From an uncultured Roseobacter sp. (lineage in GTDB: Bacteria; Pseudomonadota; Alphaproteobacteria; Rhodobacterales; Rhodobacteraceae): a stretch of 64,000 nucleotides of DNA. A program made the translations under genes and the position numbers. Shown one piece after another: positions 1 through 64,000 of the stretch (positions within the stretch are counted from its first letter, which is position 1; every line of letters begins with the position of its first letter). The DNA is taken from positions 186,001 to 250,000 of the forward strand of contig NZ_CANLYL010000002.1 of assembly GCF_947495275.1 (NCBI RefSeq), in the 5' to 3' direction. The notes beneath the pieces are model-generated. The model did no database searches. It had not been told where the DNA came from and saw only the letters and a program-made list of their open reading frames with translations.

Positions 1-146
1 GTAAGTTGCATTGATTCGAATTGTTCGTATGGCATCAGGACGAAGCGCGGTTTTCCGTGCCAGGTGATCGTGACAGGTTCGCATTGAGCGGCCTCAAGAA
101 TCTCCATCGTGTTTCACCTCAATTGGGTCATCGAAAAGACCTTCAT
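1..146 (-). pseudogene. Phd/YefM-type antitoxin, interrupted by a stop, runs off the window
   Basis: Read leftward from the ATG at 146, the translation starts MKVFSMTQLR, meets TGA at 116-114, then continues in the same frame as NTMEILEAAQCEPVTITWHG and KPRFVLMPYEQFESMQ up to the window edge. The pattern (short helix, then a LEAA..EPVTIT.HG.P.FVLM..E.FE block) is that of Phd/YefM antitoxins, DNA-binding proteins that neutralise a partner toxin and repress their own operon. The TGA sits where an Arg or Gln codon is expected, so one CGA or CAA to TGA change explains it. A shorter product could start at the ATG at 107 but would lack the N-terminal DNA-binding strand. A toxin would lie beyond base 1. 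It follows the phosphoesterase stop by 18 nt, so it may be the third gene of that operon. Confidence 0.6.
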
Positions 147-164
147 ATTTGTCCTCATCGCCAA

Positions 165-734
165 TTAAGTGTCGAGTTCTGCCCGGTGTTCAACATCGAC
201 CCAGTGCTTGTTTGGCAGCAACTTCTTTGCCCGTCGCGCTATATCGTCAAAGGTGACTGGCATGAAGTTCCACACATCAACCCCAACATTCACCGAATTT
301 CGCGACCCTCGCCAGTTCTCATGAACGTGGCCGAAGAACTGCAGCCCGCCCTTACGAGCGTGGTTCCAGGTGATCATTGGATAATGGCACAATGTGTTGG
401 GCTGGTTCTGGGGTCCATCTCGTAGTTCTGCTAAGTGGGAGATTGACTTCCAAGGCAGTTCCAGCGTTGGCTTATGGTCGTGGTTGCCAATAATCAAATG
501 ATGTTCTGCACCTGGCAACTGGTTGAAAATTTGTTCGACATAAGCGCTTTCTTTCGCTTTGGCACCGAAGGCAAAATCACCCAGAATCCAAAACTGGTCT
601 TCTGGTTTGACCAGCTTCCACATGTTTTCCAACAACACCGCGTCCATCTGGGCGACAGAAGTAAATGGGCGATCGCAGAAACCTATGATGTTTTCATGGC
701 CAAAATGCGTGTCAGCCGTATACCAGATTGTCAT
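165..734 (-). CDS. Calcineurin-like metallophosphoesterase
   Basis: 189-aa protein with the di-metal phosphoesterase signatures in order: DTHFGH near residue 8, GDF near 52, GNHDH near 83, a single His in CHYPM near 116 and GHVHENW near 135. These residues bind two metal ions and the phosphate. The family hydrolyses phosphomonoesters or diesters; the substrate cannot be told from sequence. The length is typical of the compact single-domain cytosolic members often found on phages and mobile islands. It lies 20 nt downstream of the 139-aa gene and just upstream of the broken antitoxin, so all three probably share a leftward transcript. The function class is secure, the physiological role is not. 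Confidence 0.88.
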   Translation of the reverse strand: MTIWYTADTHFGHENIIGFCDRPFTSVAQMDAVLLENMWKLVKPEDQFWILGDFAFGAKAKESAYVEQIFNQLPGAEHHLIIGNHDHKPTLELPWKSISHLAELRDGPQNQPNTLCHYPMITWNHARKGGLQFFGHVHENWRGSRNSVNVGVDVWNFMPVTFDDIARRAKKLLPNKHWVDVEHRAELDT

Positions 735-754
735 TGTGTGTTTACTCGGTTCGT

Positions 755-1174
755 TCAGCCTACAAGGGCCCGAAATTCTTCGGGGGTGTAGTCGAGTGCT
801 AGTAATTTTAGCAGGAGCAGATCAAGCGGCAACTGCGTCTCCATCCAACGTATTTCCTCAGATTGGATGCTCAGATTGTATCCGCCATGTTTGTTGACGC
901 TGACGCTTATCTCGCGCCCATTGAAGAAATCCCAAAGTTTCAAAAGGAGGGGAAAGTCTTCGTTATCAGGATGGACGGATATGCCGGAGCATTGCGCCAG
1001 AATATCTGGAACAACTGCCATCAACGTGTCCCAGCTTAGTTGCTGTTGAGCCGCATCTAATGGCGTTGCTTCTGGGCTCGCCGCCAGAACTGTAGACTTG
1101 AGCGCGAAGACAGGTCCAAATTTGGATTGGATGTCATCAATAGTGTTCGCGTTTTCATTGGTAGCCTTAGCCAT
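755..1174 (-). CDS. Hypothetical protein, 139 aa
   Basis: I do not recognise a family. The protein has no signal peptide and no membrane segment. It has a Ser/Thr/Ala-rich N-terminus, a middle with several Trp and Leu residues (LLLKLWDFFNGREISVSV near 78-95), and a Leu-rich C-terminal helix (PLDLLLLKLLALDYTPEEF near 116-134). It is the first gene of a probable three-gene leftward operon with the phosphoesterase and the damaged antitoxin. It is divergent from the XRE regulator across a 107-nt gap that carries a perfect palindrome, so that regulator may control it. Confidence 0.6.
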   Translation of the reverse strand: MAKATNENANTIDDIQSKFGPVFALKSTVLAASPEATPLDAAQQQLSWDTLMAVVPDILAQCSGISVHPDNEDFPLLLKLWDFFNGREISVSVNKHGGYNLSIQSEEIRWMETQLPLDLLLLKLLALDYTPEEFRALVG

Positions 1175-1216
1175 AGCATCTCGATCTCACCTTCTATCAT
1201 GAAGTTCTTCGGTACA

Positions 1217-1228
1217 TCGCAATTGCGA
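1217..1228. promoter_or_regulatory. Perfect 12-bp palindrome, candidate XRE operator
   Basis: The sequence TCGCAATTGCGA equals its own reverse complement. It lies in the 107-nt gap between the leftward operon (start 1174) and the rightward XRE gene (start 1282). Small XRE repressors usually bind short palindromes next to their own promoter. A degraded version of the same stretch lies before the decayed tandem copy, near 1650-1665. Confidence 0.45.
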
Positions 1229-1281
1229 ATGTATGTTAAAACAGGTAGAGTTAAAACAGGCGTTCATCAATAGACTTATGT

Positions 1282-1506
1282 GTGAAAAGAACGCCCAAAA
1301 GCCCTCTCAGAGACATTGTCGCCCGAAACTTGCGAAAGTTGAGGGCAGAACGCGGCTGGTCTCAGGAACGCCTTGCCGAAGAAGCAGGGTTGAATCGTAC
1401 TTACTTGAGTGCGGTAGAGCGGTCTGAGCAGAACATTTCCATTGATAACCTTTACCGCGTAGCTGTCGGACTAGACATTGAAAGCTGGGTACTCCTGAGA
1501 GATTAG
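1282..1506 (+). CDS. XRE-family helix-turn-helix regulator, 74 aa
   Basis: This is essentially one Cro/C1-type HTH domain. Residues 10-66 read as the five-helix fold, with the turn in SQERLAEEAGLNRTYLSAVE and the conserved tail ISIDNLYRVAVGLDIE. Start: GTG at 1282 (gtg aaa aga acg). The length is typical of compact phage-like or restriction-modification-controller-like regulators. No toxin or methylase lies beside it here, so the target is unknown; the palindrome at 1217-1228 is the obvious candidate. A decayed copy of gene and upstream region follows at 1718, showing a past tandem duplication. Confidence 0.85.
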   Translation: MKRTPKSPLRDIVARNLRKLRAERGWSQERLAEEAGLNRTYLSAVERSEQNISIDNLYRVAVGLDIESWVLLRD

Positions 1507-1717
1507 CTCACATTTCGTTGGAGAGTAGTTTCTGCTGGAGGCCCAGGTCATCTTCAAGATACATGAGAGCAATTTTTTCGATTGTCTATGCATGCATCTG
1601 ATCGACTATCGATCACGCGATCTATTCTACATCCTGCACTGTTCATCGCAATGGGCAATCGCGAATGTATCTTAAGACAGGTATGGCCAAATACGGTTTT
1701 CTTGAATGGAACGCTCT

Positions 1718-1905
1718 ATGGAGAAAACGCCTAAGCGCCAATTGCGGAATATCGCCGCCCATTGGAAAGGCTAGCCGAAAAGGCGGGTTTCGACCGAACG
1801 CACTAAGGTGCGGTGGAAAGTTCTGAGCAGATTTTTCTAATCGAAAATGTCTAGTGAATCGCTAACGGACTAGTGATTGAGAGCCAAGCATTGCCAAAAT
1901 AGACG
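1718..1905 (+). pseudogene. Decayed tandem copy of the XRE regulator
   Basis: Starting at ATG 1718 the DNA parallels the intact gene at 1282: it encodes MEKTPKRQLRNIAA, then a region matching LAEKAGFDRTH, then a match to the AVE(R)SEQ segment. In-frame stops (for example the TAG in aaggctagccg and the TAA in cactaaggtg) and a deletion destroy it. The upstream region is duplicated too: gcgaatgtat(c/g)tta(a/g)(a/g)acaggta occurs near 1225 and again near 1663. It cannot make a functional repressor. Confidence 0.75.
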
Positions 1906-2248
1906 TGAAATCAGAAAGTTATTTTACCAGGGGCATTTCGATAGTGTCAAAAGTAGAATCAATTTTTAACCTAATGATAACAGAACCTTAGGATTGATTT
2001 TTGAGATCCTTGGAGTTAGCGTTAGCCAGCAATTGTTGGTCGTTACTTTGGAGTAGAACAAAGAGGTCTAAAATAGAGAAGAGACCAAGGCGCGGCTTAG
2101 AGCCCGAAGCGGACGGTTCGGTGTACAGAAAAGGCCTGATTTAACAAATCTTAGGTTTTGGTGCCGCTAGCGACCGAAATCGGCGCTGATTGTCATTGTC
2201 AATCTACGTCGAACGAATCTGAAAATCGGTGCTGAAAGAAATTGAAAT
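1906..2248. other. Gene-free stretch before the recombinase operon
   Basis: AT-richer than its surroundings. No coding signal, tRNA or clear inverted repeat was found. If the recombinase operon is a mobile element, its left end and promoter should lie here or within the preceding decayed XRE copy. Confidence 0.4.
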
Positions 2249-3481
2249 TTGCGAAAGACAAACCTTCCTATTAAGCTCCGCTGTTTTCAAACCGTTGATG
2301 GCAAAGCACGCGGTATCTTGCTGAACGCGCGAACTTTTGAACCGTCAATCGCCGGATCTCTATACGAGACGTCCCTCAGCCGAAAGTACGCGTCTCCCAA
2401 CACGCTCTACCATGCACTCAGTTCCGCGCAGATTCTTCTCTCCTGGGCACACGACGTCGGCATCAATCTCGAGCGACGGCTTCTCTACGGTGCTTCGCTT
2501 GAACCGCAGGACATCGAAGCTTTTGGCCATTGGCTCGAGGCGCACCACAGGGGACAGGCGAACACGCTTACCCGCGCTGGCATAAGAACCTACAACGCTC
2601 ACCTGGATGGCGCTCGACGAATGGTGACGTGGTTCGTCGACAGGTACTACGACGCTTCTCACGCGCAACTGCCTCGCGGAGTGTTGCTTGACGCTCTCCA
2701 CGAAACCTCAAAGCGCGCTTGGAAGAACCAGCGGATCAAGGACGCCGCCGACCCGGAGGCACCCGACATCTCCGATGACGACATCTCAGCCATCGAGACC
2801 TTTCTGCGAAACGCTGCAATATGCAAGTATCCTGAACGGCGATGGATCCGCGCGTATCTGATTTGGCGACTAGCTATCGAGTTTGGTCTGCGCATCGGTG
2901 AGATTCTGGCACTCCGGCTGGAAGACTGCCCTAGTCGCGTAAATCCAGCTTTCAGAGTTGTCCGCATAGAAGATCGCGATGTAATATCGGATTCTCGGAG
3001 TGTCTACTCGCCACGCCCGAAGACCTCAGGGCGTGATCTAGCGCCAATTCTGTCGAACACCGTTTTTCCTCGTCTCGTGATCGACTACCAAGCTGATCAC
3101 CGATTGAAGCGCGTTCATCGTGCAAATGGACGGGTTGTCTGGCGCCCTGTTTTGTCCCATACTTATCTACTCGTCAACGATGATGGCGATCCTTTATCTG
3201 TCTTTACTGCGCGCAATCTCGCGAAGGCGATCGAAAAAAACACTGGTGTTTCCTTTACATGGCACCTTGCGCGCCATGCCTTTTTCAATCGCACATATGG
3301 CGCCGTTGCGGCCATCGAGAATCCAACCCAGCGCACAACACGCCTCAGCGACCTCGTTTATTGGGGCGGTTGGCGTGATCCAAGAAGCCTCGACTGCTAT
3401 GTGCGACGCGTACGCAAAGAGCGCGCCCGCACAGGCCTCGCTATCTGGAACGGTTCGAATCTTTGGGAGGCCCTTGGATGA
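2249..3481 (+). CDS. Tyrosine recombinase 1 of trio
   Basis: 410-aa site-specific recombinase that would cut and rejoin DNA through a covalent phosphotyrosine. The N-terminal half (about 1-165) is the SAM-like core-binding region. The catalytic half carries all expected residues: Arg215 in GLRIGEIL, a Lys in KTSGR near 258, His339 and Arg342 in WHLARHAFF, Trp375 in GGWRDP and the nucleophile Tyr384 in LDCYVRR. The enzyme therefore looks active. Start: TTG at 2249, chosen because the frame opens there; no strong Shine-Dalgarno sequence is visible, so a slightly later start is possible. First gene of the operon; its stop overlaps the next start. Confidence 0.88.
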   Translation: MRKTNLPIKLRCFQTVDGKARGILLNARTFEPSIAGSLYETSLSRKYASPNTLYHALSSAQILLSWAHDVGINLERRLLYGASLEPQDIEAFGHWLEAHHRGQANTLTRAGIRTYNAHLDGARRMVTWFVDRYYDASHAQLPRGVLLDALHETSKRAWKNQRIKDAADPEAPDISDDDISAIETFLRNAAICKYPERRWIRAYLIWRLAIEFGLRIGEILALRLEDCPSRVNPAFRVVRIEDRDVISDSRSVYSPRPKTSGRDLAPILSNTVFPRLVIDYQADHRLKRVHRANGRVVWRPVLSHTYLLVNDDGDPLSVFTARNLAKAIEKNTGVSFTWHLARHAFFNRTYGAVAAIENPTQRTTRLSDLVYWGGWRDPRSLDCYVRRVRKERARTGLAIWNGSNLWEALG

Positions 3482-5016
3482 AGTTCGATACATCATCAGG
3501 TTTCTGGATCGACGCTCAGGGCGCCGGCTTCATCAAGAACGAGTTTAACCCCACTCGTCCAATTTACCTGTCAGTTAGCGAGAAGAGTTGGTCTGGGGTT
3601 CATCTTCAGAAAGCCTATACTTTGACTTGGCCGACTGCTCTCGACCCCGACCTTCGAAGGCTTCTGGAGAGCGTACTGAAAGATCGAATGCGGCACATGG
3701 CCCCGTCCGCGCTCGAAAAGTATCGGCGAGTAATCGACGCGATGGTGCGTCTTCGCGTCGATGGCCGCCGGCTCCGAAGCGACGATCTTCTCGATGGCGA
3801 AATCGTCCGCGCACTGTGGGATACGCTGCCCAGTGATCTGCGACCTCATATGCGTGGCTTGCTTCCAGATCTCATCGCGCCGCAAAATCCTCACGCAGCC
3901 TACGCAATGTCGCTTCTTTTGAAAGACTGGAAAGCCAAGAGGCGGCTGAATTGGAGGCGGTCGGTTCTTGAGTGGGACCCACGGGACGGATCCATGACAT
4001 CTGCGGAGCTGGAAGTATTGCGCGTCCATCTATCTCCGCCAGCGTCGGAAACGCCTTATGAGCATTTTGCACGTCTTGTGGTCCGGCTTACCCTCACGAC
4101 GTTGCGCCGGCCCTCTCAGTTGATCTCGATTGAGGCGGGCGGACTGCGCCGCATCTCGACCACAGTCGGGACGACAACGGATCTTCGGATCCCAACAGGC
4201 AAGGCGCAAACTGGAGCTCAAGCGCCCCGGCTACCTATTCCCGTCGATCTGGCCAACGATATCGATGCCTGCCGCTCGCGACCTGAGATTGTGAGCTCGC
4301 CGGTTTCTGATGAGGTGCTCCTTCCCTTCGCAATTGGGTCATACGATAAAAGAACTCGCGGCGGCGTCGCGAAACGCGTAATCGCGCCCAACGCCAGCCA
4401 CGCCAAAGCGGCGTCTCAATCGTGGGTTAAAGGCCAATGCATCATCAGCCCCCGCACAGGAAAACCGCTATACATCAATCTGCGCAGGATCCGACACACG
4501 GGCGCGACGCACCTAGCAATGCAAGGTTATCCGCTCGAACTCATCGCCGACATTCTCGAGCACGAGAGTACGGTCTCCACACGCTACTACATCGATGCTG
4601 TGGGTGCCGAATTCCTTCCGGCGTTTGAAAGGGTCGATAGCAGCCTCGGAGGGCGGTTCTCAATGATGCGCGACGCATGGTTCAATGGCCGCGTTGTTGA
4701 CAGAAAAGACGCACCAAACCGTCCTATTATTGTTCCTGACACCAACGCGCCCGCGGCTGTTGGTGCCTGCGGAAAAGGCGGTTCCTGCTCTGTGCACCCA
4801 CTCTTCAGTTGCTATTCCTGCGAGCATTTCCTCGCGTTCCGAGATGCCAATCACCAGAAGGTGCTGGACTTCGTTGAGGCAGAATATGTGCGCTGGCGTG
4901 CGGTAGAGGCTAGCAACTCTCGATCCAAGGCCATCAAGGACTTTGACCGCATTGCGGCAAGCGTACGCGAAATCATGTCCCTAATCGACGGAGAGACTGT
5001 GGATGGCCACCGCTGA
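3478..5016 (+). CDS. Tyrosine recombinase 2 of trio, with C-terminal Cys cluster
   Basis: 512 aa from ATG 3478, preferred over the TTG at 3463 because it overlaps the previous stop as ATGA and has GGGAGG about 8 nt upstream. The catalytic half shows Arg211 (TLRRPSQL), Lys242, Arg339 with His340 (RRIRHTGATHLA), His362 (LEHEST) and Tyr370/Tyr371 as nucleophile. The usual box-II His three residues before Arg339 is Arg336, a substitution to note. The C-terminus adds a four-Cys cluster (Cys431, 437, 445, 448; CSVHPLFSCYSCEHF), a probable zinc site. I recall similar Cys tails in Tn554-type recombinases. The role within the trio (strand exchange or accessory) is open. Confidence 0.85.
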   Translation: MKFDTSSGFWIDAQGAGFIKNEFNPTRPIYLSVSEKSWSGVHLQKAYTLTWPTALDPDLRRLLESVLKDRMRHMAPSALEKYRRVIDAMVRLRVDGRRLRSDDLLDGEIVRALWDTLPSDLRPHMRGLLPDLIAPQNPHAAYAMSLLLKDWKAKRRLNWRRSVLEWDPRDGSMTSAELEVLRVHLSPPASETPYEHFARLVVRLTLTTLRRPSQLISIEAGGLRRISTTVGTTTDLRIPTGKAQTGAQAPRLPIPVDLANDIDACRSRPEIVSSPVSDEVLLPFAIGSYDKRTRGGVAKRVIAPNASHAKAASQSWVKGQCIISPRTGKPLYINLRRIRHTGATHLAMQGYPLELIADILEHESTVSTRYYIDAVGAEFLPAFERVDSSLGGRFSMMRDAWFNGRVVDRKDAPNRPIIVPDTNAPAAVGACGKGGSCSVHPLFSCYSCEHFLAFRDANHQKVLDFVEAEYVRWRAVEASNSRSKAIKDFDRIAASVREIMSLIDGETVDGHR

Positions 5017-7186
5017 GGCTCTCCGAGACCTTGTTCGCGGCGCTGTTGGATCTGGAGCTATCGTCCACGCGTTGCCGCGCTATGTTTCCGGGGCACCAGA
5101 GTGGCTCAATCCTGAGGCCGACATCTGGAACGTCGCGTCGCTCCATCCGCGGTCAGACAAGAAGACCTGGTCTCTCGACTTTCGACGCGTCGTGCATCCA
5201 GAACTCAGAGCAGTCGCCCGCGCGCACGCGCTTTGGCAAATCGTCGAACAACGGGTCGGTCCTTCTACTCTAACTGGTGCGCTCAGCGTCTTCATTTATC
5301 TTGGTAATCAGCTTGGTGCACGACCTCTGAAGACCTTGAAAACCGAAGACTTCCACGCCGCAGAACTTGAAATCCGTAGTCATTACTCTGCAGGAACCAG
5401 TGCGCGCATGAATGCCGGTTTGCAACGCGTCAGCGCATGGCTCAACCGTCAAACCGAGCTTCGGCTGGATTACACCTCAACGCTTCGTGTGCCTTTCGCT
5501 CACGGGCGTATGGTGACCGACGACAGACGCGACGCCAAGCTGCTACCAGACGCCGTCGTTGCCGATCTCCTTGGTGCTCGACATAAGTCTAATCTCTCTG
5601 ACCGCGACCGCTTTTATCTCGCCGCGACCTCAATCTCGGTCGCCACCGGCTTCCGGTTGTGCGAGCTTCTTACGCTCCCCGCCGATTGCCTCATTCACGA
5701 CCAAGGTGTCCTCCTGGTGCGCAGCTTCGTCTCGAAGAGTGGCAAGGCAGCACCGCGGCCTGTTCCGGCGGAAATGGCTGACATAGTGATCGACGCGATT
5801 GGTTGCATCCGGGCAATCACTCAGCCCGCACGTGAACAGGCGCGAGCCTGGGCAAATGAAGTACCAATAGATTGGATGTCTGTCGTACGGGATCCCGATC
5901 CTACGGCATTCAAGTATTTCGTAAGGCGCTGGCTAGGCGATTGGATCACAGATCCAGACCACAGGATGATCGACCAGCATTGTGCATATTTCTCGCAGGG
6001 TGATCGATCCCAATGGGTGCTTCTGACCGAACTTCTCGACATTCACAAAGGCAACATTTCAGCTATCTCGCGAAAGCTCAGCATGGCCCGGGTCAGCGTG
6101 ACAAAGTTAGTCAGGCAACTTGAAGCGTCAAAACGCAATGAGGTTTATCTCGGATCTAAGAATTCGAACTCCCAGCGCGCTTTCGACACCGACCGTCGTT
6201 TTCCGTCAATCGCCGCCTTTGGTAGACTAACCGGCCTAAACCTTCAAAAGTCCCCTCGAAACGCGCTCTTGATGGAACTCGTTGATGAGGCTCGGAATGC
6301 GCAGCTCTCGCAATCTGAATTTCACCGACCTCATCGTAACGCAGTTTTGGAAGAGCAATATCGCGTCACGCCGGAAGTGCTTCTCCACCCGGAGACTGGT
6401 GACGTAGTGTTGCGCTTGGACGAAGCTCTGTTCGTCTTATTCAAGAACCAGCTATCGTCGGGCCACGCCATGGTCAAAGGGAGGATCAAAGCGGTGTCGA
6501 TCAACCAATTCAACCACTGGTTGGGCGGTTATGCACGCGACCGCGGTACGGGAAAGCCCGGGGACGCTGTGTGCGCGCGGTTGGGAATCCTTGACCCAAG
6601 GACTGAAGAGCCGGCAAAATTTACCAATCACGACTTCCGCCATTGGCTCGCGACCGCCTATGAGAATGGCGGTCTGTCACAAACGCAGATCGCGACCCTT
6701 TTCAATCGATCATCCCCCTCTTCAAACTCAGTCTACGACCACACCAACAGCGTGGTGAGACGTGAGCGCCTGAAGGACGCCATGGCCGATGGCCTCCTCA
6801 TTGGGCACGCCCCCGCGGCATACGCACAGATCGCTAAGGAAAGTGCCGAAGAGGCTACTGAGTATCTTGAGGCCGCCATCAAGTTCCAAAACCCGATGCC
6901 GCACGGTATCTGCCGTCTGAACTGGGCGTTGGAGCCGTGCCCTCACGCGCTGAGTTGCTTCAGCTGCGGCGATCTACGTGACGATGAATCCGAGCCCTGC
7001 GAGCACTTGATCATCGACGCGAATGACGCCGCGCACCTCGATGAGGTCGCGCAAATTCACCGCAACGCCTTATCGATCTCCGAAATCTTGGAAGAGGACG
7101 GCGCTGAGGGAAGCCCGCAGTATATTAAGTTTCAACGGATTGCCCGCTCCACGCTCACTATTCTAAAAAAGGCCGGACGCTCATGA
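5003..7186 (+). CDS. Tyrosine recombinase 3 of trio, catalytic domain split by an HTH insertion
   Basis: 727 aa, far longer than usual integrases (about 300-450). Arg218 in GFRLCELLTLP forms box I; His543 and Arg546 (NHDFRHWLAT) and Tyr578 (SVYDHT) form box II. The spacing between Arg218 and His543 is 325 residues rather than the usual 100-150. The inserted stretch contains a clear helix-turn-helix near 340-375 (DIHKGNISAISRKLSMARVS). The C-terminus has a Cys cluster (Cys637, 646, 652, 655, 666). Comparable length and Cys-rich tails occur in TnpB of Tn554 (about 630 aa). Start ATG 5003 overlaps the previous gene by 14 nt. Probably active; the HTH may read part of the att site. Confidence 0.82.
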   Translation: MATAEALRDLVRGAVGSGAIVHALPRYVSGAPEWLNPEADIWNVASLHPRSDKKTWSLDFRRVVHPELRAVARAHALWQIVEQRVGPSTLTGALSVFIYLGNQLGARPLKTLKTEDFHAAELEIRSHYSAGTSARMNAGLQRVSAWLNRQTELRLDYTSTLRVPFAHGRMVTDDRRDAKLLPDAVVADLLGARHKSNLSDRDRFYLAATSISVATGFRLCELLTLPADCLIHDQGVLLVRSFVSKSGKAAPRPVPAEMADIVIDAIGCIRAITQPAREQARAWANEVPIDWMSVVRDPDPTAFKYFVRRWLGDWITDPDHRMIDQHCAYFSQGDRSQWVLLTELLDIHKGNISAISRKLSMARVSVTKLVRQLEASKRNEVYLGSKNSNSQRAFDTDRRFPSIAAFGRLTGLNLQKSPRNALLMELVDEARNAQLSQSEFHRPHRNAVLEEQYRVTPEVLLHPETGDVVLRLDEALFVLFKNQLSSGHAMVKGRIKAVSINQFNHWLGGYARDRGTGKPGDAVCARLGILDPRTEEPAKFTNHDFRHWLATAYENGGLSQTQIATLFNRSSPSSNSVYDHTNSVVRRERLKDAMADGLLIGHAPAAYAQIAKESAEEATEYLEAAIKFQNPMPHGICRLNWALEPCPHALSCFSCGDLRDDESEPCEHLIIDANDAAHLDEVAQIHRNALSISEILEEDGAEGSPQYIKFQRIARSTLTILKKAGRS

Positions 7187-7761
7187 ATAAACGACCTACC
7201 GCACGAAACCTAAGCACTCGGCCGGAGCAAGGTCCCAAATCACTCCAGGCGCCCAAGCCTCGCCAGCTTCGGGGCGAGGGCTTGAAAGTGCGCATCGAAG
7301 ATGCCGTGCGCGAACATGCGCGCGACCTGGGGGACCGGATCGATCCGAAGCGTGTCTCGATGAAGGCGATCGCAGAACGCGTGCCATGCTCACGTACGAC
7401 GTTGCTGAAATACGAAACGGTTGTTGCAGACGCGTTGCGCGATCTGGGTTATCGCGCAGCGCGATGTTCCGGTCAGGCACGTACCGAAGCGCTCGCCCAC
7501 CGTGAAGAACTACACAAGGAAGAAATCGCAGTTCTGAAAGCTGAACTGGCGGCTTTGCGTTCCCATCACGCCGAGCTGTACGGGCGGTTCCTAATGCGGT
7601 CGGCACCTGTCGCGGCGCTAGTGCACGACGAAGCCATCGCGGTTTCGCAACGCGACGGACGCTGCGTTCTATGCGGAGGCTTGCCACCTAATTCGGAGGG
7701 TGCAAACCTGGTCGAACTCTCAACCACCGCCTCCTGCTTCAAAACTCGAAAGAGAACATAG
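7183..7761 (+). CDS. TnpC-like HTH/coiled-coil/CxxC accessory protein
   Basis: 192 aa, start ATG 7183 overlapping the previous stop as ATGA. Order of parts: a basic, disordered N-terminus (1-35); a helix-turn-helix near 57-85 (VSMKAIAERVPCSRTTLLKY); a coiled coil near 100-135 (HREELHKEEIAVLKAELAAL); then a CVLCGG zinc-knuckle-like CxxC at 161-164. The HTH-plus-coiled-coil plan and last place in a recombinase operon match the small TnpC of Tn554, which influences transposition frequency and orientation. The C-terminal CxxC extension makes it longer than TnpC (about 125 aa). It probably organises the recombinases on DNA; this is inference from position and form. Confidence 0.7.
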   Translation: MNKRPTARNLSTRPEQGPKSLQAPKPRQLRGEGLKVRIEDAVREHARDLGDRIDPKRVSMKAIAERVPCSRTTLLKYETVVADALRDLGYRAARCSGQARTEALAHREELHKEEIAVLKAELAALRSHHAELYGRFLMRSAPVAALVHDEAIAVSQRDGRCVLCGGLPPNSEGANLVELSTTASCFKTRKRT

Positions 7762-8439
7762 CAAATCCTAAGAACCACGAAAACGCCCGCTCGGCCGTCA
7801 CTGACGAGGCTTAAATGCTGGTCCTTCCGGCACCGCTCGTTCGTTTTCACATCGCTATGATAATCTTAGAACAATACTATAATCTGTTCATCTGAAAGTC
7901 TGTGTTTCAATGCCCATGTTTTGATCGGTTGAATCCCTAACACTTCAACGGCCTGTCATCAGGTAACAAAACCACTCGAGACGAGAGAACCAGCGTGGCA
8001 TTAAGTTCCTCCTGAGTCCCCTAGGTCTTTGATACTGTTGTCAGTTTTGGAGTGGTTGCAACGTAAGTGAACACTACAAATGCCGAGTATCTGGACGGAT
8101 AGGTTAGGTGTTTTCGACGCAAGTTGTTGTTTTGATGAATTTATTAACTAAGTGGTCTAAGTAATTGCGCTGATAACAAATGTAGTTAGCCGCTTGATAA
8201 TGCAATCTGTGGTGATGTGAAGTGACCCATAGTTTGCCCATTTCGTTCTAACTTGGGTCCATTATCTACACATAGCTTGTACATTGAGCGGCTTCACAAC
8301 GATGCTTTCTGGGTGAAGCCGTCTCTATTTTGAGTATGGGGTTGAGGAGGTTTTTGGACGCGAAAATCATGCTTTGGTCACACCAAAAGCAGCGAAAATC
8401 ATTCGAGACATGCGTGATAATTTAAATGGAATCAGGGCC
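7762..8439. other. Gene-free stretch after the recombinase operon
   Basis: AT-rich, no convincing reading frame. The right end of the element is likely to be here. The only clear structure is the hairpin at 8289-8321. Confidence 0.4.
8289..8321. terminator. Stem-loop, possible terminator
   Basis: CGGCTTCAC (8289-8297) pairs perfectly with GTGAAGCCG (8313-8321) across a 15-nt loop, followed by TCTCTATTTT. The stem is moderately GC-rich and the T-run imperfect. It could end rightward transcription from the recombinase operon, though it lies about 530 nt past the last stop. Confidence 0.35.
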
Positions 8440-8698
8440 TTAAAGCCGATCATCAGGTGGCACGGCCTTGATGACTGCTTCGAAGAAGTGTTCCGTCGGA
8501 ACATCAAGCGCCCGCGCTATGATCACCAATTCCGGTACATCAATACATCGCTGACCTGACTCGATCCGCGCGACGAACGATTAGATGACACCTCAACCGC
8601 TCAGCCAGGGCTATCTGAGGGAGATTTTTTGACGCCCGGGCAGAAATGAGCACTTCAATGAGCGCCAAGTGTCCGTTGGTGCGAAGTGTTTTGGTCAA
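8440..8698 (-). pseudogene. XRE-family regulator, frameshifted
   Basis: On the minus strand from TTG 8698 the frame reads TKTLRTNGHLALIEVLISAR, then ASKNLPQIALAERLRCHL. After a one-base shift and an in-frame TAA (probably a former CAA) it resumes as SFVARIESGQRCIDVPELVI, then IARALDVPTEHFFEAVIKAV to a TAA at 8442-8440. The region is 259 nt, that is 86 codons plus one base, consistent with a single-base indel. The blocks match the usual order of a Cro/C1 HTH protein. It is unrelated in detail to the XRE gene at 1282. Confidence 0.8.
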
Positions 8699-9721
8699 TT
8701 GAGTGTCCGTAAGATGCCTCGAACACTTCCAGTAATCTCGTTTCCAGACTATCTAGAAATCAGATTATACATATAAGGTGCGCAGTGATACCAGGTATCC
8801 ATACAACCCGTGCAGATACGTTCTTTGGGTGTTTCGCAAAGATCTCTAAGCTCAGCCGCCGTCTACGGCTCGCTTGTGGGGCGTTGAAATGTGAGACTCG
8901 GAGCTTTCGACTCGGTTTCGCAATTGCCGCCAACAAAGCGACCGATTACTTTAATAAGTGTGGCCAATTCAGAACTACGCTTTCGATGCGTTACTGCTGG
9001 ATAGCAAACCAATAGAAGTGGCGGCGCGGCGCTTGCGTCACCGCAAATCCGCCACATAATTAAACCAACCAGATGTGCCAGGCCCTCTCTTAGGTCACGC
9101 TGCTATCTGTGCCAAAACCCCTGACGACGGACACTTTGGACCGGATAGCGAAATTCAACACGCTCTAGCGCGGATTTTGGTGAATGCATCAAGGTTGAGA
9201 TGGGCTGCGGCGATGTGCGCGGTGCCGTCGTAGGGGCTGGTGAAAAATCCCGGATCGTTACCGAGATCGATCGCGAGCGACATGAGCTTGGGACCGTTGC
9301 TACCGTGGCGATGGTCACGACATGGTAGGCCCGGTGCTCCGGTGCATTGCGCATTGTGAAGTCAGGTTGAGCGCAACCTCTCGGTGCGGTTTTGAATTCC
9401 GTAGAACTACAGAGGTTGATTAATCTAGTTTTGCGCTCGCGGTGAATGTCCGTTGTGCGGGCTGTGATCGCAGAATTTGCACACTATGTTCGAAGGCGGC
9501 TTTGGACCGTGAAAGACTTTTGTCCCAGCCGCTTCAGCCAATGCGTTGCCTCTGAGGTCAGCTTACTGCTCCACCAACGCGAGTGGTAAATCGCAGCGAA
9601 CGACATATTTGTTTAGAGCGCCATCGCACCCGATACCTGTTTGTCTTAGAGTGTTGCAGCCGAAGCCCCGGAAAGGGCCAAGCCACATCACCACGAACAG
9701 GCCGCAAAACAGGAGGCGATC
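8699..9721. other. 1-kb region without an intact gene
   Basis: Apart from one dispersed repeat copy (9428-9513) there is a minus-strand open stretch near 9350-9155 that translates as HGSNGPKLMSLAIDLGNDPG followed by FFTSPYDGTAHIAAAHLNLD. It has protein-like composition but no start signal and I do not recognise it; it is probably a gene remnant. The plus-strand frame at 8785-9015 has no supporting signal. Confidence 0.35.
9428..9513 (+). repeat. Dispersed ~85-nt intergenic repeat, copy A
   Basis: Shared core: a TTTTGCGCTCGCGG-like start, GAATGTCCG, a small hairpin built on GGCTG..(C/T)CGCAG, and an end at GGCTTTGGACCG. The same order recurs six more times in this window (copies B-G), always on the plus strand and always between genes or at gene ends. 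It carries no reading frame. Confidence 0.65.
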
Positions 9722-10939
9722 GTGACGGCACTTGCAGCACCGGTTCGCGCACGGGACCGGATAGAGAGCATCGACGTGCTGCGAGGCTTCGCGCTTTTGG
9801 GCATTTTGCTGATGAACATCCAGAGCTATGCGTTGGTTGAGGCGGCCTATTTCGATCCGTCGCAATATGGCGATCTGACCGGCACAAACTGGTGGGTTTG
9901 GGCGCTCAGCCATGCCTTTGCGGATATGAAGTTCATGGCACTGTTTTCGATGTTGTTCGGCGCAGGGATCGTGCTTGTGACGCAGACGCGGCAGGCCAAA
10001 TGTCTCCCCACGCTCGCGCATCACTATAGCAGGAACTTCTGGTTGCTGGTCTTTGGCCTGATCCATGCCTACCTGATCTGGTATGGCGATATCCTCGTGA
10101 CCTATGCGCTTGCGGCTTTTGTGCTTTACTGGCTGCGCAACCTGCGAGCGCTAAGGTTGTTTATTCTCGGGACGGTGTTGCTCAGTATTCCCCTGCTGAT
10201 CAACCTGTCGCTGACACTTGCCCCCCCGGAGGTCCTGAAGGAGGTCGCGGCAGACTTCGCCTACACGATGGAAGAGATCACCGCCGAGCTCACAGCATAC
10301 CGGGGTAGCTGGTCAGAGGCATTCGCGTACCGCATTCCAGCCACCCTGGACATGCACCTTGCCGCTCTCCCAGGTTTCCTCTTTTGGCGGGCGGGCGGTC
10401 TCATGCTGATCGGCATGGGGCTGTTCAAAACCGGTGTTTTGGCGGGGCGTTGCTCTGCGCGGTTCTACATGAAGCTTGCGATCGCGGGGTTGGCGGTCGG
10501 TCTGCCGCTGGTCACTCTCAGCACCCTCAAGCTGACCGAACACGGCTATGATCCCCTCTTCGGTCAGCTGGGGATGGGGATAATTTATAACTACATCGGC
10601 AGCATCGCCATAGCTTTGGCCTATATCGGTGTCGTTATGCGGTTGGTGCAAGGTAAGTGGTTGCCGGGCCTGCAAAAACGGCTTGCGGCGGTCGGGCGAA
10701 CTGCCTTCACCAACTACATCATGCAATCACTGATCTGCACATTCCTTTTCTATGGGTTCGGTATCGGCCTTTTCGGCTATGTTCAACGTTGGGAACAGGT
10801 GCTAATCGTCATTGCAGTTTGGACCTTGCAGATAATCATCGCCCCGCTTTGGCTCGCAAGATTCCGTTTTGGCCCACTGGAGTGGCTCTGGCGTTCGCTT
10901 ACTTACATGCGACTGCAACCGATGCGGCGAAAGACATAA
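9722..10939 (+). CDS. DUF418-family multi-pass membrane protein
   Basis: 405 aa. The start GTG at 9722 follows AGGAGG at 9711-9716, a near-ideal spacing. The N-terminus RIESIDVLRGFALLGILLMN is the hallmark of DUF418/acyltransferase-3-like membrane proteins (YeiB type), with about ten hydrophobic segments to residue 390 and a basic C-terminal tail. The C-terminal block (AAVGRTAFTNYIMQSLICTF and later FGPLEWLWRSLTY) is the DUF418 signature. It acts in the inner membrane; the substrate is unknown, and transport or envelope modification are the usual guesses. It stands alone between repeat copies A and B. Confidence 0.88.
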   Translation: MTALAAPVRARDRIESIDVLRGFALLGILLMNIQSYALVEAAYFDPSQYGDLTGTNWWVWALSHAFADMKFMALFSMLFGAGIVLVTQTRQAKCLPTLAHHYSRNFWLLVFGLIHAYLIWYGDILVTYALAAFVLYWLRNLRALRLFILGTVLLSIPLLINLSLTLAPPEVLKEVAADFAYTMEEITAELTAYRGSWSEAFAYRIPATLDMHLAALPGFLFWRAGGLMLIGMGLFKTGVLAGRCSARFYMKLAIAGLAVGLPLVTLSTLKLTEHGYDPLFGQLGMGIIYNYIGSIAIALAYIGVVMRLVQGKWLPGLQKRLAAVGRTAFTNYIMQSLICTFLFYGFGIGLFGYVQRWEQVLIVIAVWTLQIIIAPLWLARFRFGPLEWLWRSLTYMRLQPMRRKT

Positions 10940-11079
10940 ACTCGAAAGGCACGTTTGCGAATGCGGTATTAAAATCTAATGCCTTTTGGCATGTCTCGAT
11001 TTAAAAATACCAATTAGACGACAGCGGTGGATTTCGTCTTCGTCGGCAAAGTGTGAGATTCAATGCTTCCGGATGATGC

Positions 11080-11158
11080 TGGCGTAGCGAACGTTGGCAA
11101 AGCGAGCTGCAACCGCAGCATTCTGGCACCCACTCGAGTGACCGCTTTGGGGCCGTCC
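11080..11158 (+). repeat. Dispersed intergenic repeat, copy B
   Basis: Contains GCGTAGCGAACGTTGGCAAA, then GCGAGCTGCAACCGCAGCAT, and ends CGCTTTGGGGCCGTCC. GCTGCAACCGCAGC forms a 5-bp stem with a 4-nt loop. It lies in the 370-nt gap between the DUF418 gene and the IS110 relic; nothing else is recognisable there. Confidence 0.65.
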
Positions 11159-11312
11159 TCATCGGTGATTGAAGGATTGCGGCAATCAAGATTCTGCACT
11201 GCCTCAGAGTTAAGCAGAGAGCCCGGGTGATGGTTTAGTTGTAGAAGGACCCAACACGCGGCAGGCCGGTATGGAGATGTGCGGCTTAGGTCCAACTCGG
11301 ATACGCACGCTC

Positions 11313-11846
11313 TTAGGCGCAGGGCCTATGCCTGGTTTTATCGATCCCGTCTCTGACCGCTGCCTGTAACCGATTGAGGGGGACTGTCCCAGAAGGTGCT
11401 ACCAGCCCGTATTCGGCCAGATGCCCACGTAGCGCATTAATTGTTTGGGTTTTTCCGCACGGGCAGGTCAACGGTTCGAAGTGCAATGCCTGATGCCTGT
11501 TTCTATGCACTCTTCACTGCAGCAAAACGCATCGTGGCGCGAGACGCAGCTTCAGCAATTGCTTAAGCGTCATTTGTATCGTTTTTTTGTCGCTTGACGT
11601 AGGTTTTCACGTAGATAGGGGGATCATTTTGACAGTATGCCCAAGAGCTCCAATCTCACGTCCCCAATGATGAGAGTTGGCACACGCCTCCATGGCCACG
11701 TTGCAAGTCGGAATGCCAGCCAGCAGATACAGCAGCTTTGATCGCCGAGCCTTCTTTTTGAAAACCAGCCTCCCATCGGAAGTCGCTCCGTGAACCTTGA
11801 ATATGTTCTTGGCCAAATCTAGGCCAACTATGCTAATCTCTTCCAT
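11313..11846 (-). mobile_element. IS110-family transposase relic
   Basis: On the minus strand from ATG 11846 the frame reads MEEISIVGLDLAKNIFKVHG with the DEDD-type first Asp, continues to GALGHTVKMIP, then needs a frameshift to go on as PIYVKTYVKRQKNDTNDA, a TAA, AIAEAASRATMRFAAVK and, in yet another frame, TINALRGHLAEYGLVAPSGT. These blocks appear in the order found in IS110 transposases. Only the N-terminal half of a ~340-aa protein remains, and the C-terminal transposase_20 domain is missing. IS110 elements lack long terminal repeats, so the boundaries cannot be defined. It is not functional. Confidence 0.8.
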
Positions 11847-12396
11847 GGACGTCTCCTCCTCAACGTGGTGATCACACCACCAATTTGGCACATGGATGCC
11901 GTCGGAGGGGCGTCTACCTCATCGGATACGTATGAGCGACTTCCAAGAACATGCGAAAAAATCACTTGCGAGCAGCAGCCGGTACATACAAATAGGGCGA
12001 GCCCGCCAGATGCACAAAATCCGATCAAGGTGGTCGTGGTGCTCGCGTCTCACAATGGTTTTCGGTGGCGGATCGTCTCCAATGTCAATTGCGGAGTTGG
12101 CAGACGAACCTACGTCCCAACCGTTCTTATCAGATCGATCTACCTCCTTCTGATTTCGACTTCGCTCCTCAGCGATCAGGGCGGGAACTCATATCAGGCG
12201 GTGGCCTCCAATCTTGCAAGCAATGCCCGTCTGGGTTTCCGAAACGGGCATTGCTGAAAGGTACAACAACCAATTCTGCAGACAGAGCGGTTGCCCCTAC
12301 TTCAATCGGAACTGAACATGCGGCCCAAGGCCCAGAAAGAATAGCAGGAGAATTTCCATCACTGATGTATGCGACAACCCGTGCCGCTGCGATCAG
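11847..12396. other. 550-nt region without an intact gene
   Basis: No reading frame here looks protein-like. The main feature is a strong palindrome (12219-12255). Confidence 0.35.
12219..12255. other. Perfect 12-bp stem-loop
   Basis: AGCAATGCCCGT (12219-12230) and ACGGGCATTGCT (12244-12255) are exact reverse complements around a 13-nt loop. There is no T-run on either side. It lies about 140 nt beyond the stop of the 474-aa leftward gene and could be an RNA 3'-end structure or a protein-binding site. Confidence 0.5.
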
Positions 12397-13821
12397 CTAT
12401 TTCGGAGTGGATCCCTCCAATTTGCCTCGCCTGATCATCAGCCGCACGGACGGACATATATCGAAATGCGTCTCCATCTTCTTCTGAGCACGCTTGAGGG
12501 CACCAATCGCAATCACACTCGACTCATCCTGTTCAAACAGCACATCGTTTCTACCGGACCCGTAGGCCCAGAGCTCGGGAGTTGTGCCGATGGGAGTGTC
12601 GAACTTTGAATGTGGGGTCTCATTCTCGATCGGAATCTCGATCTTGTTCGTACTGACTGCCTTGCCATTCAAACCACGTTGATTGAGTGGGATCGTCAAA
12701 ATGCTGGAGACCGGGGCGTCGTTTGCCTTCAATTCCTTGGTCAATTCATTGATGAACGCCTTACCGAGCGCCGAGGCAGCGCCGCCCACCGGACCGAGCA
12801 GATTCTTGAGCACTGTATCGGCCAACTTTCCTGCCAGCGCCTTGGCCTTGTTCTCGATCTGAGACATGGCGACGCGGCTCACGAACGGTGTTTTCGTCGA
12901 GCCCGTCGGTATTGGTTCAAGGACAAGAAAGGCATCGACCAGATAGTAGCGCAGATCTTCATGGATGTGATTGCCCAACAGGGCCAGTGTCTTCAGACCT
13001 TTCGAGCGATCATCATCGTTGACATATTGCTGGCGCTGCGCCTTGATTTCATCCTTTGACAGAACTTCTCCGGATTTTGCCACCGCCAGTGGATCGTACC
13101 CGGCAATATGCGTGAAGCGGTGGAAGGTGCCTTTCGCGACCTCTTTTGGAAATGACTTATGCCGGTCGGAATGCAGGATTGGGTCCAACTTGCCCGGGAA
13201 TTCGCCGTCGACCTGTGTAAATGTATAGTCTTGCCCATCGCTATAGAGTTTCACAGCCCCGGCGTCTTGCCGCCGGATCAGTTGGGCGAAGGGTTCTTCC
13301 ATTCCCGGAAGCCGTGCCTCAATTACGAAGAACACATGAGCAGAATAGTCACGGTCCTCGATCCATGTCAGGCCTCGCCGATCGGGCGTTACAATGGTGT
13401 TCACGGTCGACCTCCACGGAATCGTCAGCCCTGAGATGTGCAGGGCATCCGTGTAGAGGTCAGAGAACAACGAAACGGAACTTGGCGGCCAATAGGCTGG
13501 AAGCTCCGGCCAGTTCACTGCGAAGGCGTTGAAGGATTCGCGCATTGCAGGGGCGATTTCTTTGATTTCTTGGGAAACGTATTGCAGGTCCTCGGCCTTC
13601 ATTTTGGCGAGTAGAGCCATCTGCGGATCGCTCTCGATCATATCGGGCTCGAGTTCCGCAAGCATACGCACCTGTGCCAAGAGTCCCGCCGCATCGGCCA
13701 TGGCGACTCGGGAGGCAAAATCGGACGGGGATGGATCGGTCGGGCTCGTCGCGCGCCGCTCCTCTAGGACGGTAATTTCACTGGGATTGATGCGCCGCGG
13801 TGGAATAAATGCTTCAGTCAT
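12397..13821 (-). CDS. Hypothetical protein, 474 aa
   Basis: I recognise no family. Start ATG 13821 is preferred over an upstream frame extension because AAAGGA precedes it by about 9 nt and the residues from there on look protein-like. There is no signal peptide. The middle is rich in aromatic and charged residues; a Gly/Ala-rich amphipathic stretch near residues 345-375 (NLLGPVGGAASALGKAFINE) could insert into or associate with a membrane. The DHFIP-like Asp/Trp content resembles large cytosolic proteins of mobile islands, but no motif is diagnostic. It is monocistronic, with decayed or gene-free DNA on both sides. Confidence 0.65.
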   Translation of the reverse strand: MTEAFIPPRRINPSEITVLEERRATSPTDPSPSDFASRVAMADAAGLLAQVRMLAELEPDMIESDPQMALLAKMKAEDLQYVSQEIKEIAPAMRESFNAFAVNWPELPAYWPPSSVSLFSDLYTDALHISGLTIPWRSTVNTIVTPDRRGLTWIEDRDYSAHVFFVIEARLPGMEEPFAQLIRRQDAGAVKLYSDGQDYTFTQVDGEFPGKLDPILHSDRHKSFPKEVAKGTFHRFTHIAGYDPLAVAKSGEVLSKDEIKAQRQQYVNDDDRSKGLKTLALLGNHIHEDLRYYLVDAFLVLEPIPTGSTKTPFVSRVAMSQIENKAKALAGKLADTVLKNLLGPVGGAASALGKAFINELTKELKANDAPVSSILTIPLNQRGLNGKAVSTNKIEIPIENETPHSKFDTPIGTTPELWAYGSGRNDVLFEQDESSVIAIGALKRAQKKMETHFDICPSVRLMIRRGKLEGSTPK

Positions 13822-14154
13822 AACTAATATCCTTTGTTTACAATCGACCCGGACAATCCGAACAAATGTTCTTTCCGGATCACTCAAGTATCGAATGCGG
13901 CACCAGAATAGTTTCAGCCAAGCGGTAACGAATCCGTGATCAACCATTCCTGGTTTAGTCAGACTCTCGCGCTCTGCGTTTTCACCTTTTTCGTGACTTC
14001 GGTCACCTTAGACTGGATCGATTCTGAAACAGCTCTAATATTGGATAACTATCGGGGGTCAGCACCAATGCCGATTTACAAAGCGGGCCATTGCGTGCCC
14101 GTATCAACCGGCCGCTCCGTCCTTTGGTGCGGCTTCCCCCGACGACATCAAGAT

Positions 14155-14236
14155 TTCGCGCGCGCAGCGAATGTCGGCAACGCGGGTTGCATGTCTAGAA
14201 TTTGAGGACTGTGCTCAAGGTCGGCTTCGGGCCGCC
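14155..14236 (+). repeat. Dispersed intergenic repeat, copy C
   Basis: Contains TTTCGCGCGCGCAGCGAATG, then TCGGCAACGCGGGTTGCATG, ending GGCTTCGGGCCGCC. It lies in the gap (13822-14340) before the S41 peptidase gene; the rest of that gap shows nothing recognisable. Confidence 0.6.
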
Positions 14237-14340
14237 TTTGTCGAGCAGTTTGATCAGGTTGGTGTTGATACCGCGCAGCACTCGAGGTCTATTGAGAGTT
14301 CATTATTAAAATTGAAGCAAATCGGGCTGCAGTCTTTGTC

Positions 14341-15522
14341 ATGTCTATGATCCACGATCTCGAGTTAGTTCTGACACAGGTGTTGCCGATTGATCCCAGC
14401 TTTCGGGTGATCGGGCGCGAGGAAATGGATCGTTGCATCAGCGATGCGAGGCGTGCTGCGCTTGCAGATTCGAAAGACGATTTCTTGCTTTCTTTGATGC
14501 GCTTGATGGCACTGCCAAGAAATGGGCATACACGCCTAATTCCAAATGATGCGATCTCAGTGCTGCCTATGAGGTTCTTGTCCATAGGTTCTGCCGTGCA
14601 CTTAGTCGCGGTAAAGCCAGCTCTCGCGAAATCGATCGGTGACACCTTGATTGCCATTAATGGCGCTCCCGTTGGGGCGATTGAAACTGCGGCCGACCAA
14701 TTCTTGTCTGGGACACGCCAACGGCAGCGCGTTATCGGGTCAATCCTTTTTGCATGGCCGAAAGCATTGGAGCGATTGGGTTTTAATGCAGGTAGCAGCG
14801 CAGTCGAGTACACAATGCAGAGTGCGACGGGGCATGTAACTGCATTGAAGTTTGAAACGACAGATGTGGTTACTGGATCGATCTACTACCCTCGAAACGA
14901 GCATGGCAAACCCAATGCAAGCTGGTCTCCTGACAGCTTTGTTGAGATTAAAGATTTCGATGAGCTCGGGCTTTTGATCTCTTTGCCAAGTTTTTTCGAT
15001 CCCTGTCGTGGAACGCTTTCGGATGCAATGTTCGGGGCCGCAAGACGCGTGCGCTCTCAGCCAGACTCCCCTCTCATCATTGACCTGCGAGGCAATACAG
15101 GCGGTGATTTTCTGAAGACACTTCCTCTGCTTGATGCCATCACAAATGGTGGCGGTGCTCGCCGCGTTGGTTTGCTTGTCGACAAGTTCACGTTCTCAGC
15201 CGCAATCGTGTTCGCCGCGTTGTTGAAGCACCGCCTCGGAGAGCGGCTCGAACTGATCGGGGAAGAGATGGGGGATGGGCTTACATTTTTCGCCGAAGGC
15301 GGGTTGATGGAGCTTCCAGATAGCGGCGCGGTCGTTCGATATTCTTCTGCCTTTCACGACTGGGCGAGTGGTCGTGTCGATGAGACGACACCAACCGAGG
15401 TCGCAGAGAGAGTTGTACCTGTCAGGAAACTGGACCTGGATCGACGCTGGGTGATCAAATCGACTGATACCAGAACATTCCATGAGTTCTGCCGAAATAT
15501 ACTAAGCGACCTCAATGCCTAA
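14341..15522 (+). CDS. S41-family (tail-specific-protease-like) peptidase
   Basis: 393 aa. Residues 245-256 (LIIDLRGNTGGD) and 280-288 (VDKFTFSAA) are the characteristic S41 blocks, with the catalytic Ser probably Ser286; a small PDZ-like stretch precedes them (GDTLIAINGAPVGAI near 100-114). Family members cut unfolded or C-terminally tagged proteins, or act as self-compartmentalised proteases. Unlike most, this one shows no signal peptide and no clear Shine-Dalgarno site before ATG 14341, so the N-terminus may be lost or the enzyme cytosolic. No obvious Lys general base follows the Ser at the CtpA spacing, as in eukaryote-like or tricorn-like S41 members. Monocistronic, flanked by repeat copies C and D. 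Confidence 0.78.
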   Translation: MSMIHDLELVLTQVLPIDPSFRVIGREEMDRCISDARRAALADSKDDFLLSLMRLMALPRNGHTRLIPNDAISVLPMRFLSIGSAVHLVAVKPALAKSIGDTLIAINGAPVGAIETAADQFLSGTRQRQRVIGSILFAWPKALERLGFNAGSSAVEYTMQSATGHVTALKFETTDVVTGSIYYPRNEHGKPNASWSPDSFVEIKDFDELGLLISLPSFFDPCRGTLSDAMFGAARRVRSQPDSPLIIDLRGNTGGDFLKTLPLLDAITNGGGARRVGLLVDKFTFSAAIVFAALLKHRLGERLELIGEEMGDGLTFFAEGGLMELPDSGAVVRYSSAFHDWASGRVDETTPTEVAERVVPVRKLDLDRRWVIKSTDTRTFHEFCRNILSDLNA

Positions 15523-15569
15523 ATGAAAGTTGGCGCGGTCCGCGATGCGTGAATTCAACCATCAAATTG

Positions 15570-15653
15570 TTTTGCGTCTGCAGCGAATGTCCGGAAAAGC
15601 AGGCGCAACTGCGGCATAAAGACAGTGCGGCGGATGTCGGCAATGGGCCGTCC
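15570..15653 (+). repeat. Dispersed intergenic repeat, copy D
   Basis: TTTTGCGTCTGCAGCGAATG, TCCGGAAAAGCAGGCGCAAC, then CGGCAATGGGCCGTCC. It lies between the convergent S41 peptidase and DUF2189 genes. Confidence 0.65.
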
Positions 15654-15704
15654 GTTCAGCTCAAGTAAGCCCGTAGCCTCAAATTAAAGTCGAAGCGCCT
15701 CAGA

Positions 15705-16520
15705 TCACCCCTCCACCGGTGGCACTGCCCGCCGATAAAGATGCCACGTGGTGTGGCCAAGGATCGGTAGGGCGAAGATCAGGCCCAGAAACGCCGAAGC
15801 CAACGACAAGAGGATGGTGGCCGAGATGATCGCCGCCCAGGTGAGCATAACCACCGGGTTTTCTATGACAACGCGGACAGACGTTATCATGGCAGAAACG
15901 AAATTGGTTTCCCGATCGAGCAGCATGGGCATAGCGATGACGGTCACCGAGAACAGGACAGCAGACAGAATTGCACCTGCGCAGGTGCCAATAGCAAGAA
16001 AGGCCCAACCCTCTGGTGTGTAGAATATGACGTTCGAAAACCCCTTGAAATCCGAGAAGGATGCATCCTGTAGGATGATCGCCAGCAAAAGCCGGACCTG
16101 GTAAATCCACACCCAGAAAATGAACAGAGTGACAAAGGCCATCCAACCCATTTCGCGGTTGCGCTGATCGGCTACGACGGTCAGGATTTCCGCCCAGCCG
16201 AAGCTTTCTCCCTGCTGCAACCGGCGGGACATTTCATAAAGTCCGGCGGCCGCGAAAGGAGCGACCAACGGGAAAGCTACAACCGCAGGAATGATCATCC
16301 ATATCTTGCCGAGCCAGACCAGGGTCCACACAAACAAGAGCCCGAATGCCGCATAGAAGAGGCCGAAGAAGCTGCTCATAAAGGGGCGCGCCAAAAAGTC
16401 GGAAAACCCGGCCCTCAGCGACGCGATGATGTCATTCGCAGTCACTTTGTTGGGCTTGGGCTGGGCATGCTGCGGCGTCAAGTTGTCCGGTGATGTGGCC
16501 CCTTTTGTCTTGGATGTCAT
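15705..16520 (-). CDS. DUF2189-family membrane protein
   Basis: 271 aa from ATG 16520, chosen over the longer frame because GGGAGGAG stands 6-8 nt upstream. After a 30-residue hydrophilic start come ITASLRAGFSDFLARP-type residues and about six hydrophobic segments in the DUF2189 pattern (GWMAFVTLFIFWVWIYQVRL, AILSAVLFSVTVIAMPMLLD, LPILGHTTWHLYRRAV). The family is an inner-membrane protein of unknown function common in Rhodobacteraceae and sometimes linked to cytochrome c oxidase genes. No such genes are nearby. The 420-nt gap to its right holds nothing I can identify. Confidence 0.85.
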   Translation of the reverse strand: MTSKTKGATSPDNLTPQHAQPKPNKVTANDIIASLRAGFSDFLARPFMSSFFGLFYAAFGLLFVWTLVWLGKIWMIIPAVVAFPLVAPFAAAGLYEMSRRLQQGESFGWAEILTVVADQRNREMGWMAFVTLFIFWVWIYQVRLLLAIILQDASFSDFKGFSNVIFYTPEGWAFLAIGTCAGAILSAVLFSVTVIAMPMLLDRETNFVSAMITSVRVVIENPVVMLTWAAIISATILLSLASAFLGLIFALPILGHTTWHLYRRAVPPVEG

Positions 16521-16943
16521 GACATACTCCTCCCAAAGTATGGCGCTGCACTGATCCGTTTGCCAACAGACCCTGCGGTGAAACAGACATCCTACCTTAA
16601 CATAAAAATCCGCATCAGGAGAGGCATGCAGGTTGGGTGGGCATGGGATGGCTCTTTTCCACATTGAGTGAGTTCGAGCACCTTGAGACTTGTGTGCGCC
16701 GCGAACAGCTGGCTCCGCGGCATACTCGACTTGGGTCGAAGGTCTGGATTGGGAAAGCAGTTCCTTAGACACGACAATGCGTATTGTCGGTCGCCGCGTT
16801 GCCAGGATCGGGAGCCGCGAACCCAATCCTACCGAGCCTCACCGCCCATCCAATACCTTAAAAACCGTTGGTTCGACGCCAAGTAAACATGCAGCCGCGC
16901 AAGGTGGTGCGATAACTGCTATAGTGTCAGGGAGGAGGACCCG

Positions 16944-17261
16944 ATGCTCAAGATTGATTCAGCCGCCACATACCAGACAGTCATCACCACCTTCGAATGC
17001 TCCCCAGGCACTTGCGCGGATCTAATGGACAAGTTGCAGAGCGCCTATCGCGACTTCATCTCACAACAGCAAGGCTTCATCGCCGCTGGGTTGCACGTTA
17101 ACGACGCGCAGACGCGGATAGCCAACTATTCGCAATGGGCGAAGCGCGAGGACTTTCAGGCGATGATACGTAGCGAAGAAATGCGGGCGCGGAACCGCGA
17201 GATCGCACAGCTTTCCACGCGCTTCGAGCCAGTGATGTATGAGGTGGCCGGGGTTTTTTGA
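16944..17261 (+). CDS. Antibiotic biosynthesis monooxygenase (ABM) family protein
   Basis: 105 aa with a GGAGGAGG ribosome site directly upstream of ATG 16944. The fold is a single ferredoxin-like alpha/beta domain: a beta strand (YQTVITTFEC), a long helix (DLMDKLQSAYRDFISQQQGF), then IAAGLHVNDAQTRIANYSQW, the typical ABM order. Members degrade small aromatic or heme compounds, or serve as dimeric small-molecule-binding proteins. The substrate is not deducible. No operon partners. Confidence 0.8.
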   Translation: MLKIDSAATYQTVITTFECSPGTCADLMDKLQSAYRDFISQQQGFIAAGLHVNDAQTRIANYSQWAKREDFQAMIRSEEMRARNREIAQLSTRFEPVMYEVAGVF

Positions 17262-17330
17262 GAGCAGTCCGGTGCTCGAAAAACAAGTGATCGCTTCGTC
17301 CTCACCTTGTGAGTTCGCCCAACCTCATAT

Positions 17331-17410
17331 CTTGCTCTCGCAGCGAATGACGGCATCGTGGGTTGTGACCGCAGCCTCGCGATGCTGTGCCGAGAATCCG
17401 CTTTGGGCCA
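17331..17410 (+). repeat. Dispersed intergenic repeat, copy E
   Basis: TTGCTCTCGCAGCGAATGAC, then GGGTTGTGACCGCAGC, ending CCGCTTTGGGCC. Immediately followed by copy F, so the two stand in tandem. Confidence 0.65.
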
Positions 17411-17434
17411 ATAGCGTAGTTCGCGCGTCGCCTG

Positions 17435-17525
17435 ATTTCGCACTCACGGCGAATGTCGGGAAAGCAGGCTGCAACCTCAGTATCGCGAACCGTTGCTGGA
17501 TGGTAGCTAAGGGGCCGTCAAAATC
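17435..17525 (+). repeat. Dispersed intergenic repeat, copy F
   Basis: TTTCGCACTCACGGCGAATG, TCGGGAAAGCAGGCTGCAAC, with a longer middle and an end at AAGGGGCCGTC. The 380-nt gap between the ABM gene and the DUF1185 pseudogene is mostly these two copies. Confidence 0.65.
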
Positions 17526-17640
17526 CGAGGCTAGGGGTAGGGCAGGCGGGGTGCTGAACCGTCGCCGCCATCAGCTTCGCCCGCCACGGTCACCGATGCA
17601 GCGCTTGTTGCCAATGGCAGCTTAAAGACAGAATAACTGA

Positions 17641-18191
17641 TCAAGAGGGACTTGGGCCTTTTCCAACGCGCGGATGCGCGCGTGTTCCGTCCGACAGTCC
17701 AATACAAAGTAAAATTTCGTCCGCGCGGGGCGCGTCCGGCACCCAGAGGGTCATCGTGTCGATGTGATCGAATGACCATGCCTCGTCTTTATGACCCAGA
17801 GGCAGATCAATGGACCCGGCCAAAGCTCCGGCTTTGTGGTTGGAAGGCATCAGGGATTTACCACCACCAACGGTTGCGCGCACAGGTTTGCCAGGCGCGG
17901 GGTGCAACACAGCAGCACCATGCTCCATCGTGCCAGCGGACCCGACAAGGGCCGCCTTTCCGTAGGAAACTGGAGGCTGCTCCAACGTGTTCACAAGCTC
18001 CTGCGTCAGCGATTGGCCAAGTTGCGCGCCAACGTCGAATAGGGGCGACAGGTCGTCTTGATGCATCCCCGCGAAGGGGTTCTCAAAAACCGCCATTGCA
18101 ACAACGCGCTTGATCCGGTCACAGACCACACCATCTCATCTGCAGTGATGATTTCCTTAGTGAATACCGTTTTTCGAGCGTCCGTGGTCAC
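17641..18191 (-). pseudogene. Amino acid synthesis family protein (DUF1185), frameshifted
   Basis: From GTG 18191 the minus strand reads TTDARKTVFTKEIITADE, then a frameshift near 18130 leads to VCDRIKRVVAMAVFENPFAG and a full C-terminus (SYGKAALVGSAGTMEHGAAV, ADEILLCIGLSDGTRAHPRV). The region is 551 nt, that is two more than a multiple of three, confirming the indel. The blocks match DUF1185, small proteins found with amino-acid or peptide transport genes. The GTG start overlaps the MFS stop (GTGTGA), so it was the third gene of a SnoaL-MFS-DUF1185 operon, now dead. Confidence 0.8.
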
Positions 18192-19350
18192 ACTCTCTTC
18201 TCCTGACCTGTAAGGGGTGCATCCTTGAAAAACTGAAATGCGATGCCAAGCGGAACCACCGCAGCGAAGAGGATCATTGCAAGCCACAGTGGTGCCCGCG
18301 TATTGCCTGTCGCATCAAGGATCGCACCTGCGACGGGTGGCGTGACTAATATGATCGCATAGCAAACCGTAAAAAATCCCCATGCCTAAAGCTCTGACTT
18401 GAGGCGGCATGGCCTGCCCTGCATTGCGATGATAACACCAGCCGGGGCCATGCCGATCAGATCAAATAGCATGCTTGCACCGAAGCCAGCGCCCGGCAGG
18501 CTGAGCAGCAAGAGCGCAGCGATGGCGCCACCCATGCAGACCGCCAAGACAATACTCCGCTCACCAAAGCGATCTACGATCTCCCCGCAGGCGGCACCGG
18601 AAAAGATCATGATCCAGTTGCCAATGCTATTGATGCCAGCGGCGGCGGTGGCGGATTGGCCGTGGTCCTCAAGAACCTTCGGCCCAAAGGTAAGATAGGT
18701 GACATAGGCGGCATTAAACACGCCCCATGCGGCGGCAGCACAGAGGATCAGACGCGGGTGGTCATCGCACCCCGTTTGCCGCCATCCGCGTGCGGTAGTC
18801 GTGTGGCGGGCGGTAAAACAGAAAGACGCCGAGGGCGGCGATCAGGCAATAGACTGAGGCCGCCTGAAAACGGAACCTGCCAGCCATATATCTGGGAAAA
18901 CCAAGCATGGCCGACTTGACCCATAGCCATGCCGAAAGGCCAGGACATCACGAGGATGCTCATAGCTGTCGCGATCTCGCGGCCTTCAAACCAATCCGCC
19001 GCCATCCTGGTGAAATAAAGCGAGGTGAACAGAAAACCGATCCCGGCAAAGACCCCGCCCACCCCAATGGCCCAGCTATCTGTCGCAAGGGAGGACGCGG
19101 CCCCACCCGCGGCCAATGCGCTCAACCCAAACACCACCATGACTCGATCCGACAGGTAACGTCCCTAATACTCCGTGGGGATGGCCAGAACCAGTCCAGG
19201 TGTCATGAACAGCCCGATCAGGAAACCGATATCAACATAGTCGAACCCGAAGGCGACGACCAAATCGTCGCCGACGGACGCCAAGGTGTGAAACTAGAAC
19301 CCAAGCCCGATGCGGGCCAGAAACAGTAAGCTCAAGATGCGCCAGCGCAT
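18188..19350 (-). pseudogene. MFS transporter, several stops and frameshifts
   Basis: From ATG 19350 (overlapping the upstream gene's stop as TGATG) the minus strand reads MRWRILSLLFLARIGLGF, TAG, FHTLASVGDDLVVAFGFDYV, then another TAG before GRYLSDRVMVV. It continues as an MFS half (GVFAGIGFLFTSLYFTRMAA), changes frame near 18860 and 18750, covers FGPKVLEDHGQSATAAAGIN to DLIGMAPAGVIIAMQG, and changes frame again before VTPPVAGAILDATGNTRAPL and the end at 18188. The order of transmembrane blocks equals a complete 12-helix major-facilitator protein. At least two stops and three shifts rule out function. Confidence 0.8.
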
Positions 19351-19763
19351 CACACCCAGCCAAGTCCGCGTAGCGCATGTACGTCTTTCCAAATCTTGGT
19401 CACATGACCAATTTTGTCGCCATCCAACTGCATAATGTATGTGTAATCCGACACCACGGCTTTGCCGGTTGGTGCGACTGGTCCGCCTTCACTCGTTTGC
19501 GTTCCGTGGAATTCGGCGGCAGCAACGACAGTGCCTCTTGCTTCGTCCAGCGCAAAACCCGTCAATTGGTAACGGCCATCCGGTACGGGCGTCAAAAGCC
19601 CCTTCATCCAGTCGGCATATGCGGCGAGTGTCGTCGTTTGTTTCAACGCATCAGCTTGACATGAAAAGATAGCACCTTCGTGGCAATATGTTTTGCAGCC
19701 CTGACATCCCTTGCCGGATTCGCAGGCTTCGAAAAGTGCCACTGCGGTTTCGTATTGTGTCAT
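19350..19763 (-). CDS. SnoaL/NTF2-like protein
   Basis: 137 aa from ATG 19763, chosen because GGAAGA lies about 8 nt upstream; an ATG 15 nt earlier has no such site. It is a single cone-shaped NTF2-like domain: N-terminal helix (TAVALFEACESGKGC), then beta strands with YQLTGFALDEARGTVVAAAEFHG and the end DGDKIGHVTKIWKDVHALRGLG. Four Cys residues near 18-35 (CESGKGCQGCKTYC) are unusual and might bind metal. It heads the operon whose two downstream genes (MFS, DUF1185) have decayed, so it may be an orphan survivor. Confidence 0.75.
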   Translation of the reverse strand: MTQYETAVALFEACESGKGCQGCKTYCHEGAIFSCQADALKQTTTLAAYADWMKGLLTPVPDGRYQLTGFALDEARGTVVAAAEFHGTQTSEGGPVAPTGKAVVSDYTYIMQLDGDKIGHVTKIWKDVHALRGLGWV

Positions 19764-19980
19764 TGTGCCATCTTCCATGTTGATGTGATGAAGTCAGCTT
19801 AGACCAACGCCCGCGGTGCCGGATATCGTGCAGATGCCGTAAGATCCGCGTCCTGTGTGCAGCATTCGAACTACAGCATTTGCAGGATTGCTTGTTGAAC
19901 GCGTTCTCATCAAACTCATAGTACGTTGTTTTTTCATAGTATTTTAGGTATCTGGACAATCAGGTCTCAGCCAAAGGGAA

Positions 19981-20753
19981 TTGCAGATCGCGCGTTCTTA
20001 TGCGGGTGGGGCGACCTGTCAGACAATCGCCGATACGCTATGCATCGCTCCGTCCACGGTGCGGACGCATTTGGCGACCATCTACCGCAAGCTTGAAGTA
20101 TTTTCGAAACTGGAGCTGGCAACTCATCTGAATGGCGAAGTCCAGCAGCCCCGCAGCCCGTCGGAAATGGCCGCTGTGGTTTCGGAATTGGCGTTGAGCT
20201 TGGAGGAAGCGATCAGCCGGGAAAAAGCGCTGAGCGAAGTGCTGCGGATCGTTAGTGCGGCACAAGGTGATCTCAATGCTGTGATGCCATTGATCCTGAC
20301 CTACGCACTTGAGCTTTGCGATGCGGAGTTTGGTATCCTGTTCGAGCATCAGCAGGAAGCAGGTTTCATGCCAATCACGCTGTCGGAATTCCGAAACCGT
20401 TTAAGACGTGGCCAGACGATCAGGGTATCTTTGCAGTCAGCCCCGAGACCGGATTTGGCCGGATGAACGAGTTGCGCGCGGTGATCAATATCATCGACGT
20501 CAAATCCGAGGCATTTTACCAATCGGATGATCTCTTGCGCTGTGCCACGGCGGATCTCGGTGGGGCGCGATCCTTTGTCGCCGTTCCTATGCTTGCCGGT
20601 GACAGTTTGGTCGGCGCATTCACGATCTATCGCCAGACGGTTCGTCCGTTTTCTGACGACACCACCCGACTTGCACAGAGGTTTGCCGCCTAAAGCGTGA
20701 TCGCATTGGAGAACGCGCGCATGATCAGAGCGATACAGGCGGCGCATTCGTGA
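19981..20753 (+). pseudogene. LuxR-type HTH plus GAF regulator, broken
   Basis: The frame carries a LuxR HTH (IADTLCIAPSTVRTHLATIY), a helical linker, then a GAF-like domain that starts NAVMPLILTYALELCDAEFG, is frameshifted near 20370, and continues as VSPETGFGRMNELRAVINII and GGARSFVAVPMLAGDSLVGA. A TAA at 20692 precedes the terminal SVIALENARMIRAIQ. No proper start codon exists: the frame is closed by a TAG at 19945 and no ATG or GTG precedes the HTH. Its last stop overlaps the next pseudogene's GTG (GTGA), so the pair were once coupled. Confidence 0.75.
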
Positions 20754-22248
20754 CCGAGACACCCGACGATACAAGCACGCTCAGCACCCGCGAAAACCTG
20801 GGCTACGCACAAGGCGAAAGCTATCAGCGGATCGCGGATCGCTTGTGTCTCGCGCCATCAACGGTGCGGACGCATCTGGCCACGATCTATTGCAAACTTG
20901 GTGTGTCCTCGAAATCGGAACTGCGCGACAGGCTGGTACTTGTAGCAACCACGCTCGCCGATTTGACTTTTGAACACCCCGTCCAGCCAGAAAAACCCTC
21001 GATCGCCGTACTGGCTTTTGAAAACATGTCCGGTGATCGAGAGCAGGCATACTTCTCAGACGGGATTAGTGATGACATCATAACCGCCCTTTCGCGTTCC
21101 CCTTGGCTGTTTATCATCGCGCGCAACACCACCTTTACCTAAAAAGGCACATCCATCGATGTTCGCCGCGTTGTCGAAGAACTTGGGGTTCGGTTTGTCT
21201 TGGAAGGTAGCGTCAGGCGGTCAGGCAACCGGGTGCGCTTGACGGCGCAGCTGATCGACGGAACGACCGGTGGGCATGTCTGGTCCGAACGCTATGATGG
21301 GCAGCTTGAGGATGTCTTTGACTTGCAGGATGCGATCACCCGCGACGTTGTGGCGTCTATCCAGACAACCGTTCATCTAAGTGCAATCCAAGAACCTGTC
21401 GAATGCGCATCTCGCCCCGATCTGACGGTATGGGAGCTGACAATGCGATCCTGGCATCTGCTCTATGACTTTAGGCCCGAAAGCTATGCTTTCGCCAAGA
21501 CCTTGGTGGAACGTGCTTCGGCAACTGATCCCGGGAGCGCAGAGGCGAACATGATTTTGTCGTTGATCAACCACCACATCGCCATCATGGGATTTGTCCC
21601 CGAGGTCCAGCCCGCAATGGAAACGGCGTATGTACTGGCGCGGCGCGCGGCGCAGTTGGATGACCGCAACGAATACACGCATTGGGCTTTGGGGATTTCT
21701 TGCTGGGGTTTGTTCAAGTACGACGAGCCCCTCGCAACCCTGGAGCGCGCAGTAGCTCTCAATCCAAACTGCTAGCTATCCGATGGCAGCCTTGGCACTT
21801 TGCTCGGCATCCTTGGCCGCTCAGAAGAGGCCATTGCCAAACAGGAGATCGCCATCCGCGCCAATCCCCTCGACCCAAGTATTTTCTTCCGCTTTTCTAC
21901 GATCGCACTGGCGCACTAAATGGCGCGGCGTTTTGAGACCGCAATCGAATGGGCAGAGCGTGCAATTCATCGAATGCGACGGTGGTATTCCGCGTATTTG
22001 TTTCGGCCGCCAGCCATGTTGCACTTAAACGCCAAGAAAATGCTGTCGAAGCGGTCAAGACCTGTCGGAATGCGCTGCCCGAAATCTGCATCAAGGACCT
22101 GGATCGTGCTCCTCTCAGGGATCACGATAAACTGAATGAGTTGCGGGCGCGTTTGTTCAAGGCAGCTTTTGCTCGAGAACTGGTTGCTTATAAGAAGCGG
22201 CCATTGGTGCAATCGCAGCGAAAGAGCGCATCGTCCGCAGATCGCTAG
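20750..22248 (+). pseudogene. LuxR-type HTH plus TPR (adenylate-cyclase-associated type) protein, broken
   Basis: GTG 20750 opens a frame with the HTH ADRLCLAPSTVRTHLATIYC, then PSIAVLAFENMSGD and YFSDGISDDIITALSRSPWL, the FlgO-like block found in many cyclase/TPR regulators. A TAA (near 21139) sits where a Tyr codon is expected. The frame goes on with GVRFVLEGSVRRSGNRVRLT, TGGHVWSERYDGQLEDVFDL and TPR helices, with further stops near 21773 (TAG) and 21917 (TAA), then a frameshift. At least three stops mean no full-length product. Its HTH is almost identical to that of the preceding pseudogene, pointing to tandem duplication. Confidence 0.78.
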
Positions 22249-22493
22249 ATTAACCGGTTCCTAATTTTGCGCGTGCGGCGAATGTCTCCTTCGACGGGGT
22301 TCTCCAGAATAGCAAATGGTCGGCCAGGGTCCGGTTGGCCATTGCGATCGGTCGCGCCGTAGGTCAACGGTGCAACGTCAGCAACGGCATCGAAAATGCG
22401 ATCGATATCCTCATCCGATGCTAGAAACGTAACCTGCCACATCGGCACCATCTCGATGGGCTTTGTGTCAAAGCCTTTGTTCATGATGGTCAT
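22245..22493 (-). CDS. Hypothetical protein, C-terminus replaced by repeat sequence
   Basis: 82 aa from ATG 22493, preceded by GGAGG at about 9 nt; an earlier TTG in frame is less likely. The N-terminal part (VPMWQVTFLASDEDIDRIFD, then AVADVAPLTYGATDRNG) looks like a small alpha/beta domain. After ENPVEGD the codons come from the dispersed repeat (copy G), giving an abrupt Arg-rich end. The original protein was probably longer. It lies 39 nt downstream of the PNPOx-like gene, on the same strand. No family name can be given with confidence. Confidence 0.5.
   Translation of the reverse strand: MTIMNKGFDTKPIEMVPMWQVTFLASDEDIDRIFDAVADVAPLTYGATDRNGQPDPGRPFAILENPVEGDIRRTRKIRNRLI
22258..22299 (+). 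repeat. Dispersed intergenic repeat, partial copy G
   Basis: TAATTTTGCGCGTGCGGCGA, ATGTCTCCTTCG: only the first third of the repeat is present. It lies inside the 3' end of the preceding leftward gene. Confidence 0.55.
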
Positions 22494-22532
22494 TATTCGT
22501 GTCCTCCGCGCTGTCGTTGCCAACCGATGACA

Positions 22533-23081
22533 TTAGTCTTCGAAAATGCCAGTTGGCCGTCCGTCAATCGTCTCGACGTTTCTGCGTTGCCAGTATTCCT
22601 TGACGCCGTCAGACCCCAACTCGTCGTAATAGGGTTCCAGATCTTCTTCGCCACGGGACCTCCGCAAATCCATCTCTGGCACGCCCGTCCCGCACGATGT
22701 TTGAACAAGATCGATGGTCAGATCAAAGACCTGGCGGCTTCCGCCCATTTTGGCGAATTTGGAAACCAAGGGCGCCCACTCGGCGTTGCGCGGATGGTAA
22801 GTTTTCGCCTGGCCGTAAACGCGAAGGATCATGGGATTGCCTTCGAACGCACAAAACATGAGTGTCATGCGACCTGTTGCTTGAACATGTGCGGCGGTCT
22901 CGTTGCCGCTGCCGGACAGGTTGAGCCAGACAATCCGGTTGTCATCCTCGATCCTGAGCGTGTCCAGTCCCTTGGGGGACACATTCACGCGCCCAGTCTG
23001 ATCTGCGGTCGCCACGAAGAACACGGGCTGCTTTTCAATGAATTTCCGGAGTGTTCCGTTTAGTTTTTTTCCAGTCGCCAT
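22533..23081 (-). CDS. Pyridoxamine 5'-phosphate oxidase-like FMN-binding protein
   Basis: 182 aa, with AGAGGTGAG ahead of ATG 23081. The split-barrel fold is visible in FIEKQPVFFVATADQTGRVN, VSPKGLDTLRI and NRIVWLNLSGSGNETAAHVQ, followed by MTLMFCAFEGNPMILRVYG. The family binds FMN or F420 and reduces or detoxifies small molecules; true PdxH residues are not all present, so vitamin B6 synthesis is unlikely. The C-terminal YYDELGSDGVKEYWQRRN segment is typical of the long marine subfamily. Probably cotranscribed with the truncated 82-aa gene. Confidence 0.85.
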   Translation of the reverse strand: MATGKKLNGTLRKFIEKQPVFFVATADQTGRVNVSPKGLDTLRIEDDNRIVWLNLSGSGNETAAHVQATGRMTLMFCAFEGNPMILRVYGQAKTYHPRNAEWAPLVSKFAKMGGSRQVFDLTIDLVQTSCGTGVPEMDLRRSRGEEDLEPYYDELGSDGVKEYWQRRNVETIDGRPTGIFED

Positions 23082-23180
23082 GGTCTCACCTCTTATAGTT
23101 GACCGTTATCCCAAAGGACCATGTTGAGCCTCGATGTCCAGATCGAGCCCAATATAGCCATGTTGAATGCTGAAACCAAT

Positions 23181-23447
23181 TTACCAGTTGCCAGCCCGCG
23201 ACTTGGAGGTGTTGGAGAGTTCGAGCGCGCCATTGGAAGGCAGCGGCGTGTGGGAGATAGCAGATAAATCGTTCCGGGTCAGACCGATGTCCCTCAGGTG
23301 CTTGTCGGACAGTTTTTCAAGGCTCGCTTTCATATTCTGGCGATCAATGAACTTGCGAACCATCGCTGCGGTGGCTTCGATCAGCCCCGCAAACATCTCG
23401 GTCATCCGTGTCTGGCTCAGCGGTGCGGTTTGCGAAACGAAGGTCAT
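23181..23447 (-). CDS. DUF1127 small protein
   Basis: 88 aa from ATG 23447 with AAGGAG about 8 nt upstream. The C-terminal half has the DUF1127 signature RxxxxxLxxLSDxxLRDIGLxRxDL (LEKLSDKHLRDIGLTRNDL). Such short, Arg-rich proteins are abundant in Rhodobacteraceae; some bind RNA and affect sRNA-dependent stress responses and phosphate uptake. It is divergent from the HxlR regulator and shares its 175-nt control region. Confidence 0.85.
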   Translation of the reverse strand: MTFVSQTAPLSQTRMTEMFAGLIEATAAMVRKFIDRQNMKASLEKLSDKHLRDIGLTRNDLSAISHTPLPSNGALELSNTSKSRAGNW

Positions 23448-23541
23448 CTGACTTCTCCTTGGGTTTGTGTTTGCAGTCGTGATGCACTCAATCTCACACG
23501 GCGCCACTGTCATGGGGCAGTGTAGAAAGTGGACTGCCCCC

Positions 23542-23558
23542 AGTACAGAATGTGTACT
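23542..23558. promoter_or_regulatory. AGTACA-N5-TGTACT inverted repeat, candidate HxlR operator
   Basis: Perfect 6-bp arms around GAATG, between the divergent DUF1127 and HxlR genes. HxlR-type regulators commonly bind inverted repeats built on TACT/AGTA, which this contains. It lies 65 nt upstream of the HxlR start, compatible with autoregulation. Confidence 0.5.
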
Positions 23559-23622
23559 AGCTCATAGGTATGCAGTGACGTTATACTGCCAGGAACACGT
23601 GCACTCGCAGGGAGCCTCGATC

Positions 23623-24342
23623 ATGACAACCAAACCCTACGGTCTCTATTGCCCTACCTCGAAAGCCTGCGAAGTTCTGATGCCGCGCTGGACGATCCAG
23701 ATTTTAGGGGAGCTTTGGGGCGGCTCTTCGCGTTTCAACGAGATCAAGCGTGGACTGCCGGGCATCTCACCGACACTGCTGACCAAACGCCTGAAAGAAA
23801 TTCAGGAGAATGGGCTGCTGGAGCGCGTCGAGGACCCTGCAACTGGTAACATCGATTATCTTCGCACCGACAAAGCCGCGGAGCTGGATACAGTGCTTAC
23901 AGAACTTGCCAAATGGGCCCAATGTTACATCAAGGCAGAGATCGCGCTGGAAGATCGGGATGCCGATCTGCTTATGTGGAATGTGCGACGTCAGGTAGAT
24001 CTGGACGAATTGCCCGCCAAGCAGAATGTCATGCGGTTCAATTTCTCCGATGCGACTTCCCCGGCATCGACGTATTGGCTCATCGCCAAACCGGGCGAGA
24101 CGGTTGAGTTATGTGCCAGTGATCCTGGGTTCGATGTCGATCTCTACATTGAGACAGAGGTCACTGTGATGACGGGCTTTTACCTTGGCCGCAGGTCATT
24201 TGAACGGGCAGTGGAAGACGGAAGCTTCTTCATGAGCGGAGACCAGCGATTGATCAAAACGTTTCGAAAATGGTTTAAGTTCAGCATGCACTCTCAAACG
24301 GAAGGCATCGTGCAGATCAAAGATGCTGCGATCCAATCATAG
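23623..24342 (+). CDS. HxlR-family regulator fused to an SCP2-like domain
   Basis: 239 aa from ATG 23623 (site CAGGGAG 9 nt upstream); an upstream frame extension lacks support. N-terminal winged helix (CEVLMPRWTIQILGELWGGS, GLPGISPTLLTKRLKEIQEN) is HxlR type. The C-terminal ~115 residues (VMRFNFSDATSPASTYWLIA, GFDVDLYIETEVTVMTGFYL, DGSFFMSGDQRLIKTFRKWF) resemble sterol-carrier-protein-2/alkyl-sulfatase C-terminal folds that hold hydrophobic ligands. The fusion suggests a one-component sensor of a lipophilic molecule. The Cys near residue 10 could also sense electrophiles, as in YodB/HypR. Divergent from DUF1127. Confidence 0.85.
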   Translation: MTTKPYGLYCPTSKACEVLMPRWTIQILGELWGGSSRFNEIKRGLPGISPTLLTKRLKEIQENGLLERVEDPATGNIDYLRTDKAAELDTVLTELAKWAQCYIKAEIALEDRDADLLMWNVRRQVDLDELPAKQNVMRFNFSDATSPASTYWLIAKPGETVELCASDPGFDVDLYIETEVTVMTGFYLGRRSFERAVEDGSFFMSGDQRLIKTFRKWFKFSMHSQTEGIVQIKDAAIQS

Positions 24343-24537
24343 CGGGATCTGCATTTATCGAACCGTATCACTGCGGACATCGGGACCAGGACATTGAACT
24401 GCAGAAAAGTCCCGCGAACCGGTCATCGGCGCAATGCGCGATAAACGCGTGCAACGAGCCAATTATCTGATGCTGCGTTACGTTCAAACGGCTGCCCCCG
24501 GTGAATGAAGCCTTGTCGAGATCGATCGTTCCGCTGA

Positions 24538-25707
24538 TCAGCGGGTCAGCCTTTTCGAGAACCAGACCACGGCCCCAACGATGACGCCCCAGAATGCTCC
24601 GCTGATTCCAAAGAGAGTCATACCGCTCGCCGCGATAAGAAATGTCAGCGCCGGTGCCTCCATTTGTGATGGTTCGTCAAACGCCGCTGAAAGTGAACTG
24701 ACCAAAGCGGGGATAAGCGCAAGACCTGCGACCCCGGTGATCAATGCCACCGGTGCAAGGCTGACGAGCGAAGTTACCAACGCAGCGGCGAATGCCAATA
24801 AAACATACGCGATACCAGATGTAATTGCGGCCCAATAACGGGTCGCAGGATCGCGTCCGGCGTCTTCGCCGGCCATCATGGCAGCGGTGATCGCGGACAT
24901 GTTCACCGGAACTGACCCGAACCCCGCGATCACAAGGCTGACAAAGCCGGTGTTGCGGATAAGGGGCTGCCGGTCCACGGTATAACCGTTCAGCTCCAGC
25001 ACAGCAAAACCCGGAATATTCTGGCCCGCCATAGTCACCAAGTAGAGCGGCAGGGCAATTGAGATGAACGCCTGAAAAGTGAATGTCGGGGCAACTGGGT
25101 TGAACGCCGGAAGCCATGCCGTTTCATTTCGAAAAAGGCTTTCGGACTGATCAACGGAAAAATACAAAACCACCAGAAAGGCGATCACCGCAAACGGCAT
25201 CGCTGCCAGCCTGTTCCATCTAAGTCCGACAAGCCAAGCAAGAAGGACCGGCGCGATAAGGTAAGGAATGTCACCAAGGGCCAACGCGGGGGCCAGACAA
25301 AGCTTCAGCAGAACACCGGCGAGCAATCCATTCGCAATCGGTTTCGGGATCGCAGCGACGATCCGCACTAGGGCAGGGACTAATCCTGTCAGGACGATCA
25401 ATCCCGCGCAGCACAGTAGGGCCCCTGCGGCCTCGCCAAAGCCACCGGGCAACGCGGCATTCGCGGCAAGGAAAGCCGCGCTTGGTGTCGACCACGCTAC
25501 AGCCGCCGGGGTTCGGGTAATGGCAGGCAACCACAGACTGCAAATCCCCATCCCGATTGTTGCAAAGAACAGCCCAGTTGCGGCCTGCGCATCAGTTGCC
25601 CCCATCGCAATTATCCCTGCGAGAACGATCGCAAAAGAGGCTGAATAACCTACGAACGCGGCCAGGAGGCCCATATAGATTGCGGGAAAAGAAACGTCGC
25701 GGATCAT
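24538..25707 (-). CDS. benE: BenE-type benzoate/H+ symporter
   Basis: 389 aa, about 12 hydrophobic segments, no hydrophilic domains. The N-terminus FPAIYMGLLAAFVGYSASFA and the block NGYTVDRQPLIRNTGFVSLV followed by FGSVPVNMSAITAAMMAGED match BenE. The family imports benzoate or related aromatic acids with protons across the inner membrane. No aromatic-degradation genes lie nearby, so the true substrate may differ. AAGGA precedes ATG 25707. Convergent with the HxlR gene. Confidence 0.9.
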   Translation of the reverse strand: MIRDVSFPAIYMGLLAAFVGYSASFAIVLAGIIAMGATDAQAATGLFFATIGMGICSLWLPAITRTPAAVAWSTPSAAFLAANAALPGGFGEAAGALLCCAGLIVLTGLVPALVRIVAAIPKPIANGLLAGVLLKLCLAPALALGDIPYLIAPVLLAWLVGLRWNRLAAMPFAVIAFLVVLYFSVDQSESLFRNETAWLPAFNPVAPTFTFQAFISIALPLYLVTMAGQNIPGFAVLELNGYTVDRQPLIRNTGFVSLVIAGFGSVPVNMSAITAAMMAGEDAGRDPATRYWAAITSGIAYVLLAFAAALVTSLVSLAPVALITGVAGLALIPALVSSLSAAFDEPSQMEAPALTFLIAASGMTLFGISGAFWGVIVGAVVWFSKRLTR

Positions 25708-26428
25708 GGCTATCTTTGTCCTTAAGTCGCCCCATGCGAGCTTGTGTTGATCATTCCCAATTTACCAGTGCAGATCTTCACTGCACTTAAATGAAAGTCT
25801 ATTCCGTTACGCACACCGGACCCTCGACAGCACATGAGTGAACGACCGCACCGCGGGACAAAACTGACATTGAATTTCAATCTTCGCTCATGCAGCGTGC
25901 TGTATCCTTAATGCCTGCTGCGGGTTGAAAGCGGCAGGTTCAGGGCGGGTGGTGAAACATCAATGAGCTGGCCTTCTTTTCGAATGACGGGTTTCACACC
26001 ATCGAAATTTACTGGGTGGAAACGTTGACGTTGGGCGGCTGAAAAACCGTTTTTGGCCTTGGTTGTCGCGCTGCTTGCGGTGAGATCCACGCGATCAATT
26101 CAAATGGCGCGCGCAAGACGGGCTCGTCTGCGCCCGCACTAACGTTTGGTCGTTGGCTTAGGTCTGTGCGGCGGGTGAGTGACGGCATGGTCCAGATGTC
26201 CATGTGGCTAAATGCCCACTCATGCAGGTCGCAAGCTGACCCTTTTGCAATCGAACGATCCAAAGGGTCACTTCAGCACACGCATAAGAAACGTTTCATC
26301 TTCTGGTCTTGCTCGATGAGGCGCAACCGAAAATGCTCGTTAACCAACTTCATGCAAACCATGACCTGGTTCTAATTTCTTTTACTTCTCCATGGCATTT
26401 CTCAAGCGCTTTTTTGAAGAGGTGAGCC
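25708..26428. other. 720-nt region upstream of the FecR gene
   Basis: No credible gene. A hairpin, TGACCCTTT (26237-26245) with AAAGGGTCA (26262-26270) around 16 nt, is the clearest structure. The promoter for the FecR/CHASE2 pair should lie near 26280-26410. Confidence 0.4.
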
Positions 26429-27271
26429 ATGTTTCTACGCATACTTTTGACGTTTATTTTCCTGATCAGTGCTGCTGTCCAAGCTGCTGCGGAAGGGTGG
26501 GAACTCCAGCGCGCGGACGGGAACGTCCGCATTTCAGTCGATGGAAAGACCTGGAACCGTGCAGAGGACGGGACGACCCTGTCCAGTGGAACCTGGATCC
26601 GAACAGGCGCGCGCAGCCGCGCGATCCTCGGTCGCGGAGCCGAGCGGATCATTTACCGTGCGAATACACTCGCGGCGGTCTCCGTTTCTCAACCAACGGG
26701 TCAAACCACGCAGGTCACTCACCAGCGTGGATCTGTCTTTTTGTCTGTGATCACCAAGCAGCGTAAACGCACCAGCGTTGTTACGCCGCATTTGGCCGCT
26801 GTCATCAAGGGGACGGTCTTGGAGGTTACCACGGGCCGGAAAGGCGCATCCGTTCGGGTAGACAAGGGTGTTGTCGAGGTGCGCAGTGACGGACGCAGCG
26901 TCGATGTCGGAGCGGGGCGTGAGGCTGTCTCCGATGGTCAATCCCTGCGCGTTGCTGCTGCAGAAGTGACCAGTCAGGTTCCGGGCGCACCGAATAGCTT
27001 CAGCATTGAATTGCGACAGGCCCCCGCGTCGAACCGTCTGAACAATGCGAGCGCGACAGGGCTCGCCAATGGAAACGCTTTCGGAGCGTCGCGAGCCGTC
27101 AACACCGGCAGCAATGGCGTTGGAAATGGGAATGGTAACGGCGGCGGAAATGGCAACGGTGGTGGAAACGGCAACGGTGGTGGAAACGGCAACGGCGGCG
27201 GGAACGGCAACGGTGGTGGAAACGGCAATGGAAACAATGGGAATGGAAACGGCAATGGAGGTGGAAACTGA
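26429..27271 (+). CDS. Exported FecR-domain protein with Gly/Asn-rich tail
   Basis: 280 aa, with GAGGTGAG upstream of ATG 26429. Signal peptide 1-21 (LRILLTFIFLISAAVQAAAE, cleavage after AxA). The FecR domain spans about 28-175: WIRTGARSRAILGRG, TPHLAAVIKGTVLEVTTGRK and VRVDKGVVEVRSD are the usual strands. Residues 225-280 are almost only Gly and Asn in six-residue units (GGGNGN). There is no transmembrane anti-sigma part, so it is not a classical FecR regulator; free FecR domains are often periplasmic or surface ligand or matrix proteins. Gene 17 nt upstream of the CHASE2 cyclase/phosphodiesterase gene, so likely its partner. Confidence 0.85.
   Translation: MFLRILLTFIFLISAAVQAAAEGWELQRADGNVRISVDGKTWNRAEDGTTLSSGTWIRTGARSRAILGRGAERIIYRANTLAAVSVSQPTGQTTQVTHQRGSVFLSVITKQRKRTSVVTPHLAAVIKGTVLEVTTGRKGASVRVDKGVVEVRSDGRSVDVGAGREAVSDGQSLRVAAAEVTSQVPGAPNSFSIELRQAPASNRLNNASATGLANGNAFGASRAVNTGSNGVGNGNGNGGGNGNGGGNGNGGGNGNGGGNGNGGGNGNGNNGNGNGNGGGN
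27124..27270 (+). repeat. 18-nt tandem repeats coding for GGGNGN units
   Basis: Units like GGTGGAAACGGCAACGGT repeat about six times with silent variation, then break up toward the 3' end. Third-position changes show the repeat is not brand new, but such arrays shrink and grow by slippage, so tail length may vary among strains. Confidence 0.8.
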
Positions 27272-27288
27272 CACTCTCCTCCCATGTT

Positions 27289-30015
27289 GTGCGACATTTG
27301 CTCGTTGCGCATTTGATTGTCGCTGCGGTTTTCCTCGCTGACCGCGGCGGCTTTTTACGTGGCCTGAATGACCGTTTGGAAGACATCAGGTCAGGTTTGC
27401 TAGACCGAAGCGCGTCCGGCGAGTTTGTATTTGTGGCGGTTGACGCAAACTCCATCCGCGCTGTCGGTACCTGGCCTTGGTCTCGTCAGGTACATGCAGA
27501 CATTCTCGATAATCTGACCAGTGCAGGTGCTATGGATGTCTTTTTTGACATCGACTTCGCATTTCCTGCCGATCCGGTTGGCGATGCGGCCTTTGCAGCG
27601 GCTCTGGACAGATCGGGAAACGCCTATCTGCCTGTTTTTCAACAGCTCAACCGCACGAACAGCAGCGAGGAGACCATCAATTGGCCGATGGAGGCCTTTG
27701 CGCAACGAAGCTGGCCTGCGCTCGTCAACGTCTTTGGCGATGTGCAGGGGGCGATCCGCTTCTACCCATATGGCGAGGTGATCGCGGGAGAGTACATCCC
27801 ATCGGCGGCCGCCTTGATCACCGGCACCTTTTCTGAACGATCCGGCAGCTTTCCGATCAACTACGCCATTCGACCGGACAGCGTCCCGGTTTTGTCTGCC
27901 GTCGATGTTGCTGAAGGCAGGTTCGAGCCGGACATGATCGCGGGCCGTTCGATCATTGTGGGGGCCTCCGCCATCGAATTGGGGGATCTTTTTGCGGTTC
28001 CGGTGCACGGGATCATCCCCGGACCACTTGTTCATGTTCTGGCAGCCGAAACCCTGGCGGCTGGTGTCGTGCCAGCCACCCTTGCGACGGATTGGATTTT
28101 GCTGGCCCTGTTTGTTCTGCTGCTTTTGTTCCGGACGCGGGCGTTCCAAAAGCCAACGGTATTGATCGCCGCAGCTTGTCTTATCCTCGTCGCCAGCGAG
28201 GCGGCGGCGTTCGGTGCCTTCGCACGGCATGCCATCGTGATTCCCACGGCACCCCTCTATCCGGGCCTGTTTGTCTTTTGCAGTTGGTCGCTCCTCTGGA
28301 AATTGCATGTCAACAGGACAATCATTGCCAGGCAGCGGCAGGAGGTTGCCAACACATCAGCCCTTTTGCGGCAGGTCTTCGACGACAGCTTCGATGCCAT
28401 CGCCATTGTCGATGAAACGGGCAAAGTGCAAATGCATAGCGATTCAGCCGCGCGTCTGTTCGACCATAGCGACACACAGGGTCTGATGCTGCCAGCGCGG
28501 CTCAAAAACGATGCTATGGTGGCCATGCAGACAGGTGGCGACGGGGCGATGCGGATCTACGAGGCCTTCGGCACTGGCACCGCCCTACATCTGGAGTATA
28601 CGGTCACACCGTCGCAGACCGTGACTTTCGATCAAAACAAAGAGCAGACGGTTCAGATTGCCACACTGTCCATGCGCGATGTCACAACGATCAAGCAGCA
28701 AGAACGCCACATTGCATATCTGTCCAGCTACGACGCACTCACGGGTGCCCTCCGGCGCGGCGCTTTTCTCGATTTCATCACTCTCCGTGCAGAGGCAGGA
28801 GAGCCCTTCGCAATCTTTGTGTTCAATTTGAACCGTTTCAAAACCGTGAACGTCGTGTTGGGCCGGGATGTCGGGGACGCCCTCCTGCAACATGTCGTGA
28901 AGCGTTTGGAAGAAGCAGAGTTGAACATTTCCGCCGCCGCGCGCCTTGGCGGAGACACTTTTGCATGTTTCACGGAGTTTGCGGTGGATGACGCTGGCGC
29001 GCTGGATCTGGCGCACCGTCTTTGCGAGATCATTGGCCTGCCCTACGAGCTTGAAAACGCCAACGCCCGGATCGGCCTCAAGCTTGGGTACGCGCTCATT
29101 GATCCCGGCACCGGCGTTTCGGCCCCGGATGCGCTGTCTCAGGCTGAGGAGGCGTTGGATGCTGCGAAACTGGCCGGCGACGATGCCCCGCATCCCTACA
29201 ACTCCGCGATGTCAAAAAAGCAGTTTCGATCCAGGGCGATAGAGCGCGCGATGGGCCGCGCCTTGGACCGTGAAGAGTTCGAGGTCTGGTATCAGCCTCA
29301 GCACCGCGTCGGGGATCTCAAACTCATAGGGTCCGAAGCGCTCTTGCGCTGGAAATCCGATACGCTCGGGCAGGTCTATCCTGACGAATTCATCGAAATC
29401 GCGGAATCAACCGGCTTCATCAACGAATTGGGCGCATGGGTGCTGGACAAGGCGGTCCGGGACATGATGCTGCTCCCCGCTCCCATGAGCGTCGCCGTGA
29501 ACGTTTCGGGCGTTCAGATGGTGGCGGACAATATCATCAGCGATATCAATAGGCTGTTGCAAGAGACCCAATTCCCCGCCTCGCGCCTCTGTCTTGAGCT
29601 CACAGAGACGGTGTTGTTCGATGGGACTGGAGAACTGGTTGAAAAGATGCGCGATATCCAGTTTCGAGGCGTCTGCTGGGCGTTGGACGACTTCGGAACG
29701 GGTTATTCATCGTTAGGGTATCTGTCGCAGCTTCCAATCGAGAAACTGAAGGTCGACAAATCCTTCATGCTTGGCCTCGGCACCGACCCGGGTGCTGAGA
29801 CGATCCTGACTGCAATCAGAGATCTGTGCCACGGACTTGGCATGACGCTGTTGTGCGAAGGCGTGGAAACCGACGCGCATTTGAGGTTCCTCAAAACCAG
29901 ACAAGTCGCCGAGGCCCAAGGATACCTCTTTGGCAAGCCGATGCCGTTTTCCGACTTCCAGGCATATGCGGCCGAAACCAGGCCATCGAGCCCGCGCGGC
30001 AAGGCCAACAGTTAG
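27289..30015 (+). CDS. CHASE2-PAS-GGDEF-EAL cyclic-di-GMP enzyme
   Basis: 908 aa, inner membrane. Order: N-terminal helix, periplasmic CHASE2 (about 25-255; NDRLEDIRSGLL, GTWPWSRQVHADILDNL, FFDIDFAFP), three membrane helices (about 260-340), PAS (about 360-470), GGDEF (about 480-630) and EAL (about 640-895). The GGDEF signature is GGDTF near 552, with Thr for Glu, so cyclase activity is doubtful and it may be only a GTP-binding regulator. The EAL domain keeps its catalytic set: EALLRW near 682, ELTETVLF, DDFGTGYSSL near 801, KVDKSFM, EGVET, QGYLFGKPM. It should degrade cyclic-di-GMP in response to an extracytoplasmic signal, perhaps through the FecR protein before it. Start GTG 27289. Confidence 0.92.
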   Translation: MRHLLVAHLIVAAVFLADRGGFLRGLNDRLEDIRSGLLDRSASGEFVFVAVDANSIRAVGTWPWSRQVHADILDNLTSAGAMDVFFDIDFAFPADPVGDAAFAAALDRSGNAYLPVFQQLNRTNSSEETINWPMEAFAQRSWPALVNVFGDVQGAIRFYPYGEVIAGEYIPSAAALITGTFSERSGSFPINYAIRPDSVPVLSAVDVAEGRFEPDMIAGRSIIVGASAIELGDLFAVPVHGIIPGPLVHVLAAETLAAGVVPATLATDWILLALFVLLLLFRTRAFQKPTVLIAAACLILVASEAAAFGAFARHAIVIPTAPLYPGLFVFCSWSLLWKLHVNRTIIARQRQEVANTSALLRQVFDDSFDAIAIVDETGKVQMHSDSAARLFDHSDTQGLMLPARLKNDAMVAMQTGGDGAMRIYEAFGTGTALHLEYTVTPSQTVTFDQNKEQTVQIATLSMRDVTTIKQQERHIAYLSSYDALTGALRRGAFLDFITLRAEAGEPFAIFVFNLNRFKTVNVVLGRDVGDALLQHVVKRLEEAELNISAAARLGGDTFACFTEFAVDDAGALDLAHRLCEIIGLPYELENANARIGLKLGYALIDPGTGVSAPDALSQAEEALDAAKLAGDDAPHPYNSAMSKKQFRSRAIERAMGRALDREEFEVWYQPQHRVGDLKLIGSEALLRWKSDTLGQVYPDEFIEIAESTGFINELGAWVLDKAVRDMMLLPAPMSVAVNVSGVQMVADNIISDINRLLQETQFPASRLCLELTETVLFDGTGELVEKMRDIQFRGVCWALDDFGTGYSSLGYLSQLPIEKLKVDKSFMLGLGTDPGAETILTAIRDLCHGLGMTLLCEGVETDAHLRFLKTRQVAEAQGYLFGKPMPFSDFQAYAAETRPSSPRGKANS

Positions 30016-30386
30016 GGATTAGCGCATAAGAGATGCATTGACGTGTTACTTTGGCAGAAGCGCTGTGCCGCAGCGATCAGCCTGCGGCTTGTTACAAGCG
30101 ATGCAGCGGCGAACAGAGGTTGTAAGTGAGGCGGATTTTGCCTGCTTCTTACAAGCTGCCAATACTGGCTTTGCGCAGGTCGCATCAATGACCAGTTCTC
30201 CCGCTGCTGAACAGCGACAACTCATGGATGACCACAGCAATTCTCCCGCGACGGGCGCTCCCAGCAAGAACCGAATTCACAGGTTGGGCTCCTTCCAGCG
30301 GAGGTTGCGCAGCATCTTATGATCAAGTACTCCGGTCAACGTCGGGTTGTCGTTTTGGGGGCGCATGGTGGATTCGAGGATCAGTC
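30016..30386. other. 370-nt gene-free stretch
   Basis: No gene or clear structure between the CHASE2 gene and the integrase relic. Confidence 0.35.
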
Positions 30387-31018
30387 ATGGAAACACCAAA
30401 CCACCCGCCATTCGTGCACTTCGACCGGCTTGGAACAAGGGCCGCCTCGTCAGCCAGAAACGACCGTTGAAGCCAAAGCGCGTCTGGGCGATCAGGGTTC
30501 GACTTGAACCGACCGAGAACCATCGCGACCTCGCACTGTTCAACATGGCCATCGACAGCAAGCTACGGGGCTGTGAGCTGCTGAAGATTAAACTCGTTGA
30601 TGTCATGGCGCCAGGTCAGATCAAGGAACGCGCCTCCGTCCTATGAAGCAAAACTCAGAAACCGGTGCGCTTTGAAATATCCGAAGGCACACGAGTCTCA
30701 GTTGAGAAGTGGATGGAAGACTAGCTGATGGTCGGCTCCCAGTATCCATGGCCGGGCCGGTTCCACGAGCACCTGCATATCTCGACACGCCAATATGCAC
30801 GCCTCGTTCGAGACTGGGTGGTGCTGATCGGCCTTGAGGCGAGCGCCTACGGGACCCATTCAGTGCGGCGACCCAAGATCACTCAGATCTACAAGAAGAC
30901 CGGAAATCATCGAGCTGTCCAGCTCCTCCTCGGCCATACCAAGATGGACAGCACGGTCCAATACCTCGGCGTGGAACTCTAGGATGCATTAGCTATCGCG
31001 GAAGCAATTGAAATCTAG
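30387..31018 (+). pseudogene. Small tyrosine integrase (about 208 aa), broken
   Basis: The reading frame NTKPPAIRALRPAWNKGRLV, VWAIRVRLEPTENHRDLALF, NMAIDSKLRGCELLKIKL, HISTRQYARLVRDWVVLIG, GTHSVRRPKITQIYKKTGNH and RAVQLLLGHTKMDSTVQYLG covers a whole small phage-integrase-family protein. Damage: one extra base right after the ATG at 30387, then in-frame stops at 30643 (TGA), 30722 (TAG) and 30981 (TAG), before the natural TAG at 31016. The catalytic Arg, His-x-x-Arg, His and Tyr are still recognisable, so decay is fairly recent. It marks a former mobile-element boundary. Confidence 0.85.
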
Positions 31019-31263
31019 TGCCATTGGGTCGCCTTCGCGGGCGGTCCAAAGCTGCCTTCCATTTGAGTTCCCACGTGTTGCGGTGCGGCCCGATAAACCT
31101 GCCGTTCACTTCGGGCGAAAAATCGAGGGCCGACTATACTCATAGTCTGAGTACAAACTGATGCTCAATTCATCGTGTTGAAGGTCGAGCGCCCGTGAAT
31201 TTCGCCACTAAAGTTCATTGCGAAGACAAGTGCATTCCTGCCATCTGCCTGCCTTTCTCGAAG

Positions 31264-32121
31264 TCAGAAGCTATCTATGATTCGTCGCTGTAACAGCATG
31301 GCGGTATCACGCGTCTTGCCAATTTCTGTCGGGATCACGTAGAACGCGGCCTCCGGTTCGGCATTGCCACCCTGAAACGCGACAAGTTCACCACGCTCAA
31401 CGGCCAAGCGCGTTATTTCCCGAGGCAGGAGTGCTACGCCATACCCGGACGCGACCGCGGAAAAGACGCTCAACGCGTCTCCGAAAGGGACAAATTTTGG
31501 CGGTGTTACTTCTGACCTGCCGCTTAGGATATCTGGCCAGAAGTTGAAAACCACCTCGTGCAGGAGCGCAACATCCTTCAGATCGTGCACATGGTGCGGA
31601 CATCCGATGCGTTCCCATTGGTCAATCGCACAAACAGCTGACCATCCGGGCGCCCCAAGGCGCATGTCCGACGGTCCATCGTGTAAAAACCGTACGGCAA
31701 GATCGACCGGATCATCCTCGACGGGTGCATTGAAATTTGCCGATCTCAATTCGATGGTCAGTCCCTCATCAATCTGGCTGACAATAGGGTGAAGGCGCAA
31801 AGCAGCTATCGCAGGCGGCGCGCTGATTACCACGCGGCCCGGATGCGACGCGCGTCTGACCGCCATTGCCACGCGATCCAGCCGTTCAAAGGCGGGTGCA
31901 GACCCGTCCAGAAGAGCCCGACCAAGTGCCGTCGGTCGTGGACGGCGCACGCTGCGATCCAATATCGGCGCGCCGATCCACGCTTCGAGCGTGGCTATGC
32001 GGTGGCTTACAGCGGATGGCGTGACACCGGATTCTCTGGCTACGGCCCTCAGGGATCCAAGCTCTACCGCTTCAGCAAACAGCCGGATCGCGGCATATGG
32101 AACAGATTCTGAAGACCTCAA
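31264..32121 (-). CDS. LysR-family transcriptional regulator
   Basis: 285 aa. N-terminal winged helix with AIRLFAEAVELGSLRAVARE and SGVTPSAVSHRIATLEAWIG, then the RPTALGRALLD linker and a periplasmic-binding-protein-like effector domain ending RDTAMLLQRRIIDSF. The glycine-cleavage-activator-like (GcvA) effector form is suggested by GAPGWSAVCAIDQWERIGCP. It is divergent from the beta-propeller gene, its likely target; the control region between them has an inverted repeat at 32176-32191. Start TTG 32121 is tentative. Confidence 0.88.
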   Translation of the reverse strand: MRSSESVPYAAIRLFAEAVELGSLRAVARESGVTPSAVSHRIATLEAWIGAPILDRSVRRPRPTALGRALLDGSAPAFERLDRVAMAVRRASHPGRVVISAPPAIAALRLHPIVSQIDEGLTIELRSANFNAPVEDDPVDLAVRFLHDGPSDMRLGAPGWSAVCAIDQWERIGCPHHVHDLKDVALLHEVVFNFWPDILSGRSEVTPPKFVPFGDALSVFSAVASGYGVALLPREITRLAVERGELVAFQGGNAEPEAAFYVIPTEIGKTRDTAMLLQRRIIDSF

Positions 32122-32175
32122 GATCCGGTTACGTTGAGTTTATTTCACTGTAAATACGTATTTTGTGGTTCCGCC

Positions 32176-32191
32176 TTCACAATAAGGTGAA
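32176..32191. promoter_or_regulatory. TTCAC-N6-GTGAA inverted repeat
   Basis: Located midway in the 157-nt divergent control region between the LysR gene and the beta-propeller gene. LysR proteins bind interrupted palindromes here, but the strict T-N11-A form is not met, so it is only a candidate. Confidence 0.3.
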
Positions 32192-32278
32192 ATTTTCCCA
32201 TGCTCACCAGGTTTCCGATGCCTCTGTCCAGATACACGGCCAGATGCGTTGTGACGAACACAACTAAGGAAACTGCAC

Positions 32279-33286
32279 ATGGCACTCAAAGCTCTCAGGT
32301 ATGCTGTGATGATGACAGCCTCATCTTTCGCGGCCTCGCAGGCGACAGCTGAAGTCACTCTGCACGACGATGACCGGACTTTCCTGGAGATCGTAGACCC
32401 AGGTCTCTATCCGGAAGGCGTGGAGTATGATGCCGCGCGCGACCGCTTTCTCCTTGGCTCCATCCGCCGGGGCGAAGTCGTGGCTGTGGACCGCGACAGG
32501 ACACCAACCGTGCTGGTTGCAGATGATCGTCTGCGATCTGTTGTGGGCATTCGGGCCGACGCGACCCGCGGCCGCCTGCTTGTGAACTCAGCCGACTACG
32601 GCGTCGCCGAGCGTTCCGGACCTGAAGATAGGTTTGAGACGGCCGCGCTGGGGGTTTATGATCTGGAGACGGGTGCACCTTTGCAGTTCATAGATTTGTC
32701 TGCGCTGCGTCCTGGCGAAAGCAACTTCATCAACGACCTGGCGGTTGATAATGATGGAAATGCCTATGTGACCGACAGTCTTGCGGCTGCAATATACCGG
32801 GTCACGCCGGAGGGGCGGGGGGACGTCTTCATTGCGCACGAGGCGTTTCGTGGCCCGGGGTTCAACCTTAATGGTATCGTAGTGCACCCCGACGGATATC
32901 TACTGGTCGCTAAGAAAAGCGATGGCAGCATATTCCGCGTCCCGCTCGAAGACCCTGCCAGCTTTGAAAAGGTTACGATCGACACATCTTTGCGTGCGCC
33001 GGATGGGCTGGTACTTGTCGATGACCGGACCCTGCTGGCCATCACCAATCGAGCGGGCGACACTGTCGGCAACGCGTTTCACCTGCTCAGGTCTGAAAAC
33101 GGGTGGGCTAGCGCCGCGTCTTTGGGCACCACAGCGGCAAGCGACAGCTACCCTACGACAGGAGTGATGGTCGATGGGCGGATGGTCGTTACACATGGAT
33201 ATTTGCATACGCTTGGGGCGACGCTGGAGGAGAATGCCCCCCTGCAGGAGACATTCAGGCTACAGGATGTCGGGCGAATAGATTGA
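32279..33286 (+). CDS. Exported SMP-30/gluconolactonase-like beta-propeller
   Basis: 335 aa with a signal peptide (residues 1-24, ASSFAASQATAEV). Six-bladed propeller repeats are visible: PEGVEYDAARDRFLLGSIRR, NFINDLAVDNDGNAYVTDSL, FNLNGIVVHPDGYLLVAKKS and APDGLVLVDDRTLLAITNRA. SMP-30 proteins bind a divalent ion and hydrolyse lactones, although many exported ones have no known substrate. AAGGAAAC precedes ATG 32279. Divergent from the LysR regulator. Confidence 0.83.
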   Translation: MALKALRYAVMMTASSFAASQATAEVTLHDDDRTFLEIVDPGLYPEGVEYDAARDRFLLGSIRRGEVVAVDRDRTPTVLVADDRLRSVVGIRADATRGRLLVNSADYGVAERSGPEDRFETAALGVYDLETGAPLQFIDLSALRPGESNFINDLAVDNDGNAYVTDSLAAAIYRVTPEGRGDVFIAHEAFRGPGFNLNGIVVHPDGYLLVAKKSDGSIFRVPLEDPASFEKVTIDTSLRAPDGLVLVDDRTLLAITNRAGDTVGNAFHLLRSENGWASAASLGTTAASDSYPTTGVMVDGRMVVTHGYLHTLGATLEENAPLQETFRLQDVGRID

Positions 33287-33303
33287 CCGCGCTCTGTCTC
33301 TTG

Positions 33304-33337
33304 GGCCGAAGCGAGATGAATTGCATCGGCCTTCTTT
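33304..33337 (+). terminator. Weak hairpin followed by TTCTTT
   Basis: GGCCGA (33304-33309) pairs with TCGGCC (33326-33331) just before TTCTTT, right after the beta-propeller gene. The stem is short and the loop is 16 nt, so termination efficiency is uncertain. Confidence 0.35.
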
Positions 33338-33359
33338 AAGCTAAAACCCAAGGTGCCTC

Positions 33360-33848
33360 ATGACTGACACAGAACAAATCTCGCGTGATCGCGACGACAT
33401 TGCCAAATTGATCGCAACCCAGTTCAGGTCTCTTTGTTGGAACGAAGATACCCCTCCAGACACGCAAGCCCTAACGGGCACTTACTTGCAAGGCGCTCAA
33501 CTCTTTGCTTCGGCTCGGCCCGCGCGTGGTCAAACCGCAGAAGAGTTTGGTAGACGCATGCGCGCCTTGAGAGAGAGTGGGCGGATTTCGGTCTTTGAGG
33601 AGAAAGGTGTTGGTCTGCACATCTGGGTCACGGGCAATGTCGCCGTGGCCATGGCCGGCTGTGAAATGCACGAAAACCAAGAAGATGTCACAGAAGATAT
33701 CAGTGCTTTTCTTTTAGTCAAAAATCCGGACGGCTGGGCGATTGCGGCCCAAGCCTGGGACGTCCTTCCATCCATAGCTGACGCACTTGCCGCAAATGGC
33801 CTTGATGCTGATCGCTTTGACACCAAAGACGGAGAATGCGCATGCTAA
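33360..33848 (+). CDS. NTF2-like (DUF4440-type) protein
   Basis: 162 aa, a single SnoaL/NTF2-like domain: helix DDIAKLIATQFRSLCW, then strands VFEEKGVGLHIWVTGNVAVA, and EDISAFLLVKNPDGWAIAAQ AWDVLP. The PDGWAIAAQAWD block is the common DUF4440 end. Function unknown; such domains bind small ligands or act as isomerases. The C-terminus DTKDGECAC overlaps the thioredoxin-like gene, implying cotranslation. Confidence 0.75.
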   Translation: MTDTEQISRDRDDIAKLIATQFRSLCWNEDTPPDTQALTGTYLQGAQLFASARPARGQTAEEFGRRMRALRESGRISVFEEKGVGLHIWVTGNVAVAMAGCEMHENQEDVTEDISAFLLVKNPDGWAIAAQAWDVLPSIADALAANGLDADRFDTKDGECAC

Positions 33849-34282
33849 ACCCCCTTCATCTCGTTCAATCAGGCAGCGTCAATATGAACAGACGGATGTT
33901 CTGCACCGCGTCACTTGCTACTCTCGCGATGGGGTCATCTGGACAGGCAGATACGAACACAAATGTGACATTTCACTTCTATGGTGCCGAAGACTGCCCA
34001 CCTTGCATGGCCTTCAAGCGGAACAACTTGTCAGATGTTGAGGCAATGGGGCGGGCGTATGGATTCGCGATCGAGGACAACATCATCGCCAGGACCCGCG
34101 ACGTCCCCAATCCGGGCGCTTACGGCGATCGCGACCCAATCCTTCGTTTGGCGGCGCCGCAGCTAGAGCTGGTATACCCACCCATTTTCTTCGTCTCACA
34201 ACGAGGAGAAATTGTGTCGGTTCATGCGCATGACTGGCAGGCCGCACTTGAGTCCGCTCGCCAATCGGCACGCTCCCCTTGA
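33842..34282 (+). CDS. Exported thioredoxin-like protein with CPPC motif
   Basis: About 146 aa from ATG 33842, which overlaps the previous stop and has GGAG 8 nt upstream; ATG 33884 (MNRRMFCTASLATLAMG) is an alternative. The N-terminus is a signal sequence, possibly Tat or Sec, cleaved near GQA/DTN. The thioredoxin part has the redox motif in FHFYGAEDCPPCMAFKRNNL and a cis-Pro (YPPIFFVSQRGEIV). It would act as a periplasmic disulfide oxidoreductase or a specialised thiol carrier. CPPC differs from the usual CGPC/CPHC. Confidence 0.78.
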   Translation: MLNPLHLVQSGSVNMNRRMFCTASLATLAMGSSGQADTNTNVTFHFYGAEDCPPCMAFKRNNLSDVEAMGRAYGFAIEDNIIARTRDVPNPGAYGDRDPILRLAAPQLELVYPPIFFVSQRGEIVSVHAHDWQAALESARQSARSP

Positions 34283-34381
34283 AGCCCGACTTGGTGAACC
34301 GTCGAATTCGTCTTTGACCGGCAGCTTTTGAATGGCGTTAACATCCCGTGACATGCAACTAAGAGCGAGATCTTCAAGGCG

Positions 34382-35200
34382 ATGACAATCAGAGTAGGAT
34401 CTCCGCCACTGTCATTTTACGCCGTTCAAGGCGCAGTTGTTTGCGCCGTGTTGGAAAGGGCCGGATATGCCACCGAACATGTTATGGCGTTCCACGACGA
34501 GATCTACCCCAGATTGGGCTCAGGGGAAATCGACGTTTTCTGTGCCACTTGGCTTCCAGGCGCGCATGCAACTTTATGGTCCCCCATCGAAGAACGGGCT
34601 GTAAAGTTGGGATGCCTGTTTCGCGGGGGCGGGTTTTACATTGCTGCATCGCCAAGACTGGCGCAGGACGGAGCTCGGTGCATCCTTGACCTTGGACAGT
34701 TTGATGCCGTTGAGCGGGCGGTGGTGTCAGTGGGACCTGGTGGTGCAACACTCACCGACCGCGCGCGCAATGCCCTACAGGTTTATGGTCTGGATACAGC
34801 AGGTTTCCATGTACATGCGGTGCCGGAAAAAGACTGGTTTGAGTGGATCAAAAACGGCACGGAAAAAGGTCGCCGATTTGCTGCTGCCATTTGGCGACCA
34901 TCATTCGTCAACGCGACGACGGATCTCGCCTTACTTTCGGACCCTGAAAGCGCGATGGGTCCGCAGGACGATGGCTGGATAACAGCCAACCGGGATTTCC
35001 TTCGAACTGCACCCAATGCGCTAAGGTATCTTCTCGCTGGATTGCAACTGGAAATTGAAACGATTGAAGCTCTTGATACCGAAGTCACAATCAGGAGCCG
35101 GCATCCGCCAGATGTTGCTATCGATTGGTTGGCCGCAAACGCCGAATGCATAGACAAACTGATCTCAGAGAGCCTTCTCGCCGCGGGCCTTCAGATCTAG
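34382..35200 (+). CDS. OpuAC-like ABC substrate-binding protein without signal peptide
   Basis: 272 aa. The sequence follows the glycine-betaine/proline binding protein fold (OpuAC): EIYPRLGSGEIDVFCATWLP, ERAVVSVGPGGATLTDRARN, DWFEWIKNGTEKGRRFAAAI and Trp-rich pocket segments (WLPGAH, IWRPSF). It starts MTIRVGSPPLSFYAVQGAVV with no signal peptide or lipobox, and no ABC permease or ATPase lies next to it. It could be a soluble sensor, a decayed importer subunit or a protein with a mispredicted start. Betaine or another quaternary amine is a reasonable ligand guess. Confidence 0.7.
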   Translation: MTIRVGSPPLSFYAVQGAVVCAVLERAGYATEHVMAFHDEIYPRLGSGEIDVFCATWLPGAHATLWSPIEERAVKLGCLFRGGGFYIAASPRLAQDGARCILDLGQFDAVERAVVSVGPGGATLTDRARNALQVYGLDTAGFHVHAVPEKDWFEWIKNGTEKGRRFAAAIWRPSFVNATTDLALLSDPESAMGPQDDGWITANRDFLRTAPNALRYLLAGLQLEIETIEALDTEVTIRSRHPPDVAIDWLAANAECIDKLISESLLAAGLQI

Positions 35201-35327
35201 ATCGCGCTCCGAGTTGATTGGGAATTTTGCACGTTAATAGTGGAAATTTTGTTGGGACTTATATACGTGCTTGACCCAAAGCGGAACTCACACTAGTTGC
35301 CCCGATCATTTGCTCATATGAGGCTAT

Positions 35328-35555
35328 CTAAATCTTCACTCTCTTCCGGTTCGGTGCCACCAACATAATCTGCCGCCTATAAGCATCTTCACGCGGCCAG
35401 TAACCGTGACCTTTCAAATGAACGATACGTTCTTGCATTCGCAAAAGCATGGTTTGAAGAACGACAGGTGGGTTTTTCCCGTGAATAGCAGTATCGCGCT
35501 CCACCAACTTTTCAAACAGCTCATCGCGTGAAAGGGGCGTCCCTTCTTCGCGCAA
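35328..35555 (-). CDS. Hypothetical protein, 75 aa
   Basis: A hydrophilic, basic small protein (LFEKLVERDTAIHGKNPPVV, MQERIVHLKGHGYWPREDAY). No family recognised. It ends beside the IS5 relic and might be real or a chance frame; the composition is protein-like. Confidence 0.35.
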   Translation of the reverse strand: MREEGTPLSRDELFEKLVERDTAIHGKNPPVVLQTMLLRMQERIVHLKGHGYWPREDAYRRQIMLVAPNRKRVKI

Positions 35556-35734
35556 TATTTGTTTCTGGCAAATCCGTTGGAGTTCTACACAGCAGTGGTT
35601 GCGACTTTAGGTGTCGCCTTCTGGTTACTAGATCGACGATCAACGAAAGCTGCGCTCGAAGCGATCAGGGGCACCGAAATCAACTACATCGGTGCCCATG
35701 GATTGCTGAGCAACCTGCCCGAAGTCAACCGTCT

Positions 35735-35993
35735 ACTTGGAGACCGTGGTTATGATGCCGACTGGTTTCGGGAAGCATTGAAAGACAAAGGGATACGCGC
35801 TTGTATCCCTGGCCGGAAACGACGGAAGAAACTGGTGAAATACGACAAGCGCCGGTACAAACGCCGCAATCGGATCGAGATCATGTTTGGTAGGCCGAAG
35901 GATTGGCGGCGTGTTGCAATCCGATACGACAGATGCCCAAAGGTCTTCCTGTCAGCCATCGCGCTCGCCGCTATCGTCATTTACTGGCTATGA
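35735..35993 (+). mobile_element. IS5-family transposase C-terminal fragment
   Basis: The frame ending at 35993 contains RGYDADWFREALKDKGIRAC, IPGRKRRKKLVKYDKRRYKR, RNRIEIMFGRPKDWRRVAIR and CPKVFLSAIALAAIVIYWL, the well-known end of IS5/IS427-group DDE transposases with the catalytic Glu. The preceding part of the same frame (35559-35734, starting MFLANPLEFYTAVVATLGVA) is unrelated, so the relic is fused to another broken gene. GAGTTCTGACCCTAG after the stop resembles an IS5 end. The 5' two thirds of the element are missing. Confidence 0.8.
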
Positions 35994-36894
35994 GTTCTGA
36001 CCCTAGTCTATTGGTTGGACTTGGCATGCGTCAGAAATGCACCCTCAGAGCCCGCTTCCATAGTTAAATTACGTCCAAAGCATTCTATCCTTTGATTTTT
36101 TGAGGTGTATCGGAGCGCTAACGGTAGCAAGGGCGGGAAGCGCGGCGAGCTCATACATCCTTCGAACGTCAAAAGCTCGTGTTTGATCACAATTGTATAC
36201 AGCACGGGTGACTCACCGACGGAAGCCCTGATCAGGTGGACCACGCCAGAACCCTTGGCCGACTGATTGTGCCGGGCCTAACATAGCTGTCCGAAGCTCA
36301 GCAGCTTCTACCGTCAACGTCGTTTTAGGGAAGCAGCACCGCAGCACGAGATGATGTGGCGAATACCGCTTGTGGATGGCTCGTGCATGGCAAGAGTTTT
36401 ATGATTGCGACGGTCTGTCAGTACAATCGTGTGTCCGGCCTGTTTGCATGGCATTGGTCACTGCCCCTGATGAGTTCTGCGTGTCAGATTGTTATCGGTT
36501 AAGCGACCTCTGACTACGACAACATACTGAGAATAGTCATCCACATCGTTTTTCCGGTTCGGTGCGAACGGGACATCACAACCGGAAACCGCTGTTTCAC
36601 CGTCTTTGGCGACGATCATTCGGGTGTGATCGTCCGGCTTCCCGCTGTCCTTGACAGCGACAGTGGGGCGCAAGTTGTCAATGAACACGGCGAACGGTAT
36701 AATCAAAAAGGCTCGGAAACGCTGATTTTCAGTCGAAACTCGAATTACTCTAGGGCATCGTTGCTCCTTTCTTCGAGCTGTTTGACGGTCCTCATATGGA
36801 TTTAAATACGCTTCCCCGCTAAGTGATAAGTACGCGGGACCATGTTAGAGGCAGCGCATTTCAGTTCTTCGGGCGATCATGGAAGTTGAAGAGG
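35994..36894. other. 900-nt region with no clear gene
   Basis: Frames at 36008-36244 and 36458-36706 (both minus) have protein-like pieces (for example KDSGKPDDHTRMIVAKDGET) but no ribosome sites and no recognised family. The region is probably debris left by the IS5 insertion. Confidence 0.35.
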
Positions 36895-38493
36895 TCAGGC
36901 CGCAAACTCTCGGATAACCTGCCCGGCGTTTACCTCCGTGCGCTTTCCGTTGGACATGGCCAGTTTGCCATTGACCAGAACATGGGCGATGCCCGAGGCG
37001 TAGCGGCGTGGGTGTCGTGCGGTTGCGTTACTGGCGATATTGGCCGGATCAAATACACAAATGTCCGCGGCATAACCGGGGCGCAGCTTGCCTCGATCCT
37101 TTATGCCGAGACGTTCGGCGGGGATGGCGGTAATCTTCGCGATCCCTTCGGCAAGGCTCAGCACACTCCGGTCCCGGACATAATACTGCAAGAAGCGCGC
37201 CGCCCAGCCATATCCGCTGAGAGAGCCGATGTGATCTTTCAGGATGCCGTCGTTGGCGATGGCAACCGTGTCGGAGATGACGGCGCATTCGGGTTGTTGC
37301 AGACAGAGGTCCAGATCGCTGTCGCGAAAGCTCTTCGACGACCACATGCAGGACATGAGGTTGTCTCCTTCTTCCAGCAAGATGTCGAGGACGGCGTCAT
37401 ATGGGTGTGTGTTCCGCATGCGCCCGATCTCGGCAAAATCGGCACCGACGATATCCTTGTTCACGGTGGCATTCAAAAGCACGATGTCTTCCCATTTCTC
37501 GGCCTTTACGATTAGCCACATGGGCTGGGGGTTCGCCTTGATGCGCGCGCGGGCTACCGGGTCAGCGAGGCGCTTCATGACCTCTTCAACACCACCAGCC
37601 TGCGCCCATTTTGGCAGGATCGCAGCCATCAGAGTGTGATTCCAATCATGCGGGATCACGTCAAAGGCGATATCCACATCATGCTGACGCGCCAGTTCGA
37701 TCATTTCCAACGTGTGGTTCATCGCGTAATCCGGCGCGCCGAACTTTGGTTGGATGTGGCTGATTTGCAGACGCGCGCCCGATTGCCGGGCCGTGGCGAT
37801 GGCCTCGGCAAACCCCAGGTCGTAATGCGTATCACGATTGCGGACATGGGTGGCGTAGAGGCGGCCGCGTTCGGCAGCAACCTCGCACATGGGGACCAGA
37901 TGTTCGGGCGCCGCGAGGATGCCGGGGAAGTACTCCAGACCGGAGGAGAAACCGCCTGCGCCTTCCTCCATCGCCTGATCGACCAATCTGGCCATCTTGA
38001 CAACTTCCTCGGGTTCGCCGGCGCGTAATTCGTCACCCAGAACCGCGCGGTGAATTGTACCGTGTCCGACGAAGGCCATCACGTTGACACCAAGACCGGT
38101 CGCGTTCAATGCATCAAGATACTCTCCAAATCCAAGCCAGTTCCGGTGTTTGGCCCGATCCGTGTACCAGGGCGACACCGCCCGGATATCTTTGTGAGAA
38201 CAGACCGGGGCGCAAGAGATCCCGCATTGGCCAATGACCTCGGTGGTAACCCCTTGATGGACCTGACTTTCCGCGCGACCGTCTGCGATGAGCGTGAAAT
38301 CGGAATGGGTGTGCATATCGACGAAACCCGGCGAGACGGTCAGGCCCGAGACATTGATTTCCCGGGCGGCGGTGCTTTTGCTCAAATCTCCGATTTCGAC
38401 GATTTTGCCGTCCGTCACGCCCACATCAGCGGTCATGCTTTCTGCTCCGGTTCCGTCCAGAACCTCGCCACCTTTAAGGATCACATCGAACAT
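36895..38493 (-). CDS. D-aminoacylase-like amidohydrolase
   Basis: 532 aa from ATG 38493, with GGAGG 8 nt upstream. Metal site: HTHSDF at 61-66, then Cys90 (GQCGISCAP), the Cys ligand typical of N-acyl-D-amino-acid deacylases, and later His residues (YATHVRNRD, LQISHIQPK). The C-terminal block LGIKDRGKLRPGYAADICVF is the composite beta domain shared by dihydroorotase-like enzymes. The usual reaction releases free D-amino acid from N-acyl-D-amino acid in the cytoplasm. It is the last gene of a dctP-dctQ-dctM-amidohydrolase operon, so its substrate probably enters by that TRAP system. Confidence 0.87.
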   Translation of the reverse strand: MFDVILKGGEVLDGTGAESMTADVGVTDGKIVEIGDLSKSTAAREINVSGLTVSPGFVDMHTHSDFTLIADGRAESQVHQGVTTEVIGQCGISCAPVCSHKDIRAVSPWYTDRAKHRNWLGFGEYLDALNATGLGVNVMAFVGHGTIHRAVLGDELRAGEPEEVVKMARLVDQAMEEGAGGFSSGLEYFPGILAAPEHLVPMCEVAAERGRLYATHVRNRDTHYDLGFAEAIATARQSGARLQISHIQPKFGAPDYAMNHTLEMIELARQHDVDIAFDVIPHDWNHTLMAAILPKWAQAGGVEEVMKRLADPVARARIKANPQPMWLIVKAEKWEDIVLLNATVNKDIVGADFAEIGRMRNTHPYDAVLDILLEEGDNLMSCMWSSKSFRDSDLDLCLQQPECAVISDTVAIANDGILKDHIGSLSGYGWAARFLQYYVRDRSVLSLAEGIAKITAIPAERLGIKDRGKLRPGYAADICVFDPANIASNATARHPRRYASGIAHVLVNGKLAMSNGKRTEVNAGQVIREFAA

Positions 38494-38503
38494 AACGGGC
38501 CTC

Positions 38504-39793
38504 CTATTTCGCCTCGCCGTAGGCCCAGTCGGGCAGGAATAACGTCAATTCGGGGAAGAAGATCAGGATCACCATTCCAATGATATAAGCAAGGATGAAC
38601 GGCAAAACGGCGACGGAGATGCGTTCAATCGAGATGCCTGAAATACGGGCCGCGACTGTGAGGTTGGCCCCAAGCGGTGGCGTCAGAAATCCGATCTCGC
38701 AGGTGATGACAGTGAAGACACCAAACATTACCGGATCAACGCCAAGCGAGGTGACCAGCGGCAGAAAGACGGCCGTAAACAGAACAATCTGCGCCAGGCT
38801 CTCCATGAAGGTGCCGATGAAAATGTAAAAGATGCCAATGAGCAGCATCACGAGAAACACGTTCGTGGTGATCGAGGTGATGCCTTCCTGCACGGCCGTC
38901 GGCACGTCGTAAAAGGCAGTCAATTGCCCAAAGGCCAGCGTCGGTGTCAGCAGGATCAGGATGCCGGTCAGGAGTGCGGTAAAGCGCAGCGCCTCGACGA
39001 TCTTCATCAAGGTCAATTCGCGATAGACGAAAAGCCCCACAAAAAGGGCGTAAAAGACAGCGACACCGGCGGCTTCCGTAGGTGTAAAGGCCCCGCCGTA
39101 GATGCCGCCCAGAATGAGGACAGGTGCGCCGATGGCCCATTTGCCATCCCAGGCCGCTTTCAGGAACGGCCCCCAGGAAAAGGCATCGCCATCGCCGCCG
39201 TAACCACGGCGGCGCGCGATGATATAGGTGGTAATCATCAGAAGGATCGTCACCATCAGGCCGGGGACGAGACCAGCGAGAAACAGGCGCGGGATCGAGG
39301 TTTCCGACACCAACCCGTAGATGATCATCAGGTTCGAGGGCGGGATCAGACTGCCAAGTGCGCCCGCACTTGCGGTGATGGCGGCGGCGAAAGGCACGTC
39401 ATAGCCGTCGCGTTTCATCGCTGGCACAGTGACTGAGCCGATGGCGGCCGTCGTCGCGGGGCCAGATCCGGAGAGGGCAGCAAACAGCATGCACGCAAAG
39501 ACCGTCACCAGCCCCATGGAGCCGCGATAAGCCCCGACAAGATTTGTGGCGATGGCGATCATTCGGTTGGCCATGCCGCCCGTTTCCATCAATCGTCCTG
39601 CAAGGACGAACAAGGGTATCGTCAGCAGCGGGAAGGGTGTCAGACTGCCGTAACCGGTCTGCGCCATCAGCGTGTAGGGGATGTCAATCAGATAGAGCGC
39701 CAGTGCCGTTGTCAGCCCGACCGAGACGAATAGCGGGATACCCACGATCGTCAACACAACGAAGGCGATGGCCAGGATCATGAGCGGACTCAA
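38504..39793 (-). CDS. TRAP transporter large permease (DctM type)
   Basis: 429 aa from TTG 39793, whose bases overlap the dctQ stop (TTGA); this gives the usual DctM length and the N-terminus SPLMILAIAFVVLTIVGIPL. Twelve hydrophobic segments and the family blocks LFVLAGRLMETGGMANRMIA, FAALSGSGPATTAAIGSVTV, GALGSLIPPSNLMIIYG and ITCEIGFLTPPLGANLTVA are present. It moves the substrate across the inner membrane using the sodium or proton gradient. Middle gene of the leftward TRAP-amidohydrolase operon, 10 nt before the amidohydrolase gene. Confidence 0.93.
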   Translation of the reverse strand: MSPLMILAIAFVVLTIVGIPLFVSVGLTTALALYLIDIPYTLMAQTGYGSLTPFPLLTIPLFVLAGRLMETGGMANRMIAIATNLVGAYRGSMGLVTVFACMLFAALSGSGPATTAAIGSVTVPAMKRDGYDVPFAAAITASAGALGSLIPPSNLMIIYGLVSETSIPRLFLAGLVPGLMVTILLMITTYIIARRRGYGGDGDAFSWGPFLKAAWDGKWAIGAPVLILGGIYGGAFTPTEAAGVAVFYALFVGLFVYRELTLMKIVEALRFTALLTGILILLTPTLAFGQLTAFYDVPTAVQEGITSITTNVFLVMLLIGIFYIFIGTFMESLAQIVLFTAVFLPLVTSLGVDPVMFGVFTVITCEIGFLTPPLGANLTVAARISGISIERISVAVLPFILAYIIGMVILIFFPELTLFLPDWAYGEAK

Positions 39794-40329
39794 AGTGAAT
39801 GCTCCTGATCCTTGGTCGTTTCTTCCCACTCTTCAGCAAGCATGCCGGGCAGACCGTCTGCACCGTCTCGCCACCACTCAAAGTACGTTTGGACCAGTCG
39901 GATCAACATCAAACCATAGCCGATGACCAAAATAGTTTGAGGGTAGAATTGGTTGATCCCAAGGCTGGGGCTGGTTTCAGGGAACCGCCAAAAAATCGCC
40001 AGATAATCCCAACTAACCCGGATCATGAACACGCAGAAGAATGCCCAGAGGATGTCGGCGATGAAGATAACGATGCGTCCGAACGAAGTGGGCAGCGAAG
40101 CCACCGCAACCATGATGCGGATGTGGAAGCGTTCCCGGACACAGAGCGAGGCCCCCATGTAAACTGCCCAGACCATGCACATTGCAGCGGTCTCTTCCGT
40201 CCAGTGCAGGGCGATCTGGAAAACATAGCGGGCGACGACCTGCGCGAAAACGCTGACCGCGATGATGGACAGGCACACGCAGCAGATTAGCTCCTCGAAA
40301 TGCCGCTCAAGCCATTTGAGTGCCTTCAT
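39790..40329 (-). CDS. TRAP transporter small permease (DctQ type)
   Basis: 179 aa with four membrane helices, the DctQ plan: ELICCVCLSIIAVSVFAQVV, WTEETAAMCMVWAVYMGASL and LVIGYGLMLIRLVQTYFEWW. The C-terminal tail is acidic (ETTKDQEHSL). It forms the membrane complex with the large permease. Separated from dctP by a 67-nt gap holding a strong hairpin, which may hold down its expression relative to the binding protein. Confidence 0.9.
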   Translation of the reverse strand: MKALKWLERHFEELICCVCLSIIAVSVFAQVVARYVFQIALHWTEETAAMCMVWAVYMGASLCVRERFHIRIMVAVASLPTSFGRIVIFIADILWAFFCVFMIRVSWDYLAIFWRFPETSPSLGINQFYPQTILVIGYGLMLIRLVQTYFEWWRDGADGLPGMLAEEWEETTKDQEHSL

Positions 40330-40356
40330 GTCTGCCCTTGCCTCAATTTTGTTTGG

Positions 40357-40380
40357 CCGGGGGCATGGTCACGCCCCCGG
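40357..40380 (-). promoter_or_regulatory. Strong intra-operon hairpin between dctP and dctQ
   Basis: CCGGGGGC (40357-40364) and GCCCCCGG (40373-40380) form a perfect 8-bp, all-GC stem with an 8-nt loop. It lies just after the dctP stop on the leftward transcript and lacks a T-run, so it is more likely to protect the dctP mRNA 3' end than to stop transcription outright. Confidence 0.65.
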
Positions 40381-40396
40381 TGTTTTCCCGAAGAGC

Positions 40397-41395
40397 TTAT
40401 TCAGCTGCCGCCTGAATGGCTTTCACAAGTTCCACAAACTCATCACCGCGTTTGGTGGCAAAATCGTCCTGAACAGTCTTGGCTGCTGCGACAAAGTCTG
40501 TCTTATCTGGATCGGTGCGGGTCATGCCGCCTTCGTCCACCAGCCACTGACGCACTTCTTCGGTCTCATTCGCGACCTGTGCCGCAAACTCTTCACCGGC
40601 CGCTTCGGCCGCTTCAAGGATTTGTGCGCGCTGCCCGTCGGTCAATTTTTTCATGAAGTTGTCCGAGGCAAATAGGGGCGCGAAGGAGACAAAGTGCTCG
40701 AGGATCACGAGGTGAGGCTCGAATTCGAAGAACTTCATGTCACGGATAAAGGAGGTACCATTGTCGCCGCCGTCGACGGTTCCGGTTTGAAGCGCAGTCG
40801 GTGTTTCTGACCAGGCCAGCGGCACGGGGTTCGCCCCGAATGCTTCGAAGGTGGCGATCATGACCTCATTCTTGGGAACGCGGATTTTCAGGCCATCCAT
40901 ATCGGCCATCGTATTGATTGGCCGTACAGAGTTGTAAAAATCGCGATAAAGCGCAGGACCGAAAGCCAGCAGATGAACGCTGGTATCAGCCTGAAGCTTG
41001 TCCTTCATCATCTGCCCGACGTCGCCGTCCAGTACCCGCGCCAAGTGATCATCGTTTTGGAAGATGTAGGGCAGGACTGTCACATCCATCAGCGGCCAAT
41101 GCGGTGAGACGTTGTTGGCGGTGATGAAGAAACCATCGACAGTGCCAAGCTGCATGGCCTTGAAGGCTTCGTCTTCGCTGGAAATCTGGTTGCAGCAGCG
41201 CAACTTGACTTCGATGTCTCCGCCGGAGATTTCGGCGACCTTGGCCTGGAAAATCTTGCCGAAACGACCATAGAGCGATTCCTCCGGCGCGCCAAAGCCG
41301 ACATTCATCGTGACGTCGGCCGCTGCCGCCGGCAGTGCCGTTACAGTCGCCAGCACCAACGCTGCGGTGGTTTTCAATAGGCTTCTTCTGATCAT
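40397..41395 (-). CDS. TRAP transporter substrate-binding protein (DctP type)
   Basis: 332 aa, with GGGAGG before ATG 41395. Signal peptide 1-26 (LLKTTAALVLATVTALPAAAA). The DctP motifs are present: FQAKVAEISGGDIEVKL, LGTVDGFFITANNVSPHWPL, NTMADMDGLKIRVPKNEVMI with the conserved carboxylate-binding Arg, and TPTALQTGTVDGGDN. It captures an organic-acid ligand in the periplasm. Two Cys (LRCCNQISS) near 66-67 are atypical. First gene of the operon with an acylase at the end, so acyl-amino acids or related acids are likely ligands. Confidence 0.92.
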   Translation of the reverse strand: MIRRSLLKTTAALVLATVTALPAAAADVTMNVGFGAPEESLYGRFGKIFQAKVAEISGGDIEVKLRCCNQISSEDEAFKAMQLGTVDGFFITANNVSPHWPLMDVTVLPYIFQNDDHLARVLDGDVGQMMKDKLQADTSVHLLAFGPALYRDFYNSVRPINTMADMDGLKIRVPKNEVMIATFEAFGANPVPLAWSETPTALQTGTVDGGDNGTSFIRDMKFFEFEPHLVILEHFVSFAPLFASDNFMKKLTDGQRAQILEAAEAAGEEFAAQVANETEEVRQWLVDEGGMTRTDPDKTDFVAAAKTVQDDFATKRGDEFVELVKAIQAAAE

Positions 41396-41548
41396 TCTGG
41401 ACCTCCCAAGATCATTTGACGTTTTATTTTTCTGTTTTGAATGAAGCGGATCATGGGAATGGTTGTGCCGTCAAGGAATTAAGTGGTGGCGCTGATAGAC
41501 TTTGGAGATCGGATCGGCAAAGCTGCGGCACAATTGCGGGGCAGGCCC

Positions 41549-43168
41549 ATGAGCGATATACGCGTTTTCAAAGCACGAAAGATCATCACCATGGACCGGC
41601 TGCGGCCCGTGGCCAGCCATGTCGCTGTGCGCGACGGTCGGATTCTCGCAGTTGGCAACAGCGAGTGTGCCGCGCCCTGGGGGGACTTCGTCGCCGACGA
41701 CAGATTGGCTGATGCGGTACTGATGCCTGGGCTTGTCGAGGGACACGCGCACTTAATGGCGGGTGCAATGTGGCAGTTCACCTATGTCGGTTATCACGAC
41801 CGGATCGATCCCGAGGGCAAGACCTGGGCCGGAATTGATACTGCGGAGGCAATGATCGCCCGCCTCAAATCGGATGCGCCGCAATCCAACGAGAAAATTT
41901 TTGGCTGGGGTTTCGACCCGATTTTTCTGTCTTCTGAAAGGTTGAACAGATCGCATCTGGATCAAGTCTCGACCGACCGACCGGTCGCGGTATTGTTTTC
42001 CAACTTCCACCTGATGTGCGTGAATTCTGTGGCATTGGAAATGGCAGGCTATGACGCCCAGACGCCCTTGGAGGGTGTGGTGAAAGGCCCCGACGGCACC
42101 CCGACTGGCGAGTTGCAGGAAATGGCCGCGATGTTCCCGGTTTTGCGTCGCATGGGCATTGACTTCAGGACCCTGTCGCAAAGTGCCGACGCCATCGAAA
42201 ACTATGGCAAGATTGCGGTGCGTGCCGGGGTCACCACGATGACCGACCTTTACTCCATGTTGGAAGACGAGGACATCGCGCTGATGCTGCGTCTGACTGG
42301 CGCCGAAGACTACCCTCTGCGGATTGTCCAGGCTCTTGGGGCAAGCGGCGCACCTGCGCAGGTCGCTGACAAGGCACTGGCGTTGCGCGAAAGGTCGAGC
42401 GACAAGTTGAGACTTGGTGCCGTCAAGCTGATGACCGACGGGTCGATCCAAGGGTGGACCGCGCGTGTTCGGTGGCCGGGCTATATCGGCGGGCAACCAA
42501 ACGGGATTTGGAATATGGCACCTGACGAGATTTTTGCTCTGACCCGGGAAATGCAGCACCGTGGGGTGCAAATGCACATCCATGTCAACGGCGACGAGGC
42601 CGCCGAGGTCTCGCTTGACGCGCTGGAGGCCGCAGCGCGTGCGCATCCCTGGCCAGGCGCGCGGCATGTCTTGCAGCATTGTCAAATGATGGATCGCGCA
42701 TTGTTCGAACGCGCCGCTGAACTGGGCGTGGCCTGCAACATCTTTGCCAACCATCTTTGGTACTTCGGGGATCAACACGCCGCTCTGACCATCGGTCCGG
42801 ATCGTGCAGAACGAATGGATGCCGTTCGCACCGCCATTGACACCGGCGTGATGGTCGCGGTTCACAGCGACGCCCCGGTGACGCCTCTTGCTCCCTTGTT
42901 CACGGCATGGTGCGCCGTGAACCGCCAGACCATGGGTGGCAATGTGCTTGGGCCGGAAGAATGCATTTCGGTGCCGGAAGCGTTGGAACTGATCACATTG
43001 GGTGCCGCCCGTAGCTTGAGGCTGGACCATGAAATCGGCAGCATCGAACCGGGCAAACGCGCCGATTTTGCGGTGCTGGGAAGTGATCCGTCAACAATCG
43101 GCGCGGCAGAACTGAAAGACGTGCCCGTGCTCGGCACGGTTTCCGGAGGTCGGGTACACTTGCTATGA
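41549..43168 (+). CDS. YtcJ-like metal-dependent amidohydrolase
   Basis: 539 aa from ATG 41549; a GTG at 41483 with AAGGA upstream could add 22 residues. Metal motif HAHL at 66-69 (GLVEGHAHLMAGAMWQF), further His in MHIHVNGDEAAEVSLDALEA and VLQHCQMM, and the Asp in VAVHSDAPVTPLAPL. The C-terminal IEPGKRADFAVLGSDPSTI is typical. Relatives are predicted exoenzyme-like amidohydrolases acting on exocyclic amides or imines. It is divergent from the TRAP operon over a 153-nt gap and coupled by ATGA to the CobW gene, which may deliver its zinc. Confidence 0.88.
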   Translation: MSDIRVFKARKIITMDRLRPVASHVAVRDGRILAVGNSECAAPWGDFVADDRLADAVLMPGLVEGHAHLMAGAMWQFTYVGYHDRIDPEGKTWAGIDTAEAMIARLKSDAPQSNEKIFGWGFDPIFLSSERLNRSHLDQVSTDRPVAVLFSNFHLMCVNSVALEMAGYDAQTPLEGVVKGPDGTPTGELQEMAAMFPVLRRMGIDFRTLSQSADAIENYGKIAVRAGVTTMTDLYSMLEDEDIALMLRLTGAEDYPLRIVQALGASGAPAQVADKALALRERSSDKLRLGAVKLMTDGSIQGWTARVRWPGYIGGQPNGIWNMAPDEIFALTREMQHRGVQMHIHVNGDEAAEVSLDALEAAARAHPWPGARHVLQHCQMMDRALFERAAELGVACNIFANHLWYFGDQHAALTIGPDRAERMDAVRTAIDTGVMVAVHSDAPVTPLAPLFTAWCAVNRQTMGGNVLGPEECISVPEALELITLGAARSLRLDHEIGSIEPGKRADFAVLGSDPSTIGAAELKDVPVLGTVSGGRVHLL

Positions 43169-44037
43169 GCCCTGTACCCCTTTCGGTGATTGGTGGGTAT
43201 CTTGGCGCTGGCAAGACAACCTTGATCAACCAGTTGCTGGGCTTGGATCACGGGCTGAGGCTGGCCATTCTGGTCAATGATTTCGGTGCGATCAACATCG
43301 ACGCCGCCCTTTTGCAATCGGCCAGCGAAGATACCATCGAGCTGACCAACGGGTGCGTGTGTTGCACTATGTCGGGCGATCTGTTCTTCACTATTGGTGA
43401 TCTGCTTGATCGCAGGCCACGCCCGGACCACATCCTTGTCGAAGCCAGCGGCATTGCGAACCCGGCGAAGATTGCTGCCGTGTCATTGGCAGAGAAGGAG
43501 CTGCGCTATGCAGGCATCATTACCGTCATCGACGGGTTGAATGTCGAGCGTCAGCTTGCTGACCCGCGAATTTCCGAGCAGGTGAAGGATCAGTTCCGCT
43601 CAGCCGACCTGATTGCTGTCAGCAAAACCAGCCGGGAAAAGGTGGCATCTCTTTTGAAGGGTGAAGGCGTTGCGCCATGTGTCAGCACTTCGGACATCGC
43701 GGCGGTCACCGGGGTGATTTTCGGGAACAGTCTTTTGTCTCTCGATCCAGCGCCCGGAACTCAACCCCATCCGGCCTATGTGCAATGGTCCGAACCGGCA
43801 CCCCAGGCCTTGTCAAAGGATGACCTTGACGCCCGTCTTTCTTCCATTCCACCAGGCTTGTTGAGATTGAAGGCTCTGCTTCCAAACACCGCCGGTGGGT
43901 ATTGGGAAATTCACGTTGTCGGCGCGCAAATAGACCTCCGGAAGCTCGAAGATGTTCAATCTCCGGGTGTTGTGGCTATTGGGCTCAGAGACACACTATC
44001 GTCTGCAAAACTGCGCGCGTGGTGGATGGGGCCGTAG
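43165..44037 (+). CDS. CobW/ZNG1-family GTPase, putative metallochaperone
   Basis: 290 aa, start ATG 43165 overlapping the previous stop as ATGA. Walker A at 10-18 (GGYLGAGKTTLINQLLG), the family's Cys-x-Cys-Cys metal motif at 64-67 (LTNGCVCCTMSGDLFFTI), the GTPase block DHILVEASGIANPAKIAAV and TVIDGLNVERQLADPRISEQ. The C-terminal CobW_C region is short and lacks a His-rich tail. COG0523 proteins hand Zn2+, Co2+ or other metals to client enzymes. Being translationally coupled to a metal-dependent amidohydrolase, it probably loads that enzyme. Confidence 0.88.
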   Translation: MSPVPLSVIGGYLGAGKTTLINQLLGLDHGLRLAILVNDFGAINIDAALLQSASEDTIELTNGCVCCTMSGDLFFTIGDLLDRRPRPDHILVEASGIANPAKIAAVSLAEKELRYAGIITVIDGLNVERQLADPRISEQVKDQFRSADLIAVSKTSREKVASLLKGEGVAPCVSTSDIAAVTGVIFGNSLLSLDPAPGTQPHPAYVQWSEPAPQALSKDDLDARLSSIPPGLLRLKALLPNTAGGYWEIHVVGAQIDLRKLEDVQSPGVVAIGLRDTLSSAKLRAWWMGP

Positions 44038-44246
44038 TTTTTCGATTTCTGTCCCGTCGAGAACCTACCCCTCTTCGCCTCATGCAAGCTCTCTCGTTGT
44101 TGATGATCTTGCAGAAAACTTTGGATGCGCCAGGACAGCGGCATTTGCGTGGGTCAGATGCCGTAGGCGTTCTGTCCACGGTTTTTTGTGGTTGAAAATT
44201 GGGCTCAGCAAAACGCTTTGGTCTGAGTGTTTTTTTCGTCAGGGTA

Positions 44247-44615
44247 TTAGACATTCATCCGGCTGGCGCCCATCACCCGAGCGAAGATCACGACAGCGGC
44301 AATCTGGCCCAATACGACCGCCGGCCAGATCAGGCCAAACTGTGCATCAAAGTACTTTTGCGGTCCGAAGGAAACCAATGCCATCATCACGGCAAGAAGG
44401 CTGAGGGCACGACCCACCGGCGTTGTCAAAGGCTGCACGATCAGGGCGGACACGGCGATGGATACCGAGGCCCCAATAAACGGCGCAATACCAAAAAGCG
44501 GTGTCGCTGCGGGCGGGTGCGGTCTGATTCCTGCGTTGAGCGCGGACAGCATGATCAACTGTAGCAGGATCAGCGTGACGAGAGCGGCAGATGCATGCCG
44601 GTTCGGTTGGGTCAT
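44247..44615 (-). CDS. Small membrane protein, four hydrophobic segments
   Basis: 122 aa, GAGG before ATG 44615. Segments: LVTLILLQLIMLSALNAG, LFGIAPFIGASVSIAVSAL, ALSLLAVMMALVSFG and LIWPAVVLGQIAAVVIFARV. No family recognised. It is divergent from the TetR regulator across 61 nt, which contain a perfect palindrome, so it is the most likely target of that regulator. Confidence 0.7.
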   Translation of the reverse strand: MTQPNRHASAALVTLILLQLIMLSALNAGIRPHPPAATPLFGIAPFIGASVSIAVSALIVQPLTTPVGRALSLLAVMMALVSFGPQKYFDAQFGLIWPAVVLGQIAAVVIFARVMGASRMNV

Positions 44616-44656
44616 TTTGGATCCTCAAAAGCGTATTTAATATTACGGTTGCATAT

Positions 44657-44678
44657 ATCCGTAACCCCGGTTACGGAT
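44657..44678. promoter_or_regulatory. ATCCGTAACC-CC-GGTTACGGAT palindrome, TetR operator
   Basis: Perfect 10-bp arms around CC, in the control region shared by the TetR gene and the small membrane protein, and touching the TetR start codon at 44677. A further half-site-like TTACGGTT lies at 44643-44650. TetR-type regulators bind such palindromes to repress themselves and a divergent gene. Confidence 0.75.
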
Positions 44679-45318
44679 GCTGTCAACAATCCGGAGGCAA
44701 AAAAGATTGCGGGAAGAAAAGCGGTCGCGGCGTCAAAAGCAAATCGAAGAGGCCGCTTATAAGCTGTTGGAAGTAAAGGGGTACAGTGGTACCTCGATGC
44801 TTGGCATTGCCAAAGAGGCGCGGGCGTCAAATGAAACGCTTTATAATTGGTATGGCGACAAACAGGGCCTGTTTCAGGCGCTTGTTACCCGGAACGCAGA
44901 AGAAGTGAAACGGCACCTCGAAGCCGAACTGGAGACCGATCATGATGCCCTGTCCATTCTCGGCACGCTTGGCCCGAAACTGCTCAGGCTGCTCACCGGT
45001 GATCGCGCCGTCGCCCTGAACCGCGCCGCTGCAGCGGACAGAACCGGTGAGTTGGGTGCGACACTGTCAAAGGCTGGCCGCGAAGCGGTTTTCCCTTTGC
45101 TGGAACAGGTTCTGCTTCGCGCGAGGCACGACGGCCAGCTTGCGTTTGAACATGCCGGCGAAGCTGTTGGTCTGTACCTCGATCTGTTGATTGGCGATCA
45201 ACAGATCCGACGCGTTATCGGCCGTCTGCCAAGTCCTTCGGAAGCCGTTTGCGAAGAACGCTCAGAACGTGCTTTAGGATACCTCCGCCAATTGCTTGGC
45301 CAACCGGACCCTTGTTAA
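44677..45318 (+). CDS. TetR-family transcriptional regulator
   Basis: 213 aa. N-terminal HTH residues 20-65: RQKQIEEAAYKLLEVKGYSG, TSMLGIAKEARASNETLYNW and YGDKQGLFQALV, the standard TetR form. The remaining helices form the ligand-binding domain; QQIRRVIGRLPSP is the typical C-terminal block. ATG 44677 overlaps the operator palindrome; a TTG at 44707 is another possible start. Followed 21 nt later by the chorismate mutase gene. Confidence 0.88.
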   Translation: MLSTIRRQKRLREEKRSRRQKQIEEAAYKLLEVKGYSGTSMLGIAKEARASNETLYNWYGDKQGLFQALVTRNAEEVKRHLEAELETDHDALSILGTLGPKLLRLLTGDRAVALNRAAAADRTGELGATLSKAGREAVFPLLEQVLLRARHDGQLAFEHAGEAVGLYLDLLIGDQQIRRVIGRLPSPSEAVCEERSERALGYLRQLLGQPDPC

Positions 45319-45339
45319 TAATCAGACTGGATAGTGCAT

Positions 45340-45642
45340 ATGGACGCTCTTTTACCCCCCGAAACCTGTCACTCAATGGCAGAGCTTCGCGTGCAGATCG
45401 ACGCTCTGGACGTCGAACTCATTGCGCTGCTGGTCGCCCGCAGCCATTATATAGATCGCGCCGTTGATCTTAAAAAAGCTGAAGGTTTACCCGCGAGAAT
45501 AACAGACCGCGTGGCGGAAGTTCTGGGTAAGGTCAGCGCAACGGCAACGGCAAAAGGGTTGGATCCCGAGCTTGCCCGCAAGCTTTGGGCAGAGCTCATT
45601 GAATGGTCCATTCAACGGGAAATCAGAGAACTGGGCGCGTAG
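45340..45642 (+). CDS. Stand-alone AroQ-type chorismate mutase
   Basis: 100 aa from ATG 45340. The all-helical AroQ fold with its key residues: the N-terminal ELRVQIDALDVELIALLVAR (Arg of R-x-x-I-D-x-x-D), the mid helix YIDRAVDLKKAEG (Lys), ARITDRVAEVL (Arg) and ELARKLWAELIEWSIQRE (Glu and Gln). It converts chorismate to prephenate for Phe/Tyr synthesis, or acts as an isochorismate-pyruvate lyase in siderophore routes (PchB type); sequence alone does not decide. Likely cotranscribed with the TetR gene. Confidence 0.85.
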   Translation: MDALLPPETCHSMAELRVQIDALDVELIALLVARSHYIDRAVDLKKAEGLPARITDRVAEVLGKVSATATAKGLDPELARKLWAELIEWSIQREIRELGA

Positions 45643-45988
45643 CATTGTGAGGCTTATTAGCCCGCCATTCCGCAAGCAGGCAGTCGTCTCGTCGCGGCGA
45701 TAGTCTCCTTCGCCGCGCACAATTTAAATTCGCAAATGTCTGGATTCTCTGCGTGCGAAGATGTGCCAGCGTCGCTTGCTCTGCCCATTCATTTCAATGT
45801 TCTCTTTGGGCAGTTTGCAGCCAAGCGATCGGGTGTATTCGAAGATCTGCGGATGAGGGCTCGTGGGGCATTTGTGCCCGATCAATGGCGGACTTGTTTA
45901 CCGAAACGCAAAATCGGTTTATCGTTTCGATATCTACAAGAAAAGTTTTTTGAAAATCGGTATCGGTTAAGGTCCGCATTGGAGAATA
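45643..45988. other. 345-nt intergenic stretch
   Basis: No gene. Near 45693-45712 GCGGCGATAGTCTCCTTCG resembles the truncated dispersed repeat (copy G), but is too short to be counted as a copy. Confidence 0.35.
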
Positions 45989-46510
45989 GTGATGCGACGA
46001 TATGTTATTCCTGCTGGCATTGTACTTCTTCTCTCGCTGTCCTTTTCGTGGTTTTGGTTATCAGGATCGAACGCCACGGCTGAACACGATGGCTGCGGAG
46101 GATTTCAATATGAAGGCGCCTGGTTCACTGTCAAAATCCCTCAGGGAATGGAAGTGGAGCCGTCCCGGACGTCATCGATCGATAAAGAAGCACTGTCCAT
46201 ATGGGTTCGCTCGGAGGATGGCCGTACCGAATTCTATCTCTATTCACCGCAATGGGGCGGCACACCCTATGATATTTTTTTAGGAGCGCTGGCCAAACGT
46301 GAATTGACCCAACGTGATACGCCCACCGATAATTTTACCGATCTGGAACTGACTTACAAAGATGCCATCGGACGATTTGAGATTTCACAATCATCTGATC
46401 CAGTCTCGCACCGAACTGTGGGGTATAGAACGAAGACCGGAGAACTTTCGCAAGAAACTCTCCAGAAATACGATTGTTTCAAGAATTCGATAAATCAATA
46501 TTCTGACTGA
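45989..46510 (+). CDS. Exported or membrane-anchored hypothetical protein
   Basis: 173 aa from GTG 45989 (an ATG follows at 45992). A single hydrophobic N-terminal segment (VIPAGIVLLLSLSFSWFWLS) anchors or exports the rest. The soluble part, FTVKIPQGMEVEPSRTSSID and SIWVRSEDGRTEFYLYSPQW, resembles small periplasmic domains of unknown role. Two Cys residues (DGCGGF, YDCFK) could pair. Located 15 nt upstream of the M15 peptidase gene and probably cotranscribed. Confidence 0.65.
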   Translation: MMRRYVIPAGIVLLLSLSFSWFWLSGSNATAEHDGCGGFQYEGAWFTVKIPQGMEVEPSRTSSIDKEALSIWVRSEDGRTEFYLYSPQWGGTPYDIFLGALAKRELTQRDTPTDNFTDLELTYKDAIGRFEISQSSDPVSHRTVGYRTKTGELSQETLQKYDCFKNSINQYSD

Positions 46511-46525
46511 GAGAGGTATATGGTC

Positions 46526-47404
46526 ATGGAACTACGCAAATCTGAAGCGAAGGCAATCCAGCGGGGGTTGAAGGACCTCGGTATCTACGCAGATGAGATT
46601 GACGGTGATTTGGGCGGAAACTCTCTGACGGCAGCAAATGCCTATCTGCTGGCAAATGATGCCCGCTTGCCGTCGGGATACAGCGCGTGGCCCAACAAGA
46701 GAAAATTTGTCGCCTGTATCCAAATGCTTTCAGCGGATGCGGGTTTTGATCCAGGTGTTATCGACGGTTGGCTGGGAACCGATACACGTAATGCCTCGAC
46801 GCTTTATATCCGTACGCTTGATGGGCTCGAGATCATCAACGTGTTCGAATCGGACCCCATCGACGTTAACCCAAATAACTGGCCCTCAGATAAAGCTTCC
46901 GATTTGAATGCGTTTTATGGGACTCCGCGCAAAAACAACAACTGCAGCGCCATTGAGCCAAGGATTGTGAAAGTTGATAGCCCGTGGAGGATGCCTCTTG
47001 ACTGGAATATGGCTCAATCGCGCAGCTTTTTTAAAGTTCACGAAATTGTTGCGCCATCACTGGAACGGATTCTGGCGGCGATCGAGGCAAGCTACTCTGA
47101 ATCCGAGGTGAATCAGCTTGGTCTGAACCGTTTTTCGGGAGATTACGTGTGCCGCAAGATTACAGGAGGCACACGGATGTCGACCCATGCTTACGGCATC
47201 GCAATTGATTTTTATGGATCAAAGAATGAGTTGAAGCGCACAACACATGACACGCCGCCTCCGACCTTGGCGCATGCTGATTGCCAAGCCTTTTGGGAAG
47301 CATTCGAAAACGAGGGTTGGTACTCATTGGGACGCGCGCAGAACTACGACTGGATGCACGTCCAGGCAGCGAAGGGCAGAGCGTCCAGGTTCTATAGTCA
47401 CTAA
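46526..47404 (+). CDS. M15-type peptidoglycan peptidase with peptidoglycan-binding N-terminus
   Basis: About 292 aa from ATG 46526 (GAGAGG about 9 nt upstream; ATG 46520 would sit too close). N-terminal half: two peptidoglycan-binding-like repeats (AIQRGLKDLGIYADEIDGDL, KFVACIQMLSADAGFDPGVI). C-terminal half: the M15 metal site, S-x-H-x-x-G-x-A-x-D in STHAYGIAIDFYG and the final His in YDWMHVQA. It cuts peptide cross-links of the cell wall, like VanY or phage endolysins. No signal peptide is visible, so export may need phage-type lysis or an unusual route. Preceded by an exported unknown protein. Confidence 0.8.
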   Translation: MELRKSEAKAIQRGLKDLGIYADEIDGDLGGNSLTAANAYLLANDARLPSGYSAWPNKRKFVACIQMLSADAGFDPGVIDGWLGTDTRNASTLYIRTLDGLEIINVFESDPIDVNPNNWPSDKASDLNAFYGTPRKNNNCSAIEPRIVKVDSPWRMPLDWNMAQSRSFFKVHEIVAPSLERILAAIEASYSESEVNQLGLNRFSGDYVCRKITGGTRMSTHAYGIAIDFYGSKNELKRTTHDTPPPTLAHADCQAFWEAFENEGWYSLGRAQNYDWMHVQAAKGRASRFYSH

Positions 47405-47512
47405 ACGGGCTGGCGACGGGTTACAAAGCGGCACGGTCACAAAAGGGCTGACGGCAAAGGTGTTGGCCGCGCTGTTGAATGGGCGGATTTCTCTGAGACC
47501 AAATCAAACGCT

Positions 47513-50500
47513 TTAATGAAAATCCCGGCTCGGGAACAGTCGTTTGGCTTGGTCGCGTGGGTGCATGGCGCGCGCGGGGTGGCGGGATTTTTTGGGGGTA
47601 TCGTCTGCCCGAGACCCTTCGGTGGTGAGAGCCTCCGGCATTGGGTGGCCCAACTCATAAAGCTTGTGGGACATGTCGCGAATATCTTGCGCTATCAGAT
47701 GCACAACAATGCCTTCGCGTTGCAGATAGCCCCGGACATGCAGCAATCGTGCACCCATCACGATGCGGCGGAACCGCTCATAGACTTTGGGCCAGACAAC
47801 CACATTGCTGACCCCTGTTTCATCCTCGAGCGTCAGAAAGATCACGCCTGATGCGGTGCCGGGGCGTTGGCGGGTGATGACAAGCCCACAGATCGTATAT
47901 TGCCCCAGGGGTACATTCATGAGCGCATTGTGAGGGGTGAGCCCCGCAATGCCGGGCCGCAATAATTCCATCGGATGGGCGCGCAGTGAAAGACGGGTGG
48001 AGACGTAATCTTCGACCACCTCTTCGCCCAAATGCATGGTGGGCAAGGTGATCTGCGGCTCATGAATGTTTTCTCCGTCAATCGGATCATTAAAAAGTGG
48101 CAGAGGCTTTTGGCTGCGGATGGCCTGAACCTGCCACAGAGCATCACGGCGCGTGAGGCCCATGTCGCAAAATGCATCCGCTTCGGCCAACCGTGTCAGC
48201 ACATCGGGGCGCAGGCCTGCCCGTAGCCATAGCGCCTCTGGATTGGGATACCCATTGCCCCGCGCGGTAATAATCCGACCAGCATCTTCTTCTTTGAAAC
48301 CCTTGATCTGACGAAAACCCAGACGCAGCGCCAATGCGCCATCGGGGCGGCGTTCAAGGGTGTTATTCCACTCTGACCGGTTGACGCATATGGGGCGTGT
48401 TTCAACGTTATGTTCTCGCGCGTCGCGCACGATCTGGGCGGGGGCATAAAATCCCATGGGTTGGGAATTGAGGAGCGCACAGGCAAAGACAGCCGGATGA
48501 TGGCATTTTAACCAGGCCGAGACATATGCGAGCATGGCAAAGGCGGCGGCGTGGCTCTCTGGAAAGCCGTAATCTGCAAAGCCTTCGATCTGGGAAAAGC
48601 AGCGTTCTGTCAGCTCAAGGCCATACCCATTACCAAGCATGCCATTGATGAATTTTTCGCGAAAAATGCCAATTGTACCCATGCGTCGAAATGAGGCCAG
48701 TGACCTGCGCAGGTGATCGGCTTCTTCGGCGGAGAATCCGGCCCCAACCACGGCAATCTGCATGGCCTGTTCCTGAAACAGGGGCACGCCAAGCGTGCGT
48801 TTTGTAACCTCCTCCAAGGCTGGGCCAAAGGGTTCCGGCTTTTCCAGCCCCTGACGGCGTTTAATATAAGGCTGCACCATGCCGCCTTGAATTGGGCCAG
48901 GGCGCACAATCGCGACCTCGATCACGAGATCATAGAAAGTCCGGGGTTTCATCCGGGGCAGGAAATTCATCTGGGCCCGGCTTTCCACCTGGAAAACCCC
49001 TACCGCATCGGCCACACAGAGCATATCGTAAGTGGCTTTGTCCTCCTGCGGGATTGTCGCGATACTTTGGGTTTGCCCTTCGTATTCCTGTAACAAGTCG
49101 AACGCTTTTTGCAGGCAGGTCAGCATCCCCAGCCCCAGCACATCGACCTTCAAAATACCCAAAGCGTCGATATCATCCTTATCCCATTCGATGACCGTAC
49201 GGTCCTCCATCGCGGCATTTGATATCGGGGACAGTTCATCCAGACGCCCGCGTGTGATAACAAAGCCGCCAACATGCTGTGACAGATGCCGGGGGAAGCC
49301 GATGATCTCAGCAATCAGGTTGATGGTTTGCATCAATCGGCGATCTTCCGGATCAAGGCCAAGCTCGCGGATGCGATCCAAATCGACACCACCATTGGTC
49401 ATGCCCCATATCTGGCTAGAGAGGCCGGCAGTCACATCCTGGCTCAACCCCATGACTTTGCCCACTTCGCGGATAGCCGCCCGCGTGCGAAAATGGATCA
49501 CCGTCGCGCAAAGCCCGGCGCGGTCGCGGCCGTATTTTTCGTAAATCCACTGGATTACCTCTTCACGCCTCTCATGTTCGAAATCGACATCAATATCGGG
49601 CGGTTCTCCACGATATTTCGAGATAAACCGTTCAAACACCATCGAGATCATATCCGGCCCGACATCGGTGATGCCCAGGAGATAGCACAGGATCGAATTG
49701 GCTGCCGATCCGCGCCCTTGGCACAGAATATTTTTTGACTTGGCGAATTGCACTATGTCATGGACGGTCAGGAAATAGGCCGGGAAGTTCAAATCCCGGA
49801 CCACGGCCAACTCTTTTTCCATGAGCTGAATTGCCCGGGCGGGCGGGCCTTCAGGGTAGCGGCGCGTCAACCCTTCGCGGGCCAGTCGGTTCAGCCGGAC
49901 CTGAGGCGTTTCGCCCTCAACCTCTTCGTGGGGATATTCATAAGATAATTCGCCCAGATCGAAGCTGCATTTGTCGGCAATCTCCAATGTGCGGCGTATG
50001 GCACCCAGATGATTGCGAAACAATCGCGCCATATCCCGGCCCGCCTTGATCCGGCGCTCGCCATTGGGCAGGGCCCGGGTGCCGATCTGATCAATGGTGA
50101 TACGTTCGCGCATGCAGGTCAGAACATCAGCCAGCTGTTTGCGGCTGGCCCGGTGCATCAGCACATCGCCAACCGCGACCATCGGGGCGCATGCCTTTTG
50201 CGCGGCTTTGGCGCAGGCCGTCAGATAGGCCTGATCACTGCCGTTATAGCGGGGGGCGGCTCCGAGAAAGACGCAATTGGGAAAGCGCCGCCGCAATGCC
50301 TGGATTTCCGGCACGGCCTCTTTTAGTTGTCTTTGCGGTAGGGCGATTAAAGTCATTCCCTTGCAGGTGAGAAACATATCCTTGGTATAAAGCTCACAAT
50401 CACCTTTTTCCGCACGGAGCTTGCCCAATGTCAGCAGGCGGGTCAGGCGCTGGTAGGCTGGTCGATCGCGGGGCAGGGCGATCCACTCCACTGAACTGTC

Positions 50501-50896
50501 GCGCAGGACCAGACGGCACCCGATGATCAGTTTGGGCAATGTTGCGAGGGGCGGTTTTGCAAGGGTTTCCCCCGGTCCCATCTCTTGCCGGGAGGAGGAA
50601 TCCACACGCTGCTGAGAACGGATTTTCAGCGCTTCCGTGGTCGCGCGTTTCAGTTCTTTCAGTGCCGTCCATGCCCGCACGACACCCGCCAATGAATTGC
50701 GATCCGTGATGGCAATCGCAGAGAGCCCCAGTTCAGCGGCGCGCACCACCAGCTCCTCAGGGTGTGAAGCCCCGGTGAGAAAGGTGAAATTACTGGTGAC
50801 GCAAAGTTCGGCGTAGTCTTGCCTGTGCATCCGCATATCCAGCAGATCCCGGCGAAATGCCTCGACGGGACGATGGGTGCGATTGACCTCGATCAC
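47513..50896 (-). CDS. dnaE2: Error-prone DNA polymerase III alpha subunit, DnaE2
   Basis: 1127 aa. The start is taken as GTG 50896, whose GTGA overlaps the imuB stop; upstream residues in the frame are shadow. N-terminal PHP domain (YAELCVTSNFTFLTGASHPE), palm with the catalytic Asp pair in EPPDIDVDFEHERREEVIQW, and QGRGSAANSILCYLLG. The C-terminal OB fold (GVSNVVVWPKVYERFRRIVM) and the final KSRHPARAMHPRDQAK tail are as in DnaE2. It copies past lesions as part of the ImuA-ImuB-DnaE2 mutasome induced by DNA damage. Complete and apparently intact. Confidence 0.95.
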   Translation of the reverse strand: MIEVNRTHRPVEAFRRDLLDMRMHRQDYAELCVTSNFTFLTGASHPEELVVRAAELGLSAIAITDRNSLAGVVRAWTALKELKRATTEALKIRSQQRVDSSSRQEMGPGETLAKPPLATLPKLIIGCRLVLRDSSVEWIALPRDRPAYQRLTRLLTLGKLRAEKGDCELYTKDMFLTCKGMTLIALPQRQLKEAVPEIQALRRRFPNCVFLGAAPRYNGSDQAYLTACAKAAQKACAPMVAVGDVLMHRASRKQLADVLTCMRERITIDQIGTRALPNGERRIKAGRDMARLFRNHLGAIRRTLEIADKCSFDLGELSYEYPHEEVEGETPQVRLNRLAREGLTRRYPEGPPARAIQLMEKELAVVRDLNFPAYFLTVHDIVQFAKSKNILCQGRGSAANSILCYLLGITDVGPDMISMVFERFISKYRGEPPDIDVDFEHERREEVIQWIYEKYGRDRAGLCATVIHFRTRAAIREVGKVMGLSQDVTAGLSSQIWGMTNGGVDLDRIRELGLDPEDRRLMQTINLIAEIIGFPRHLSQHVGGFVITRGRLDELSPISNAAMEDRTVIEWDKDDIDALGILKVDVLGLGMLTCLQKAFDLLQEYEGQTQSIATIPQEDKATYDMLCVADAVGVFQVESRAQMNFLPRMKPRTFYDLVIEVAIVRPGPIQGGMVQPYIKRRQGLEKPEPFGPALEEVTKRTLGVPLFQEQAMQIAVVGAGFSAEEADHLRRSLASFRRMGTIGIFREKFINGMLGNGYGLELTERCFSQIEGFADYGFPESHAAAFAMLAYVSAWLKCHHPAVFACALLNSQPMGFYAPAQIVRDAREHNVETRPICVNRSEWNNTLERRPDGALALRLGFRQIKGFKEEDAGRIITARGNGYPNPEALWLRAGLRPDVLTRLAEADAFCDMGLTRRDALWQVQAIRSQKPLPLFNDPIDGENIHEPQITLPTMHLGEEVVEDYVSTRLSLRAHPMELLRPGIAGLTPHNALMNVPLGQYTICGLVITRQRPGTASGVIFLTLEDETGVSNVVVWPKVYERFRRIVMGARLLHVRGYLQREGIVVHLIAQDIRDMSHKLYELGHPMPEALTTEGSRADDTPKKSRHPARAMHPRDQAKRLFPSRDFH

Positions 50897-52371
50897 GGGA
50901 ATTCCCCCTGCACGAACCATCCGGGATTTTGCGGCGTGTAAAACAGCCAGAGCCGCCGTCCCTGTATGGTATCCACCCGCCAGTAATCGCGCAGGCCTGA
51001 CCGCCAGCTGTCGTCTTCTAGCCACCATTCGGGGGCAATGCGTTCAGGGCCGGTGGCGCGGCCCGTGGTCAGAAACATGCGCCGCCAGCGAAACCGTTCT
51101 GGCGGGTGCGGGCCACTGGCTGCGATTGGTTCGGGTGGAAACAGGCAAAGGGGCCGTGGGTTTGGGGAGGCCCAGCCGCTTTGCGGTTCACAGTAGGCGG
51201 CAGGCGCAATGATGAAGCTGCGTTCCGGGATATGGCTGTCAGCGGGAAGGAACCGTTGAATATTCTCCAGGCCGATCCTTGTGCCAAGGCGGGAAATCAG
51301 ATCATCCAATTGATCTTTTCCGCGTTCTAGGGTGTGGCTGATCTGGCGCACGGGCAGAGCTTCGACCTGTGTTGCTTCCAGTCGCAACTGATCAATGCCA
51401 AAGCCTGCATCTACTCCGGCCAATCCCCGTTCAAACAGCGGCAAGATGCGATGAGGATCGCGCAAAGGGCGGGCCAGACGCAATTCGACTTCCTGTTGGT
51501 CCTGATCAACCCGGCGCAGGGTGACGGCAAGCACCCGCGCGCCCATTTCCTGAGCCTTCAGTTTGGCGCAAAGCTGGATCAGCAGCCGCTCGGTCCCTGC
51601 CATCACGTCGCTGACAAGGCCAATAGGGTCCGGCAATGTCATGCGCACCCCGTAATGCGGCGGATCAGCCAGCGGCATGATTTCTTCGGGCTGTTGCCCC
51701 AAAGCCTGATCCAGCCGCATCAGCACATCAGGCCCGAAACGGCGGGTCAGAGGGGCACGCGGCGCGGCGGCAAGATCGCCAATCTTGCGCAGTCCCAGCC
51801 AGGCCAACGCCACTGATGTTTTCTCATCCAGCCGTAAGGCTACAACAGGGAGGGTTTGCAGCGCTGGCAGCATTTCCCCGGGGGATGCCACCCCTTCGCC
51901 ATGATGCGCCAATGCCCAGGCCGCCCCGCGTGTGTCTGCCAAACCGATCTGCACTGACAGGCCCGCGCGCATCAGGCGTGCGCGCATATCGCACAGCATG
52001 CCTTCTTCGCCGCCAAAGATATGAGCAGACCCGCTGACATCCAGCACCAGCCCATCCTGACCCTCCAACCCGACCCAAGGGCAGTACCGCATGGCCCAGC
52101 GGCGCAGAATCTGCAAAAATCGCTGGTCTTGCGGAAGATCAGCAGGTGCCGTTTGCAAGTCGGGACAAAATGCGCGGGCATCGGAATAGGGCATGCCCTG
52201 ATGCAAACCCTGCTGTGTGGCTTCTGCGTTGAGGCAATAGAGACGGTTGGCGTTGTTCTGTTTTATCGTCAAGGCAAAGGGACCATCCAGCGGATAGCGC
52301 CGCAGAACCCGGTTACTTGCCAGCCGGGGAAACCATAATGAGACGACGCGACGTTGCATCCCATCGAACAT
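50893..52371 (-). CDS. imuB: ImuB, Y-family polymerase-like mutasome hub
   Basis: 492 aa from ATG 52371 (AGGAG 7 nt upstream). Y-family palm/finger fold (RVVSLWFPRLASNRVLRRYP, DGLVLDVSGSAHIFGGEEGM), thumb HhH (LAWLGLRKIGDLAAAPRAPL), little finger. The acidic metal-binding residues of active Y polymerases are absent: LWFPRL stands where DxDCFYA is normal. So it is a catalytically dead adaptor that binds the beta clamp and DnaE2. The C-terminal block PEWWLEDDSWRSGLRDYWRV is specific to ImuB. Overlaps imuA by 59 nt and dnaE2 by 4. Confidence 0.93.
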   Translation of the reverse strand: MFDGMQRRVVSLWFPRLASNRVLRRYPLDGPFALTIKQNNANRLYCLNAEATQQGLHQGMPYSDARAFCPDLQTAPADLPQDQRFLQILRRWAMRYCPWVGLEGQDGLVLDVSGSAHIFGGEEGMLCDMRARLMRAGLSVQIGLADTRGAAWALAHHGEGVASPGEMLPALQTLPVVALRLDEKTSVALAWLGLRKIGDLAAAPRAPLTRRFGPDVLMRLDQALGQQPEEIMPLADPPHYGVRMTLPDPIGLVSDVMAGTERLLIQLCAKLKAQEMGARVLAVTLRRVDQDQQEVELRLARPLRDPHRILPLFERGLAGVDAGFGIDQLRLEATQVEALPVRQISHTLERGKDQLDDLISRLGTRIGLENIQRFLPADSHIPERSFIIAPAAYCEPQSGWASPNPRPLCLFPPEPIAASGPHPPERFRWRRMFLTTGRATGPERIAPEWWLEDDSWRSGLRDYWRVDTIQGRRLWLFYTPQNPGWFVQGEFP

Positions 52372-52867
52372 GCCAAGCTCCTAATGTTCCCGATTTGTTC
52401 TTAATAAGCTCCCATTTTTGCAGTGTCGAGTCTCCGTGCCCAAATACGGGTGCACAGCGCCAGCGCGTTTCAGCGGCATTGCTCCCCATACCTTCGGGAA
52501 TAATAGCCAGGCCGGTGGATTTTCCATCACGCGCCGCAAGTTGCAAGCGTCTCCCCTCCGTCAGCCCCAAAGGCTTGTTCAGGCTCACCACGACCAGCGA
52601 AACAGCCCCTGCGCGGAGCGCCTCTTCGGTAACGGCAAGACTTTGTATTTCGTCCTTTGTGTTGCAGAATATCAATTCCGATGGGGCAATGAAGTCTGTG
52701 AAACCATTCGGGTTGATCAGAGTGAGGTCCCGCCTTCCGCGCACCCACATACACACGCCCCCAAGTCGCGCCGCCAGCACGAAGGCGTAAGTATATGCGC
52801 CAGGTCCGCAAACCTCATGCATGCGGGCCTTAGAAGGCGGGAAAAACCGTGGGTCGGGATCGTGCAT
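52313..52867 (-). CDS. imuA: ImuA-like protein
   Basis: About 184 aa from ATG 52867. The region GAYTYAFVLAARLGGVCMWV, ELIFCNTKDEIQSLAVTEEA and LRAGAVSLVVVSLNKPLGLT, ending WHVRWDATSRRLIMVSPAGK, corresponds to the RecA-like fold of ImuA. No Walker A motif is left, as in the short ImuA proteins of this group. ImuA is thought to link the mutasome to RecA. First gene of the cassette; the start codon is uncertain because no ribosome site stands out. Confidence 0.82.
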   Translation of the reverse strand: MHDPDPRFFPPSKARMHEVCGPGAYTYAFVLAARLGGVCMWVRGRRDLTLINPNGFTDFIAPSELIFCNTKDEIQSLAVTEEALRAGAVSLVVVSLNKPLGLTEGRRLQLAARDGKSTGLAIIPEGMGSNAAETRWRCAPVFGHGDSTLQKWELIKNKSGTLGAWHVRWDATSRRLIMVSPAGK

Positions 52868-53110
52868 AAGCAAACTTTAGCACCTGATGATAGCATTGGA
52901 AAACGCTTGCGTGCCATATTCGAACTCCTTGTTGTTCGTTGGGTCACCGCGATGATTTTTGAGCTGGCGGGAGGGTGTCAAATTGGGGGTCTTGGACGCG
53001 GAAAACAAAAGCTGTGCAGCCGGGTACTTGCTAGATGCTTCGTTGGAACTTGGGTCGCGGAACCGTCATTCGCGCTGACAACGGGTTTGAGAGTGTCGAC
53101 GTTTGAATGA

Positions 53111-53926
53111 TCAAAGGAAGTCCACCAACTGTTGTCTGGTCGCATCGGGATCTTCCAACTGGGGCATGTGGCCAACACCGCGCAGCGCTGCAAACTCGGC
53201 ATGTCCCACGGCCTTGTGCAGTGCTTTGCCGCGGTCAATTGGAATCCAGGGATCGTCTTCGCCCCAAATGATCTTGGTTGCGCACCGAATCTCGCCGAAA
53301 TGGGGTTCGATCTCGGCGGTATATGCCTCATCTGCCTGAGCGAACTGTCGATAAAAACTGGTTGCGCCGTCTTCGGTCAACCATGGCGCGACGAGATGAT
53401 CAAAGTCGATTCGATCAATTTCAGTGGCGAAAGCACCCTTTATATAGGCTTCGACAATGGCGCGATGGATGTGCGGTGGGAGGTTTTGAAACGCTTCGAC
53501 ATGCTTGCCGACATGGTCAAAGAAGGCTGATCCCCAAGGGCGCATCGCGACAACGTTCATCAATACGAAGCGCTGAAATTTGCAGCCCAGCAGCAAGTGC
53601 GCTCTGAGTGTCGTGGCACCGCCAAAATCATGGGCTACCACCCTCGGCATTGTCAGATCCCAGTGCGCCAGCATTTCGGCAAAAACCTCGCCTTGCACAT
53701 CGAGAGAGGTCCGTTGCTCAACAGGTTTTTCCGACTGGCCGTATCCGGGCATATCGTACCAGTGCACTCTGAACTGCCGGGCCAGTGGCGGGATCAAGCG
53801 GTGCCACGAATAGGATGACCACGGCCATCCATGGGCGAGCACGAGATCGGGCCCATCGCCAGCCCGACCTGCGGCAACCAGACCGGCGGACGTTTTGAAA
53901 GTCTCATTCAATGTCCATTCGGCCAC
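53111..53926 (-). CDS. Alpha/beta hydrolase, dehalogenase-like
   Basis: About 271 aa from GTG 53926, preceded by GAGGAGAAAAC. Alpha/beta fold: DLVLAHGWPWSSYSWHRLIP (oxyanion HGW), nucleophile elbow VVAHDFGGATTL with Asp instead of Ser, acid in IIWGEDDPWIPI and His in RGVGHMPQLE. An Asp nucleophile in HDFGG is found in haloacetate/haloalkane dehalogenases and epoxide hydrolases, so it likely opens C-halogen or epoxide bonds. Last gene of a leftward group RidA, LysE, hydrolase. Confidence 0.85.
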   Translation of the reverse strand: MAEWTLNETFKTSAGLVAAGRAGDGPDLVLAHGWPWSSYSWHRLIPPLARQFRVHWYDMPGYGQSEKPVEQRTSLDVQGEVFAEMLAHWDLTMPRVVAHDFGGATTLRAHLLLGCKFQRFVLMNVVAMRPWGSAFFDHVGKHVEAFQNLPPHIHRAIVEAYIKGAFATEIDRIDFDHLVAPWLTEDGATSFYRQFAQADEAYTAEIEPHFGEIRCATKIIWGEDDPWIPIDRGKALHKAVGHAEFAALRGVGHMPQLEDPDATRQQLVDFL

Positions 53927-53945
53927 GTTTTCTCCTCTCAAACCA

Positions 53946-54581
53946 TCAAGCCCGATGCAGGTTTGCCAATTTCACGCCAAATCCGATGAACACCACGCCG
54001 ATGGTGTATTTCAAGTACCTTTGTACGTGAGGACTTTGGGCCCAGCCAGAGAGCCTGCCCAGCAAAAGGACCATTGCGCCAAACCAGAGGGCATTTAGCA
54101 GGGAGTGGATAGCAACAAGAACAAAGGATGATAAGGCAGGTGCGTCGCCTACTGTCACAAACTGGGGGAACGCGGCAAGATAAAACATCGAAACCTTTGG
54201 ATTGAGCGCATTTGTCAAAAAACCTTCGGAAAAGGCGACAAAGAAGGAGCGGTATTTCCTCGTGGGGCTTGTGCGGGAAAAAGACGCACCGCCTTGCCTT
54301 GTGGATATCAGCGCCTTGACGCCAATCCACATAAGGTAGGTTGCACCAGCAAACTTCACGATGGCAAAGGCGGTGGCTGACTGTGTAAGGAGAAGCGAGA
54401 TGCCAAGGATGGACAACGCTCCATGCAGATAGAAGGCGGCCATGAAACCCGCGACATTTGCAAACCCAGCCCTGCGACCAGACGTCGGTACGGTTTTTGC
54501 GATCAACATCCCGTTTGGACCCGGTGACATCACAAGCAGAGAGGCCACAAGGGTGAAGGTTAAAACATCCGACAGGTTCAA
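53946..54581 (-). CDS. LysE/RhtB-family exporter
   Basis: 211 aa, six hydrophobic segments. The N-terminal DVLTFTLVASLLVMSPGPNG is the family signature, followed by FANVAGFMAAFYLHGALSIL and ALNPKVSMFYLAAFPQFVTV. Exports amino acids or related small molecules. Start TTG 54581, 1 nt after the RidA stop; weak initiation is expected. Next to RidA, which detoxifies reactive enamine intermediates of amino acid metabolism. Confidence 0.9.
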   Translation of the reverse strand: MNLSDVLTFTLVASLLVMSPGPNGMLIAKTVPTSGRRAGFANVAGFMAAFYLHGALSILGISLLLTQSATAFAIVKFAGATYLMWIGVKALISTRQGGASFSRTSPTRKYRSFFVAFSEGFLTNALNPKVSMFYLAAFPQFVTVGDAPALSSFVLVAIHSLLNALWFGAMVLLLGRLSGWAQSPHVQRYLKYTIGVVFIGFGVKLANLHRA

Positions 54582-54582
54582 C

Positions 54583-55014
54583 TCAGAATGCCCCTGACTG
54601 GGCTTGGTCCGATATCCCCTGACATGCTGTCACCTCGATCTCAACGAGCAAGTCGGGCGCCGCCAGTCCGGCAACGACGAGTGTGGTGACCGCTGGTCCG
54701 CTGTCGGATTGCCAGCGTTCTTGTCGCAGATTGCTGAGTGTTTTCAGATTGGCCGCATCGGTGACATAGTAGATCACCCGCAAGATATCGTCTTGCTGCA
54801 TCTCGGCGGCGTGCAAGAGCGCTTCAACATTATCCATTGCTTGTCGCGTCTGCGCTTCAAAGCCTTGTTGCGTGATGCCCCGGGTGTTCACTCCGATCTG
54901 ACCAGACAGGAAAAGAAAACGCGCGGGCGCGCTGATTTCCACACCATGAGAAAAGATCCCAGCATAGCGGGGTGGGATTTCAGAGACGGTTTTGGGAGCA
55001 TGTCGGAGGATCAT
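54583..55014 (-). CDS. Rid-family (YjgF-like) protein
   Basis: About 143 aa from ATG 55014 (AGGACAGG upstream); an earlier frame start at 55065 has no ribosome site. The Rid fold is clear in RFLFLSGQIGVN, GFEAQTRQAMDNVEALLHAA, DILRVIYYVTDAANLKTLSN and AVTTLVVAGLAAPDLLVEIE VTA. The catalytic Arg of RidA (R105) seems to be replaced (APDLLVEIE), so it may be a non-archetype Rid that does not deaminate 2-aminoacrylate. Operon with LysE. Confidence 0.87.
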   Translation of the reverse strand: MILRHAPKTVSEIPPRYAGIFSHGVEISAPARFLFLSGQIGVNTRGITQQGFEAQTRQAMDNVEALLHAAEMQQDDILRVIYYVTDAANLKTLSNLRQERWQSDSGPAVTTLVVAGLAAPDLLVEIEVTACQGISDQAQSGAF

Positions 55015-55113
55015 TGGTGACGCCTGTCCTGGTAAATACAGTGTACCAAGTGGCACCGATGTCATTGGTGAACCAACAAAATCAGGATACCCGCCATCAA
55101 CTCAATTGATATG

Positions 55114-56013
55114 TCATGCTTGACGGTAAGCCCGTGTCGCTTTTTCGATCCATGACCGGAACCGGCGGATCTTCAATGCGTTTCGCCGGCTTTCGGGGTA
55201 GACCAGCCAATAGCCGCTGCCGTCATCGCCGATTTCCTCAAAGGGTTGTATCAGCTGTCCGCGTGCTAATTCGTTTTGGAAAAAGGCGGGTGTCAGCATC
55301 GCAACACCGTGCCCCGACATCGCGGCACCCGCTTCGACCACTTGCGGGCCAAATGAGCGGGCTGCATGGGTCTCCGCAGATGTGTCTGCGACGCCAGCGG
55401 TGGCCAGCCAGATGCGCCACCAAGGATCATCTTTTGACAAGATCGGGAGCTTTAGCAGATCTTCGGGGCTGTGAATGCCGCCAATGCTGTCGATCAATTC
55501 AGGTGAGAGCATGGGCGTGAAGGTTGTGGGCATCAGCAGATGGCTGACCAGTCCCTCCCATTTGCCTTGGCCGCCCCGTATGGCCACATCAATGTCGTCT
55601 TGCGTAAAATCAGTGAGAGCCTCACTGATTTCCATCCGAACGGCGATCCCAGGTTGCTCGAGCTGGAACGCCCCCAAATGCTGTGCCAGAAAATTGGTGG
55701 CAAAGGTTGGGATTACGCTGATCGATAGAGCGCCTTCCACCGCACCTTTTGCATCGCCATACGCGTCAGAAAGAATGTCCAGGGCAGCCGCCGTGCGCTG
55801 ATGGAACCGCTGCCCGATGGCCGTCAGGCCGACACCGCGCGCGTAGCGTTCAAAGAGAGGTGCGCCAACACGCTCTTCAAGAACTTTAATCTGATAACTC
55901 ACCGCGGACTGTGTCATCCCAAGCTCGTCCGCTGCGGAGGTGAATGTCCCGTGCCGGGCGGCGGCATCGAACACCCGAACGGCGGTCAGTGGGGGTAGGC
56001 TGCGGGTATTCAT
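55114..56013 (-). CDS. LysR-family regulator, GcvA-like
   Basis: 299 aa. HTH: TAVRVFDAAARHGTFTSAAD, ELGMTQSAVSYQIKVLEERV; effector domain with VRMEISEALTDFTQDDIDVA IRGGQG and CHGVAML-like segment MSGHGVAMLTPAFFQNELAR. It lies upstream of RidA in the same direction, 100 nt away, and is likely to control the RidA-LysE-hydrolase group. Confidence 0.9.
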   Translation of the reverse strand: MNTRSLPPLTAVRVFDAAARHGTFTSAADELGMTQSAVSYQIKVLEERVGAPLFERYARGVGLTAIGQRFHQRTAAALDILSDAYGDAKGAVEGALSISVIPTFATNFLAQHLGAFQLEQPGIAVRMEISEALTDFTQDDIDVAIRGGQGKWEGLVSHLLMPTTFTPMLSPELIDSIGGIHSPEDLLKLPILSKDDPWWRIWLATAGVADTSAETHAARSFGPQVVEAGAAMSGHGVAMLTPAFFQNELARGQLIQPFEEIGDDGSGYWLVYPESRRNALKIRRFRSWIEKATRAYRQA

Positions 56014-56133
56014 ATATCAATTCATTTGATGGCAGTTGCGGTTTTCGAATTGGTTTTCAGCTCCTCGAACGGCGATGTCAATACCGGCACCGACCCAATC
56101 GGTTGCTGTTGATGATCGAGCGGAGATGAAAAG

Positions 56134-56340
56134 ATGTTTCAATTTTTTAAAGGAAAAAGACGTCCATTGCCGCGTTTTGGAAAAGTTTTTGGGCGGTCGC
56201 GGGTAGACAACATCGACATCGCGAACTGGTCGCGACATATGAAGAACGATATTGGCTGGATTGATCGTTGTTCCATGAGTGGCGCACGTGATCATTTTAC
56301 GGTGGTCGTTCACGGTTTTGCATTTCACTTAGATCGGTGA
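56134..56340 (+). CDS. Possible small basic protein, 68 aa
   Basis: ATG 56134 has GAGATGAAAAG in front. The product begins MFQFFKGKRRPLPRFGKVFG and stays basic, with a His/Cys near the end. No family recognised. Codon composition is weak, so it may not be real. Confidence 0.3.
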   Translation: MFQFFKGKRRPLPRFGKVFGRSRVDNIDIANWSRHMKNDIGWIDRCSMSGARDHFTVVVHGFAFHLDR

Positions 56341-56379
56341 TCCATTGGGGTTCACCGTAAATGCACAGGGCGGGTTTCC

Positions 56380-57207
56380 ATGATCGACAGCGCTACGCAA
56401 ATTTCTAACGACCGCCTGCGCTCCGCGATGAACCTGGCCTTTTCGGACTATCCGGTCCCGATGCGCCTTGAAGCGGATGCGTTCGATCTCATGATGCGGT
56501 CACGCGGCTTGAACAAAGGTTTGTCGCAGGTTGCGATCCTTGATGGAAAGGTTGCCGCCTTTTGGCTGATGGGCGCGCGTGGCAGCCATGCCTACCTGAT
56601 CTCAAGCGGGACGTTGCCACAATTTCGCAGAGGTGGATTGTCACGGATGATCGGGCGATCCGTGATCGGCGATCTGAAATCGAAAGCCTTTGACACGTTG
56701 CAATCCGAAGTGCTGGAAAACAATCCGGCGGCGCGCGCGCTTTACGGCGCGCTCGGCTTTGTCGAAACCCGGACTTTGGCGTGTTACACGCGCCCGATGC
56801 AAGCGCAGGAAGCAACCCCGAACGATTTGACAATCTGCGAGATTTCTTCGATTGCATCCTTTGCGTCGCCGTTTTGGGACAGTAAACCGAGTTGGCAGAA
56901 CGATATCCCGTCGCTGATTGACGCGGGAAATCACGCAACCTGCTTTGCAATCCAGGACACATCGGGATTGGTCGCTTATGCTGCATTTGTGCGGGCTCAA
57001 TCGAGCCTGGCGCAAATCGCAGTACGTCAGGATATGCGGCGCAAAAATCTTGCAACCCAGCTTCTGACATATGGGCAAAATACGCTGAATATCGACAATT
57101 TAAGGGCAATCAACGTTGATCGCGCGAATATCGGTCTCAACACATTTTTATGCGGGGTGGGTGCCCGGCTTACCCTGTCACAAAAAGAACTGCGCCTGAG
57201 TTTCTGA
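56380..57207 (+). CDS. GNAT-family N-acetyltransferase
   Basis: 275 aa with two GNAT-type halves. First half: LNKGLSQVAILDGKVAAFWL, LISSGTLPQFRRGGLSRMIG (acetyl-CoA P-loop Q-x-x-R/K-G-x-G/A), ENNPAARALYGALGFVETRT. Second half: GLVAYAAFVRAQSSLAQIAV, RQDMRRKNLATQLLTYGQNT, a second P-loop-like block. It transfers acetyl groups to amines; the substrate is unknown. Confidence 0.87.
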   Translation: MIDSATQISNDRLRSAMNLAFSDYPVPMRLEADAFDLMMRSRGLNKGLSQVAILDGKVAAFWLMGARGSHAYLISSGTLPQFRRGGLSRMIGRSVIGDLKSKAFDTLQSEVLENNPAARALYGALGFVETRTLACYTRPMQAQEATPNDLTICEISSIASFASPFWDSKPSWQNDIPSLIDAGNHATCFAIQDTSGLVAYAAFVRAQSSLAQIAVRQDMRRKNLATQLLTYGQNTLNIDNLRAINVDRANIGLNTFLCGVGARLTLSQKELRLSF

Positions 57208-57441
57208 CACTTTCAAACAAGCCATATTGATACAGCGTCGGCATGATTGGCTGGCATTGCCCATAACAAAGGACGAAATCCGTATAATGTCCATTGGCAA
57301 CCGACGAGGCCGGGGCCACGGTTTAAACCTTGGCTGGCCTTGGGCGAAGCGGGATAAGGCCAAAGCAATTTTTTCTTGGCGCGCAACCTTGTGTTAGATA
57401 CCCGTCTCGCAGAGACCTGAGTGTCCTTCATCATATTGATG

Positions 57442-58281
57442 TTATATGATTTTCCGGGTCATTCCGGAAACCTGAACGGGTGCGCCTTTGATATTGTCCA
57501 TCTTCACCTTGATTAACGAAGGGCTGCCCATATCTTCGCCCTGGCGAATGGTAAACTGCCCGCCATGGGGCCAATTCTCGTCCCTGAGATAACCGGCAAA
57601 GGCGGCAGCCGCCGCACCGGTGGCCGGGTCTTCGAGAACGCCACCTGAAGCAAAGGCATTGCGTGCCACAAACATCCGATCCGTTTCGATAAAGACAAGC
57701 ATGACCGTGACAAGACCATGCTCGCGCATGACGGCACGCCCCTTATCAAGATTATAGCCCATATCGGCCAGCTTTGCGCGGGATTTCAGTGGCATAACGA
57801 TGTGGTCTGCGCCACCGTGGATGCGCGCTGGTGCAAGACGTGAGTCCAGATCGGCGTTCGTGAGGTTGAAAAGAAACATGACATCTTGAAGCTCATCATC
57901 ACCGATGGCTTGGCTTCGGGTGGGGGGTGACGTGAGCGTGGCCAGAATGCCTCCGCCTTCGCTTGCAGCATCAACCGATATTGAGGCATTGTTCAGTGTC
58001 AGCGCGTATGTGCCTGCGCCGTGCTGTTGACCCAATGCGGCGCCAAGGGCAATCGTCGCGTGCCCGCAAAAGGGAACTTCGGATTCTGGTGAGAAATACC
58101 GTACGCGCCAATTCTTGCCACTGTCATCCAGCGCCACGGCAAATGCCGTCTCGGAATACCCGACCTCAGCGGCAATGCGTGCCATATCTTCGTCGCGCGC
58201 TTCAGTTTTCAACAACACCACACCCGCAGGGTTACCCCCTTTGTCGCCCTGGCTAAATGCCGCAATCCTCTGAATGTTCAT
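57442..58281 (-). CDS. PhzF-family isomerase
   Basis: 279 aa, GGAGACG before ATG 58281. Two related diaminopimelate-epimerase-like halves: RIAAFSQGDKGGNPAGVVLL, AAEVGYSETAFAVALDD with the catalytic Glu, PFCGHATIALGAALGQQHG, and GVLEDPATGAAAAAFAGYL in the second half. PhzF-type enzymes isomerise small carboxylic acids; outside phenazine clusters the substrate is unknown. No phenazine genes are present. Divergent from the Lrp regulator, which may control it. Confidence 0.9.
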   Translation of the reverse strand: MNIQRIAAFSQGDKGGNPAGVVLLKTEARDEDMARIAAEVGYSETAFAVALDDSGKNWRVRYFSPESEVPFCGHATIALGAALGQQHGAGTYALTLNNASISVDAASEGGGILATLTSPPTRSQAIGDDELQDVMFLFNLTNADLDSRLAPARIHGGADHIVMPLKSRAKLADMGYNLDKGRAVMREHGLVTVMLVFIETDRMFVARNAFASGGVLEDPATGAAAAAFAGYLRDENWPHGGQFTIRQGEDMGSPSLIKVKMDNIKGAPVQVSGMTRKII

Positions 58282-58402
58282 TTTCGTCTCCAGTTTGATT
58301 TGGTGTTAAAATAGCGGTTTGATCTGCCATTGTCCCGGTTAAGGCGAGCGCAATGTATCAATTTCACTTTCAAATCATTCGTATAAACGCTAGTTATCTT
58401 TC

Positions 58403-58858
58403 ATGTCGAAATCTCTTGACCAAACAGACTGCGCAATCATTGAGATTCTCGATGGCGATGGTCGAGCAAGCCTTTCAGAAATCGGGAAAGACGTGGGCCT
58501 GACCGGCCCCGCCGTTGGGGAAAGGCTACGTCAGATGCGTGATTTGGGATACATTCAGAGCATTGGCGCGCGCGTCAATTTGCGTGAAATCGGTTACACG
58601 ATTCAGGCGCTTGTCAGAATCAAGCCGCGCAGCGGGCAGCTCCAAACGGTGGAACGTATGATCGAAGACCAGCCACGTTTCATGTCCTGTGACAGGGTAA
58701 CGGGTGACGATTGTTATGTCGCGAGGCTGGCGCTGGCAGATGTGGCGGAACTGGATGACATTTTGCTTCCCTTTCACGACAGAGCCGAGACCCACACGTC
58801 GATTATCAAGTCGTCCATCTTTGAAGACAGATTGCCGCCACTGCGTCCATCGGCCTGA
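58403..58858 (+). CDS. Lrp/AsnC-family regulator
   Basis: 151 aa. HTH: DQTDCAIIEILDGDGRASLS, EIGKDVGLTGPAVGERLRQM; linker; then the RAM (ACT-like) domain VRIKPRSGQLQTVERMIEDQ, SCDRVTGDDCYVARLALADV. These proteins sense amino acids as octamers. Divergent from the PhzF gene across 121 nt, a common arrangement. Confidence 0.92.
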   Translation: MSKSLDQTDCAIIEILDGDGRASLSEIGKDVGLTGPAVGERLRQMRDLGYIQSIGARVNLREIGYTIQALVRIKPRSGQLQTVERMIEDQPRFMSCDRVTGDDCYVARLALADVAELDDILLPFHDRAETHTSIIKSSIFEDRLPPLRPSA

Positions 58859-59169
58859 AACGTAGTTTCTGAAAATCGGCTGCTAAGCAGTTGGTTATTC
58901 AATCTAACGCCCGTTTTGTCATGTGGCGAGGACATGCTTACGACCAGGCGCCGTGCGACCACCCAATGAAGCTGCAACCCTCGACTTATCGGGGAGATCA
59001 ACACGCAAGGGCGCGGTGCTGTATCTGCTCTGCTCGCGTCAATCTTTCCGGGTGTACCTGCGCGTTGTAACACAGAGTGGTTTCTCATCAGTGCAGCGCA
59101 ATTAACCAACTCTTAAGCGCAAGTGCCTTATTACAAGTTAAGTTTAATTGGAATGAACTGGGAGGTCAG

Positions 59170-60228
59170 ATGGCAGTTCAGAGTTCCGTTTTCGTGATTT
59201 TCTTTGCTGGCGCCTCTGTCGCGGGGGCGGCTGCTGGTTTTCACCGGGACGCAATCCTCGACAAAGTTGCAGGTGCGGTTCAGCCCTTAGAGGTCAATCC
59301 GATAAGTGCGATGACCGGCGCGCCCTTGGAGGGTCTGCCGCTCCTTCAAATCCCGGATGGACGAAGTCAGTTCCGCCAAAAGCCTATCACAGAGACAACC
59401 TGGGCTGTGCCAACGAGACCGGTAGCAAGCCAACTCGCCGCTCAAACTTCAGACATACTTCCGGTGGAAGCGAAACCCCAGGCCCCCCAACGCTCACTGT
59501 CTCCGCTCAAAGAGGTCGATCTGGAAGGAATGCCGCCGATTGAATTGATGAAAAGTGCTGCAAAGGGGCGGCACACGCCGAAACCATCACAACTCGATCT
59601 CATACTCTCCGCCTTGCCGATGGCTGAAAAGGACAAAAACCAAAGCGTGGAGGTCAGTGAAGGGACTGACGACACCCATCCAGATGCGCAGAGTGAACAG
59701 GCGGCTGTCGTCAAACCACCCAAGGTCCGGGCTGCGCCCGTTCCACGACCGGTGGCGCATTCAGACCAGCAGACAAAGCACCCAGAGGCACCGGGCTATT
59801 CGGCAAAGCACTACCACAATCTTCGATATCATTTGAGTGGACAAAAAAATAAGAAATCAGAGATCGCCTGTATTGCTGAGCTGCAATTGATGGCAAGTTA
59901 CACGCAAATCTACTTCGACAGCGGCTCCAGCATCCTTGATGAACGTGGCGCAAGCGCGGCGCGGCAAATTGCGGCCAAGGCCCAGTCATGTCCCGAAGCA
60001 CATGTATCCATAATCGGGTTCACGGATCCCGGTGGTGCCGAAGAAGTCAATCAGCGGATCAGCTGGAGTCGTGCGAACGGTGTTTTCCACTCCATAAAGG
60101 AAGCCGGGTTTTCCATGGAGAATATAGAGGTCAGCAGCCACATGGAAGATCACCCCGAGTTTTGCGTGCATTACGAGGGCATTGACCGGCGGGTTGTTTT
60201 TGACGTGCATGAAGAAGCCGACGACTGA
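59170..60228 (+). CDS. OmpA-like C-terminal domain protein with long Pro-rich linker
   Basis: 352 aa from ATG 59170 (GGGAGGTC upstream). N-terminal hydrophobic stretch (VFVIFFAGASVAGAAAGFHR) is an anchor or signal; about 40-240 is low-complexity, Pro/Lys/Gln-rich with repeated LEGLP/LEGMP phrases; the C-terminal ~100 residues are an OmpA peptidoglycan-binding domain: SYTQIYFDSGSSILDERGAS, HVSIIGFTDPGGAEEVNQRI, SWSRANGVFHSIKEAG. It probably ties the membrane to the cell wall. No beta-barrel is present. Confidence 0.85.
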   Translation: MAVQSSVFVIFFAGASVAGAAAGFHRDAILDKVAGAVQPLEVNPISAMTGAPLEGLPLLQIPDGRSQFRQKPITETTWAVPTRPVASQLAAQTSDILPVEAKPQAPQRSLSPLKEVDLEGMPPIELMKSAAKGRHTPKPSQLDLILSALPMAEKDKNQSVEVSEGTDDTHPDAQSEQAAVVKPPKVRAAPVPRPVAHSDQQTKHPEAPGYSAKHYHNLRYHLSGQKNKKSEIACIAELQLMASYTQIYFDSGSSILDERGASAARQIAAKAQSCPEAHVSIIGFTDPGGAEEVNQRISWSRANGVFHSIKEAGFSMENIEVSSHMEDHPEFCVHYEGIDRRVVFDVHEEADD

Positions 60229-60797
60229 GCGCGGGGGCTTTGGGCGCCTTTTCCAAGAAAAACAAACGGTTGAAAATGCTTGGTAAGCTTCGAAGCAGGC
60301 GGGTTCCTTGATTTTGCAGAGTTAGGCGCGCGCGCGTTTCTTGGTTTGGTCTGATGCAAGAGCTTTGAGAGCTTGCAATCGACGCAGGTCACCGTATCGC
60401 GATTTGCTGTCCGTGGCCATTATGAGCAACACAAGACAAGCGTGCGCGCAATATCTTGAGGTTGCAATCTCCATCAATTTTTCCGTGTTTGCCTGACCTT
60501 GAGACGTCGTGGCTGGCTGGGGCCCGGCCACAAGACCGCGTGGACGATTCACTCTTCAAATTCCGCTGTCGTTTTGGCTTCTCTTTTCAGAGACATTGAA
60601 AGCTTGGGCCGGGAATTGCCGCCTTCTCGAAGCGAGTGCGGAATTTCACAAAATCTTCGTGGCAAACCCTGATGAATTCGGCTTTTATATTCCCGGGTGA
60701 GTTGTGAATCGGACATTCAGAATTCTCATCTCCGTGTTCGCGATCCATTACCAGTAAATCCGGTCAATTTGCCATTCACCAATAGCGGGGCTGTTCA
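60229..60797. other. 570-nt region upstream of the nuclease gene
   Basis: No credible gene; a plus-strand frame at 60509-60700 has no ribosome site. The nuclease promoter should lie within about 150 nt before 60798. Confidence 0.35.
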
Positions 60798-63700
60798 ATG
60801 AGCGCTTTCATAAATGAATTTCACTATGACAATGCTGGCGGAGATATCGGCGAATTTGTCGAAATCGCTGCACCGGCCGGTTTCGATCTGACCGGATGGT
60901 CTCTTGTTTTGTACAACGGTAGCAATGGGGCCAGTTATAACACGCTTGATTTGAGCGGATTGACCGTCACCGACAGCGGCAATGGTTTTGGTTTTGTGTC
61001 CGTCGATGCAGTCGGCATTCAGAATGGGTCACCAGACGGCATTGCGCTGGTTGATAATACCGGCGGGGTCGTGGAATTTCTAAGCTATGAAGGCAATCTT
61101 GTTGCAACAGACGGCCCGGCTGCGGGTCTGACGTCTACAGATATCGGTGTGTCTGAGCCCGGGAATACGAATGTCGGACAATCTTTGCAAAGAACCGGGG
61201 ATGGGCAAGCAGGTGCAGATTTCGTGTTTTCCGCGCCATTGGACGCCACGCGCGATGCGGTTAATGAGGGCCAGACGTTTGGTCCGGTTGTCGCAGCCCC
61301 TCCCTCCCTCGTGATCAATGAAATTCATGCGGACCCTGCCGCCGATATCTCCGGAGATGCGAATGGCGATGGCGTGCGAGATGCGACTGATGATGAATTT
61401 GTCGAGATCGTAAACCAAGGTGATCTGGAAGTTGATCTCTCGGGCATCACACTCTCTGACGCGGTGGGTGTCCGTCATACATTTGCGGATGGAACCACGC
61501 TCGCGGCCGGTGCGGCAGTTGTCGTCTTCGGTGGCGGAACGCCCACAGGCGATTTTGGTGGTGCGCAGATATTCACGGCCTCCACAGGCTCGCTGGGGCT
61601 CAACAATGGCGGCGAGACTGTCAGCCTGGAAACGGCTGATGGCGAAACCATCCAGGAAGTCACCTACGGATCTGAAGGTGGTAACAACCAGTCGTTGACG
61701 CGGGATCCGGATATATCTGGCGACTTCGCTGGCCATTCCGACATTGCTGCGGCCAATGGGGCAATTTTCTCACCGGGAACAGAGGTAGATGGCGATCCGT
61801 TTGAAACGGTCTTGGAACCTGTGCTGATGTTGGCAATCAATGAGATTCACGCCGACCCTGCCGCCGACCTCACTGGCGATGCGAATGGCGATGGCACCCG
61901 AAGTGCCACAGACGATGAATTCATCGAGATCGTCAATACCGGTTCGGAAGAGGCCGACCTTTCAGGAGTGACCCTTTCCGATGCCGTTGGGCTTCGTCAT
62001 ACTTTTGCAGATGGTACGATCCTTGCGGTTGGCGCCGCGATCGTCGTTTTTGGTGGCGGTACACCCACGGGTGATTTCGGCGGCGCGCAAGTTGTAACGG
62101 CGTCCTCTGGTTCACTTGGGCTGAACAACGGCGGCGACACGGTTACCTTGGCCAACGCAGATGGCACCCTGATCCAGGAAGTTGTCTATGGATCGGAAGG
62201 GGGAAACAATCAGTCAGTGACCCGCGACCCTGATCTTGACGGTGCATTCGTTCAGCACACGGATGCCAGTGGTGCCGAAGGCGCGATTTACTCACCCGGC
62301 AGTCAAGTGAACGGTGACCCTTTCGTGGCGGGTCCCGTGATGCTGACAATCAATGAGGTTGACGCGGATCAAACCGGCAGCGATGCAGCGGAATTCATCG
62401 AGTTGTATGACGGTGGCGTTGGGGGGACCCCACTTGATGGCTACACTGTCGTTTTGTTCAACGGGAATGATGACACTGCCTATGACGCCTTCGATCTGGA
62501 CGGGTTCAGCACGGATGAGAACGGTTTTTTTGTTATCGGATCAGAAAACGTCGCAAATGTGGACCTTGAAGCCTTCACAACGAATGGTCTGCAAAACGGG
62601 GCTGATGCCGTGGGGTTATACCTTGGGGACCCCGCCGACATTTCTGTCGCCACAACGGATAATCTGGTTGATGCGCTTGTCTATGACACCAACGATGCTG
62701 ACGATGCAGGTCTGTTGGCGGCGCTTGGTCAGACAACGCAATATAATGAAGGGGCGACCAATTCGACGGCAGATGCGCTGGCGCGCAATCCCGACGGTTC
62801 AGGTGAGTTTGTTGCGCAAGCGCCAACACCTGGCGAGACCAACGAGGTGATCGCACCACCCGAATTGGTCAAGATTTCGGAAATCCAGGGCAGCACGGCA
62901 TTTAACGGCTTTGCAGATTTTGCCACTGTCGGCATAGATGATCGTTCGGTCCTCGAAGGCCAGACCATTCGAATACAGGCCATCGTTACAGCGGACTTCC
63001 AGTCGATGATGTCCAACGTAGAGGGCGCAGACCTCAACGGGTTCTTTGTGCAGGAAGAAGACGCGGACGCGGATGCAGACGCCAGCACATCCGAGGGCAT
63101 TTTTATCTTTGATGACTTTGCGGAGGGCAATCCCGATGTGCAGGTTGGTGATCTTGTTGAGGTGACCGGCACGGTGTCCGAATTCTTCGGGGAAACTCAG
63201 ATATCCGCCAGTGCAGTCGAAGTCATCGCCTCCAACCAACTGCTGCCGACCGCGACGGTCGTCAACCTGGGCAGCGAAGGGGTGATGATTGATCAAGATG
63301 GCGATTTTGTCGCAAATCTTGAGGCCTATGAAGGCATGTTGGTCACTCTGCCGCAAAGCCTCGAAGTCACCGAGCTTTTCCAACTTGGGCGCTTTGGGAC
63401 GCTGAAAGCCTCCGCCGATGGACGGCTGGAGCAGTTTACCCAGAACAACGCCCCGGACGCCGAAGGGTATGCGCAGCACCTGCAGGACATTGCTGCGCGA
63501 ACAATCACTCTGGATGATGGGTCGCGTGAACAAAACGCCGACCTGATCAGAATACCCGATGGAAACGACGGTATTTTGACGGCCAGTGATAGTTTTCGCA
63601 TGGGCGATACGCTAACCAATGTCACCGGCGTTCTGTCCTATTCAGAGGACTTCCAATCCAGTTCTGAAGAGCCTGAATTCCGCATTCATTTGCCGACTGC

Positions 63701-64000
63701 GGATTACGAGGCATCCAACCCGCGGACGGAAACGCCTGAAGATGTGGGCGGCAATTTCAAAGTCGCCTCGTTGAACGTTCTGAATTACTTCACCACACTT
63801 GATGATGGATCGAACACCGCAGGCCCGAATGATGACCAAGGGGGCCGTGGTGCAGATGATCTGACGCGCTTTGGGGTAGAGCCGGCAACGGCTGAATTCG
63901 ACCGACAGGTGAACAAGATCGTGCAGGCTGTGGTTGAGATCGACGCGGATGTCCTGGGTCTGGTGGAACTTGAGAACGATGATGATATCGCCATCGCCGA
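60798..64000 (+). CDS. Giant secreted nuclease: lamin-tail domains plus ExeM/NucH-type region, 3' end outside the window
   Basis: At least 1067 residues from ATG 60798 and open to the last base. N-terminus MSAFINEFHYDNAGGDIGEF starts straight in a lamin-tail-like domain with no signal peptide. Further such domains begin near residues 173 (INEIHADPAADISGDANGDG), 347 (INEIHADPAADLTGDANGDG) and 515 (TINEVDADQTGSDAAEFIEL). Then comes an OB-like region (VKISEIQGSTAF...VGDLVEVTGTVSEFFGETQI) and the start of the endonuclease domain (FKVASLNVLNYFTTLDDGS, EIDADVLGLVELENDDD). This order is that of ExeM/NucH extracellular nucleases. Asp-rich, Cys-free composition and no signal peptide suggest type I secretion, with RTX repeats expected beyond the window. 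Confidence 0.9.
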   Translation, partial: MSAFINEFHYDNAGGDIGEFVEIAAPAGFDLTGWSLVLYNGSNGASYNTLDLSGLTVTDSGNGFGFVSVDAVGIQNGSPDGIALVDNTGGVVEFLSYEGNLVATDGPAAGLTSTDIGVSEPGNTNVGQSLQRTGDGQAGADFVFSAPLDATRDAVNEGQTFGPVVAAPPSLVINEIHADPAADISGDANGDGVRDATDDEFVEIVNQGDLEVDLSGITLSDAVGVRHTFADGTTLAAGAAVVVFGGGTPTGDFGGAQIFTASTGSLGLNNGGETVSLETADGETIQEVTYGSEGGNNQSLTRDPDISGDFAGHSDIAAANGAIFSPGTEVDGDPFETVLEPVLMLAINEIHADPAADLTGDANGDGTRSATDDEFIEIVNTGSEEADLSGVTLSDAVGLRHTFADGTILAVGAAIVVFGGGTPTGDFGGAQVVTASSGSLGLNNGGDTVTLANADGTLIQEVVYGSEGGNNQSVTRDPDLDGAFVQHTDASGAEGAIYSPGSQVNGDPFVAGPVMLTINEVDADQTGSDAAEFIELYDGGVGGTPLDGYTVVLFNGNDDTAYDAFDLDGFSTDENGFFVIGSENVANVDLEAFTTNGLQNGADAVGLYLGDPADISVATTDNLVDALVYDTNDADDAGLLAALGQTTQYNEGATNSTADALARNPDGSGEFVAQAPTPGETNEVIAPPELVKISEIQGSTAFNGFADFATVGIDDRSVLEGQTIRIQAIVTADFQSMMSNVEGADLNGFFVQEEDADADADASTSEGIFIFDDFAEGNPDVQVGDLVEVTGTVSEFFGETQISASAVEVIASNQLLPTATVVNLGSEGVMIDQDGDFVANLEAYEGMLVTLPQSLEVTELFQLGRFGTLKASADGRLEQFTQNNAPDAEGYAQHLQDIAARTITLDDGSREQNADLIRIPDGNDGILTASDSFRMGDTLTNVTGVLSYSEDFQSSSEEPEFRIHLPTADYEASNPRTETPEDVGGNFKVASLNVLNYFTTLDDGSNTAGPNDDQGGRGADDLTRFGVEPATAEFDRQVNKIVQAVVEIDADVLGLVELENDDDIAIA
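61314..62357 (+). repeat. Tandem 522-nt duplication within the nuclease gene
   Basis: Two copies of a ~174-codon unit (61314-61835 and 61836-62357) each encode INEIHADPAAD..GDANGDG, VFGGGTPTGDFGGAQ and SLGLNNGG.T..L..ADG. The protein copies are very similar over their first ~150 residues while the DNA differs at many third positions, so the duplication is not recent or was partly kept by selection. Confidence 0.85.

Follow-up and report, generated by a model that had tools for sequence, protein, structure and literature searches.

Elements with three integrase genes and a gene for a small protein were described in 2017 as GInts, with the recombination operon ginABCD (Bardaji et al., PMC5385486), and excerpts of a further paper also name them the Tn6571-family transposon (PMC10121019). 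In described GInts the gin operon lies at attL, all four genes are needed for excision and integration, and the element passes through a circular intermediate; targets named in the excerpted text include ssb and a ribonucleotide reductase gene (PMC5385486). Related layouts are known from other systems. By their published descriptions, Tn554 has two recombinases (TnpA and TnpB) with the small TnpC, and strand-biased circularizing integrative elements (SEs) have four core genes with a large third recombinase, a small fourth protein and 13–19 bp imperfect inverted repeats at their ends. RIT elements of about 3.5 kb carry three recombinase genes (PMC3414803, in excerpt). As far as the excerpted sections go, a 2023 survey found no ginC–ginD pairs in Alphaproteobacteria (PMC10214605), although the 2017 paper did report some (PMC5385486).

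We analyzed a 64-kb stretch of DNA (the window; plain coordinates are window positions and G000:C2 coordinates refer to the source contig). We found that positions 2249–7761 very probably hold a ginABCD operon, the recombination core of an island of GInt type, about 29.4 kb long, at the 3' end of nrdJ, where an earlier sequence-only reading had proposed a new class of Tn554/RIT-type element. The element is of GInt type, divergent and unusually arranged.

Four coupled genes encode three tyrosine recombinases and a small protein

All four gin reading frames are intact and lie on the + strand. The ginA gene (2249..3481, TTG start as listed) encodes a tyrosine recombinase of 410 aa, ginB (3463..5016) encodes one of up to 517 aa with a cysteine-rich C-terminal region, and ginC (5003..7186) encodes a large tyrosine recombinase-like protein of 727 aa that contains an HTH stretch and, like the ginB product, has a cysteine-rich C-terminal region. 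At the ginD position (7183..7761) there is a small HTH/CxxC protein of 192 aa, with the CxxC at residues 161–164 and a middle that is coiled-coil-like by eye. The C/D junction is an ATGA overlap, as is the A/B junction if ginB starts at the alternative ATG at 3478, and ginB and ginC overlap by 14 nt. The earlier description of three unlike recombinases and an HTH/CxxC protein with start-stop coupling is borne out by these frames and by matches to Pfam Phage_integrase (3.5e-6 for A, 4.7e-6 for B, just under the cut-off, and 7.2e-7 for C). The ginC product has an extra MarR/HTH match in Pfam (8.9e-6), and Pfam on the fourth protein gave HTH_7 alone, sub-threshold at 0.014.

By alignment, each of the three window recombinases has R, (H/R)xxR and Y as candidate catalytic residues: GinB keeps R, RRIR (RxxR), LEH (H) and Y, and GinC keeps candidate R218, H543, R546 and Y578. 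We saw R, HxxR and Y in every GinC that we aligned (11 of 11, counting that of the window). This disagrees with published accounts, which in the excerpted text say that GinC has no first Arg (PMC5385486) or no catalytic residues (PMC10214605), and we count it against the GInt explanation. An AlphaFold model of GinC had a mean pLDDT of 41 and was discarded, and promoters and terminators in the first 10 kb of the window were no more numerous than in shuffles, to within one or two standard deviations.

Three of the four genes are detectably homologous to those of GInt-like loci

We built canonical gin profiles from eight loci, with the clade of the window excluded, and ran them against the window's stop-to-stop frames of at least 60 codons, using profile E-values in place of BLAST; the reference loci are GInt-like loci found in this analysis (one beside ssb, E. 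coli pETN48), not type proteins. The profiles detected A, B and C in order at 5.5e-20, 2.9e-37 and 3.2e-44. An operational rule given in excerpts of PMC10121019 asks for at least one integrase below 1e-5 plus the layout; the window has such homology, and its predicted products, three tyrosine recombinases and a small protein, appear in the GInt order A-B-C-D. In contrast, the canonical GinD profile gave a non-significant 0.42 on the fourth protein, which speaks against the GInt explanation, and the name ginD fits here only by position. In a profile–profile comparison, the fourth protein reached 2.7% probability with canonical GinD (a set without L050) and 85% with a VPA1267-like group that included the P. 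putida protein L001x (left out of that set in the later Gamma-Mobile-Trio comparison), and a relation of GinD to DUF6262/VPA1267 is suggestive only. The fourth protein is 66% identical to the product of the fourth gene of locus L003.

A gene-order search found A-B-C in the same order in 13 other loci. The four genes do travel together, as had been proposed. All four positions are profile-filled in nine loci (L003, L001, L013, L014, L015, L047, L049, L050 and L051; D is weak in L050, at 3.6e-8, and its position is uncertain in L015), D is assigned by position in L048 and L095, and contig ends interrupt the run in L045 and L046. In six of the 13 loci, ginA comes directly after ssb (L013, L047, L050 and L051) or nrdJ (L003 and L045). 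The nearest full-length relative that we saw outside Alphaproteobacteria is on P. putida plasmid L001, with 33, 31 and 29% identity for A, B and C.

The island is bounded by att cores at the 3' end of nrdJ

We found the right island end at an attR core, AAATGTAGTTAGCC (8178..8191, + strand), which pairs with an attL core, AAATGTCAATAGCC, outside the window at the 3' end of nrdJ, the gene for a B12-dependent ribonucleotide reductase (G000:C2:164797-164810, 21.2 kb to the left of the window's first base). With both sites located, the island is therefore about 29.4 kb. The direct repeats, AAATGTcaaTAGCC and AAATGTagtTAGCC, are 11/14 identical and differ at 3 central positions, as in GInts, where imperfect direct repeats of 10–17 nt flank the element at a specific target. 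Rightward of attR, the sequence matches what sister species have downstream of nrdJ. In sister genome G002, the last 28 nt of nrdJ match the window at 8175 with 4 mismatches, as compared to 9 in the best of 40 shuffles (7.5 kb), and a 23-mer has a single match with 2 mismatches and none in 100 shuffles. Among 18 congener nrdJ ends, three (L077, L086 and L090) align at attR better than 300/300 shuffles; however, the remaining 15 align there no better than 2–294 of 300 shuffles.

A hairpin, AAGTCnCTGACTT, is present after nrdJ in 3/3 occupied loci and 0/26 others, and at up to 2 mismatches it occurs at one place in the genome. At L063 (G791), the nrdJ end has TGTCAATAGCC and the hairpin is absent, so this part of attL may, from the sequence comparison, be native. 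A target sought inside the window and an nrdJ end sought upstream of ginA gave nothing above background. For the proposed alignment of occupied and empty sites, sister-genome searches with the direct flanks found no empty site. In R. lentus, the gene that adjoins nrdJ in G797 sits at 767.04 kb, so the island there is about 18.7 kb; its attR core at ~766,874, AACGAATGTCC, is only a candidate.

Cargo lies on the attL side of the gin operon

The genes had been read as having no passengers and as a possible minimal self-mobilising unit or the core of a larger island. We found that genes fill the 23 kb from attL to ginA and that the cargo includes two Pycsar-type defence sets, which leaves only the last of these proposals standing. 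Because attL is 21.2 kb beyond the left edge of the window, positions 1..2248 are inside the island and form the right-hand part of the cargo: a Phd-like short reading frame that runs left out of the window (~1-107, – strand, by eye), a metallophosphatase (165-734, –), an unknown protein (755-1174, –), an XRE HTH gene (1282-1506, +) and a decayed second XRE copy (~1620-1900, +, by eye). The idea that XRE and Phd fragments are cargo thus holds for the XRE gene upstream of ginA and for the Phd-like frame but fails for the right-hand XRE-like remnant (~8446-8580, XRE by eye), which is outside the element. Between ginD and attR there is a short non-coding right end (7762..8177), with no ORF of at least 60 aa wholly contained and no trace in tblastn of the VPA1267-like and helicase genes of L003.

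The ginA gene is thus 23.4 kb from attL and ginD only 416 bp from attR, unlike described GInts, where the operon is at the attL end with cargo after ginD, and unlike the relatives at nrdJ (L003 and L045), where ginA directly follows attL. This placement counts against the GInt explanation, and since gin is on the attR side we filed the island as a GInt-type variant, not a standard GInt.

Alternative explanations

The same placement could also come from two insertions: a small GInt with hardly anything besides ginABCD, and a separate 23-kb gin-less island that came to lie between this GInt and nrdJ, the border of the two having since been lost. This concerns the arrangement only, and we regard it as possible but rather doubtful. 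In its favor, ginA directly follows attL in L003 and L045 and positions 1507-2248 are non-coding apart from the decayed XRE copy, and a reverse-strand TCGAAATG at ~1927-1941 resembles the nrdJ end with 3/15 mismatches, but matches of that grade occur 8 times in the 64-kb window. Against it, no third att-like site rises above background, the block at 165–188 kb has no second gin remnant and no integrase among the 18 of its proteins scanned with Pfam (part of its ORFs), and the left-end hairpin is at one genome place. It is also unlikely that the island has decayed and lost its mobility: ORF density is low at both edges, pseudogenes are nearby and the island lacks the accessory helicase pair that its closest relative has, but the four gin ORFs are uninterrupted and keep candidate catalytic residues, and both att cores are readable.

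A new class of Tn554/RIT-type element is scarcely credible. The layout is Tn554-like with a third recombinase, the large recombinase and the small fourth protein in a TnpC-like position, as had been noted, fit the published description of Tn554, and NCBIfam and Pfam named the four proteins only by generic recombinase models, MarR or weak matches. However, ginABCD was published in 2017 with the same layout (PMC5385486, in excerpt) and three of the four genes are detectably homologous to GInt-like loci, which rules the new class out unless GInts themselves come to be divided. Tn554 is set apart, by description, by its two recombinases. The three overlapping recombinase genes resemble RIT, but here a fourth gene is coupled to them and the island measures 29.4 kb. 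SEs, which share the four core genes with a large third recombinase and a small fourth protein, are likewise set apart by description: their second gene product is without the catalytic RHRY residues in excerpts of PMC10214605, whereas the window GinB keeps R, RxxR, H and Y.

The suggested comparison with Gamma-Mobile-Trio elements did turn up a link, by way of an accessory gene pair that relatives carry and this island lacks. GmtY matches a GinA profile that includes the window sequence at 2.4e-8, and on an IncC plasmid the genes that come after the trio are VPA1267 and one for a RecD2-like helicase, as after ginD in other GInts. However, one gene is named recombinase in the IncC plasmid record, GmtZ falls outside the top eight matches for each of the A, B and C profiles, and GmtX reaches only 0.17 against the D profile. 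NCBIfam, in the copy used, which we take to contain the Gmt core models, gave P0001–P0004 no GMT-named match up to E 1. With the accessory pair also absent from the window island, a Gamma-Mobile-Trio relative is very improbable.

The GInt-type island and its proposed mobility

The GInt-type island shares with GInts the single run of four genes with homologous GinA, GinB and GinC, insertion at the 3' end of a conserved gene and variable cargo that includes defence. By analogy with tested GInts, the recombinases and the GinD-like protein would recombine attL with attR to give a circle, probably with all four genes needed. The circle would then recombine with an nrdJ 3' end, leaving imperfect direct repeats and an nrdJ with a complete reading frame. 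For a divergent branch of GInts in Alphaproteobacteria, these data supply the ends, the target and the cargo; they add nrdJ to the 3'-end targets and show one such island with phage-defence genes.

In five of eight alphaproteobacterial loci, a VPA1267-like gene and a RecD2-like helicase gene come after ginD, and the same pair is found in a Gamma-Mobile-Trio element. We speculate, with little confidence, that GInts and Gamma-Mobile-Trio elements both branch from a single recombination machine whose accessory modules can be exchanged. A recombinase core would be joined in many cases by a DNA-binding protein like VPA1267 and a RecD2-like helicase, which would support replicative, copy-out style excision, and the island studied here would have lost the helicase module and captured cargo between attL and gin, a placement that excerpts of PMC5385486 do not describe for GInts. 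The shared helicase pair offers a testable clue to the way in which multi-recombinase elements excise, at times with no detectable empty site.

The four recombination genes and their relatives

In the window, we found four overlapping ORFs on the forward strand (2249-7761) that encode proteins of 410, up to 517, 727 and 192 aa. The generic Pfam model Phage_integrase matches each of the first three (for one, the score falls slightly short of the curated cut-off), and no Pfam model exceeds its cut-off for the fourth; this bears out the sequence-only reading of three tyrosine recombinases and a small fourth protein in overlapping genes. NCBIfam and PHROGs gave generic recombinase models only, all below cut-off, and no match for the fourth ORF. 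When we aligned the proteins, each of the three window recombinases kept a candidate R, (H/R)xxR and Y.

GInts are genomic islands that PMC5385486 defines by the operon ginABCD, in which three integrase genes are joined by a gene for a small protein. To compare the window with these, we built gin profiles from eight GInt-like loci, leaving this clade out (E. coli plasmid pETN48, L013, with its operon located after ssb; P. aeruginosa plasmid L014; Bosea plasmid L015; and five alphaproteobacterial loci, L047-L051), and searched the window's stop-to-stop frames of at least 60 codons. The first ORF matched GinA (5.5e-20), the second GinB (2.9e-37) and the third GinC (3.2e-44), in the correct order, and the GinD profile gave a non-significant 0.42 for the fourth ORF. 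The new Tn554/RIT-type class that had been proposed thus gives way to an already defined arrangement whose A-C profiles match. Judged from small alignments, the HTH of the fourth protein appears closer to a VPA1267-like group (85% in profile comparison) than to canonical GinD (2.7%). We assign the element to the GInts by its arrangement of genes, its target, its repeats and profiles made from GInt-like loci rather than from GInt type proteins; that the island would move, that it would form a circle and what each protein would do are taken over from the GInt system of PMC5385486. GinC is described as catalytically incomplete in PMC5385486 and PMC10214605; in contrast, R, HxxR and Y are conserved in GinC of 11/11 aligned loci, window included. 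Part of the candidate catalytic set is absent from GinA of L050 and from GinB of L015 and L050.

The nearest relative is Roseivivax lentus (L003; 56, 58, 71 and 66% for A, B, C and D), followed by P. putida plasmid L001 (33, 31, 29 and 22%). In whole-genome searches at E 1e-8 or better, a GinC match was present in 6 genomes of the family (394 searched) and in 4 of the class (385 searched), counting the window genome in both; among the five non-self family genomes, the match is full length in R. lentus only. We found that A, B and C do stand together in this order elsewhere, in 13 loci besides the window: nine are A-B-C-D by profile (L003, L001, L013, L014, L015, L047, L049, L050 and L051), L048 and Mesorhizobium locus L095 have A-B-C matched in order with D by position, and L045 (genome G364) and L046 are interrupted by contig ends. 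These gene-order profiles took in the window, L003, L001 and L013-L015, and L045-L051 are independent of them. In L015, a 316-aa gene of unknown kind (6891-8521) lies between ginC and the likely ginD.

Ends, target and cargo of the island

In R. lentus and G364, ginA lies directly 3' of nrdJ (TIGR02504). In the window genome, nrdJ (C2:162514-164805, on the contig that holds the window) is on the same strand as ginA, 23.4 kb to its left. The hairpin AAGTCGCTGACTT directly follows the last nrdJ codons at all three occupied sites and has a single place in the genome at up to 2 mismatches; it is absent from 26/26 other nrdJ loci (18 congeners and 8 Roseivivax), in each of which the sequence compared extends no more than about 1.5 kb past the gene. 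GinC matches in the 18 congeners are at most weak and partial, and the empty state among the 8 Roseivivax loci is shown for G797 only, via its neighbour gene. The nrdJ end of L063 (G791) carries TGTCAATAGCC as in two occupied sites, without the hairpin; an element may have left it there on excision, or it may just be native sequence. Sequence 3' of nrdJ varies among the 18 congeners (L077-L094), with similarity in only 3 pairs (tblastx, E 1e-5, within 1.5 kb; L086 ends at 202 nt), as would be seen at an insertion hotspot.

At the right end, the attR core (window 8178-8191) has the sequence AAATGTAGTTAGCC, beyond which the window resembles the post-nrdJ sequence of sister genomes G002 and G005. 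Against G002, the right end has 4/28 mismatches, or 2/23 mismatches, a level reached in 0 of 100 shuffles. When we compared the 18 congener nrdJ ends with the right end, 3 were better than all 300 shuffles, 2-7 shuffles did as well for another 4, and at least 18 did so for the remaining 11; the shuffles preserved only two-base blocks. An XRE-like remnant (~8446-8580), which had been read as possible cargo, also follows nrdJ in G005 and is therefore flank. The repeats AAATGTcaaTAGCC and AAATGTagtTAGCC are identical at 11/14 positions, and their three central differences match the 3-nt heteroduplexes described for GInts (PMC5385486). Comparison with nrdJ ends of related genomes places the target at the nrdJ 3' end, with the hairpin on the left and window 8178-8191 on the right, and the island spans C2:164797-194191 (29.4 kb). 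Further right, a stretch of ~107-115 bp (window 9024-9138) recurs many times among congeners, with 7 copies listed in G016, and is probably an insertion-sequence end.

The idea of a minimal unit with no passenger genes does not hold, as cargo genes lie between attL and ginA. The scanned proteins include two Ferritin-like proteins and a weak DyP-like protein. A block at C2:165-186 kb (L071/L072) holds a phosphodiesterase-TatD-DHQ synthase-UbiA group, which we take to be ebo-like, and two Pycsar-type sets: one is E2 with PycC (1.2e-173), and the other comprises WYL, an effector (best model labelled TIR, 8.1e-98; PycTIR, 3.4e-49) and PycC (2.1e-95). GInts are reported as defence carriers in E. 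coli (PMC10121019).

In GInts as described in PMC5385486, the operon marks the attL end; in contrast, the window operon is at the attR end. This position fits a gain of cargo to the left of gin, and it also fits a fusion of two insertions; our island search found no second gin remnant and no clear third att site. On the reverse strand at window 1927-1941, 0.3 kb upstream of ginA, TCGAAATG resembles the nrdJ end; the 64-kb window has 8 matches this good, this one included.

An accessory gene pair in several GInts and in a Gamma-Mobile-Trio element

In five loci, ginD is directly followed by two genes, one small and VPA1267/DUF6262-like and one for a RecD2-like helicase (L003:12738-15214, L047:1447-3917, L048:5769-8122, L049:5681-8349 and L050:5607-8102), amounting to 5/8 alphaproteobacterial full-operon loci, window included. 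L095, in which the pair also follows ginD by position (8983-11824), is left out of this count because it was found using a pair gene. Pfam DUF6262 is above cut-off for L047 only, weaker in L048 and L050, and gives no match in L003; for the small protein of L047, the NCBIfam model VPA1267 gives 2.2e-8, short of its cut-off, and the L049 assignment is by position and by helicase match to the Gamma-Mobile-Trio (GMT) helicase (6.4e-59). By annotation, there is no pair in the gammaproteobacterial loci L001 (where a different helicase is present), L013 and L014, nor in Bosea L015.

In a GMT element on an IncC plasmid, gmtX is followed by the same pair (L097:7511-10118), whose VPA1267 and helicase match the GInt-side profiles at 6.5e-16 and 6e-138. 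The suggested comparison with GMT thus holds in part: the accessory pair is shared by several other GInts and this GMT element, and the window island lacks it. Among the literature matches listed, titles and abstract starts mention no such link between GInts and GMT, the original GMT paper being outside this scope. On a Rhodovastum plasmid (L096:1821-13147), a RecD2-like helicase gene has other recombinase genes close by, and this arrangement, as annotated, is neither GInt nor GMT.
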